A stretch of DNA of 35,383 nucleotides, taken from the NCBI GenBank assembly GCA_902532645.1, contig CACAIU010000007.1, positions 1 through 35,383 on the forward strand, in the 5' to 3' direction. Below are positions 1 to 35,383 of the stretch, piece by piece. A program made the translations under genes and the position numbers. Each line of letters begins with the position of its first letter. Within the stretch, counting starts at the first letter, position 1. The notes beneath the pieces were generated by a model. The model made no database searches. It was not told the DNA's origin and worked only from the letters and a program-made list of their open reading frames with translations. The stretch comes from an uncultured Pelagibacteraceae bacterium (lineage in GTDB: Bacteria; Pseudomonadota; Alphaproteobacteria; Pelagibacterales; Pelagibacteraceae).

Positions 1-89
1 AGATTGTCTGTTTTAAATTAGTTAATAAAAGGCATTTTCAACTAATAAGTGTTCTTAAATATTTAAAGAATCACTTAGTTTGGAACTAT

Positions 90-128
90 GAGGTGATGGA
101 GGGAGACTGAAATCACCTCTTTTTTTTT
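90..128 (+). terminator. Rho-independent terminator of an unseen + strand transcript
   Basis: An 8-bp perfect stem (GAGGTGAT at 90-97 pairs with ATCACCTC at 112-119) is followed directly by nine T residues. The T-run lies on the + strand side, so it ends a transcript coming from left of the window or starting in positions 1-89. It does not serve the minus-strand gene ending at 134. I see no gene in 1-89. Confidence 0.75.
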
Positions 129-133
129 GCTTT

Positions 134-919
134 TTATAATTTTAAGTATTCATAAAAAAATTTAATCGAAACCACTAAAAGAAAAATTCCAAAAAACTTA
201 CTAATTTTATTCTTATCAATACTGTGTACTGTTTTAGCTCCTATCCGAGCCATGAAAGTTGTAATTGGAATAAATATTAAAAATGCTGGTATATTTATAA
301 AACCAATACTTAGTGGAAGACTAGAATTTAAAAAACTTCCTGAAAGAAGAAATCCTATTGCTCCAAATAGAGCAATTAAAAATCCTATAGCTGCTGCACT
401 CCCTATAGCTTTATTTATTGAATAACCAAAAAACTTAAGAATAGGTACATTCATTACAGCTCCTCCTATACCCATAGGAGCAGATATAAACCCAACAAGA
501 AAACCAAGAATTACTTTTAAATGTAATTTCATTTTAACAATTATGTTTTGCTCCTTTTCTTTTATTAAAAGTAAGTAAATTCCTAAAAACAAGATCATTA
601 TAGAAAAAAATAAAACCAAAGATTTGGTTTTTAGAGAAGCTGCAAAAACAGTTCCAATAATCACTCCTAGTACAACAAAAAGACCATAATTCTTTACAAT
701 ATCAAAATCAACTGCTTTAAATTTATGATGTGTTAAAACTGAAACTGTAGAAGTTGGTATTATGATTGCAAAAGAAGTTCCAACAGCAAGATGCATTACA
801 TATTGAGGATCAATTTCTAGAGAACCAAAAATAAAATATAAAAAAGGAACAGTTATCAACCCTCCACCAATACCAAATAATCCAGCCACAAAACCTACTG
901 GAATAGCTGTTAAAGCCAT
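134..919 (-). CDS. TauE/SafE-family membrane exporter (DUF81)
   Basis: This is a predicted inner-membrane protein of 261 residues with about eight hydrophobic segments. The family diagnostic is an internal duplication of a glycine-rich motif. GLFGIGGGLITVP lies near residue 14 and APMGIGGAVMNVP near residue 147, each at the start of one half of the protein. Family members export sulfite or sulfoacetate, or move small sulfur-containing or organic anions; the substrate cannot be read from this sequence. The length is normal for the family. It is the last gene of a minus-strand run after rpoZ and dusA, separated from dusA by 40 nt, so co-transcription is possible but not shown. The first ATG gives a natural N-terminus that leads straight into the first membrane helix. 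Confidence 0.88.
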   Translation of the reverse strand: MALTAIPVGFVAGLFGIGGGLITVPFLYFIFGSLEIDPQYVMHLAVGTSFAIIIPTSTVSVLTHHKFKAVDFDIVKNYGLFVVLGVIIGTVFAASLKTKSLVLFFSIMILFLGIYLLLIKEKEQNIIVKMKLHLKVILGFLVGFISAPMGIGGAVMNVPILKFFGYSINKAIGSAAAIGFLIALFGAIGFLLSGSFLNSSLPLSIGFINIPAFLIFIPITTFMARIGAKTVHSIDKNKISKFFGIFLLVVSIKFFYEYLKL

Positions 920-959
920 TAATAAAATAATATAACTGTATTCGTTTGTTAGAATTGAA

Positions 960-1952
960 TTAAGCAGACTGTCCTACTCTAGTATCTACATTGTTATATT
1001 TAATTTTATCCATGATGTGATCAATTTTTTTCACATCAGCATCTCTCACACACATGTTTTCACTTAAATATCTTTTCCAATAACTTGCACCTGTTTGACC
1101 ATGAAATAAACCAAGAGTATGCCTCATTATTTGATTTAGTCTTGTTCCTTTTTTTAATTCTTCTTTAACATAAGGAATGAGTTGTTCAATCACATCTTGT
1201 CTGCTTGGCACATCTTCATTATTAAATATTTCTCTTTCAATATCTGCTAACAAATATGGGGTATGATAAGCGGCTCTTCCAATCATTACACCATCTGTTT
1301 TTTCTAAATGAGGCTTCATTTCATCTACTGAAGTTATTCCTCCATTAATAATGATCTCTTCATTAGGAAAATCTTTTTTTAATTTATAAACATATTCGTA
1401 TTTTAGAGGAGGAATATTTAAGTTTTGCTTAGGTGTAAATTTACCTAACATTGCTTTTCTTGCATGAATGATGAAAGTTTTAACTCCAGTTGCTTTTAAG
1501 GTAGTAATAAAACTATGTAAATTTTCATAATCTTCTACATCATCGTAACCAATTCTTGTTTTTATAGTTACTGGAAGTTTTGTAACTGATTGCATTTTAC
1601 TTAAACAATCTGCAACTAAATTTGGCTCTTTCATTAAACAAGCCCCAAATCTATTTTTTTCAACTTTTTTACTAGGACAACCTAAGTTTAGATTAATTTC
1701 ATCATAACCAAAATCTTCGCCTACTTTAGTGGCTTCAGCTAAAAGTTTTGGAGAAGAGCCTCCTAATTGAAGCGCTACAGGTTTCTCATTAATATTAAAC
1801 TCCAATAACTTTTTTTTATCTCCTCTATTTATAGCTTCATCGACTACCATCTCAGTGTAAAGAAGAGTGTTTTTGGATATCAATCTTAGAAAAAATCGTT
1901 CATGACGATCTGTGCAATCCATCATAGGAGCAACTGATACTTTCCTATTCAT
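960..1952 (-). CDS. dusA: tRNA-dihydrouridine synthase A
   Basis: A cytosolic FMN enzyme that reduces uridines in the tRNA D-loop (U20/U20a for the DusA subgroup) with NADPH. The N-terminus SVAPMMDCTDRHERFF is the typical DusA start. ALQLGG near residue 61, NLNLGCPS near 88-95 (with the catalytic Cys) and the glycine-rich phosphate-binding segments GGI and GVMIGRAAY are all present. The length of 330 residues and the C-terminal HTLGLFHGQ/WKRYLS region fit DusA rather than DusB or DusC. It lies 22 nt downstream of rpoZ on the same strand, so the two are probably co-transcribed. Confidence 0.95.
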   Translation of the reverse strand: MNRKVSVAPMMDCTDRHERFFLRLISKNTLLYTEMVVDEAINRGDKKKLLEFNINEKPVALQLGGSSPKLLAEATKVGEDFGYDEINLNLGCPSKKVEKNRFGACLMKEPNLVADCLSKMQSVTKLPVTIKTRIGYDDVEDYENLHSFITTLKATGVKTFIIHARKAMLGKFTPKQNLNIPPLKYEYVYKLKKDFPNEEIIINGGITSVDEMKPHLEKTDGVMIGRAAYHTPYLLADIEREIFNNEDVPSRQDVIEQLIPYVKEELKKGTRLNQIMRHTLGLFHGQTGASYWKRYLSENMCVRDADVKKIDHIMDKIKYNNVDTRVGQSA

Positions 1953-1974
1953 GGTATAACTTTATATTATTTTT

Positions 1975-2511
1975 TTATGAGTTTGAAGCTTCAGTGTCAT
2001 CTGAAGAAACGTCTGCTTCTTGATTTTCTGATTCTGATACTTCATCTAAAGAAACTTCTCCTTGCTCATTCATCGTTTCTTCTCCTACTGAATTATCAAC
2101 TTCTGCTGTAGCTGTTTCAGATAGCTCAGCCAAATCTTCTTTTGTTAATTGAATTTTTTCCGGAGTTTTTCTTGCTCTTTTAGATGGTAAAATTGGGGTA
2201 CCACTTTTTGAAATTTCACCTTTATATAGATTTTCAAAATCATCACCTATTTCTTCATCATCCTCAGCAGTATCGTCAACTTGCTCAACATGTTTTCTAA
2301 GTTTATAAACGGCGCTATCAGTTAAATCTGAAACTTTAATTTTTTCTTCAGCAATTTCTCTTAATGAAATAACCGTATTTTTATCGTTATCTCTATCAAT
2401 TGTTGGTTCTATTCCTGCATTAAGTTGAGTAGCTCTTTCTTTAGCAACAAGTACTAATTCGTAAGGACTCTCTACTTTATCAATACAATCTTCTACAGTA
2501 ACTCGTGCCAT
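1975..2511 (-). CDS. rpoZ: RNA polymerase omega subunit with an extended acidic C-terminal tail
   Basis: Omega binds the beta' subunit and assists RNA polymerase assembly. The first about 60 residues are classic omega: MARVTVEDCIDKV, then ELVLVAKERA, then a TIDRDNDKNTVISLREIAE block. After the omega domain the protein runs on to 178 residues. The tail is dominated by Glu, Asp, Ser and Thr (EDDEEIGDDFE, then repeated Glu/Ser-rich stretches to the end), with a short basic patch, KRARKTPEK, in the middle. Typical omegas are about 70-130 residues, so the tail is longer than usual. It looks disordered and its role is unknown. It heads a minus-strand series with dusA. Confidence 0.93.
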   Translation of the reverse strand: MARVTVEDCIDKVESPYELVLVAKERATQLNAGIEPTIDRDNDKNTVISLREIAEEKIKVSDLTDSAVYKLRKHVEQVDDTAEDDEEIGDDFENLYKGEISKSGTPILPSKRARKTPEKIQLTKEDLAELSETATAEVDNSVGEETMNEQGEVSLDEVSESENQEADVSSDDTEASNS

Positions 2512-2555
2512 GCGGAGTATCTACACAGTGAGTCTTTAAAAATCAAGGCCTATTT

Positions 2556-3761
2556 TTATAAATAATGAGGATTTAACTTATTTTTAACTAAATAAAGAAG
2601 AATAATTGATCCAAAGATATAAGTTCCTGAAACAACGGCTATGTCTTCAATTGAAAAACCAATATCAATCAGAAAGCCAAATAGAGCCGTACCAAATGCT
2701 GTTGAAAATACCATTAAAGCAGTTGTTAAGGCTTTTATAGATCCAATATATTTAACACCATAAATCTCAGCCCAAGTTGAGGAACCAAGTACGTTTGCCA
2801 AACCATTGGTGACACCAACTAAACCAAAAAATACAAAGGAAGAAATCGGTGCATTAAAATAGTAAAGAACTAAAGTACCAAAAAGAAGTGGGATATTCAT
2901 ATAGATTAATAATTTTCTACTTGAAAATTTATCAATTAAAAAACCAGATATAAAAAGAGTGATAACTGATAAAATAGAGTAAGCCATAAATGATTGGGCA
3001 ATCACATAGGGACCCCACTCTTTAGATGAGGATATAAAAGACTGATAAACAAAAGATCCTGTTGCAATCCATGGCATTGCTAACATCGTCATACAAATGA
3101 TGTAAAATCTATAATCTTTTAAGACTTCTATTCTTTTCCATTGTTTAATTTCTTTATTGTTCTCTTCAATTTTAGATTCTTCTCTAGTATCAAGTTTAAT
3201 CTCTTTTACTAAAATAAATGTTGCAGCAGGTAAAACTAATATAACCAAAATAGAAATTGAAACCCAAATATCTCTCCATTCTATAAAAGTTAATAAAAAA
3301 ACAATTAAGACTGGCATAACAAATTCGGCTAGTGACAATCCTAACCAACCTGTGCTTAAAGCTCTGCCTCTATTTTTTTCAAAAAAACGAGATATGGTTG
3401 TTGTAGCTGTATGACTTGATAATCCTTGTCCAGCTAAACGCATTAAAAAAATTCCTACAAATAGAAAAATAACTGATGAAATTTTTGAAAATATAAAACA
3501 GGAAGCTGACAAAAAAATTATTACATAAGATGCAAACTTTAATATATTTACATCATCAATTTTTTTTCCAATCCAAACTAAAACAATACTACTTAATAAA
3601 GTAGCTGATGCATAAATTGAGCCAAATTGTCCATGTGTAATTGATAAGGCGTCTCTTATACTAGAATTAAATAGGCCAAGAAAAAAACTCTGTCCAAAAC
3701 TTGAAAAAAATGTAAAGATAAATCCAAATACAATTACTTTTAAACTTAAACTTTTAAACAT
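2556..3761 (-). CDS. Major facilitator superfamily transporter
   Basis: A 401-residue integral membrane protein with a two-times-six helix layout. A central cytoplasmic loop rich in charged residues lies near 190-215 (DTREESKIEENNKEIKQWKR). The loop 2-3 signature appears as WIGKKIDDVNILKF near residue 63 and its second-half counterpart as GFLIDKFSSRKLL near 273. The N-terminal half resembles monocarboxylate/oxalate-formate-type MFS members, but I cannot name the substrate. It is transcribed divergently from the beta-hydroxyacid dehydrogenase at 3773, with only 11 nt between the two start codons. Both starts are well supported because each leads at once into a core element (membrane helix 1 here, the Rossmann loop there). 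Confidence 0.88.
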   Translation of the reverse strand: MFKSLSLKVIVFGFIFTFFSSFGQSFFLGLFNSSIRDALSITHGQFGSIYASATLLSSIVLVWIGKKIDDVNILKFASYVIIFLSASCFIFSKISSVIFLFVGIFLMRLAGQGLSSHTATTTISRFFEKNRGRALSTGWLGLSLAEFVMPVLIVFLLTFIEWRDIWVSISILVILVLPAATFILVKEIKLDTREESKIEENNKEIKQWKRIEVLKDYRFYIICMTMLAMPWIATGSFVYQSFISSSKEWGPYVIAQSFMAYSILSVITLFISGFLIDKFSSRKLLIYMNIPLLFGTLVLYYFNAPISSFVFFGLVGVTNGLANVLGSSTWAEIYGVKYIGSIKALTTALMVFSTAFGTALFGFLIDIGFSIEDIAVVSGTYIFGSIILLYLVKNKLNPHYL

Positions 3762-3772
3762 AGAAAAAAATT

Positions 3773-4648
3773 ATGACTTGTAATGTTGCTTTCATAGGTC
3801 TTGGGGTTATGGGCTACCCAATGGCTGGATATATATCAAAAGCCGGACACAATGTAACTGTTTTTAATAGAACTAAATCTAAAGCTGAAAAATGGATTGG
3901 TGAATATAAAGGTAAAATGGCCAATACACCTGCTGAGGCTGCAGATGGTGCTGATTTCATTTTTACATGTGTTGGTAATGATGATGATTTAAGAGAAGTA
4001 GCAACTGGAGAAAATGGATTATTTAACACAGCAAAATCTGGGTCTATTTTTATTGATAACTCAACTGTATCTGCAGAAGTATCAAGAGAATTAAATAAAA
4101 AAGCAAATGATAAAGGATTTAGTTTTTTAGATGCACCTATTTCTGGAGGGCAAGCTGGTGCTGAAGGCGGAATACTAACAGTAATGGTTGGTGGTGATGA
4201 AGAAGTTTTTAAAAAGGCTGAACCTATAATTGATTGTTATAGTAAAAAAGTAAAATTAATCGGTCCTTGTGGAAGTGGTCAATTAACAAAAATGATGAAC
4301 CAAATGTGTATTGCTGGAACAGTTCAAGGTTTATCTGAAGCAATTAATTTTGGAATAAATGCCGGTTTAGATATGGATAAAGTTATGGAAACTATATCTA
4401 AAGGTGCAGCACAATCTTGGCAGATGGAAAATAGATACCGAACTATGACTGATGATAAGTTTGATTATGGCTTTGCTATTGATTGGATGAGAAAAGATTT
4501 AAAAATTGCAATCGAAGAAGCAAAAAAAAATGGTTCACCTGTTCCAATAACAGAAATTATTGATGGTTATTATGCTGAGGTTCAAAAAATGGGTGGAAAT
4601 CGTTGGGATAGCTCAGGTTTGATTGCTCGATTAAAAAAGAAAAAATAA
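3773..4648 (+). CDS. NAD(P)-dependent beta-hydroxyacid dehydrogenase (3-hydroxyisobutyrate / tartronate semialdehyde reductase family)
   Basis: A cytosolic oxidoreductase of 291 residues, normal for the family. The Rossmann loop GLGVMGYPMAG (residues 9-19) is followed by FNRTKSKA, where the Asn-Arg after the second strand suggests NADP preference. The substrate signature DAPISGGQAGAEGG lies at 120-133, and the catalytic Lys173 with Asn177 sits in GSGQLTKMMNQ. Relatives reduce tartronate semialdehyde or succinate semialdehyde, or oxidise 3-hydroxyisobutyrate; the sequence alone does not decide between them. It begins a + strand operon: the next gene starts 5 nt after its stop and the third follows directly. 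The very short divergent spacing to the MFS gene means the promoter must overlap that gene. Confidence 0.9.
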   Translation: MTCNVAFIGLGVMGYPMAGYISKAGHNVTVFNRTKSKAEKWIGEYKGKMANTPAEAADGADFIFTCVGNDDDLREVATGENGLFNTAKSGSIFIDNSTVSAEVSRELNKKANDKGFSFLDAPISGGQAGAEGGILTVMVGGDEEVFKKAEPIIDCYSKKVKLIGPCGSGQLTKMMNQMCIAGTVQGLSEAINFGINAGLDMDKVMETISKGAAQSWQMENRYRTMTDDKFDYGFAIDWMRKDLKIAIEEAKKNGSPVPITEIIDGYYAEVQKMGGNRWDSSGLIARLKKKK

Positions 4649-4653
4649 TATTT

Positions 4654-5259
4654 GTGACGGATACAGTTCCTTATTACGAGGACTTTGCAGAGATCAAAAA
4701 GAAAATTTGGTCAATGTTGGATAATGCTGTCAAAGACAGGAGTTCACCATTTAGAATACCTGTATTTATTTGTGGGGATCAATCTGATTTAGATGGAAGA
4801 ATCGTAGTTTTAAGAAAATCTGATCAATCAAAGAATCTTGTTCAATACCATAGCGATATTAGATCAGATAAAATTGAAAAGTTGAAAGTAAATAAAAACG
4901 CCGCAATGTTGTTTTACGATAAAGATGAAAAAATTCAGGTTAGATTAAAAGTTGAATGCACGGTTAATCACAATAACGATGTAACTAAAGATTCTTGGTC
5001 TAAAACCCAGCATATAAGTAGAAAATGTTATTTAGTTGATAATGGACCTGGAACTGAGTCAGATCTACCAACCTCTGGACTAAAACCAGAATTAGATAAT
5101 TTTGACTATACAAAAGAACAAAGCGAAGAAGGTTATAAAAACTTTACTGTTATTCAGTGCAAGATTAAATCTATAGAATGGCTTTATTTAGCAGCTAAAG
5201 GCCACCGAAGAGCAAAGTTTAATTTAGAGAATAATAAAGATACTTGGTTAGTTCCATAG
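4654..5259 (+). CDS. Pyridoxamine 5'-phosphate oxidase-like FMN-binding protein
   Basis: A 201-residue protein with the split-barrel fold pattern of PNPOx relatives. DGRIVVLRKSDQ (about residues 49-60) and VQYHSDIRSDKIEKL (68-82) match the FMN-binding beta strands. AAMLFYDKDEKIQVRLK (93-109) is the second core region. The C-terminal EWLYLAAKGHRRAKF resembles the end of PNPOx proteins but is shortened, and the overall identity is too loose to call it PdxH. The start is GTG at 4654, 5 nt after the preceding stop; no in-frame ATG lies close enough to give the full fold. It could be a flavin reductase or an F420/FMN binder. Co-transcription with the dehydrogenase suggests a redox role, which is an inference. 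Confidence 0.75.
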   Translation: MTDTVPYYEDFAEIKKKIWSMLDNAVKDRSSPFRIPVFICGDQSDLDGRIVVLRKSDQSKNLVQYHSDIRSDKIEKLKVNKNAAMLFYDKDEKIQVRLKVECTVNHNNDVTKDSWSKTQHISRKCYLVDNGPGTESDLPTSGLKPELDNFDYTKEQSEEGYKNFTVIQCKIKSIEWLYLAAKGHRRAKFNLENNKDTWLVP

Positions 5260-5463
5260 ATGGTAACTGGATACATATTTACAGCATTTCTTATAATTTT
5301 AGGATTGGCTGTAATGAGATTTGGGAGTATTCATTTTAAAAAATTTAAAGAAGGTAAAACCAAAATTAAATCAAGATTAAGTGGACAATTATCTTTTTTA
5401 ATTTTATTCGTAATAATAATTGGATTGATAGTTTATTCAGTCAATGATCTCTTATTTAATTAA
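5260..5463 (+). CDS. Small two-helix membrane protein of unknown function
   Basis: A 67-residue protein whose ATG follows directly on the TAG stop of the previous gene, a strong sign of translational coupling. Two hydrophobic stretches (about residues 4-20 and 45-63) flank a strongly basic loop, KKFKEGKTKIKSR. This predicts a hairpin with the loop in the cytoplasm. I recognise no family. It is the last gene of the + strand trio and ends 8 nt before the convergent gene at 5472. Confidence 0.7.
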   Translation: MVTGYIFTAFLIILGLAVMRFGSIHFKKFKEGKTKIKSRLSGQLSFLILFVIIIGLIVYSVNDLLFN

Positions 5464-5471
5464 ATAAAATA

Positions 5472-6338
5472 TTATTTTTTCCACTTCTTAAACCAATCTT
5501 CTTTAGCATATTCGGTTAATTTGTAAGTACACCATTCATTTTTTCTACCTTTAAGTAATTTCTTATGAGTATATCTGGCTGGTATTTCATAATTTCCTGG
5601 TGGCTGACCTCTTTTATTTTGGCCTAATGCACATGCAATTTGTAAAGGATCGAATGGTGTTTCAGATGTTGGTGTTAAATAAACAGAGTCTTTTAAATCA
5701 GGACAGGTTGGATCTTTATGATCATAAACTGCTTTACCAAATTTTGTAGATAGATCATGACTAAGAATACCTGTGCTTAAATGAGCTCCGTCTTTAACTC
5801 CTTTGGTACAAGGCATAGCAAACCCATTACCATGCAGCAATTCATGGATTGAAATTTTTGTTATTTGGCCAGAGGCTCTTTTAATAAATAAATATCCATG
5901 ATGAGGTCCCATTTGACCTCCATCACCACTTGATGCGTCAGTAAAAGAAAAATACAATTTTTTAGGATTATTAAATCCTTGTTTTTGCAAATAATAATCT
6001 GGATAATTTACATTCCACCCACCTTTTCTTGCCTTACGATCCAATCTTGCGAATGAAATATCAAGCTTACCATCTTTTCGATAATCAAATTTTAATCTTT
6101 GCTTATCTCCAGTCATTTTGAAAAATAAATCATCTATTTTTTTAACTTCTTTTTCTATCCAACCGTTTATATCTCTTTCTTTATCTTTGGTTTTTTTTGC
6201 TAGAAGATAGATAAAATGGATTTGATAATCATCATTTACATCTGGTTGATCTTCAAAGAATCTACCTGGTTTATCATCAGAAGCAAAAATTGATGAACTA
6301 AATAGTGTAACAATTAAAATTAAAAATATTTTTTTCAT
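5472..6338 (-). CDS. Secreted putative zinc metalloprotease-like protein (HExxH)
   Basis: The 288-residue product starts with a clear Sec signal peptide (MKKIFLILIVTLFSSSIFAS, probable cleavage near residue 19-20). A zinc-binding HELLH motif sits at residues 165-169 and is followed by GNGF. This resembles the metzincin pattern, but position 175, where a third His or Asp is expected, is Met. His186 in KDGAHLS is an alternative third ligand. A Gly/His-rich SSGDGGQMGPHHG patch precedes the motif. I do not recognise a named family. The start codon overlaps the DUF1330 stop (ATGA), so it is the last gene of a four-gene operon. The product is likely periplasmic or extracellular. Confidence 0.7.
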   Translation of the reverse strand: MKKIFLILIVTLFSSSIFASDDKPGRFFEDQPDVNDDYQIHFIYLLAKKTKDKERDINGWIEKEVKKIDDLFFKMTGDKQRLKFDYRKDGKLDISFARLDRKARKGGWNVNYPDYYLQKQGFNNPKKLYFSFTDASSGDGGQMGPHHGYLFIKRASGQITKISIHELLHGNGFAMPCTKGVKDGAHLSTGILSHDLSTKFGKAVYDHKDPTCPDLKDSVYLTPTSETPFDPLQIACALGQNKRGQPPGNYEIPARYTHKKLLKGRKNEWCTYKLTEYAKEDWFKKWKK

Positions 6339-6637
6339 ACACCTTTAATAACTATATTTGTACCTTCAGAATTATCTAGTCTTATTTGTTTTATTGGTTT
6401 GTACTCTTCAGAATTATACCATTCTAATGCTTTTTCATAACTAGGAAACTTAAGAACGATAATTCGAGGGAATTTTGTTTCTCCTTCAAAGATTGTAAAT
6501 TCACCAGCTCTTACTAAAAATTCTCCACCAAATTTTTTTACAAGTGGGGTTACTTTTTCAACATACTCTTTGTAATTCTCGGGATTAGTTATTTTTAATT
6601 GAGCTATTACATATCCTGCTGGCATTTTTTTTCTCAT
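6335..6637 (-). CDS. DUF1330 domain protein
   Basis: A 100-residue dimeric alpha+beta barrel-type protein. MPAGYVIAQLKITNPENYKEY is the standard DUF1330 opening, followed by KFGGEFLVRAGE, FPRIIVLKFPSYEKALEWYNSEEY and a short end. The biochemical role of the family is not established. The ATG at 6637 overlaps the upstream TGA by four bases (ATGA) and the gene ends in the same way on the next one. A second ATG at 6625 (MPAGYV) would match the usual family N-terminus better, so the first four residues may not be made. Confidence 0.85.
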   Translation of the reverse strand: MRKKMPAGYVIAQLKITNPENYKEYVEKVTPLVKKFGGEFLVRAGEFTIFEGETKFPRIIVLKFPSYEKALEWYNSEEYKPIKQIRLDNSEGTNIVIKGV

Positions 6638-7707
6638 TTAACTCTTGATGCTATAAAATCTAATATTTGGGGATAATAAGAGTCGAAACACTCTCGATAT
6701 AACATATTATGACCTTTAGCTTTTTTCATCATCGCTTTTTTTTCTTTTTTATCTACTGGAATAAATTTTTTTGCGCTTCTGAGTTTCTTTTTTCCCTCTG
6801 GCCAAACTTCTTCCCATCCACCATGCATTCTAGGTAAATTTTCACAGAGCTTTCCATTAACTGATATTTCCTTACCATTTTTTGCATTATGACCTGGTAA
6901 TTTAATCATTTTTGCACCTGGTATGTCGCCTATCCATTTTAAATCTTGGTAACTTGCTTTCCAATCTTCACCCCCATCGACTGGACTTGAATAAATTATT
7001 GCATCGATTTTTTCAAATGTTTTCATTTCATCAATTAATGTTTTTCTAACAAGTCCACTTGGTCTTCTATCCCAACAATTAGGCATGTAAGAAATTGCAG
7101 CATTAAATGCATCAGGATATTTTCCTTCTAGTCTTAATGCATTCCACCCTCCACAAGAATGGCCTGATAAAAATATTTGATCTCGAGGGGTGCCTTTATC
7201 TGCAAAATAATTAATAATTTCTATAGTTCTTTTTTCCCTTAAATAGGTTGGGAAGTCATTTAAGACACACTCATGCCATTCTTGATGCCACGCACCCTTT
7301 AACTTCCACCCACAAGCATATCCAATTTCTTTACCTTTATAGGGATCATTTTTTTTATCTATCAAACTTCCATTCATCCATAATACAATTTCTTTTCCAT
7401 TTATTTTTTTTCCTGAAAGTTGCGGTGCCATAAGTTTTGCTAAATAAAGATCCCAGCCCGGACCCCAGCCTTTATTCCATCCCCAACCACCGTGATTATA
7501 TATAACGATAATTTTATCCCTTGGATTATCTATGTCTCTACCTTTTATAATTTTTAGTTTTTCACCTTCGTGCCAAACAAATGCATCAAAATTTTTAGGT
7601 TTTTCATAATTAGATGATTTAAATAATAAATATTCAACTTCTTTTGCAAATGAAATGTTAATAATTAGTAAATTAAAAAATATTATTAGTGTTAAAAATT
7701 TTCTCAT
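6634..7707 (-). CDS. Secreted alpha/beta hydrolase
   Basis: A 357-residue protein with a Sec signal peptide (hydrophobic residues 5-20, cleavage after about Ala21). The nucleophile elbow GHSCGGW lies at 182-188, with Ser184 as the likely nucleophile. An oxyanion-type NHGGWGWN lies near 71-78. A late His is expected near LPGHNAK or RMHGG. Cysteines in the mature part (YACGW, HECVLN, PNCWD, KLCENL, YRECFD) could form periplasmic disulfides. The substrate is not readable; esterase, dienelactone-hydrolase-like or acyl-hydrolase roles are all possible. Its ATG overlaps the stop of the carbonic-anhydrase-like gene by one base (TAATG). Confidence 0.8.
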   Translation of the reverse strand: MRKFLTLIIFFNLLIINISFAKEVEYLLFKSSNYEKPKNFDAFVWHEGEKLKIIKGRDIDNPRDKIIVIYNHGGWGWNKGWGPGWDLYLAKLMAPQLSGKKINGKEIVLWMNGSLIDKKNDPYKGKEIGYACGWKLKGAWHQEWHECVLNDFPTYLREKRTIEIINYFADKGTPRDQIFLSGHSCGGWNALRLEGKYPDAFNAAISYMPNCWDRRPSGLVRKTLIDEMKTFEKIDAIIYSSPVDGGEDWKASYQDLKWIGDIPGAKMIKLPGHNAKNGKEISVNGKLCENLPRMHGGWEEVWPEGKKKLRSAKKFIPVDKKEKKAMMKKAKGHNMLYRECFDSYYPQILDFIASRVK

Positions 7708-8219
7708 TAAAATATTGATTTAGAGTATTTTTTCCAATTGTCTTGATAATGTTTTGTGTTTTCAAATACTGCTTTTTTTTCTTCCTCTGAAACTTCTCTA
7801 ATAACTTTACCTGGTGAGCCAACAACCAAAGAGTTATCTGGTATAACTTTATTTTCTGTTATCAAAGCTTTCGCTCCAATGATGCAATTTTTTCCAATTT
7901 TTGCATTATTAAGTATGACAGCCCCTATACCAATCAAACTATTATCTCCAATAGTACATCCATGAAGCATAACTAAATGCCCAACAGTAACATTTTTTCC
8001 TACCTTTAAAGGACATCCAGGATCTGTGTGTAATACGCTTCCATCTTGTACATTAGATCCTTCACCAATATGAATATTTTCAATATCTCCTCTTAATACT
8101 GCATTAAACCAAATGCTTGTATTTTTTTCCAAAGTAACATCTCCAATTATTGTAGCATTCGGAGCTACCCAATTTTCGCCAGAGTTTTTTGGTTTTTTAT
8201 CTTTTAAATCATAAAACAT
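7707..8219 (-). CDS. Gamma-carbonic-anhydrase family protein (left-handed beta-helix)
   Basis: A 170-residue hexapeptide-repeat protein of the YrdA/PaaY/CaiE group. Turns of the left-handed helix are visible ([55 protein letters not shown]). The three expected zinc ligands are His64, His81 and His86, with the usual five-residue spacing of the last pair, and Arg43 in VLRGD is the conserved trimer-salt-bridge position. Many members lack measurable carbonic anhydrase activity, and some act as thioesterases. It is the first gene of the operon with the secreted hydrolases; the 19 nt before the divergent thioredoxin-like gene hold the promoters. Confidence 0.9.
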
Positions 8220-8238
8220 AATCTATATATTTTACATT

Positions 8239-8793
8239 ATGCCTATAAAAACTCCAATATGTGATTTTGGTCAAAAAGCTATTCCATTTGAATTAAAATC
8301 CACTGAAAATAAAATTCTGTCCTTAAATGATGTCAAAGGTGAAAATGGAATTTTGATAATGTTTATTTGTAATCATTGTCCATATGTAAAAGCTATTACA
8401 AAAGAATTAGTTGAGGATTGTAGTGAATTGAAAAAAATTGGTATCAACACTGTTGCTATATGCTCAAACGATTTTGTAAATTATCCAGAAGACTCATTTG
8501 AAAACATGATCAAATTTTCAAATAAAAATCATTTTAATTTTCCTTATCTGCATGATGAAACTCAAGAAATTGCTAAAGCATATGATGCTGTATGTACTCC
8601 AGATTTCTTTGGGTACAATAAAAATTTAGAACTTCAGTATAGAGGAAGATTGAGAGAACTTAAAAAATTCATTCCAGTTAAAGATGGAGAAAGTGATCTA
8701 CTAACAGCTATGAAACAAATAGCTAAAACTGGAAAAGGCCCTGAGGATCAAATACCAAGTGCAGGATGTGGTATTAAATGGAAGTATGATTGA
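8239..8793 (+). CDS. Thioredoxin-fold (AhpC/TSA-Redoxin) protein with CNHC active site
   Basis: A 184-residue protein with thioredoxin-fold order. FICNHCPYVKA at residues 42-52 gives the redox pair Cys44/Cys47. The cis-proline loop is VCTPDFFGYN near 117-126, and the C-terminus DQIPSAGCGIKWK is the hallmark of a widespread 'thioredoxin family protein' group with a CxHC motif. No signal peptide is seen, so it is probably cytosolic. It is first in a + strand trio and its TGA overlaps the next ATG by one base. Confidence 0.85.
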   Translation: MPIKTPICDFGQKAIPFELKSTENKILSLNDVKGENGILIMFICNHCPYVKAITKELVEDCSELKKIGINTVAICSNDFVNYPEDSFENMIKFSNKNHFNFPYLHDETQEIAKAYDAVCTPDFFGYNKNLELQYRGRLRELKKFIPVKDGESDLLTAMKQIAKTGKGPEDQIPSAGCGIKWKYD

Positions 8794-9875
8794 TGTATCT
8801 AATTGTAACTAGATCATTTCCACCAGAGTTGGGTGGAATGCAAAGTCTTATGTGGGGTTTATCAAGAGAGTTATCAAAAAACTTTATGATAAAAGTTTTT
8901 GCAGATCATATAGAAGGTCATAAAGAATTTGATGAACAAGCATCTTTTTCGATTGAAAGAGTTGGAGGAATTAAATTGCTTAGAAAATATAGAAAAGCCC
9001 AATTAATTAATGAATATATTAAAGAAAATAAAATAGATGGAATTATTGCCGATCATTGGAAAAGTTTAGAACTTATTAAAACTTCTAAGAAAAAATACTG
9101 TTTAATTCATAGTAAAGAAATCAACTATCCTAAAGGTTCTGGTCAAAATAAAAGGGTAGTTAGTGCTTTAAATAATGTTGAAAAAGTTATAGCAAATTCT
9201 CAGTTTACAAAAAATCTAGCGATAGAACTTGGTGTTAATGCAAATAAAGTAATTGTTATAAATCCAGGTGTAGATCCTGCTGAAGAATTAAATAAAAAAA
9301 CTTTAGATAAAGTTGAAAGTATACTTAAATTCAAAAATCCAAGACTAATCACAGTTTCAAGATTTGATAAACGTAAAAATCATGAAAAAATAGTAATGGC
9401 TTTAAGAAATTTAAAACAAATTTATCCTGACATTGTTTACATATGTGTTGGATATGGAGAGGAAGAAGAAAATATTAAGAAACTGGTGAAAGAACTGGAT
9501 CTTGAAGCACAAGTTATGTTTTTTAAAGATATTAGCAATGATTTAAAAAATGCTTTAGTTTCAAAATCAAATATCTTTGTAATGCCATCCATAATCCATA
9601 AAAAATCAGTTGAAGGTTTTGGTATTGCGTATGTTGAAGCTGCACAATACGGTATTCCATCAATTGGTGGTAAAGATGGTGGTGCCGCAGATGCAATTGA
9701 TCATGAAAAAACTGGTTTAATATGTGATGGTAACAGTCTTGATGAAGTTTATTCTTCAATTAATTCAATATTGGAAAATAAAAAATATTTAAACCTTGGG
9801 AAAAATGCAAAAGAATTTGTTAATAAATTTCAATGGTCAAAAATAATTGAAGAGTACAAAAAGATACTAAATTGA
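8793..9875 (+). CDS. Glycosyltransferase family 4
   Basis: A 360-residue GT-B enzyme. The N-terminal domain has the glycine loop RSFPPELGGMQSL. The C-terminal donor domain has VINPGVDP, the VSRFDKRKNHEKIVMAL block and the E-x7-E motif in VEGFGIAYVEAAQYG near residue 273. Family members transfer sugars from nucleotide-sugar donors to lipid or glycan acceptors. I chose the ATG at 8793, which overlaps the preceding TGA in TGATG, over the TTG at 8790 that would add only one Met. It is coupled at its 3' end to the DMT gene. Confidence 0.9.
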   Translation: MYLIVTRSFPPELGGMQSLMWGLSRELSKNFMIKVFADHIEGHKEFDEQASFSIERVGGIKLLRKYRKAQLINEYIKENKIDGIIADHWKSLELIKTSKKKYCLIHSKEINYPKGSGQNKRVVSALNNVEKVIANSQFTKNLAIELGVNANKVIVINPGVDPAEELNKKTLDKVESILKFKNPRLITVSRFDKRKNHEKIVMALRNLKQIYPDIVYICVGYGEEEENIKKLVKELDLEAQVMFFKDISNDLKNALVSKSNIFVMPSIIHKKSVEGFGIAYVEAAQYGIPSIGGKDGGAADAIDHEKTGLICDGNSLDEVYSSINSILENKKYLNLGKNAKEFVNKFQWSKIIEEYKKILN

Positions 9876-10762
9876 TTTCAAATAATAAATTAGCAATTTT
9901 TTTAATTATAATCTCAGTTTTTTGTGGAACATTGATGTTAACATTTTTAAAATTAGCACAAGAAGAAGTTAATGTTTATGTTGCTGGATTTTTTAGATTT
10001 TTATTTGGTTTACTAATTATTTTTCCCTATATGCTAAAATCTAAATTTACAGTTTTTAAAACTAATCACCATAAAAAACATTTTTTAAGAGCGGTTTTAA
10101 ATTTACCTTCAATGTTGTTATATTTTTCAGCTTTAGTAATGATGCCAATTGAGAAAGCTACAGCGATATCTTTTGTTGTTCCTTTCATAGTAACTATTTT
10201 GGCTGTTTTGTTTCTTGGAGAAAAAATTTACATATACAGAAGTTTTGCCCTAGTTTTAGGATTTATAGGAATGTTAATAATTTTAAGACCTGGAATAATT
10301 GAAATCTCTCTTGGAGTTTATATGGCATTAGCCTCTTCATTTATGTGGTCAATAGTGATTATAATTACAAAAACTATCGCAAAAGATGATAGTTCGATTA
10401 CGATTTTATCTTATGGATACACGTACATGACAATTTTTAGTTTCATTATTGCGTTGTTTTATTGGCAAACACCTAATTTTCAAACTTTGATTTATTTATT
10501 TTTTGCAGGTTTATTTGGTACATTGTTACATCTTTGCATAAATCATGCATACAAATTAGTAGATGTTAGTATGACACAACCATACTCGTTTCTAAGTTTA
10601 GTGTTTGCTTCTTTAATTGGATATTATGTTTTTAGTGAAACACCTGATCTCTATACTTGGATTGGTGCTAGCGTTATATTTTTAGGTGTTTTAATCATGT
10701 CATATCGTGAAATGAAGCTTGATAAAGAAATCATTAGAAAACGAATAGATATTAAATCTTAA
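9872..10762 (+). CDS. EamA/DMT-family transporter
   Basis: A ten-helix inner-membrane protein of 296 residues made of two EamA repeats. The first ends near residue 138 with the typical LGFIGMLIILRPG, and the second closes with WIGASVIFLGVLIMSY. The start is TTG at 9872 inside TTGA, overlapping the glycosyltransferase stop by four bases. The next Met lies inside helix 1 and would destroy it, so the TTG start is well supported. The substrate is unknown; members export amino acids, nucleobases or other metabolites. The 3' end overlaps the convergent tctA gene by four bases with no room for a terminator. Confidence 0.88.
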   Translation: MISNNKLAIFLIIISVFCGTLMLTFLKLAQEEVNVYVAGFFRFLFGLLIIFPYMLKSKFTVFKTNHHKKHFLRAVLNLPSMLLYFSALVMMPIEKATAISFVVPFIVTILAVLFLGEKIYIYRSFALVLGFIGMLIILRPGIIEISLGVYMALASSFMWSIVIIITKTIAKDDSSITILSYGYTYMTIFSFIIALFYWQTPNFQTLIYLFFAGLFGTLLHLCINHAYKLVDVSMTQPYSFLSLVFASLIGYYVFSETPDLYTWIGASVIFLGVLIMSYREMKLDKEIIRKRIDIKS

Positions 10763-12258
10763 TATTTCTTCTTAAAGGTTTTGTAAATATGCCAAACTAC
10801 AATTAAAATTGTAGTTGCTAGGATGCATGCGGTTAATGTTCTGTCCCACAAAAATTCCCACGAACCATTACTTAATAACAAAGACCTTCTAAGATTTTCC
10901 TCCATCAATCCACCTAAAACAAAAGCTAATATCAAAGGTGGCATTGGAAAATCATATAATCTTAAAAAAGTTGCAACTACTGCAATCCCAATCATTAAAT
11001 AAATATCAAAATTATTAAATGACATTACGTAAATCCCTGTAACAGAGAAAAATAAAATAAGAGGAATTAAATAATTTTTAGGAACAGCAAGAATTCTAGC
11101 AATATAAGGAATAAGTGGTAAGTTTAATATAAGAAGAATTACCATTCCAATATACATAGACATAATTATTGACCAAAAAATCTCTGGATTAGTCATGTAA
11201 AGTCTAGGACCAGGCTGAACACCAAATCCTAAAAGTGCACCTAGCATTACCGCAGTTGTTCCACTTCCCGGAATTCCTAAAGTAAGCATTGGCACAAAAG
11301 AGCCTGAGCAAGCTGCATTATTTGCAGTTTCTGGTGCAGATAAACCATTTACACTACCTTTACCAAATTTTTCTTTTTCATCATCACTAACTACGTTTCG
11401 TTCCATTCCGTAAGCTAAAAAAGATGCAATTGTTGCACCAGCTCCAGGCAAAACACCAATTAAAAAACCAATTACTGATGATCTTGGAATTGTCTTATAC
11501 ATTTTTGTTCGTTCTTCTTTATTAATTTTAATTGAGCCTAATTCAGTTAAAGAAACTTGCTTAGCAGCACTAGTTGGATCATTTCTTTTTAAAATAATTG
11601 TTAATGCTTCACTCATTGCAAAAGTTGCCATCACAACTAGTACGAAACTAATTCCGTCAGTTAAGTTCATATTGTTAAATGTAAATCTTGTAATATCAGA
11701 CAAACTATCTTGGCCAACAGATGCCAACATCAAACCAAGCACTACCATCATCATTGCTTTTAAAAATTGTCCTTTAGACGAAAAAGCAGCAATCGCTGTT
11801 AAACCTAAAATCATTAAAGCAAAGTAATCTGGTGATCTAAAAGATAAACTTACTTTTGATAAACTTGGTGCCATAAATAATAAATAAATTGCAGATAATG
11901 TACCACCTGCAAATGAACTCCATGCTGCAATCGCTAAGGCTTTTCCTGCTTTACCCTGTTGTGCCATAGGATAACCATCAAATGAAGTTGCAACTGTTCC
12001 AGGGACACCGGGTGCATTTAATAATATAGAAGAAGTAGAACCACCAAATACTGCTCCATAATAAACACCAGCCATCAAAATTAATCCTGTTGCAGGATCA
12101 AAACCATAGGTAATTGGTATCATCAATGCGATAGCTGTCATTGGCCCAAGACCAGGAAGCATTCCAATTATTGTTCCAAAAAAACAACCAACCATAACCA
12201 TTAATATGTTCTGAAAAGTAAGTGCTGTTGTTAATCCAATTAATATTCCTTCAATCAT
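10759..12258 (-). CDS. tctA: Tripartite tricarboxylate transporter, large membrane subunit TctA
   Basis: A 499-residue integral membrane protein with about 12 helices that forms the transport channel with TctB and takes ligand from the periplasmic TctC. The paired family signatures are visible: GMLPGLGPMTAIALMIP near residues 32-48 and GVLPGAGATIASFLAYGMER near 268-287. SAPETANNAACSGSFVPMLTLGIPGS follows near 307-332. The transport is secondary and ion-coupled in known members. Its ATG overlaps the tctB stop by four bases. Known TTT substrates include citrate, other carboxylates and aromatic acids; nothing here picks one. Confidence 0.95.
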   Translation of the reverse strand: MIEGILIGLTTALTFQNILMVMVGCFFGTIIGMLPGLGPMTAIALMIPITYGFDPATGLILMAGVYYGAVFGGSTSSILLNAPGVPGTVATSFDGYPMAQQGKAGKALAIAAWSSFAGGTLSAIYLLFMAPSLSKVSLSFRSPDYFALMILGLTAIAAFSSKGQFLKAMMMVVLGLMLASVGQDSLSDITRFTFNNMNLTDGISFVLVVMATFAMSEALTIILKRNDPTSAAKQVSLTELGSIKINKEERTKMYKTIPRSSVIGFLIGVLPGAGATIASFLAYGMERNVVSDDEKEKFGKGSVNGLSAPETANNAACSGSFVPMLTLGIPGSGTTAVMLGALLGFGVQPGPRLYMTNPEIFWSIIMSMYIGMVILLILNLPLIPYIARILAVPKNYLIPLILFFSVTGIYVMSFNNFDIYLMIGIAVVATFLRLYDFPMPPLILAFVLGGLMEENLRRSLLLSNGSWEFLWDRTLTACILATTILIVVWHIYKTFKKKY

Positions 12259-12725
12259 CCCATAACTCCTATTGATTGTAAGAATGGATCCCTCAAATAT
12301 ATATCAAGAATACCGTGTAGGAGATACATAAAGGCTGCAACAAATGGAAAGGATAATAAAAACATTAAAATCCATCTTCGTTCTCCTAAAAAATAATATG
12401 ACGCAAATAAAAATAAAGATGTAGTTAAAAAATATCCAACTTTTAAAATTGTAGCTCCATAAATAATAGCAATAAGTATAAGTATTCCTGTTTTCTTATA
12501 TTCTAAATTTTTATGATCAACTTTAATTGTATTTGGATCTGGTAAAATAAGTTTTAATCCAGAAAAAAATAATCCTGCATAACCTAAATAAATTGGAAAT
12601 GTTCGTGCATTAAATGGTGCATTTTCATCAAATGCAAATACTTGAATTTGGTAAGCAGTATATAAATAAAATGCTGAAAAAATAAAAAAGAGCAGTGATA
12701 TAATTTTTGTAGTATTTATATTCAC
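12255..12725 (-). CDS. tctB: Tripartite tricarboxylate transporter, small membrane subunit TctB
   Basis: A 156-residue protein with four hydrophobic segments, as usual for TctB, and the characteristic FDENAPFNARTFPIYLGYAGL segment near residues 32-52. It starts with GTG at 12725. There is no alternative start before the first helix, and there is no good Shine-Dalgarno sequence. The start codon lies inside a long hairpin followed by a T-tract (12677-12731), so translation of tctB and termination of the transcript compete for the same sequence. It lies between tctC and tctA in the usual C-B-A order. Confidence 0.88.
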   Translation of the reverse strand: MNINTTKIISLLFFIFSAFYLYTAYQIQVFAFDENAPFNARTFPIYLGYAGLFFSGLKLILPDPNTIKVDHKNLEYKKTGILILIAIIYGATILKVGYFLTTSLFLFASYYFLGERRWILMFLLSFPFVAAFMYLLHGILDIYLRDPFLQSIGVMG

Positions 12726-12731
12726 TGCTCT
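12677..12731 (-). terminator. Terminator/attenuator-like hairpin overlapping the tctB start codon
   Basis: Read on the minus strand, AGAGCAGTGA (12731-12722) pairs perfectly with TCACTGCTCT (12698-12689). After one bulged base, five further pairs (TATAA with TTATA) extend the stem to about 15 bp around a 12-nt loop. The 3' arm runs directly into TTTTTTATTTTTT (12689-12677). The 5' arm contains the GTG start codon of tctB. The layout suits partial termination after the abundant binding protein tctC, relieved when ribosomes start tctB. Confidence 0.7.
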
Positions 12732-12752
12732 AATTTCAAATAATCCTAAGGA

Positions 12753-13733
12753 TTATATAACTCCTAATTTTTTCATAAGAGCTGTCATTTCTTGAGTTTG
12801 TTTTTCTAAGAAAGAAACAAACTTGCCTTCTGGATTGTAAATATTAACCCAAGCATTTCTTGCTCTGACATTTTCCCATTCAGGAGTTTTTTGTACATCG
12901 CCAAGCATTTTTGCAATAGCTGATCTATCAGCATTGCTCATACCTGGAGGGCCAAAGAAACCTCTCCAGTTAACGAATTGTACATCATATCCTTGTTCTT
13001 TAAGAGTTGGTGCATCTGGTGCATCAGAAACTCTTGAAGGCGCAGTGATACCAATAATTCTTACTTGGTCTCTTGCACCCATCAATTCACCTAAACCAGT
13101 TGATATGATTTGAGTTTCTCCTGATAAAAGTCCAGCTAAAGCTTTTCCACCAGCATCATAAGGAATGTATTGAACAGCATTCGGATCTGCACCTGCAGCT
13201 TGGAAAGCTAAAGCACCAATTAAATGGTCCATACTTCCTCTCACTGATCCACCAGCCATTTTAACTGAATTTGGATCTTTTTTGTAAGCATCAACTACAT
13301 CTTTAAAGTTTTTAAAAGATGAACTTTTAGCAACTGCGATAGCACCGTAGTCACCAATTACACCAGCTATTGGCACAACATCTTTATAAGATAAAGTTCC
13401 ACTTCCTTTTACATAACCTTTGTGTCTAGTAATTGATCTTAATACTAATGGTGTTGATTGAACTAAAACTGTATTAGCAGGTTTAGTATTGATCATGTAA
13501 GCTAAAGCTTTACCACCACCACCACCTGACATATTTTCAAATGATGCACTACTTAACATACCAGCTTTTGTTAAAGCTTCTCCAGTACCTCTAGCGGTTC
13601 CATCCCAACCACCACCAGCACCACCACCAATTACAAAGTGCAATTTGTCAATTGCTACTGAGCTTGTAGTTGTTGCTGAGAATAATAGGATTGCTGAGAA
13701 TAATACTGAAACTATTTTTTTTAAGTTTTTCAT
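12753..13733 (-). CDS. tctC: Tripartite tricarboxylate transporter periplasmic binding protein TctC
   Basis: A 326-residue protein of the Bug/TctC family. The N-terminal signal peptide (hydrophobic stretch 9-27) is followed by FVIGGGAGGGWDGTARGTG, the family ligand-loop region. VQSTPLVLRSI, YKDVVPIAGV, the AGGSVRGSMDHL loop and YDAGGKALAGLLSGE are also typical. It captures an organic anion in the periplasm and delivers it to TctBA. The start is supported by GAGAGGG at 13747-13741, 7 nt before the ATG. The 222-nt gap to the divergent AbrB gene holds the promoters of both. Confidence 0.93.
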   Translation of the reverse strand: MKNLKKIVSVLFSAILLFSATTTSSVAIDKLHFVIGGGAGGGWDGTARGTGEALTKAGMLSSASFENMSGGGGGKALAYMINTKPANTVLVQSTPLVLRSITRHKGYVKGSGTLSYKDVVPIAGVIGDYGAIAVAKSSSFKNFKDVVDAYKKDPNSVKMAGGSVRGSMDHLIGALAFQAAGADPNAVQYIPYDAGGKALAGLLSGETQIISTGLGELMGARDQVRIIGITAPSRVSDAPDAPTLKEQGYDVQFVNWRGFFGPPGMSNADRSAIAKMLGDVQKTPEWENVRARNAWVNIYNPEGKFVSFLEKQTQEMTALMKKLGVI

Positions 13734-13955
13734 TATTTATCCCTCTCTAATTTAAAAACGCTAGTTAATTATAGTCTTAATGTTTATTCAACCTGTAATT
13801 AAGTAACACAACTTTTAATTGAAACTACTTTAACAAAAAAAATATCAATCAAATACAATGTTTTATTTTTTTTACAGATTAAAGTTTCACTTAATTCACT
13901 AGTTTTAATTTCTTTTTTCTTATCTTTTAAAAAGTTGATGATAGAAGCTTAATGA

Positions 13956-15032
13956 ATGATTAATCATCAAATCATATTTTACCTTAATAATGCAAAACAA
14001 GTTTTTTCAATTAAATTTGTTACTGTTCTAATAATTTCTATTCCTAGCGCAATTATTGCTGACTATTTTAATATTCCTCTAGCTTGGTTTTTAGGCCCTA
14101 TGATTATCACCTCAATTGCTGCTTTATCTGGTCTAAAAATCCTGATGCCTAAAATTGTATTAAGTTTTATCTTGATAATTTTAGGTTTGCATATTGGAAA
14201 TTACATAGACCAAAATTTGTTTAATCAAATGCTTGATTGGATTTGGACTTCATTAATTATGTTAATCTACATAATAATTTGTATTTTAGTTGTCGCTAAA
14301 TACCTCCAAAAATTTGCAAGTTATGGAGAAAAAGCTTCAATATTTTCAGCAGCACCTGGGGCATTGGGTCCTTTAATGATTTTAGCAGAAAATGAAAAAA
14401 CAGATTTATCTCAAGTTGCAACCTCTCACTTAATTAGATTAATCATCATAATAACTGTCATTCCATTTATTATAGTTAATAATACTGACAACAGTGTTTT
14501 GTTAAATAATGACTTCGATTATTTAGCTCAAAATCATTTCAATTTAATTTTACTTATTATTACGTCTTTGTTTTTTATATTTGTTTTTGATAAAATTAGA
14601 ATACCAGCAGCTTTACTTTCTGGAACATTATTTGCTAGTGGTTTGTTGCAAATTACTGATATAGCTTCTTATAAATTACCAGATGAAACAGTAAATTTTT
14701 GTTTGCTAATTCTTGGTTCTTCAGTTGGTTGTAGATTTGCTGAAAAAACTGTTAAAGAAATAGCCAATAATTCTCTTCATAGTATTGTAGCTACTACTAT
14801 TTTGGTAGTATTAGGTTTACTTGCAGCCTATGTTGCAACATTTTTTGTTGAGACAAATATTTTAACTCTAATTTTATCTTTTAGTCCTGGTGGAATTTAT
14901 GAGGTAGCAGTTATAGCAATTGCATTTGATTTAGACCCAGACTTTGTTGCTTTTCACCATATAATAAGATTACTTTTCATACTTTTCACAGTTCCTATAT
15001 TTTTAAGAGTATTAGAAAAAATTAGGAAATAA
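13956..15032 (+). CDS. AbrB-family integral membrane protein (membrane AbrB duplication)
   Basis: A 358-residue membrane protein with two homologous halves of about five helices each. The first half contains FNIPLAWFLGPMIITSIAA (about 37-55) and FSAAPGALGPLMILAE (about 129-144). The second contains IRIPAALLSGTLFASGLLQ and SFSPGGIYEVAVIAIAFDLDPDFVAFHHIIR. These match the family once labelled 'ammonia monooxygenase' or regulator AbrB, whose real function is poorly established. It is divergent from tctC, and such proteins are often found beside TTT or TRAP systems, so a link to the same substrate is plausible but inferred. The 3' end overlaps the convergent GT9 gene by 11 nt. Confidence 0.85.
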   Translation: MINHQIIFYLNNAKQVFSIKFVTVLIISIPSAIIADYFNIPLAWFLGPMIITSIAALSGLKILMPKIVLSFILIILGLHIGNYIDQNLFNQMLDWIWTSLIMLIYIIICILVVAKYLQKFASYGEKASIFSAAPGALGPLMILAENEKTDLSQVATSHLIRLIIIITVIPFIIVNNTDNSVLLNNDFDYLAQNHFNLILLIITSLFFIFVFDKIRIPAALLSGTLFASGLLQITDIASYKLPDETVNFCLLILGSSVGCRFAEKTVKEIANNSLHSIVATTILVVLGLLAAYVATFFVETNILTLILSFSPGGIYEVAVIAIAFDLDPDFVAFHHIIRLLFILFTVPIFLRVLEKIRK

Positions 15033-15963
15033 TATCAGAAAGTCTTTCAAAAACTTTTTCTGCTGAAAGTTTAGATAATTCAGGAGCTTGTATTGCTTTA
15101 AAATTTTCTCTTTCAATACTTACTTTAAATGGAGTTGTATGAGATCCAAATAAAGCGATACCTTTTGATCCTAAGTGTGCTGTCATATGTGCTGGTCCAG
15201 TATCATTTGCAATAACAAAAGAACTATCTCTAATTAATGTTGCTAACTGAGAAATATCTAAGGCTTTGCCATTATCTAAAACACAAAGTGCATTAATATT
15301 TGATGCTTCTTTAATTTCACTCGGTCCAGGTGCAATTACTACTTTAAATTTGTTTTCTGATTTTTCATTAATCATAGAAATTAACTCATTATAATAAGGC
15401 CATTTCTTTATAGTTAAATGAGGCGAACAAAAAGGAAAAAGAAGAATATATTTATCTAATTGATGGTGATTTTTTATTTGAGATATGTCTGTTGTGCTCC
15501 ATGAAAAATCAGGACTTAAAGTATAATTTGTTTTGATACCTGAACTTTTTAATTGATGATCAAATCTAGACAAAACAGAATCATTATCAAAATCTTGTTT
15601 TGTAGTTCCTTCTGGTAAAGTGGTTTCTGTAGAAGACCAAATATCTTTTGTTGCTTTTGGAAATAAAATTTTTTTATAAAAAGCAGTTCTACTAGAATTC
15701 TGTAGATCGTAAACTTTAGAAAAATTATATTTTTTTATATTTTTCATTAATGAATATAAATAAATTAGGTTTAATCTAGATAATCGCTTATCTAAAATAA
15801 CATCAGAAATATGTGGATTTTTTTTTAATAAATCAATGTATGGTTTGGTTGTGAGCAAATAAATTTCATCTCCTTTATGATTCTCAGAAATATCTTGAAT
15901 TGCACCACAAGCTTGAGCTATATCACCCAAAGAACCATGTTTAATAATTAAAATATTAGACAT
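15022..15963 (-). CDS. Glycosyltransferase family 9 (heptosyltransferase-like)
   Basis: A 313-residue GT-B protein. MSNILIIKHGSLGDIAQACGAI is the GT9 N-terminus (the family K-x-GSLGD loop). The donor-binding region IANDTGPAHMTAHLGSKGIALFGSHTTPFK near residues 251-280 is the strongest family signature. Known members add ADP-heptose to lipopolysaccharide core or similar sugars; with no heptose pathway in view the donor remains open. It is divergent from the DUF6165 gene with 32 nt between them. Confidence 0.9.
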   Translation of the reverse strand: MSNILIIKHGSLGDIAQACGAIQDISENHKGDEIYLLTTKPYIDLLKKNPHISDVILDKRLSRLNLIYLYSLMKNIKKYNFSKVYDLQNSSRTAFYKKILFPKATKDIWSSTETTLPEGTTKQDFDNDSVLSRFDHQLKSSGIKTNYTLSPDFSWSTTDISQIKNHHQLDKYILLFPFCSPHLTIKKWPYYNELISMINEKSENKFKVVIAPGPSEIKEASNINALCVLDNGKALDISQLATLIRDSSFVIANDTGPAHMTAHLGSKGIALFGSHTTPFKVSIERENFKAIQAPELSKLSAEKVFERLSDIIS

Positions 15964-15995
15964 ATTTTTAACAATTTAACATAGTATAAAATTTA

Positions 15996-16385
15996 ATGAA
16001 TAAAATTATAGTAGAAGTATCGGTTGGTGAGCTTTTAGACAAAATTTCAATCTTAGAAATTAAAAAAGAAAAAATTAAAGACCCTGAAAAACTAAAATTC
16101 ATATCGAATGAACATTCGATTCTGAAAGATCAATTAAAAAAAAATGTTAAATCTGATGATAAACTAAATAAATTATTCCAAGATTTAAAAGAAATTAATG
16201 CTAAACTTTGGGTCATAGAAGATAACAAAAGAGATTGTGAAAAAAATAAAGACTTTGGTGATAAATTTATAAAATTATCTAGAGATGTTCATTTTTTAAA
16301 TGATGATCGAGCAAAAATTAAATTAGAAATGAATAATCACACTGGATCAACTATCAAAGAAATTAAAGAATATACTAGCTATTAA
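15996..16385 (+). CDS. DUF6165 family coiled-coil protein
   Basis: A 129-residue charged protein that is mostly helical, with Lys/Glu/Leu heptads through most of its length. The opening IIVEVSVGELLDKISILEIKKEKI is what I recognise as the DUF6165 hallmark, followed by LWVIEDNKRDCE near residue 70. Its function is unknown. In other alphaproteobacteria I recall this family near glycosyltransferases, which agrees with the divergent GT9 neighbour. No signal peptide or membrane segment is seen. The end overlaps the convergent PhyH gene by 11 nt. Confidence 0.75.
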   Translation: MNKIIVEVSVGELLDKISILEIKKEKIKDPEKLKFISNEHSILKDQLKKNVKSDDKLNKLFQDLKEINAKLWVIEDNKRDCEKNKDFGDKFIKLSRDVHFLNDDRAKIKLEMNNHTGSTIKEIKEYTSY

Positions 16386-17163
16386 AAACTTTAGGAAACC
16401 AATCATCTCTCATCAAATCTCCCGTTTTCAAATTAATTCCATCAAATGGAGGTGAAGTCGGCCCTCCTCTATCAATATATTTTACATCATCTCCTATAAA
16501 TCTCATCGAAAATGCTCTTCGTGATTTAGAAGAATTGTTTCCTGTTGAGCCATGTACAGTTTTAAAGTTAAACAAAACAGCATCACCCAAACTTAATTCT
16601 GGAATTAAAATATTTTTTTCAAATTCTTTTAAGGGTGGTAAATCCATAAAAGAACTATTATCATCGTACCAAGATTGGTTATTTGACCATTTTGTAGGTC
16701 TAATTAACTTTGACCATTTGTGAGATCCTAAAATTATTTTTAAATTATTTTTCTGATCAACTTCATCTAATGGAATCCAAAAACTTCCCGTATCATTACC
16801 ATCAACACAGTAATATGGCATATCTTGATGCCAGGGTGTTTCTTTGTGAGTACCTGAATCCTTTATAAAAATGTGTTCATGAAATATTTGAGTAGATTTA
16901 GAATTAGTTGCTTCTGCAACTATTTGGGCTCCAGGTGATTTATACAAACAATCTTTAAATTCTTCTATCCTCTCCCAGTTACAATAATCCTCAAAAAATC
17001 TTCCATTATCATCAGTCACATTTTCTCTTCCATGCTTACTTGGATTATCTAAAACTTTTTGAAATCCTTTTCTAAGTGGCCCAATCCAATCTTTAAATAC
17101 ATCCTTAATTATTATTACACCATCATTTTGATAATCTTTAATTTGTCTATCGGATAAAAACAT
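16375..17163 (-). CDS. Phytanoyl-CoA dioxygenase (PhyH) family Fe(II)/2-oxoglutarate oxygenase
   Basis: A 262-residue cupin-fold oxygenase. The iron facial triad is readable as His112-x-Asp114 in PWHQDMPYY and His204 in KTVHGSTGNN. Arg215 or Arg216 in KSRRAFSMRF is the 2-oxoglutarate anchor. The family hydroxylates small molecules such as phytanoyl-CoA or ectoine, and other members act on further substrates. It starts 2 nt after the second permease of a polar amino-acid ABC transporter, so it is probably co-transcribed and may act on what that system imports. Family and metal site are clear; the substrate is not. Confidence 0.88.
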   Translation of the reverse strand: MFLSDRQIKDYQNDGVIIIKDVFKDWIGPLRKGFQKVLDNPSKHGRENVTDDNGRFFEDYCNWERIEEFKDCLYKSPGAQIVAEATNSKSTQIFHEHIFIKDSGTHKETPWHQDMPYYCVDGNDTGSFWIPLDEVDQKNNLKIILGSHKWSKLIRPTKWSNNQSWYDDNSSFMDLPPLKEFEKNILIPELSLGDAVLFNFKTVHGSTGNNSSKSRRAFSMRFIGDDVKYIDRGGPTSPPFDGINLKTGDLMRDDWFPKVFNS

Positions 17164-17165
17164 TT

Positions 17166-17843
17166 CTATTGTTGAAAACTGTACTTTTTTTCTAAATATT
17201 TAATGACGTTATGAATGATAAAAGTCATAAACAAATAAATTCCTCCAGCAACAACAAATACTTCTATTGGTTTAAAAGTTGTTGAAATTATATATTTAGC
17301 AACACCAGTTAAATCCATCAAGGTTACTGTACTTGCTAATGAAGTGCCTTTCATCATCAATATTATTTCATTTCCGTATGCTGGAAGTGATTGTCGAATT
17401 GCAATTGGAATTTGAATTTTAAAAAAGATTATCTTATTTGATATACCTAAACTTTTTCCAGCCTCGATTATACCTGGTTTTATTGTTTGAAATGCTGATC
17501 TTAAAATTTCAGAGGTATAAGCACCAGTATTTAGAGTAAAAGCTATGATTGCACACCAATATGGTTCTTTTAAAATAACCCATAAAAATGTTGTTCTTAA
17601 ATATTCGATTTGTCCTAATCCAAAATAAATAATAAAAATCTGAACCAACAAAGGTGTTCCTCTAAATATGTAAGAATAAACGTATGCAAATTTATTAATA
17701 AATATATTTTTATTTAATCTTAAAATTGCAAAAAAAAGACCTAAGAACAATCCAAAAAACAGAGATGCAGACAATAGTTTTAATGTAACAATGGTTGCTC
17801 CTAAAAGTTTGGGGAAACTAGTTATCATTAAATCTAAATCCAT
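17166..17843 (-). CDS. Polar amino acid ABC transporter permease (HisM type)
   Basis: A 225-residue inner-membrane permease of the His/Glu/Gln/Arg family with five helices. The EAA loop, which contacts the ATPase, is EAGKSLGISNKIIFFKIQIPIAIRQSLP near residues 140-167 with its conserved glycine. The family N-terminal region YIFRGTPLLVQIFIIYFGLG near 57-76 is intact. It overlaps the upstream permease by one base (TAATG). The two permeases form a heterodimer with an ATPase that is not encoded here. Confidence 0.92.
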   Translation of the reverse strand: MDLDLMITSFPKLLGATIVTLKLLSASLFFGLFLGLFFAILRLNKNIFINKFAYVYSYIFRGTPLLVQIFIIYFGLGQIEYLRTTFLWVILKEPYWCAIIAFTLNTGAYTSEILRSAFQTIKPGIIEAGKSLGISNKIIFFKIQIPIAIRQSLPAYGNEIILMMKGTSLASTVTLMDLTGVAKYIISTTFKPIEVFVVAGGIYLFMTFIIHNVIKYLEKKYSFQQ

Positions 17844-18535
17844 TAATACCCCCTGCTATACTTAACTTCTAACTTGTTAATTAATTTCATACTTACGTAA
17901 GTAAGCAATAGATACAAAACTGCTGCAAATGAATAGAAAAATAATGGATCTCTCGTTGAACCAGCTGCTATATATGATTGTCTCATAATCTCTACTAATC
18001 CTGTTACTGAAATAAGAGAAGTGTCTTTTAAAGTTATTTGCCAAACATTACTTAAATTTGGAATAGCCAATCTTAACATCTGGGGGAGAATTATTTTATA
18101 AAATTGCCCAAACTTATTTATTCCAAGTACCTTTGCTGCTTCAAACTGGCCTTTATCTATTGATTGAATCGCTCCCCGAAATACTTCAGTTGAATAAGCT
18201 CCTGATATAATACCAATAGCCATTGAACCAGTAATAAATGCATTAATCTCTATGTATTCGTAATAACCGAAAATTGAAGCTACATACATGATAGCCCCAC
18301 TTCCCCCAAAGAAAAAAAGATAAATTACAAGTAATTCAGGCACTCCACGGATTACTGTTGTGTAAAAATTACCTACTAAATTTAAAGCTTTATACTTTGA
18401 GAGTTTTAGAGGTGTAAAAATTAATGCGAAAAGGAAACCAACCAACATTGCGGTAATCGATACAGCAATTGTCATTAAGGTTGCGTAAAATAATTCGTCA
18501 CCCCAACCTGTTTTGCCAAATGCTAGAAGTTCCAT
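17843..18535 (-). CDS. Polar amino acid ABC transporter permease (HisQ type)
   Basis: A 230-residue permease paired with the one that follows. YTTVIRGVPELLVIYLFFFGG near residues 57-77 and the EAA loop EAAKVLGINKFGQFYKIILPQMLRLAIP near 138-165 are typical. The long cytoplasmic insert GYYEYIEINAFI suits the octopine/arginine-type branch. Its ATG lies only 6 nt after an 11-bp intercistronic hairpin that separates it from the binding-protein gene, and no Shine-Dalgarno sequence is visible. Confidence 0.92.
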   Translation of the reverse strand: MELLAFGKTGWGDELFYATLMTIAVSITAMLVGFLFALIFTPLKLSKYKALNLVGNFYTTVIRGVPELLVIYLFFFGGSGAIMYVASIFGYYEYIEINAFITGSMAIGIISGAYSTEVFRGAIQSIDKGQFEAAKVLGINKFGQFYKIILPQMLRLAIPNLSNVWQITLKDTSLISVTGLVEIMRQSYIAAGSTRDPLFFYSFAAVLYLLLTYVSMKLINKLEVKYSRGY

Positions 18536-18541
18536 ATAGAT

Positions 18542-18566
18542 TGGCGACTATATCTTATAGTCGCCA
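18542..18566 (-). promoter_or_regulatory. Intercistronic hairpin between binding protein and permease genes
   Basis: TGGCGACTATA (18566-18556 and its complement at 18552-18542) forms an 11-bp perfect stem with a 3-nt loop in the 44-nt gap between the binding-protein stop and the HisQ-type ATG. No T-tract follows, so it is not a standard terminator. It is better placed to protect the 3' end of the binding-protein mRNA, or to dampen initiation at the permease start 6 nt downstream. Confidence 0.7.
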
Positions 18567-18579
18567 GATCTGAAATGAA

Positions 18580-19431
18580 TTACATAGATGCGTCGAAACC
18601 AAAGTGCTTAATAGCAAGTTTGCTTATAATTCCTTGTTTTCTAGCTTTGTTAATTGCTTTATTGAAGTCTTTTAAGATTTTGGCATCTCTTTTTCCAATC
18701 GCACTATCGCTAGCTTGTCTGATACCAACACCTACACCATTACCAAATGCACCACCTGAAAAAGTTGGACCAACTAATACAACTGGTTTACCTGATTTGT
18801 CTGCATAATCTGTAAATGCTACTGCTGCAGCTAAAGCAACATCACATCTTCCAGAAGTTAGATCTAGGTTAACTTCATCTTGAGTTTTGTAAGTTCTAAC
18901 ATTCACACTTCCTACGTCACCTGACTCTAAAAAGTTTTGGTGAATTGTTCCTGTTTGAGTACATACTGTTTTACTAGCAAGTGCTCCAGTTAAAGTTTTA
19001 AGAGCTTTCTTAACATCAGATCCACCTAATGATAAATTAATACCTTCTGGTGTATCCATACCCTCTAAACTTGAACCTTTCATTACCGCAAGAGAAGCTA
19101 CTTCGTCAGCATAACCTTGTGAAAAAGTAATTGTTTTTTGTCTTTCAGCAGTAATTGACATTCCAGCCATTATTGCATCAAACTTTCTCATTACTAAAGC
19201 TGGGATCATTCCATCCCAATCTTGTTCAACAATTGTGCACTCATACTTCATTATTGTACAAAGTTCTTGAGCAAGCTCAACCTCAAAACCGATTAGATTA
19301 CCTGAAGCATCTTTTGAATTCCATGGAGGGTAAGCTCCTTCAGTTCCAATTTTTATTTTTTCAGCAGAAACATTTCCAATGATAAATAAAGAAGCAAGAA
19401 CTGTTAAAATAGTTTTTTTGAATATATTCAT
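18580..19431 (-). CDS. Polar amino acid ABC transporter periplasmic binding protein
   Basis: A 283-residue type II binding protein with a signal peptide (cleavage after about Ala23). IGTEGAYPPWN at the start of the mature part binds the ligand alpha-amino group side. WDGMIPALVMRKFDAIMAGMSIT is the family centre, and the late SGRCDVALAA region with FGNGVGVGIRQ fits the lysine/arginine/ornithine/octopine subgroup. A basic amino acid or opine-like ligand is therefore likely. The start has a strong Shine-Dalgarno sequence, AAAGGAG, at 19444-19438, 6 nt before the ATG. It leads the operon with two permeases and the PhyH oxygenase. Confidence 0.92.
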   Translation of the reverse strand: MNIFKKTILTVLASLFIIGNVSAEKIKIGTEGAYPPWNSKDASGNLIGFEVELAQELCTIMKYECTIVEQDWDGMIPALVMRKFDAIMAGMSITAERQKTITFSQGYADEVASLAVMKGSSLEGMDTPEGINLSLGGSDVKKALKTLTGALASKTVCTQTGTIHQNFLESGDVGSVNVRTYKTQDEVNLDLTSGRCDVALAAAVAFTDYADKSGKPVVLVGPTFSGGAFGNGVGVGIRQASDSAIGKRDAKILKDFNKAINKARKQGIISKLAIKHFGFDASM

Positions 19432-19490
19432 TATTTTCTCCTTTAATTTAGAAGAATTATTTCACAAATTTAAATAAGAAAAAAGAAAAA

Positions 19491-20531
19491 TTAATGATTA
19501 ATTGATGAAGAAAAATTCCAAGAGCAATCAAAACTAGGTATGTAAACTCTTGATAATTTTGCATTCCCAAAATTTTGATTAAACACATTTAACCAATTTT
19601 CAACCTGTTGTGGTTTTTTGTCCTGACTTCCAACTTGTGTAGTAATGACTCCTTTGGGTTTTAAAATTCTTACTAATGAGTCCATATTCCTAGCAGCTAA
19701 ATCTATGCAAAATTGATCATCGTTAAGATCTACAAATATATGATCGTAAGTATCATCATTTACAGATTTAATACTTTCGAAAGCATCACCCCAAACACAT
19801 TTAACAGAATTTTTTTCGGTTGCTTTTTTACCAATATCTCCAAGGTGTTTATTGCATATATCTACTACTTCAGGATCTAATTCATACCAATCGATGAAGT
19901 TAAAGTTTTTTGAAATACATTCTCTTGCAACTCCCCCATCTCCTCCACCGATAATTGCTGCTCTTTCATTTTCATTATTTAAATCTAAACCAGAACCCAC
20001 AAAGGTTGAGCTATATAAATGCTCGTCAGTAGACGCGACTTGTATTTCACCATCTATAAATAATGATTTTCCAAACTGTTCTAAATCTAGTATTTCAATA
20101 TGTTGACCTACTTTAGATTTAAAGTCCTCCAATACATCGTTTACAACATATGACTTTTGTAAACCTGGTGAACTATAAATGTCATGATAAAGAGATTTTG
20201 TATCTCTGTTAAACTCTTTTTTTACTATTCTTTTATGTTTGAATTCTTTTTTAATAATATCTATTGCAACTGATGGGCTTACCTTTCCACAAGTAAAAAA
20301 ATCAAAACTAATAATCCCCTTTTCTGGAAATGTATGAAAGCTAATGTGACTTTCAGCTAATAAAGCAAGAATTGTAAAACCTTGGGGTTCAAATTTATAT
20401 TTTGAAATATTTAAAATTGTTACTTTTGAAGCTTTTGCAATATCATTAATTACTTTTTCAAATACAGACGGATCATACTCTTTAGTTGTTCCAATAATAT
20501 CTAGGGTTATATGTTCACCAACTTTTGTCAT
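19491..20531 (-). CDS. speDE: Fused S-adenosylmethionine decarboxylase / spermidine synthase-like protein
   Basis: A 346-residue fusion. Residues 1-about 105 are a bacterial class AdoMet decarboxylase. The autocleavage site is Glu60-Ser61 in LLAESHISFHTFPE, which makes the pyruvoyl group, with His66 and Cys81 at the positions expected from Thermotoga SpeD. Residues about 110-346 are SpeE-like: GGGDGG at 195-200 and ELDPE at 217-221 bind the nucleoside, and Asp268 is the catalytic aspartate. The usual DSSDPIGP segment is DLNDDQFC and the usual DEFIYHEM is DEHLYSST, so the amine pocket is divergent. It should make decarboxylated SAM and transfer aminopropyl, releasing methylthioadenosine. I use ATG 20531; a further 37 upstream codons are open but outside the SpeD fold and overlap the divergent gene. 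Confidence 0.88.
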   Translation of the reverse strand: MTKVGEHITLDIIGTTKEYDPSVFEKVINDIAKASKVTILNISKYKFEPQGFTILALLAESHISFHTFPEKGIISFDFFTCGKVSPSVAIDIIKKEFKHKRIVKKEFNRDTKSLYHDIYSSPGLQKSYVVNDVLEDFKSKVGQHIEILDLEQFGKSLFIDGEIQVASTDEHLYSSTFVGSGLDLNNENERAAIIGGGDGGVARECISKNFNFIDWYELDPEVVDICNKHLGDIGKKATEKNSVKCVWGDAFESIKSVNDDTYDHIFVDLNDDQFCIDLAARNMDSLVRILKPKGVITTQVGSQDKKPQQVENWLNVFNQNFGNAKLSRVYIPSFDCSWNFSSSINH

Positions 20532-20560
20532 AATATGCTTGATGAAACTAATCAAATTTT

Positions 20561-20591
20561 TTGCTTCTTTCAAACAAAAAACTATTATAAT
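20561..20591 (+). promoter_or_regulatory. Probable promoter of the aldolase/dehydrogenase gene
   Basis: A perfect TATAAT lies at 20586-20591 in the 80-nt gap between the divergent starts, with a weaker TTGCTT -35 candidate at 20561-20566 (19-nt spacer). Transcription would begin near 20598, giving a leader of about 14 nt. The -10 is convincing and the -35 is tentative. Confidence 0.5.
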
Positions 20592-20599
20592 ACTTCGCT

Positions 20600-20603
20600 G
20601 AGG
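20600..20603 (+). promoter_or_regulatory. Ribosome binding site supporting a GTG start
   Basis: GAGG at 20600-20603 stands 8 nt before the GTG at 20612. It supports that start over any internal ATG. Confidence 0.6.
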
Positions 20604-20611
20604 TTGTAACT

Positions 20612-22645
20612 GTGAAAAACAATTGGTCAAATTTAGAAGCAAAAAAATACATCAAAAAGTATACAAAACTTGGTCATTCAAAAGATATGGCTTTAAGAGT
20701 TTATACAACAAGACTATTAGGAAGAAATAGTGAACTTGTTCTTCATGGAGGTGGAAATACTTCTGTAAAAACATCAATTAAAGATATTGATGGCAAAAAT
20801 TACGAGGTACTCTGTGTTAAAGGAAGTGGTTGGGACATGGCTGAAATAGAACCAGCTGGTTTACCTGCGGTGAAATTAAATCCACTTTTAGCTCTTAAAA
20901 ATAAAAAATATTTAAGTGATGAAGATATGGTTGCTTATCAAAAAAGAAACTTAATTGATATTAAGTCACCTAACCCATCTGTAGAAACTTTTTTACATGC
21001 CTTTTTGCCTTTCAAATTTGTTGATCACACCCATTCTGATGCAATTATGGATGTAACAAATAGGCAAAATGGTAAAGATCTTTGTAAAAAAATTTTTGGA
21101 ACCAAGGTTAGTATTGTACCTTACGTGATGCCTGGATTTGGTTTGGCTCAAAAAATTAATGAAGTTTATAATAAAAATCCAAATATTAATTGCTTAATAC
21201 TTTTAAACCATGGAATATTTACTTTTGATAATGATGCTAAAAAATCTTATGACTTAATGATTAAATATGTTTCGATTGCAGAAAAAACTATTAGAAAATT
21301 AAAACGAAAAAAAATAAAACAAATCAAAAATTACAGCACTAAGTTTAAACCTCATGAAATTGCACCAATTTTAAGAGGTCTATTAACTGAAAATAAAGAT
21401 CAAAAATTTATACTAAATTTTAGGTCAAACAAAACTTTAGATTATTTTATAAATGGTAAAGAGGTTAAAAGATATTCTGGTATTGGAACTGCTACTCCTG
21501 ATCATGTTATTAGAGTCAAACCTTTTCCACTAGTAATTACACCAAAACAAAATTCAACTATTGAAGATTTCAAAAGAATAGCTGAGAAAAGTTTCAAAGA
21601 TTATAGAAAAAAATATGTAAAATATTTCAACACAAACAAAAAAAAAGTTAAAGGTAAAAAAACAATGTTAGATACATCACCTAGGGTAATCTTGGTACAA
21701 AACGTTGGTTTATTTAGTGTAGGTGATAGTCTTAATGCTTCCAAAATAGCTGGGGATTTGACGGAGACTAATGCAAGAGTAATTTCATCAGTTGAGGAAA
21801 CTACAAAATACAAATTCATTCCTGAAAAAGATTTATTTGATGTTGAATATTGGTCGCTAGAACAAGCTAAAATTAAAAAAGCTAAAAAAATTCTTCAAGG
21901 AAATGTTGTTGTAATAACTGGTGGATTTGGTGCAATTGGTTCAGCCACTTATAAACTATTTAAAAGTTATGGTGCAGAAATTGTATTGCTTGATTACGAT
22001 TCAAAAAAAGTAAAAGAAATGCAAAGTAAAATTAAAGATTTATGTTTGCACTGTGATGTGAGAAATAAAAATAGCGTAAAAAATGCTTTTAAAAAGATAA
22101 GTGAACAATATGGTGGTATAGATATCTTAATATCAAATGCTGGAACAGCGGTTGGTGGATCTATTGCTGAAGTTGATGATAAAACTTTAAGAGATAGTTT
22201 CGAAGATAATTTTTTTTCTCATCAAAATTGTGCATCAGAAACAATTAAAATTATGAAAAAACAAAATATCCAGGGATGTTTACTTTTTAATATTTCAAAA
22301 CAATCAGTTAATCCTGGAAAAAATTTTGGTCCTTATGGTCTTCCGAAAACAGCATTATTAAGTTTATGTAAACAATATGCAGTTGATTATGGATCACTTG
22401 GAATTAGATCAAATGGGGTTAATGCTGATAGAATCAGAAGTGGTCTTTTGAATGATGGAATGATTAAATCTAGAGCTAAGGCTCGAGAGGTTTCAACAGA
22501 CGAATATATGAGAGGAAACTTGCTTTTAAACGAGGTAAAAGCAGAAGATGTCGCAAAGGCATTTTTTCATTTAGCTGTATCAAAAAAAACAACTGGTGCA
22601 GTATTAACTGTTGATGGTGGTAATATAGCTGCGTCCCTAAGATAA
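20612..22645 (+). CDS. Bifunctional class II aldolase / short-chain dehydrogenase
   Basis: A 677-residue two-domain protein. Residues about 25-400 are a class II (RhaD/fuculose-type) aldolase with HGGGNTSVKT near 45-54 and zinc ligands His139 and His141 (DHTHSDA) and His200 (LNHGIF). Residues about 430-677 are an SDR with the nucleotide loop GGFGAIG at 437-443, NAG at 509-511, Ser562 and Tyr575-x3-Lys579 (YGLPK). The architecture matches rhamnulose-1-phosphate aldolase/lactaldehyde dehydrogenases, which make DHAP and oxidise the released aldehyde. No rhamnose genes are nearby. The neighbours are speDE, mtnA, mtnP and apt, so methylthioribulose-1-P or 5-deoxyribulose-1-P is a better candidate substrate (inference). 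Start is GTG with GAGG 8 nt upstream. It ends one base from the convergent mtnA. Confidence 0.9.
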   Translation: MKNNWSNLEAKKYIKKYTKLGHSKDMALRVYTTRLLGRNSELVLHGGGNTSVKTSIKDIDGKNYEVLCVKGSGWDMAEIEPAGLPAVKLNPLLALKNKKYLSDEDMVAYQKRNLIDIKSPNPSVETFLHAFLPFKFVDHTHSDAIMDVTNRQNGKDLCKKIFGTKVSIVPYVMPGFGLAQKINEVYNKNPNINCLILLNHGIFTFDNDAKKSYDLMIKYVSIAEKTIRKLKRKKIKQIKNYSTKFKPHEIAPILRGLLTENKDQKFILNFRSNKTLDYFINGKEVKRYSGIGTATPDHVIRVKPFPLVITPKQNSTIEDFKRIAEKSFKDYRKKYVKYFNTNKKKVKGKKTMLDTSPRVILVQNVGLFSVGDSLNASKIAGDLTETNARVISSVEETTKYKFIPEKDLFDVEYWSLEQAKIKKAKKILQGNVVVITGGFGAIGSATYKLFKSYGAEIVLLDYDSKKVKEMQSKIKDLCLHCDVRNKNSVKNAFKKISEQYGGIDILISNAGTAVGGSIAEVDDKTLRDSFEDNFFSHQNCASETIKIMKKQNIQGCLLFNISKQSVNPGKNFGPYGLPKTALLSLCKQYAVDYGSLGIRSNGVNADRIRSGLLNDGMIKSRAKAREVSTDEYMRGNLLLNEVKAEDVAKAFFHLAVSKKTTGAVLTVDGGNIAASLR

Positions 22646-22646
22646 T

Positions 22647-23717
22647 TTAATTAAATAATTTTTTTAATCCTTCGGTGGAAGCTTCTGAAATCCCTTTTTC
22701 TGTAATCAAACCTGTAACATATTTTGCAGGTGTAACATCAAATGCTAAGTTCATTGCTTTGCTTTTATTTGGATATATCAAAATTTTTTTAATTCTATTA
22801 TTCTCATCAATACCTTCTACATGAGATAATTCCTCCGAACTTCTGACTTCTATTGGAATATCTTTTGCATCTTTAATATTCCAATCTATTGTAGAGCTTG
22901 GGAGAGCAACATAAAATGGAACATTATTATCATGAGCGGATAATGCTTTAAGGTATGTTCCAATTTTATTGCAAACGTCTCCATTGGACAAAGTTCTATC
23001 AGTTCCTACAATGCACATATCAACTTCTCCTCTCTGCATTAAAATACCACCTGTATTATCAGCAATAATAGTATTGGGGATTTCTTCTTCATTTAATTCA
23101 TATGAGGTTAAATTGGCACCTTGGTTTCTTGGTCTTGTTTCATCTACCCATACATGGACTGGTATACCTTTTTTGTGCGCATGATAAATTGGTGATGTAG
23201 CTGTACCCCAATTAATTGTTGCTAACCAACCTGCATTACAATGTGTTAATATATTTACTGTATCTTTTTTTTTATTATAAATTTCCTCAATTATTTTTAA
23301 TCCATAAATACCAATACTTTCACAAAACTTTTCATCTTCATCACATATTTCTTTTGCCTCATTTAAGGCAATACTTAATATTTGATCACTGTTAATACCT
23401 TCTAATTTTTTTATCATTCGGTCTACAGCCCATTTTAAATTAATAGCAGTAGGTCTTGATTGAATTAATTCTTCAGCACTTTTTTTTAAAAATTCTGGAT
23501 TATTATTTTCTTGAACTGCCAAAGCTATACCATAAGCAGCCGTTCCTCCTATTAAAGGTGCTCCTCTTACCTCCATTACTTTAATAGCATTGATTGCATC
23601 TTTTACTGATTTGAGATCTTTTATTATAAATTGATGAGGAAGCTTTGTTTGATCAATAATCTTAACAACATTATTTTCAAACCAAATAGTTCGATACTCT
23701 TTTCCCTCTATTCTCAT
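22647..23717 (-). CDS. mtnA: S-methyl-5-thioribose-1-phosphate isomerase
   Basis: A 356-residue enzyme converting methylthioribose-1-phosphate to methylthioribulose-1-phosphate in the cytosol. The catalytic pair is at the canonical numbers: Cys160 in ILTHCNAG and Asp240 in VGTDR. EVRGAPLIGGTAAYG near 49-63 and DETRPRNQGANLT near 192-204 are further signatures that separate it from eIF2B-like relatives. Its ATG overlaps the mtnP stop by four bases, so the two are one operon. The next enzyme of the standard methionine salvage (MtnB dehydratase) is not in the window. Confidence 0.95.
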   Translation of the reverse strand: MRIEGKEYRTIWFENNVVKIIDQTKLPHQFIIKDLKSVKDAINAIKVMEVRGAPLIGGTAAYGIALAVQENNNPEFLKKSAEELIQSRPTAINLKWAVDRMIKKLEGINSDQILSIALNEAKEICDEDEKFCESIGIYGLKIIEEIYNKKKDTVNILTHCNAGWLATINWGTATSPIYHAHKKGIPVHVWVDETRPRNQGANLTSYELNEEEIPNTIIADNTGGILMQRGEVDMCIVGTDRTLSNGDVCNKIGTYLKALSAHDNNVPFYVALPSSTIDWNIKDAKDIPIEVRSSEELSHVEGIDENNRIKKILIYPNKSKAMNLAFDVTPAKYVTGLITEKGISEASTEGLKKLFN

Positions 23718-24586
23718 TTATTTAAAACTCTACCAGCTACAGTTTTTAATTTATCTATAGTCTTTTTTGTTCTTTTCTCTGGAGCAGTAATTATTGCTAC
23801 ATCTAAACAATTATTAGTGGGATCATTAGGATCAATATGATCTTCAAAATTATCAATCAAATTTTTAATCATGATTTTTGCTTTTTCAGCATTACCTAAT
23901 AGAACTTTAATTACCTGTTGAACATCAACATTTTCATGATCTGGATGCCAACAATCAAAATCTGTTACCATAGATACTGATGCATATCTAATTTCAGCTT
24001 CTCTTGCTAATTTTGCTTCTGGCATGTTGGTCATTCCAATTACATCTGCTTTCCATGATCTATATAAATTAGACTCTGCCAAAGTAGAAAATTGTGGCCC
24101 TTCCATAACAATATAGGTTCCATTTCTTTGATAATCTATATTTGATTTTTTAATTGCTTCCTCGCATGCATTCATTAATCCATTAGAAGTTGGATGAGCC
24201 ATTGATACATGAGCAACAATTTCATCATCAAAAAAAGTTTTTTTTCTTGCAAAAGTCCTGTCTATAAATTGATCTACAATTACAAATTTTCCTGGAGGAA
24301 GATCTTCTTTTAGAGAACCAACAGCTGAAACTGAAACAATGTCACTTACACCCAATTGTTTGAGAGCATCTATATTCGCTCTAAAATTTATATTTGAAGG
24401 AGAAACAAAATGTCCCCTTCCGTGTCTTGGTAAAAAATAAACTTCCTTTCCATTATATTTAGTTTTTAAAATCTGATCAGATGGTTTTCCCCAGGCAGTT
24501 TCTAAATCAATTAATTCTCTATCTTTAAATTCTTCAACATCATAAAGGCCACTACCACCAATTATTGCTAATTTATTTGTTGTCAT
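23714..24586 (-). CDS. mtnP: 5'-methylthioadenosine phosphorylase
   Basis: A 290-residue trimeric-type purine nucleoside phosphorylase acting on methylthioadenosine to give adenine and methylthioribose-1-phosphate. GGSGLYD lies at residues 10-16, the phosphate-binding LPRHGRGH near 52-59, MEGPQFSTLAESNLYR near 161-176 and the adenine-recognising Asp-rich MVTDFDCWH near 206-214. Such enzymes can also take 5'-deoxyadenosine. It heads the mtnP-mtnA operon and is divergent from apt with only 41 nt between the starts, a layout that suggests shared control of adenine release and recapture. Confidence 0.95.
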   Translation of the reverse strand: MTTNKLAIIGGSGLYDVEEFKDRELIDLETAWGKPSDQILKTKYNGKEVYFLPRHGRGHFVSPSNINFRANIDALKQLGVSDIVSVSAVGSLKEDLPPGKFVIVDQFIDRTFARKKTFFDDEIVAHVSMAHPTSNGLMNACEEAIKKSNIDYQRNGTYIVMEGPQFSTLAESNLYRSWKADVIGMTNMPEAKLAREAEIRYASVSMVTDFDCWHPDHENVDVQQVIKVLLGNAEKAKIMIKNLIDNFEDHIDPNDPTNNCLDVAIITAPEKRTKKTIDKLKTVAGRVLNK

Positions 24587-24627
24587 AAGTAAAAATTTAT
24601 TTATTTATACTTCTATATTGAACAATT

Positions 24628-25155
24628 ATGAATTTAAAAAATTATATTAGATCTATACCAGATTATCCTAAAAAAGGTATTTTATTCAGAGATATTACTA
24701 CTTTAATTAAAGACGAAAATGCATTTGCTGAAACAATTAATCAGATTGTTGAAAGATCAAAAAAATTTAAATTTACTAAAATTGCAGCTATAGAGTCCAG
24801 AGGGTTTGTATTTGCTTCTGCTGTTTCATTTGTACTTAAAAAACCTTTTATATTGTTAAGAAAAGAAAATAAATTGCCAGCAGATGTTCACTCAATAGAT
24901 TTTGAGCTTGAATATGGAACTGCAACAATTGAAGTCCATAAAGATTCAATTAATGAAAAAGATGAAGTTTTGATAATAGATGATTTAATTGCAACTGGAG
25001 GTACAGCTGAAGCAGCAGCAAAATTAGTTGAAATATCAAAAGGTAAAGTTGCAGCATTTATATTTGTAATAAACCTATTTGATCTAGGAGGATCAGATAA
25101 TTTGGTAAAAAGTAATTATAAAGTTGAGAATTTAATTGAATTTCCAGGGCATTAG
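24628..25155 (+). CDS. apt: Adenine phosphoribosyltransferase
   Basis: A 175-residue enzyme turning adenine and PRPP into AMP. SIPDYPKKGILFRDITTLI near residues 10-28 is the APRT opening. IAAIESRGFVFASAV near 53-67 is the purine-site region, LLRKENKLPADVHSIDFELEYGT follows, and the PRPP loop VLIIDDLIATGGTAEAA lies near 114-130. Length and motif order are normal. It is divergent from mtnP, which produces adenine, and is followed by guaC on the same strand after 71 nt. Confidence 0.95.
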   Translation: MNLKNYIRSIPDYPKKGILFRDITTLIKDENAFAETINQIVERSKKFKFTKIAAIESRGFVFASAVSFVLKKPFILLRKENKLPADVHSIDFELEYGTATIEVHKDSINEKDEVLIIDDLIATGGTAEAAAKLVEISKGKVAAFIFVINLFDLGGSDNLVKSNYKVENLIEFPGH

Positions 25156-25168
25156 GAAATAAAAAAAC

Positions 25169-25177
25169 TTATCCACA
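25169..25177 (+). promoter_or_regulatory. Perfect DnaA-box match between apt and guaC
   Basis: TTATCCACA, the strict DnaA consensus, occurs once in the 71-nt apt-guaC gap. A single box is not an origin; it may be regulatory or a chance match. Confidence 0.35.
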
Positions 25178-25226
25178 GGCTATATATTGTTTGAAATAAA
25201 TTATTATGATTATAACTTAATTGGGA

Positions 25227-26261
25227 ATGAGAATTGAAGAAGAGTTAAAATTAGATTATTCAGATGTACTTTTTAGACCTAAAAGAAGTACCTTAAAAAG
25301 CCGTAAAGACGTAAATCTCTTGAGAACTTATAGATTCAAACATAGTAAAAATGAATGGTCAGGTATTCCAATAATGGCGGCAAATATGGATGGTGTTGGA
25401 GAGCTAAGTGTTGCTGAAAAATTAAATGAATATGGAATGATTACATCCTTAACCAAACAACATGATGTTAAAAAAATTAAACAAAATAAAAATATAAAAA
25501 AAATATATCCTAATATTGCACTAAGTGTAGGTATCAAAAAAGAAGATTTTCAAAATTTAGATAAGGTATTAAAAGAATTTAGTTTTTTTAAATTTATTTG
25601 TATTGATGTTGCAAATGGTTATACAGAACATTTTACCAACTTTATTAAATCTGTAAGAGATAAATATCCAACTAAAACAATAATTGCAGGTAATGTAGTA
25701 ACAGCCGACATGACTCAAGAATTAGTTCTAAGTGGAGCAGATATAGTTAAAGTTGGTATAGGACCTGGAAGTGTTTGCACAACAAGAATTCAAACTGGTG
25801 TTGGTTACCCTCAATTAAGTGCAGTAATTGAATGTGCTGATGCTGCTCATGGACTTGGTGCACATGTAATTGCAGATGGTGGATGTACTTGTCCTGGCGA
25901 TGTAGCAAAAGGTTTCGGAGGTGGTGCTGATTTTGTAATGCTTGGAGGTATGCTTGCAGGTCATGATGAAGGAAACGGTAAAATTGTAAAAATTAACGGA
26001 GAAAAATATATAGAGTTCTATGGATCTAGCTCTGAAGTTGCTAATAAAAAACACTATGGTGGACTATCAGATTATCGAAGTAGTGAAGGACGTAAAGTAA
26101 GAGTCAAATACAGAGGTAAAATTAACGATACAATTTTAAATATTCTTGGGGGTGTAAGAAGTAGCTGCACTTATGTAGGCGCACCTTCACTTAAACAATT
26201 AAGTAAATGCACAACTTTCGTAAGAGTATCCAGTCAATTTAATGACAGTTTAATTAAATAA
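25227..26261 (+). CDS. guaC: GMP reductase
   Basis: A 344-residue enzyme reducing GMP to IMP and ammonia with NADPH. The chain can be followed along the E. coli GuaC pattern from [21 protein letters not shown] to the C-terminal [24 protein letters not shown] at 178-187 carries the catalytic Cys184, and the flap and phosphate-loop glycines ([24 protein letters not shown]) are intact. It is GuaC and not GuaB: there is no CBS-domain insertion. I chose ATG 25227, which gives the conserved MRIEE start, over a TTG six bases earlier. It is part of a purine-salvage run with apt. Confidence 0.95.
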
Positions 26262-26262
26262 T

Positions 26263-26781
26263 TTATTTTTCAAAATTAAAATCTTTAATATTTGTAGTTT
26301 CATATTTCTCAAAAGGCATATGTATCCAAGGGGAGTCTTTTAAGTAATCTACAGAATAATCAGGTTTAAATTTTGAAGTTGACTTGTGCCATATAACTGC
26401 AGATTTAATTTTTTCATCTAAGTAAAATCCATAAAAATGCTCTAACCATTTAATGCTTTTTATTAAAGTTTTTCCAGAGTCCGCTAAATCATCAACCAAT
26501 AAAACATGCGATCCTAAATTTGGTGTAGTTTTTGCCAAATCTCTTGAAAAAGTAAACTGACCCTGTTGGTTTTTAATATCATCGCTATCACCATGGTAAG
26601 ATTCGACAGATAAGATTGCTAAAGGGACATTAAACAGTCTACTAAAAACATCACCTACTCTTAATCCACCTTTTGCAATACAAATAATTTGATTAAATTT
26701 TAAATTATCTTCATGAACTTTTTTAGCTAATTGCTCTATCTTTTTATGATAATCTTCCCAAGTTATATAAATATCTTTCAT
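26263..26781 (-). CDS. Xanthine/guanine/hypoxanthine phosphoribosyltransferase-like protein
   Basis: A 172-residue type I phosphoribosyltransferase. The PRPP loop is VLLVDDLADSGKT at 93-105. QIICIAKGGLRVGDVFSRLF at 31-50 is the pyrophosphate-loop region, typical of Gpt-like enzymes. The late KPDYSVDYLKDSPWIHMPFE matches the purine-recognising hood (W near the end), supporting guanine/xanthine/hypoxanthine specificity. I use ATG 26781. Upstream codons are open but translate the tRNA fragment (26788-26834). The ATG is only 6 nt from the tRNA 3' end and has no Shine-Dalgarno sequence. It converges on guaC with a 1-nt gap. Confidence 0.88.
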   Translation of the reverse strand: MKDIYITWEDYHKKIEQLAKKVHEDNLKFNQIICIAKGGLRVGDVFSRLFNVPLAILSVESYHGDSDDIKNQQGQFTFSRDLAKTTPNLGSHVLLVDDLADSGKTLIKSIKWLEHFYGFYLDEKIKSAVIWHKSTSKFKPDYSVDYLKDSPWIHMPFEKYETTNIKDFNFEK

Positions 26782-26787
26782 AATTTT

Positions 26788-26834
26788 TGGTAGCGGGAAG
26801 TGGGATCGAACCACTGACCTCGGGCTTATGAGTC
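26788..26834 (-). pseudogene. Displaced 3' half of tRNA(CAU)
   Basis: 47 nt identical to the 3' part (anticodon arm through CCA) of the intact tRNA at 31593-31669. The match stops abruptly in the anticodon arm. The 11-nt core GCTTATGAGTC at 26824-26834 is shared with 31629-31639 and 32407-32417. This is the junction left by site-specific integration and marks the left edge of the island. Confidence 0.9.
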
Positions 26835-26923
26835 TATCGCCATGAACCCTGCTCACTCACTCTAAAGCAATTACTCCTGTAAATGCTCTCTTTCCTTTCT
26901 ATGCATATTGAATCAAATTAAAG

Positions 26924-26967
26924 AATCTTAGTCAAGAACCAATGTCATTGGAGCACTATTGGAGCAA
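26924..26967 (+). repeat. Island direct repeat, copy 1
   Basis: Positions 26936-26967 (32 nt) recur exactly at 27728-27759. Positions 26924-26950 recur with one mismatch at 31528-31554, close to the intact tRNA. A 14-nt stretch at 26863-26876 also recurs at 27712-27725, so copy 2 looks like copy 1 with its internal segment deleted. Confidence 0.85.
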
Positions 26968-26984
26968 GAGTCAATTTAATTATA

Positions 26985-27007
26985 TTGTAGATTGTAACTG
27001 AATTGTA
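26985..27007 (+). repeat. Island direct repeat of 23 nt, left copy
   Basis: This matches 30152-30174 with one mismatch (core ATTGTAACTGAATTGTA). Each copy lies about 17-25 nt beyond the stop of a minus-strand gene, LysE here and cytochrome b561 there. Confidence 0.8.
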
Positions 27008-27023
27008 TTAAGTAATTTTAAAA

Positions 27024-27653
27024 TTATTTATCAAGCGATTTAAATCCTAATAAAAGCGCAGCAACTAACATTAATGAGCCTCCAACTTTATTAATCATCA
27101 AGCTTGAATTGCTCTTTATCATCATAGTGATTTTCGAAGCTGCAAAACCATAAAAAAAAAGAAATATTCCATCAATGAAAATATATGTAATTGATAAAAT
27201 TAAGCATTGAGTCCAGATATCACCATTTACAGATATAAATTGTGGAAAGAGAGCAGCAAAAAATAAGATTGCTTTAGGGTTTGATGCGGATGTTAAAAAA
27301 CCTTGTAAAAACAATTTTCTATAAATTTTTTTATTATTTGTTTTTTTATAATTGTTAGCATTTTCCTTTTTTTCAAAAATTAATTTTAAAGCGTTCCAAA
27401 CTAAATAAGTAACACCAATCCATTTTATGTAGATTAAGATGTTATTATCAAATGATGCTATCAATAACCCAATACCAGCTGTGGCTATTATCATTTGTAA
27501 AAGATTTGCTGACAAATCCCCTACTATTGTTGCAACTGAATTTTTAAGGCCATAAGTTGCGCTGTTGGATAACATTAATAATTGACTTGGCCCAGGTGTG
27601 CTCATAAGAGCTAAAACCGCAAAAATAAATAATACCCAGTTATCTAAAGTCAT
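27024..27653 (-). CDS. LysE/RhtB-family amino acid exporter
   Basis: A 209-residue inner-membrane protein with about six helices. The LysE signature appears in STPGPSQLLMLSNSATYGLKNSVATIVGDLSANLLQ near residues 18-53. FLQGFLTSASNPKAILFFAALFPQF near 114-138 is the second hallmark. Members export amino acids such as lysine, homoserine or threonine. It is the first cargo gene of the island and sits between two identical 32-nt direct repeats (26936-26967 and 27728-27759). Confidence 0.92.
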   Translation of the reverse strand: MTLDNWVLFIFAVLALMSTPGPSQLLMLSNSATYGLKNSVATIVGDLSANLLQMIIATAGIGLLIASFDNNILIYIKWIGVTYLVWNALKLIFEKKENANNYKKTNNKKIYRKLFLQGFLTSASNPKAILFFAALFPQFISVNGDIWTQCLILSITYIFIDGIFLFFYGFAASKITMMIKSNSSLMINKVGGSLMLVAALLLGFKSLDK

Positions 27654-27727
27654 AATTTATTAGTTAAAAAAAATTTTATTAATTGATTAATAACAATATC
27701 AAATTCATAAATAAAGCAATTACTCGA

Positions 27728-27759
27728 GAACCAATGTCATTGGAGCACTATTGGAGCAA
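27728..27759 (+). repeat. Island direct repeat, copy 2
   Basis: Identical to 26936-26967, and joined directly to the 14-nt repeat at 27712-27725. Confidence 0.85.
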
Positions 27760-27880
27760 ATATGTTTGGAAATGTAAAACATGATTTGGTCTGAATATAT
27801 AAAGATTAATTTACTAGTTGGTTGGTTCCAAAATAATTTTTAAAAATACTAATTTGTGTTATATTTTTAACGAAAAACAC

Positions 27881-28246
27881 ATGTTGCAAAAAGTAATAAA
27901 TTTTAAAGATAAGTTGGCTAAATTTTCCGAACACTGGTCTCCACGTGTTATTGCTGAAATGAATGATTACCAATTCAAGCTAGCAAAATTCAAAGATAAA
28001 TTTGTTTGGCACGACCATCAAGATACTGACGAAGTATTTCTTGTACTTAAAGGTTCAATGTCAATTGAATTGTCAGATCATACAGTGAAACTAAATGAAG
28101 GAGAAATGTTTGTGGTTCCCAAAGGAACAAAACATAGGCCATATGCCAAAGAAGAATGCCATGTCCTTCTTGTTGAACCCCGTGGTGTTGTAAACACCGG
28201 TGACAGCGGCGGTGAGTTGACTGCTCAAAATGATGTATGGGTTTAA
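27881..28246 (+). CDS. Small cupin-domain protein
   Basis: A 121-residue single cupin. Motif 1 is readable as WHDHQDTDEVFLVLKGSM near residues 43-60, with His44, His46 and Glu51 as metal ligands. Motif 2 is FVVPKGTKHRPYAKEECHVLLVEP near 77-100, with His85 as the fourth ligand. It resembles the short metal-binding cupins often annotated as mannose-6-phosphate-isomerase-like, and the activity is unknown. I chose ATG 27881; the frame is open upstream to a TTG at 27818, but those residues lie outside the fold. Confidence 0.85.
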   Translation: MLQKVINFKDKLAKFSEHWSPRVIAEMNDYQFKLAKFKDKFVWHDHQDTDEVFLVLKGSMSIELSDHTVKLNEGEMFVVPKGTKHRPYAKEECHVLLVEPRGVVNTGDSGGELTAQNDVWV

Positions 28247-28300
28247 AATATCTTTAAGATATTAATTTGAGAAACAGTGCAAAACTTTTTCAAATAATTG

Positions 28301-28642
28301 TCAGCCAATCAAAATTTGATGCATAACACGTCCAGGCATAAGTGTAAAAAAGCCTGTTAGGATTAGAGCAAAAAAATATAAAGCGATCATTACTTGTTTG
28401 TGACGTTTAATATTACAAACTCTTACAAAGTAAATTCCAAGACCAAGTGAGAAAATTGTCCACAAACTTAATAAATGTATAGGACTATAAGCGCCCCATA
28501 ATTTAATTTCATGAATAAATAAAGAAGATATCGCTACAATCAGCATTAAGCCTACCCATACACGACCTAACAATTTATGAATGGCTCCACCTTTTTTCAT
28601 AGAAAGTTGTATGCCGCCTAAAATTATAGCAATCATTGCCAT
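28301..28642 (-). CDS. DUF2306 membrane protein, possibly 5'-truncated
   Basis: A 113-residue protein with four hydrophobic segments. HKLLGRVWVGLMLIVAISSLFIHEI and YSPIHLLSLWTIFSLGLG followed by HKQVMIALYFFALILTGFFTLMPGR are the DUF2306 signatures. The function is unknown; the conserved His residues suggest haem or metal contact, which is inference. The frame remains open for 17 codons above the first ATG and reads LINISPIPVHAIM, which fits the normal family N-terminus. That stretch has no ATG, GTG or TTG, so the gene may have lost its start or begin at an unusual codon. Confidence 0.75.
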   Translation of the reverse strand: MAMIAIILGGIQLSMKKGGAIHKLLGRVWVGLMLIVAISSLFIHEIKLWGAYSPIHLLSLWTIFSLGLGIYFVRVCNIKRHKQVMIALYFFALILTGFFTLMPGRVMHQILIG

Positions 28643-28721
28643 AATAGCGTGAACTGGTATGGGTGATATATTTATTAAACTAGCAAGATAATTTTAGAGT
28701 AATTATTGCTAAGATCTAATG

Positions 28722-28741
28722 GTGGGAGCTAACGCCCCCAC
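28722..28741 (-). terminator. GC-rich hairpin downstream of the beta-propeller gene
   Basis: On the minus strand GTGGGGGC (28741-28734) pairs with GCTCCCAC (28729-28722) around GTTA, 15 nt past the stop. No T-tract follows, so it is a weak or transcript-protecting terminator at best. Confidence 0.5.
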
Positions 28742-28755
28742 GCTTAATTTAGCTA

Positions 28756-30006
28756 TTAATCTAAGCTATAAATTGTAACTGATTTTTCTTTATCAACTTC
28801 GTTAGCACTTACAAATAAGTTCCTCTCAGGAATAGCAACTAAACCTTCAGGTCCAATGCCTGTTGGTAATATAGTAACTAATTCTGGGTTAGATAAATCA
28901 TTTGCTTTATAAACACCGATAGCATTTGCTCTTTCAGCACCAACAAAGATGTAACGCGTATCACCATATATTGCCACCTCAACCGATTCTGGTTCTACCC
29001 CTTTTTTCTCTGCACGATTTTCTGGCCAATAACCTGCTGAAGCAAGTGCTCTTTCATATGATGAACCTGACTCGTACACAACTGAGCCATCTTTGTTAAA
29101 GATTGTCCATCCACGGCTTCCACCACGCTTAGCTTGACCTGGCGCTTCATGTTTATAGTCCCCTTCATTTGCAGTAGCAAAATGATCATTACCAATCCAC
29201 TTAACTGCATCTGGCTCTCTTCTTACATTTTCAATGCTGTCAGACATATTTAACTTACCGTCTTTTTTATTATCGACACCCACAAGTGTTACAAGTCCTG
29301 CATCAAACTCTGAAATTACATTTCCATTTCGATCAATAACTGCCATCCAGTTATTCTCTTGCATCGTAACAACTATTTCACCTAAGTTATTAATGTCGAC
29401 AAACTCTGGCTCTGGATCGTTTGGAGCAATAGTTGAAAAACCAACTAAGTCTGCTTTGATAACACTATTATCTGCTAAATTAACGATTGCCACAAAGCCC
29501 CCTGGAAGTTGTGGAATTTTTTCGTCATTAATATCTTCGTTACGCTCATTTTCAATAGCGACTGCCACAAAAGTTCCATCTGGACTAACTGCAACAGAGT
29601 CTGGTTGTCCACCTAGTTCTACTTTTGCAACTTCTTTTTCTGAAGCAAGATCAATAACTAACAAGTGTCCACTTGGTTTTACGTAGTCTGGAGAAGTGTT
29701 AATACCAACATATGCTTTCCCATTTTTAATAGCAACACTAGTTGGCTCACCACCTAAGCTCATTGAGCCTAATGGCTTTGGGTTAGATGGATCAGTGATA
29801 TCAATCATCCCTAATGCATTTGCAGGGCTATCACTATATACTAGCTTCATACCGTCTGAGGTTGCAGCAATGATTTCTGCTGATGTTTCTTCTGCACCAG
29901 GATTGTTGACTGGTGTTCCAAAATTTCCAATTTCTTTAAAATCTGCATTTACTGTACTAACAAACGCAGTTGAGGCCAGTAAGACTGTTAAAATAAATTT
30001 AATCAT
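28756..30006 (-). CDS. Secreted beta-propeller protein (choice-of-anchor I domain)
   Basis: A 416-residue exported protein with a signal peptide (cleavage after about Ala21). Repeated propeller blades are visible: LGMIDITDPSNP, PTSVAIKNGKAYVGIN, LLVIDLASEKEVAKVELGGQPDSVAVSPDG. Then comes the family block DAVKWIGNDHFATANEGDYK, RGWTIFNKDGSVVYESG and GVEPESVEVAIYGDTRYIFVGAERANAIGVYK. Relatives are described as choice-of-anchor I or mesenchyme-specific glycoprotein-like, sometimes linked with alkaline phosphatase. Function is unknown. It appears full length, and its codon use looks less AT-rich than neighbouring genes by eye, agreeing with transfer. Confidence 0.85.
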   Translation of the reverse strand: MIKFILTVLLASTAFVSTVNADFKEIGNFGTPVNNPGAEETSAEIIAATSDGMKLVYSDSPANALGMIDITDPSNPKPLGSMSLGGEPTSVAIKNGKAYVGINTSPDYVKPSGHLLVIDLASEKEVAKVELGGQPDSVAVSPDGTFVAVAIENERNEDINDEKIPQLPGGFVAIVNLADNSVIKADLVGFSTIAPNDPEPEFVDINNLGEIVVTMQENNWMAVIDRNGNVISEFDAGLVTLVGVDNKKDGKLNMSDSIENVRREPDAVKWIGNDHFATANEGDYKHEAPGQAKRGGSRGWTIFNKDGSVVYESGSSYERALASAGYWPENRAEKKGVEPESVEVAIYGDTRYIFVGAERANAIGVYKANDLSNPELVTILPTGIGPEGLVAIPERNLFVSANEVDKEKSVTIYSLD

Positions 30007-30151
30007 TGTAATTTTTCCTTTTTTTGATTCCTTAAGGAAATACTTAGATAAGATTAAAAATTTATAACATTTTAATTACAATTATATTTCATTCTAACTA
30101 CTGGAATTATTTTAAAAATTTAAATCAATAAAAAGTTAATTGTGAATTACT

Positions 30152-30174
30152 TTGTGGATTGTAACTGAATTGTA
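30152..30174 (+). repeat. Island direct repeat of 23 nt, right copy
   Basis: This matches 26985-27007 with one mismatch and sits in the gap downstream of the cytochrome b561 gene. Confidence 0.8.
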
Positions 30175-30198
30175 ATATTATTTTAATGTATTGTAATA

Positions 30199-30732
30199 TT
30201 AATTGTTAAATTTAATCCTCGTTAAGGTTTCATCTCTTCTTATGTAGTGATGGTATAAAGCCGCTATGAAATGTAAAACAAAAGTATACAACAATAAATC
30301 ACCAGCAATCCCATGAAAATTGTGAGCAAGTTTTTCAAAATCACCGTTACTTTCAACAATATTAACTAATTCAACCCCAAAAAATAACACCTCTTTGCCC
30401 TCTATATTCATCAAAACATAACCTGTTATAGGTGCAGCAAGCATTCCAAAATAAAATATAAAAAATACAAGATTAGATAATCTATTTAAAAGCCTGCTTT
30501 TATTAATATTTTCTGGTTTTGGGTTTGACCACCTCCAAAACAATCTTAAAATAACTAAAATAAAAATAATTATGCCCAATGAATTATGAACTAACATTAA
30601 AAAGTCATAATACTTTTTTGGTGTATGCTCTGATAAATTCCCTAACAATAGTACAAACAACAAAATTCCAGCCATATACCAATGAAAAGTTTTTGAAATT
30701 AAGCCGTATTTTTTAATTGTGTTTCGAATCAC
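30199..30732 (-). CDS. Cytochrome b561 family protein
   Basis: A 177-residue four-helix membrane cytochrome of the CybB type. Haem-ligand histidines are at the expected places: His17 in SKTFHWYMA, His49 in MLVHNSLG, then LAHNFHGIAG and FVLHFIAALYHHYIRRD near the end. The closing HHYIRRDETLTRI motif is diagnostic. It would pass electrons between quinol and an acceptor, in some cases superoxide. There is no partner gene beside it. It is island cargo. Confidence 0.9.
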   Translation of the reverse strand: MIRNTIKKYGLISKTFHWYMAGILLFVLLLGNLSEHTPKKYYDFLMLVHNSLGIIIFILVILRLFWRWSNPKPENINKSRLLNRLSNLVFFIFYFGMLAAPITGYVLMNIEGKEVLFFGVELVNIVESNGDFEKLAHNFHGIAGDLLLYTFVLHFIAALYHHYIRRDETLTRIKFNN

Positions 30733-31095
30733 AGAAATTCTTTAACAAAAAAAAATTACAATGAAGTTACACTCAATAATCAAAAAAAGAGTTTTAATAA
30801 TTCATTCATAGGAGTGTAAGAAATAGTTAATAAAACTTCCTTATAGAGTTTTAAATATTAATTATTAATCATTATTCTTTATAATTGTTAGCTCTCTATT
30901 GTTAGGAGCTTGGTAATATTATCAAGCTCCTAATTTACTTTTCAAAAATATAAAATATTAATCAGCTTTTGGTGTCTCATTCTTTTCTAATTGTAATTTA
31001 TTTCGTTGATTAGATATTCTTTGTAACAAATTTGTAATTTAATTTTATAAAATTTAACATATAGTGTTTTTAAAACTAATTAATAAAAGAAAATT
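30733..31095. other. 363-nt gene-free stretch with a long orphan hairpin
   Basis: I see no ORF or RNA gene here. The notable element is a near-perfect inverted repeat at 30902-30933: TTAGGAGCTTG pairs with CAAGCTCCTAA and the stem continues inward to about 14 bp. It is followed by a weak T-rich stretch on the + strand. There is no gene ending just upstream in either direction, so it may be a leftover terminator of a deleted gene. The last about 60 nt hold the promoter region of the ArsI/CadI gene. Confidence 0.5.
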
Positions 31096-31512
31096 ATGCA
31101 AAGACTACACTTACATCTTGGAGTTAAAAACTTAAACGAAAGTATAAATTTTTACAAAAACTTATTTAAATCTGAACCAACAAAATTAAAAAAAGATTAT
31201 GCTCAATGGGTTTTAGATGATCCTAAAATCAATTTTGCAATATCTACAAGAGTGAAAACTTTAGGAGTGGATCATCTTGGAATACAGGTTGATAAAGTTG
31301 AAGAACTAAACGATATAAGAACTAATCTAGATAAAGCTGATATATCTACTTACTCAGATGGTGAAGTGACATGTTGTTATGCAAAGTCAGAGAAATCTTG
31401 GGTAAATGATCCAAACGGTGTTGCATGGGAAGCTTACCATACAATGGAAGATGCTGAGATTTATAATATAGAAGGCTCAAGATCAGATGCAGAGAAAAAA
31501 GGCTGTTGTTAA
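31096..31512 (+). CDS. ArsI/CadI-family vicinal-oxygen-chelate protein (C-As lyase-like)
   Basis: A 138-residue glyoxalase-fold protein. RLHLHLGVKNLNESINFYKNLF, WVLDDPKINFAIS, LGVDHLGIQV and TCCYAKSEKSWVNDPNG follow the ArsI/CadI pattern closely. Cys93-Cys94 form the vicinal pair that binds trivalent organoarsenicals in ArsI. His5 or His7, His60 and Glu112 are the likely Fe(II) ligands. ArsI cleaves the C-As bond of methylarsenite; CadI members respond to cadmium. An extra pair of cysteines closes the chain (KKGCC). No arsR, arsC or arsB is nearby. It is the last + strand cargo gene before the intact tRNA. Confidence 0.88.
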   Translation: MQRLHLHLGVKNLNESINFYKNLFKSEPTKLKKDYAQWVLDDPKINFAISTRVKTLGVDHLGIQVDKVEELNDIRTNLDKADISTYSDGEVTCCYAKSEKSWVNDPNGVAWEAYHTMEDAEIYNIEGSRSDAEKKGCC

Positions 31513-31527
31513 TAAAATTAATTAATA

Positions 31528-31554
31528 AATCTTAGTCAAGAACCAATCTCATTG
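31528..31554 (+). repeat. Island direct repeat, partial third copy
   Basis: 27 nt matching 26924-26950 with one mismatch, ending 38 nt before the intact tRNA. Together with copy 1 it places the same sequence just inside both tRNA-bounded edges of the first segment. Confidence 0.75.
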
Positions 31555-31592
31555 ACACCTCAGAGACGCAAAACAGACTTATGCTTCTAGAA

Positions 31593-31669
31593 TGGTAGCG
31601 GGAAGTGGGATCGAACCACTGACCTCGGGCTTATGAGTCCCGCGCTCTAACCAACTGAGCTACCCCGCC
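31593..31669 (-). tRNA. tRNA with CAU anticodon, probably elongator tRNA-Met
   Basis: 77 nt with the CCA encoded. The acceptor stem GGCGGGG/TCCCGCT has G-U pairs at both ends. The D arm (GCTC/GAGC), a 5-nt variable region and the T arm (AGTGG TTCGATC CCACT) are regular. The anticodon loop is CTCATAA. The anticodon stem CGGGA/GCCCG closes with an A-G mismatch at 31:39, which is odd. The G1-U72 pair argues against initiator tRNA. tRNA-Ile2 (lysidine) also has CAU and is not excluded. Confidence 0.9.
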
Positions 31670-31685
31670 ATTAAATTTATCTTGA

Positions 31686-31713
31686 TATATACTACTTTTA
31701 TTTTCTATTTCAA
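31686..31713 (-). promoter_or_regulatory. Probable promoter of the intact tRNA
   Basis: On the minus strand TTGAAA (31713-31708), a 16-nt spacer and TATATA (31691-31686) precede the tRNA by 16 nt. The same layout stands before the severed 5' half at 32407-32447. Confidence 0.55.
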
Positions 31714-31751
31714 ACAAGATATTGCAAAATAAGATTAACATGAAATTCTTG

Positions 31752-31772
31752 GTGTGTCCTATGTGAGTCCAG
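31752..31772 (+). repeat. Direct repeat flanking the HNH gene, left copy
   Basis: 21 nt matching 32328-32348 with two mismatches; the first 14 (GTGTGTCCTATGTG) are identical. A further AGTGTGTCCT lies at 31771-31780. The pair encloses the HNH gene. Confidence 0.8.
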
Positions 31773-31810
31773 TGTGTCCTAAAATTGAGTCCAATTTTTA
31801 GAGGGTGCGA

Positions 31811-32311
31811 TTACTTTAAATTTTTTAAAAATTTGTAAACTTTTTCTATTTGATCAACTGTAGCATCCTGCTTAATTCGATTAGCGAGATTGCTAATAAT
31901 AGATACATTATTTTTTGTATAACCTTTGTCAGGTATTAATCTATCTACAGAAGGCGAATTATCTGTTAAAGATTTTTTCACATTCAATTCAGAATATTTT
32001 ATTTCAATACCTAAAATAGGACAAACTTTGGGCCTGTTAGCAAATAATTCTTTAATGTCGTCTTTCGTAAGAGTGAATTTTATACCTTTTTGTTCGGCTC
32101 TTCTTTTAATTGTATAAAACAACTGATGATACGGATTCTTTCTGTATCGTAAAGACATCTCATTAGATTCACACTTAATACATTGAGAATATCTTTTTGA
32201 ACCATCCGCTGCTTTCCATCCACTAACTTTGGTTTTTCTAATTTTAAGTTTTCTGAACTCTTTGAATTTTTTATCTATCTTGCAAATTGTACATATTTTA
32301 GATTCTCGCAT
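31811..32311 (-). CDS. HNH-type endonuclease, phage/mobile-element style
   Basis: A 166-residue protein. The N-terminal half has two CxxC pairs (Cys7/Cys10 and Cys44/Cys47), a small zinc ribbon. The C-terminal half has CPILGIEIKYSEL followed by SPSVDRLIPDKGYTKNNVSIISNLANRIK near 119-147, the layout of phage HNH endonucleases, where Asp123-Arg124 and the late Asn residues shape the active site. It is alone between the intact tRNA and the displaced 5' tRNA half and is enclosed by 21-nt direct repeats. It could be a homing endonuclease, a remnant of the integrated element, or part of its movement. Confidence 0.78.
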   Translation of the reverse strand: MRESKICTICKIDKKFKEFRKLKIRKTKVSGWKAADGSKRYSQCIKCESNEMSLRYRKNPYHQLFYTIKRRAEQKGIKFTLTKDDIKELFANRPKVCPILGIEIKYSELNVKKSLTDNSPSVDRLIPDKGYTKNNVSIISNLANRIKQDATVDQIEKVYKFLKNLK

Positions 32312-32327
32312 TTACAAAATATTATCA

Positions 32328-32348
32328 GTGTGTCCTATGTGTGACCAG
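32328..32348 (+). repeat. Direct repeat flanking the HNH gene, right copy
   Basis: This matches 31752-31772 with two mismatches and lies 16 nt upstream of the HNH start. Confidence 0.8.
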
Positions 32349-32406
32349 ATTTAAGTTGATATTGAATTGAGATTGTATTTCAAGGATCTTGAACAATGGA
32401 CAAAGA

Positions 32407-32447
32407 GCTTATGAGTCCCGCGCTCTAACCAACTGAGCTACCCCGCC
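32407..32447 (-). pseudogene. Displaced 5' half of tRNA(CAU)
   Basis: 41 nt identical to the 5' part of the intact tRNA (31629-31669), from G1 to the anticodon arm. The match stops at the end of the 11-nt core 32407-32417. A good promoter remains upstream, so a half-tRNA could still be transcribed into the element. Confidence 0.9.
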
Positions 32448-32462
32448 TTAATTGATAAATGG

Positions 32463-32490
32463 TTTATAATATAAATCTTTATTGTTTCAA
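32463..32490 (-). promoter_or_regulatory. Promoter-like sequence before the 5' tRNA half
   Basis: On the minus strand TTGAAA (32490-32485), a 16-nt spacer and TATAAA (32468-32463) lie 15 nt before the first tRNA base. This is probably the original promoter of the split tRNA gene. Confidence 0.55.
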
Positions 32491-32516
32491 TAAACTTTTT
32501 TAAATCAAACCCTAAA

Positions 32517-32726
32517 CTAAATAATAAAATAAATAGCTAATGAGCTAACTAAAACAGCTAAAATAATTGAAAAAACAATTCTTTTTTTTAAAGTTCTTTT
32601 TTGGTCTAATCGAACTCTGTTTAGTAAAATATTTACATTAGTGGTTTTAATCATATCTACTTCAAAATCTTTATTTCTAGCAATATCAGTACTAAATAAT
32701 GATGTGTCTTGATCACTTTTTTTCAC
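32517..32726 (-). CDS. Small membrane protein of unknown function
   Basis: A 69-residue protein with a charged N-terminal part (residues 1-48, ending RLDQKRTLKKR) and one C-terminal hydrophobic helix (IVFSIILAVLVSSLAIYFII). This predicts a tail-anchored topology with the N-terminus inside. I recognise no family. It starts 48 nt after the stop of the dehydrogenase gene on the same strand and lies just outside the island boundary. Confidence 0.6.
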   Translation of the reverse strand: MKKSDQDTSLFSTDIARNKDFEVDMIKTTNVNILLNRVRLDQKRTLKKRIVFSIILAVLVSSLAIYFII

Positions 32727-32774
32727 AGTATATTTAACCAGTTAATTAACTTAAATACAATAAATTAAAATTAA

Positions 32775-35219
32775 CTAAATTTTTCTAAAATCTTTTGTAT
32801 TTAGTGGTTTTGAAAGAATTTCGATTGGATATTTGATCTTCTCTACTTCTATGAACAAATTTTTATCTTTAAGCGTATCTATTGTGTTTCCTGAATTAAC
32901 ATAGCCAAATGATAAATTTTTATCAAAGCAGAATGAATAATTTCCAGAAGTTGTTCTTCCAATGATTTTATCATCTAAATAAATAGGCTCTTCATGTAAC
33001 AACAAAGGTTGACCTGGTTTACTATCTTTTAATGTAAACATCATCATTGTCTTTACTAAAGGTTTGTCTTTAATTTTTAACAATGCGTCTTTACCTATAA
33101 AATTAGCATTTTTTTTAAAACTAATAGTAAAATTTAAGCCTGCTTGATACTGATTTTCTTCTGGTGAAATGTCATGTCCCCAATGTAAAAAACCACTTTC
33201 CATTCTCATTATATCCATTGCATGCATACCACAATGAGATAAGCCAAAGTTTTTGCCTTCATTAGTTATAATTTTATATAAATCCAAAGCATCGTTTTTA
33301 TTTACGTATAATTCAAAGCCAAGTTCACCTACATAAGATATTCTTTGTGCCCAAACTTTTATATTATCAATTAATACATTTTTTCCTAATCCAAATTGAA
33401 AATTTTCTGGTGAATAATCCTCATCACTAATCTTTTGAATCATGTCTCTACTTTTAGGACCAAATAAACCAAGACAGCAAATCTCTTCTGTAACATCGAT
33501 AAATTTAACATCTTCAGATAAATATTTTAAAATATGAAATTTATCTCTTTCTCTTGTTGCTGCCGAACTAACTATTCTAAAATAATTTTTATCTATACAT
33601 ACAACGGTTAAATCTGCTTCTATTCCACCGTCCTCATTCAGCATGTGAGTATAAGTTGTTTTCCCAATTTCATTTTTAATATTAGCTGTACAGATTTTTT
33701 GTAATTCGCTATGAGTGTTTTCACCTTTTAAATCAAATTTAGAAAAAGTTGAAAAATCAAAAAGTCCAACATTTTTTCTGGCATTTATTGTTTCATGTTT
33801 TGCAGATGGGTACCAATTTTGATAATTAAAATTATAATTATATTTTGGCTTTTCTCCGTTTAAAGAGTACCACATAGGTCTTTCAAACCCTCCGGCTACT
33901 CCAAAACATGCGCCAGCTTTTTTTAATTCTTCATGATAAGGTAATAATTTTTCATTCCTTGAAGTTTCGTGTTGTTTATACGGCCAATGCATACCATAAA
34001 GATCTCCTAAGGTTTCAGTAACCCTATCTATGATAAATTTTTTAGATGAGTGAAACTTTTGAAATCTTTTTATATCCAGCGAAAATAAATCTTCATTTAT
34101 ATGACCATTAATAATCCATTCTGCGGTTACTCTTCCTGCTCCTCCTGAACTTGCTATTCCAATACTATTGAAACCACAACACGTATAAAGGTTTTTTACT
34201 TCTGAGGTTTCTCCAAGCAAATACTGTGTATCAGGCGTGAATGATTCAGGCCCTGAAAAAAACTTTCTTATACCTGCGTTTTCTAACATTGGAAGTCTAT
34301 GAAAGGATTTTTCAAGGTAAGGTTCAAAGTGATCAAAATCATCGGGAAATTCTCCAAATGAAAAATCGTCAGGGACTCTTCCACTATCTTTAAATGCAGG
34401 TTTTGCATTAGGTTCGAAAATTCCTACCAACATTTTTCCAGCATCTTCTTTTAAATAAAGACAAGCATTGTAATCCCTCAAAACAGGTAAATCTTTAGGA
34501 AGATCTTTCATTGGTTCTGTAATCACATAAAAGTGCTCATTAGGATATAGCGGAACACTAACACCAATATCTTCCCCAATTTGTCGAGACCACATTCCTG
34601 TAGCTAAAACTACATATTCACAATCAATTTTTCCTTTAGAAGTTTCAACACCAAATATTCTTTTATTTTTTACTAAAATTTTTTTTACTGGTGACTTCTC
34701 AAATATTTGAACACCTAACATTTTTGCAGCTTTGGCCAATACAGTGGTAACTCCGACAGGATCTGCCTGACCATCTTTTGGCATATAAACACCACCAACT
34801 AGATCCTCGTTTTTTGCTACTGGATATAATTCTTTTACTCTCTCCTTATTTAAAACCTCTACCTCAACATTAGATAGTTGTGCAGTTGTAGCTTGCCTTA
34901 ATAACTCCTGCATCCTTTCTTTAGATGATGCAACTGTTATTGCTCCATTCTGTTTCAGACCAGTTGATAAACCTGTTGTTTTTTCTAACTTTTTATAAAG
35001 ATCTAAAGAATATTTTCTTAATTTTGTAATTGTAGAAGTTGCTCCCAATTGTCCTATTAATCCAGCAGCATGCCAGGTTGTACCGGAAGTTAATTGATCC
35101 CTCTCTAGTAAAACTACATCTTTCCAACCAAATTTAGCTAAATGATAAGCGCAAGAAGTGCCAGCAACACCACCCCCTATTACAACTACCTTTGCGCTTG
35201 AAGGATAGTTTTTTTCCAT
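32775..35219 (-). CDS. Dimethylglycine/sarcosine dehydrogenase-type FAD protein with GcvT domain
   Basis: An 814-residue two-domain enzyme. Residues about 10-375 are a DAO-type FAD domain: GGGVAGTSCAYHLA near 15-28, and TTWHAAGLIG, whose His50 is in the position that carries FAD covalently in DMGDH and SDH. Residues about 425-805 are a GcvT-like tetrahydrofolate domain (NVGLFDFSTFSKFDLKG, GLFGPKSRDMI, YVGELGFELYV, GMHAMDIMRMESGF). Family members oxidatively demethylate dimethylglycine or sarcosine and pass the one-carbon unit to folate. Exact substrate is open. It follows alanine dehydrogenase by 2 nt, so both are co-transcribed, suggesting amino-acid catabolism. Confidence 0.9.
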   Translation of the reverse strand: MEKNYPSSAKVVVIGGGVAGTSCAYHLAKFGWKDVVLLERDQLTSGTTWHAAGLIGQLGATSTITKLRKYSLDLYKKLEKTTGLSTGLKQNGAITVASSKERMQELLRQATTAQLSNVEVEVLNKERVKELYPVAKNEDLVGGVYMPKDGQADPVGVTTVLAKAAKMLGVQIFEKSPVKKILVKNKRIFGVETSKGKIDCEYVVLATGMWSRQIGEDIGVSVPLYPNEHFYVITEPMKDLPKDLPVLRDYNACLYLKEDAGKMLVGIFEPNAKPAFKDSGRVPDDFSFGEFPDDFDHFEPYLEKSFHRLPMLENAGIRKFFSGPESFTPDTQYLLGETSEVKNLYTCCGFNSIGIASSGGAGRVTAEWIINGHINEDLFSLDIKRFQKFHSSKKFIIDRVTETLGDLYGMHWPYKQHETSRNEKLLPYHEELKKAGACFGVAGGFERPMWYSLNGEKPKYNYNFNYQNWYPSAKHETINARKNVGLFDFSTFSKFDLKGENTHSELQKICTANIKNEIGKTTYTHMLNEDGGIEADLTVVCIDKNYFRIVSSAATRERDKFHILKYLSEDVKFIDVTEEICCLGLFGPKSRDMIQKISDEDYSPENFQFGLGKNVLIDNIKVWAQRISYVGELGFELYVNKNDALDLYKIITNEGKNFGLSHCGMHAMDIMRMESGFLHWGHDISPEENQYQAGLNFTISFKKNANFIGKDALLKIKDKPLVKTMMMFTLKDSKPGQPLLLHEEPIYLDDKIIGRTTSGNYSFCFDKNLSFGYVNSGNTIDTLKDKNLFIEVEKIKYPIEILSKPLNTKDFRKI

Positions 35220-35221
35220 TT

Positions 35222-35383
35222 CTAATGTTTGATAGCTTCTCCAGGTTCTACAAAATTATGTCCAAAGACATCAGCAACTGCTTTGTAAGTTACTTGACCT
35301 TTATGAACATTTAACCCTGCTAAAAAGTTTTTATCTTCAGTTAATGCTTTTTGATAACCTTTATTAGCAAGCTTAACTAAGAA
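35222..35383 (-). CDS. ald: Alanine dehydrogenase, C-terminal end (partial)
   Basis: Only the last 53 codons and the TAG stop are in the window; the gene continues to the right. The visible part, LANKGYQKALTEDKNFLAGL followed by NVHKGQVTYKAVAD, matches the conserved C-terminus of alanine dehydrogenases. The enzyme interconverts alanine and pyruvate plus ammonia with NAD. The stop is 2 nt before the start of the DMGDH-like gene. Confidence 0.85.
   Translation of the reverse strand, partial: FLVKLANKGYQKALTEDKNFLAGLNVHKGQVTYKAVADVFGHNFVEPGEAIKH

Follow-up and report, generated by a model that had tools for sequence, protein, structure and literature searches.

The tctC-tctB-tctA operon of a Pelagibacteraceae (SAR11) genome, which encodes a tripartite tricarboxylate transporter (TTT), carries a strong hairpin across the start codon of tctB, directly after the gene for its solute-binding protein (SBP). 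SAR11 cells rely on very abundant SBPs, their small genomes leave little space between genes, and the locus raises the question of what such a hairpin does there: does it end the tctC message, protect it, hold back the next gene, or combine these roles? A sequence-only reading of the window (the whole 35,383-nucleotide stretch of DNA that was analysed, from an assembly of 58 contigs and 70.5% completeness) had proposed a terminator, built as a stem of about 15 bp that has a T-tract and takes in the tctB GTG on its 5′ side; it would give high binding-protein and low membrane-subunit output.

Anatomy and stability of the tctB-start hairpin

The three tct genes form one operon on the minus strand of the window, with a gap of 27 nt between tctC and tctB; an AbrB-family (PF05145) membrane protein gene lies divergent from tctC at 13956-15032 on the plus strand. 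The features of the operon and the junction are as follows.

tctC, 12753..13733, minus strand: solute-binding protein of the tripartite tricarboxylate transporter (Pfam TctC PF03401, E 2e-12)
tctC stop codon, 12755-12753, minus strand
Small AT-rich hairpin, 12740..12756, minus strand: ATAATCC-TTA-GGATTAT, straddling the tctC stop codon, by sequence
tctB, 12255..12725, minus strand: small membrane subunit (Pfam TctB PF07331, E 8.7e-14)
tctA, 10759..12258, minus strand: large membrane subunit (Pfam TctA PF01970, E 2.9e-153)
5′ arm, 12722..12731, minus strand: AGAGCAGTGA, holding the tctB GTG start; core pairs in 126 of 126 distinct junctions
tctB start codon, 12723..12725, minus strand: GTG, invariant in 126 of 126
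Inner helix, 5′ side, 12716..12720, minus strand: TATAA, with compensatory changes at pairs 6/27 and 9/24
Inner helix, 3′ side, 12699..12703, minus strand: TTATA
3′ arm, 12689..12698, minus strand: TCACTGCTCT, within tctB codons 10-13, with the rare Leu codons CTG CTC
U-rich tail, 12677..12689, minus strand: T6-A-T6, Phe-Phe-Ile-Phe codons, terminator-like in the window

The proposed architecture was borne out: the hairpin spans 12689-12731 and consists of a perfect outer stem of 10 bp, AGAGCAGTGA (12731-12722) with TCACTGCTCT (12698-12689), and an inner 5-bp stem (TATAA/TTATA) above a single bulged A, about 15 bp in all, followed by the T6-A-T6 tail. Together, the 3′ arm and the tail supply the codons for TctB residues 10-17. 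A 121-nt fold of the plus strand reached −27.3 kcal/mol (z = −5.2), with none of 200 shuffles equally stable, and a 126-nt fold of the mRNA strand reached −29.4 kcal/mol with the hairpin present in the minimum-energy structure. The tctB start region ranked fourth in stability among 410 scanned gene starts, with all three start-codon bases paired; two of the three higher-ranked starts lie at another SBP-permease junction, once in the window and once in a relative, and the third is a GC-rich fold, tRNA-like in look, under a false start. Searching a 1.46-Mb relative for perfect 10-bp arms with at least five G/C and a spacer of 15-30 nt returned seven positions (about four sites), the tct site included, against 1, 0 and 0 in shuffled copies. 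With a loop of 12-23 nt, the hairpin escaped a simple terminator scan, which allows loops of at most 8 nt.

Conservation and covariation in Pelagibacteraceae

Relatives of tctB came from 80 GTDB contigs and from searches at family, order and class level, with sequence retrieved for 60 diverse junctions. The comparison set spanned several genera of Pelagibacteraceae and held 126 distinct junctions (TctB identity 67-100%), many of them closely related, and raw counts from it overstate the independent evidence. All 126 form the ten core pairs and have the GTG paired, in support of the earlier proposal that the hairpin would hide the tctB start. Codon 11 of tctB (Leu) is CTG in every junction; at codon 12, 118 junctions have CTC and the other 8 CTT. 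The CTT junctions are exactly those in which A replaces G at position −5, both sides of the pair having changed, with pair −5/36 being G-C in 118 junctions, A-U in 8 and an intermediate in none. When the Leu codons of the window are counted together with those from part of a complete relative, CTG has a share of 2.0% and CTC one of 1.9%; inside the compared tct genes themselves the shares are 1-2.4%. A protein-level constraint behind CTG-CTC was ruled out, the synonymous Leu codons being far commoner, and selection on the stem appears to override codon preference at tctB.

Covariation in the stem had been set beforehand as a test of the hairpin and was found, not only at −5/36 but also at pairs 6/27 (U-A, A-U or G-C in 112 junctions) and 9/24 (A-U or U-A in 118). 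On a tree built from tctB codons 21 onwards, with the element left out, the minimum number of changes was at least four at −5/36, at least eight at 6/27 and at least eight at 9/24. Changes to G-U were also repeated on the tree, U-A to U-G at pair 2/30 seven times and A-U to G-U at pair −1/32 four times. The recurrence of compensatory and G-U changes indicates, from comparative sequence, that an RNA helix over the tctB start is under selection. The tolerance of G-U argues for sense-RNA pairing over a DNA dyad, with codon constraint making the possible changes unequal, and the strict conservation could partly stem from a DNA-level constraint or an RNA-binding protein.

The genomes that miss the exact pattern (G004, G027, G075, G117, G120 and G128) still form the stem, with one pair lost or replaced by a wobble. 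The hairpin sequence is single-copy in each genome and is no dispersed REP sequence, which rules out a dispersed repeat or a regulon operator. No Rfam family or riboswitch matched the element, and the sole match in the window at gathering score was a tRNA. Another start for tctB, upstream or downstream, was ruled out by the invariant GTG; many relatives have in-frame stops close upstream, and no downstream start codon occurs ahead of the first membrane helix. In one contig (L314; G168:C18:3400-5152) the tctB relative is apparently frame-broken, being split into two overlapping pieces and interrupted by one in-frame stop, with its start hairpin intact.

The U-tract and coverage of the start codon

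We divided the junctions into a near set (TctB identity of at least 80%, 84 sequences) and a distant set (42 sequences). Throughout the near set, codon 13 is TTT (84/84) and the U-tract is intact, with a T6-A-T5/6 tail averaging 7 T of 8 and a positive E. coli terminator score. Of the 42 distant sequences, 28 have TTC at codon 13 (background 24%), which breaks the U-tract and leaves the stem unchanged, and the terminator-like tail is not conserved wherever the stem is kept. The helix instead extends outward in the distant set, where positions −7 to −10 (AGGA/GGAGG, the Shine-Dalgarno (SD) sequence) pair with 38-41 in 35-39 of the 42; no clear SD is present in the window's genus, where the hairpin covers the start codon only. 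A genome from another order (G526, TctB identity 44%) and its relative G823 have an unrelated strong hairpin at the tctB start, in which the region of a GGAGG-type SD and UUG start is paired with CCTCCTCC, early coding sequence. Most of 14 other alphaproteobacterial loci, from larger genomes and judged by eye, showed no comparable start-covering hairpin. The U-tract is broken in most of the distant set while the start stays covered, there and in the other order, which makes coverage of the start, as read from the alignments, the constant feature and the terminator-like tail a trait confined to one part of the family.

Hairpins after solute-binding protein genes

We computed the best junction hairpin for 1060 same-strand gene pairs of a complete 1.457 Mb SAR11 genome (G035), the gene calls under all genome-wide counts being naive ORF calls. 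A hairpin-blind filter, requiring a signal-peptide-like protein upstream and a membrane protein downstream, left 28 pairs, which split clearly into strong- and weak-hairpin groups. The strong-hairpin pairs follow SBP genes according to Pfam (DctP, SBP_bac_3/5/8, OpuAC, NMT1_3, PBP_like_2 and Phosphonate-bd), with tctC of this genome assigned through homology to the TctC of the window, whereas the weak-hairpin pairs scanned by Pfam follow non-SBP genes, except for one SBP_bac_3. Within this hairpin-blind subset, 16 of 17 SBP junctions fell below −14 kcal/mol. After the addition of six Pfam-checked SBP pairs, most of them spotted through their hairpins, the total was 22 of 23 SBP junctions below −14 kcal/mol vs. 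11 of 152 others, the controls being gap-matched with gaps of 25-100 nt (Fisher p 8e-19). Similarly, in G526 (second order, 800 kb), where SBPs were picked by phmmer alone, a hairpin was found at 10 of 10 SBP junctions vs. 22 of 118 others. The higher binding-protein and lower membrane-subunit output proposed from the window is consistent with this position of the hairpin, which recurs after other SBP genes.

A T-run of at least five accompanies 14 of the 23 SBP hairpins in G035 by an automatic count, which is rough and mis-anchors a few; a U-tract is missing from several other hairpins at SBP junctions, and many SBP junctions have hairpins unrelated in sequence. The tct junction is the extreme: its hairpin clearly extends over the start codon of the next gene. 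A second example from the window is the following.

Second SBP-permease junction hairpin, 18543..18565, minus strand: GGCGACTATA-AGA-TATAGTCGCC, perfect 10-bp, without U-tract

It lies on the minus strand between an SBP_bac_3 gene (18580-19431) and a permease gene (17843-18535; Pfam BPD_transp_1), a few bases ahead of the permease ATG, and G035 has the same arrangement.

Across G035 (L192-L211 and L215-L267), strong same-strand junction hairpins concentrate after the SBP genes of ABC, TRAP and TTT systems. At a DctP-DctQ (TRAP) junction (L205:9180-9260), the T6 behind the hairpin ACCCCACAT/ATGTGGGGT stops only a few bases short of the likely DctQ ATG, a tct-like near-overlap.

Known systems and alternative explanations

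Intercistronic hairpins of the malE-malF type were reportedly described in E. coli by Newbury in 1987. As at tct, a stable hairpin there stands directly after the SBP gene and before the membrane subunits of a shared operon, but the tct hairpin contains the next start codon, has a coding 3′ arm and involves no REP sequence, and the SAR11 hairpins, known here from sequence, follow nearly every ABC, TRAP and TTT SBP gene. Five ABC operons of E. coli are under decay-based control in which the stabilised segment is always the SBP gene (Dar and Sorek 2018, PMC5927463), and most stabilised 5′ segments in that species are bounded by stable 3′ hairpins (PMC5927463). The tct hairpin might likewise be a decay barrier and nothing else, shielding processed tctC mRNA from 3′-5′ exonucleases while transcription runs through; its location matches that in E. 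coli (PMC5927463), and the presence of hairpins at 22 of 23 SBP junctions, several without a U-tract, speaks for such a role. Alone, however, a decay barrier leaves unexplained why the stem should enclose the tctB start codon, along with the SD in distant genera, and as a complete account we hold it to be tentative and rather unlikely. A plain leaky intrinsic (Rho-independent) terminator after tctC, whose overlap with the tctB start would be a by-product of the short gap in a compact genome, resembles what is seen in the window's genus, a G+C-containing stem followed by U6-A-U6, and it agrees with the tail, the invariant TTT codon and the positive terminator score of the near relatives and with the T-runs counted at SBP junctions. 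It accords less well with the long loop, the coding nature of the 3′ arm and tail, the distant relatives that lose the U-tract and keep the hairpin, the SBP-junction hairpins without a U-tract, and the recurrence of start/SD overlap in another order with unrelated sequence; we consider it a possible but doubtful explanation of the whole. The terminator of the sequence-only reading thus stands as far as the U-tract of the window and its near relatives goes, and the TTC codons of the distant set, the other tail-less hairpins and the loop length tell against it beyond them.

Hairpins that occlude a start codon or SD in mRNA offer another comparison, since the tct start codon is paired in all relatives and, in several genera, the SD is paired with early coding sequence; unlike the known cases, tct has no known ligand or opener and the window's tctB no clear SD. 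A regulated switch, in which an sRNA, a protein, temperature or a ligand opens the hairpin and turns on tctB, would draw on this fully paired, family-wide conserved start codon, and translation-controlling riboswitches, such as SAM-V, are known in SAR11 (PMC6061858). Against it, the element lacks both a conserved aptamer-like loop and an Rfam match, its loop is free coding sequence and no opener was identified, which makes regulated opening improbable in our view. If the arms instead bound a dimeric regulator as DNA, the perfect dyad, the spacing of the arms by about three helical turns and the double change at −5/36, which preserves the dyad, would all be accommodated. Yet the G-U changes at 2/30 and −1/32 keep RNA pairing and break DNA symmetry, covariation is also seen outside the arms, in the inner helix and the SD extension, the site is single-copy in each genome and many other SBP-junction hairpins are unrelated in sequence, and we regard a DNA operator as very improbable.

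Conserved hairpins in SAR11 have been reported before. Meyer et al. 2009 (PMC2704228) presented candidate motifs of 'Ca. Pelagibacter ubique', among them a rhtB/liv-associated hairpin with poly-U in about half of cases. That survey was limited to long intergenic regions, coding sequence being excluded (PMC2704228), and the term tct is absent from its main text. A search of the open-licence literature turned up no account of a hairpin rule for SAR11 SBP junctions. An intercistronic hairpin after an SBP gene and a start-occluding hairpin are each already known; within the literature searched, what appears to be new is the overlap of both kinds in coding sequence, its family-wide conservation overriding codon preference, and a near-universal SAR11 rule across ABC, TRAP and TTT systems.

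Proposed role of the hairpin

We propose that the hairpin is probably a stoichiometry device, which marks the boundary between the SBP and membrane-subunit messages and keeps tctB output below that of tctC. From the sequence patterns described above we infer that the hairpin influences RNA ends and RNA stability, translation and stoichiometry. In the window's genus, stem and tail may end the tctC mRNA by leaky termination, or the stem may protect it as a barrier to 3′-5′ decay, as in malE-malF. On full-length transcripts, tctB translation would be throttled by the enclosure of the start codon, and of the SD too in several genera, within the stem, and an initiating ribosome would have to outpace the folding of a helix completed about 37 nt past the start codon. 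The tct junction would then be a limit case of compaction, where one set of bases serves as stem and tail, as start codon and as protein code. A hairpin-after-SBP rule would explain an excess of SBP over membrane subunit with little regulation, and would carry the E. coli malE finding over to TRAP and TTT systems.

Translation-dependent read-through, which had been suggested with a perhaps from the window alone, would be no more than a possibility. In its strongest form, tctB initiation and transcription past the hairpin would be one decision, a timely ribosome preventing the stem, a proposal to which we attach little credence. If true, that ribosome would both allow tctB translation and cancel termination, membrane-subunit mRNA would be made only when initiation capacity is free, and the operon would contain a conserved initiation-dependent antiterminator. 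Unlike in translational coupling, the tctC stop codon lies 27 nt upstream of the GTG and a ribosome terminating there is not expected to reach the core stem; its footprint is expected over the stop-codon hairpin.

Many relatives also fold hairpins at the tctC stop codon, with a different sequence and possibly compensatory changes.
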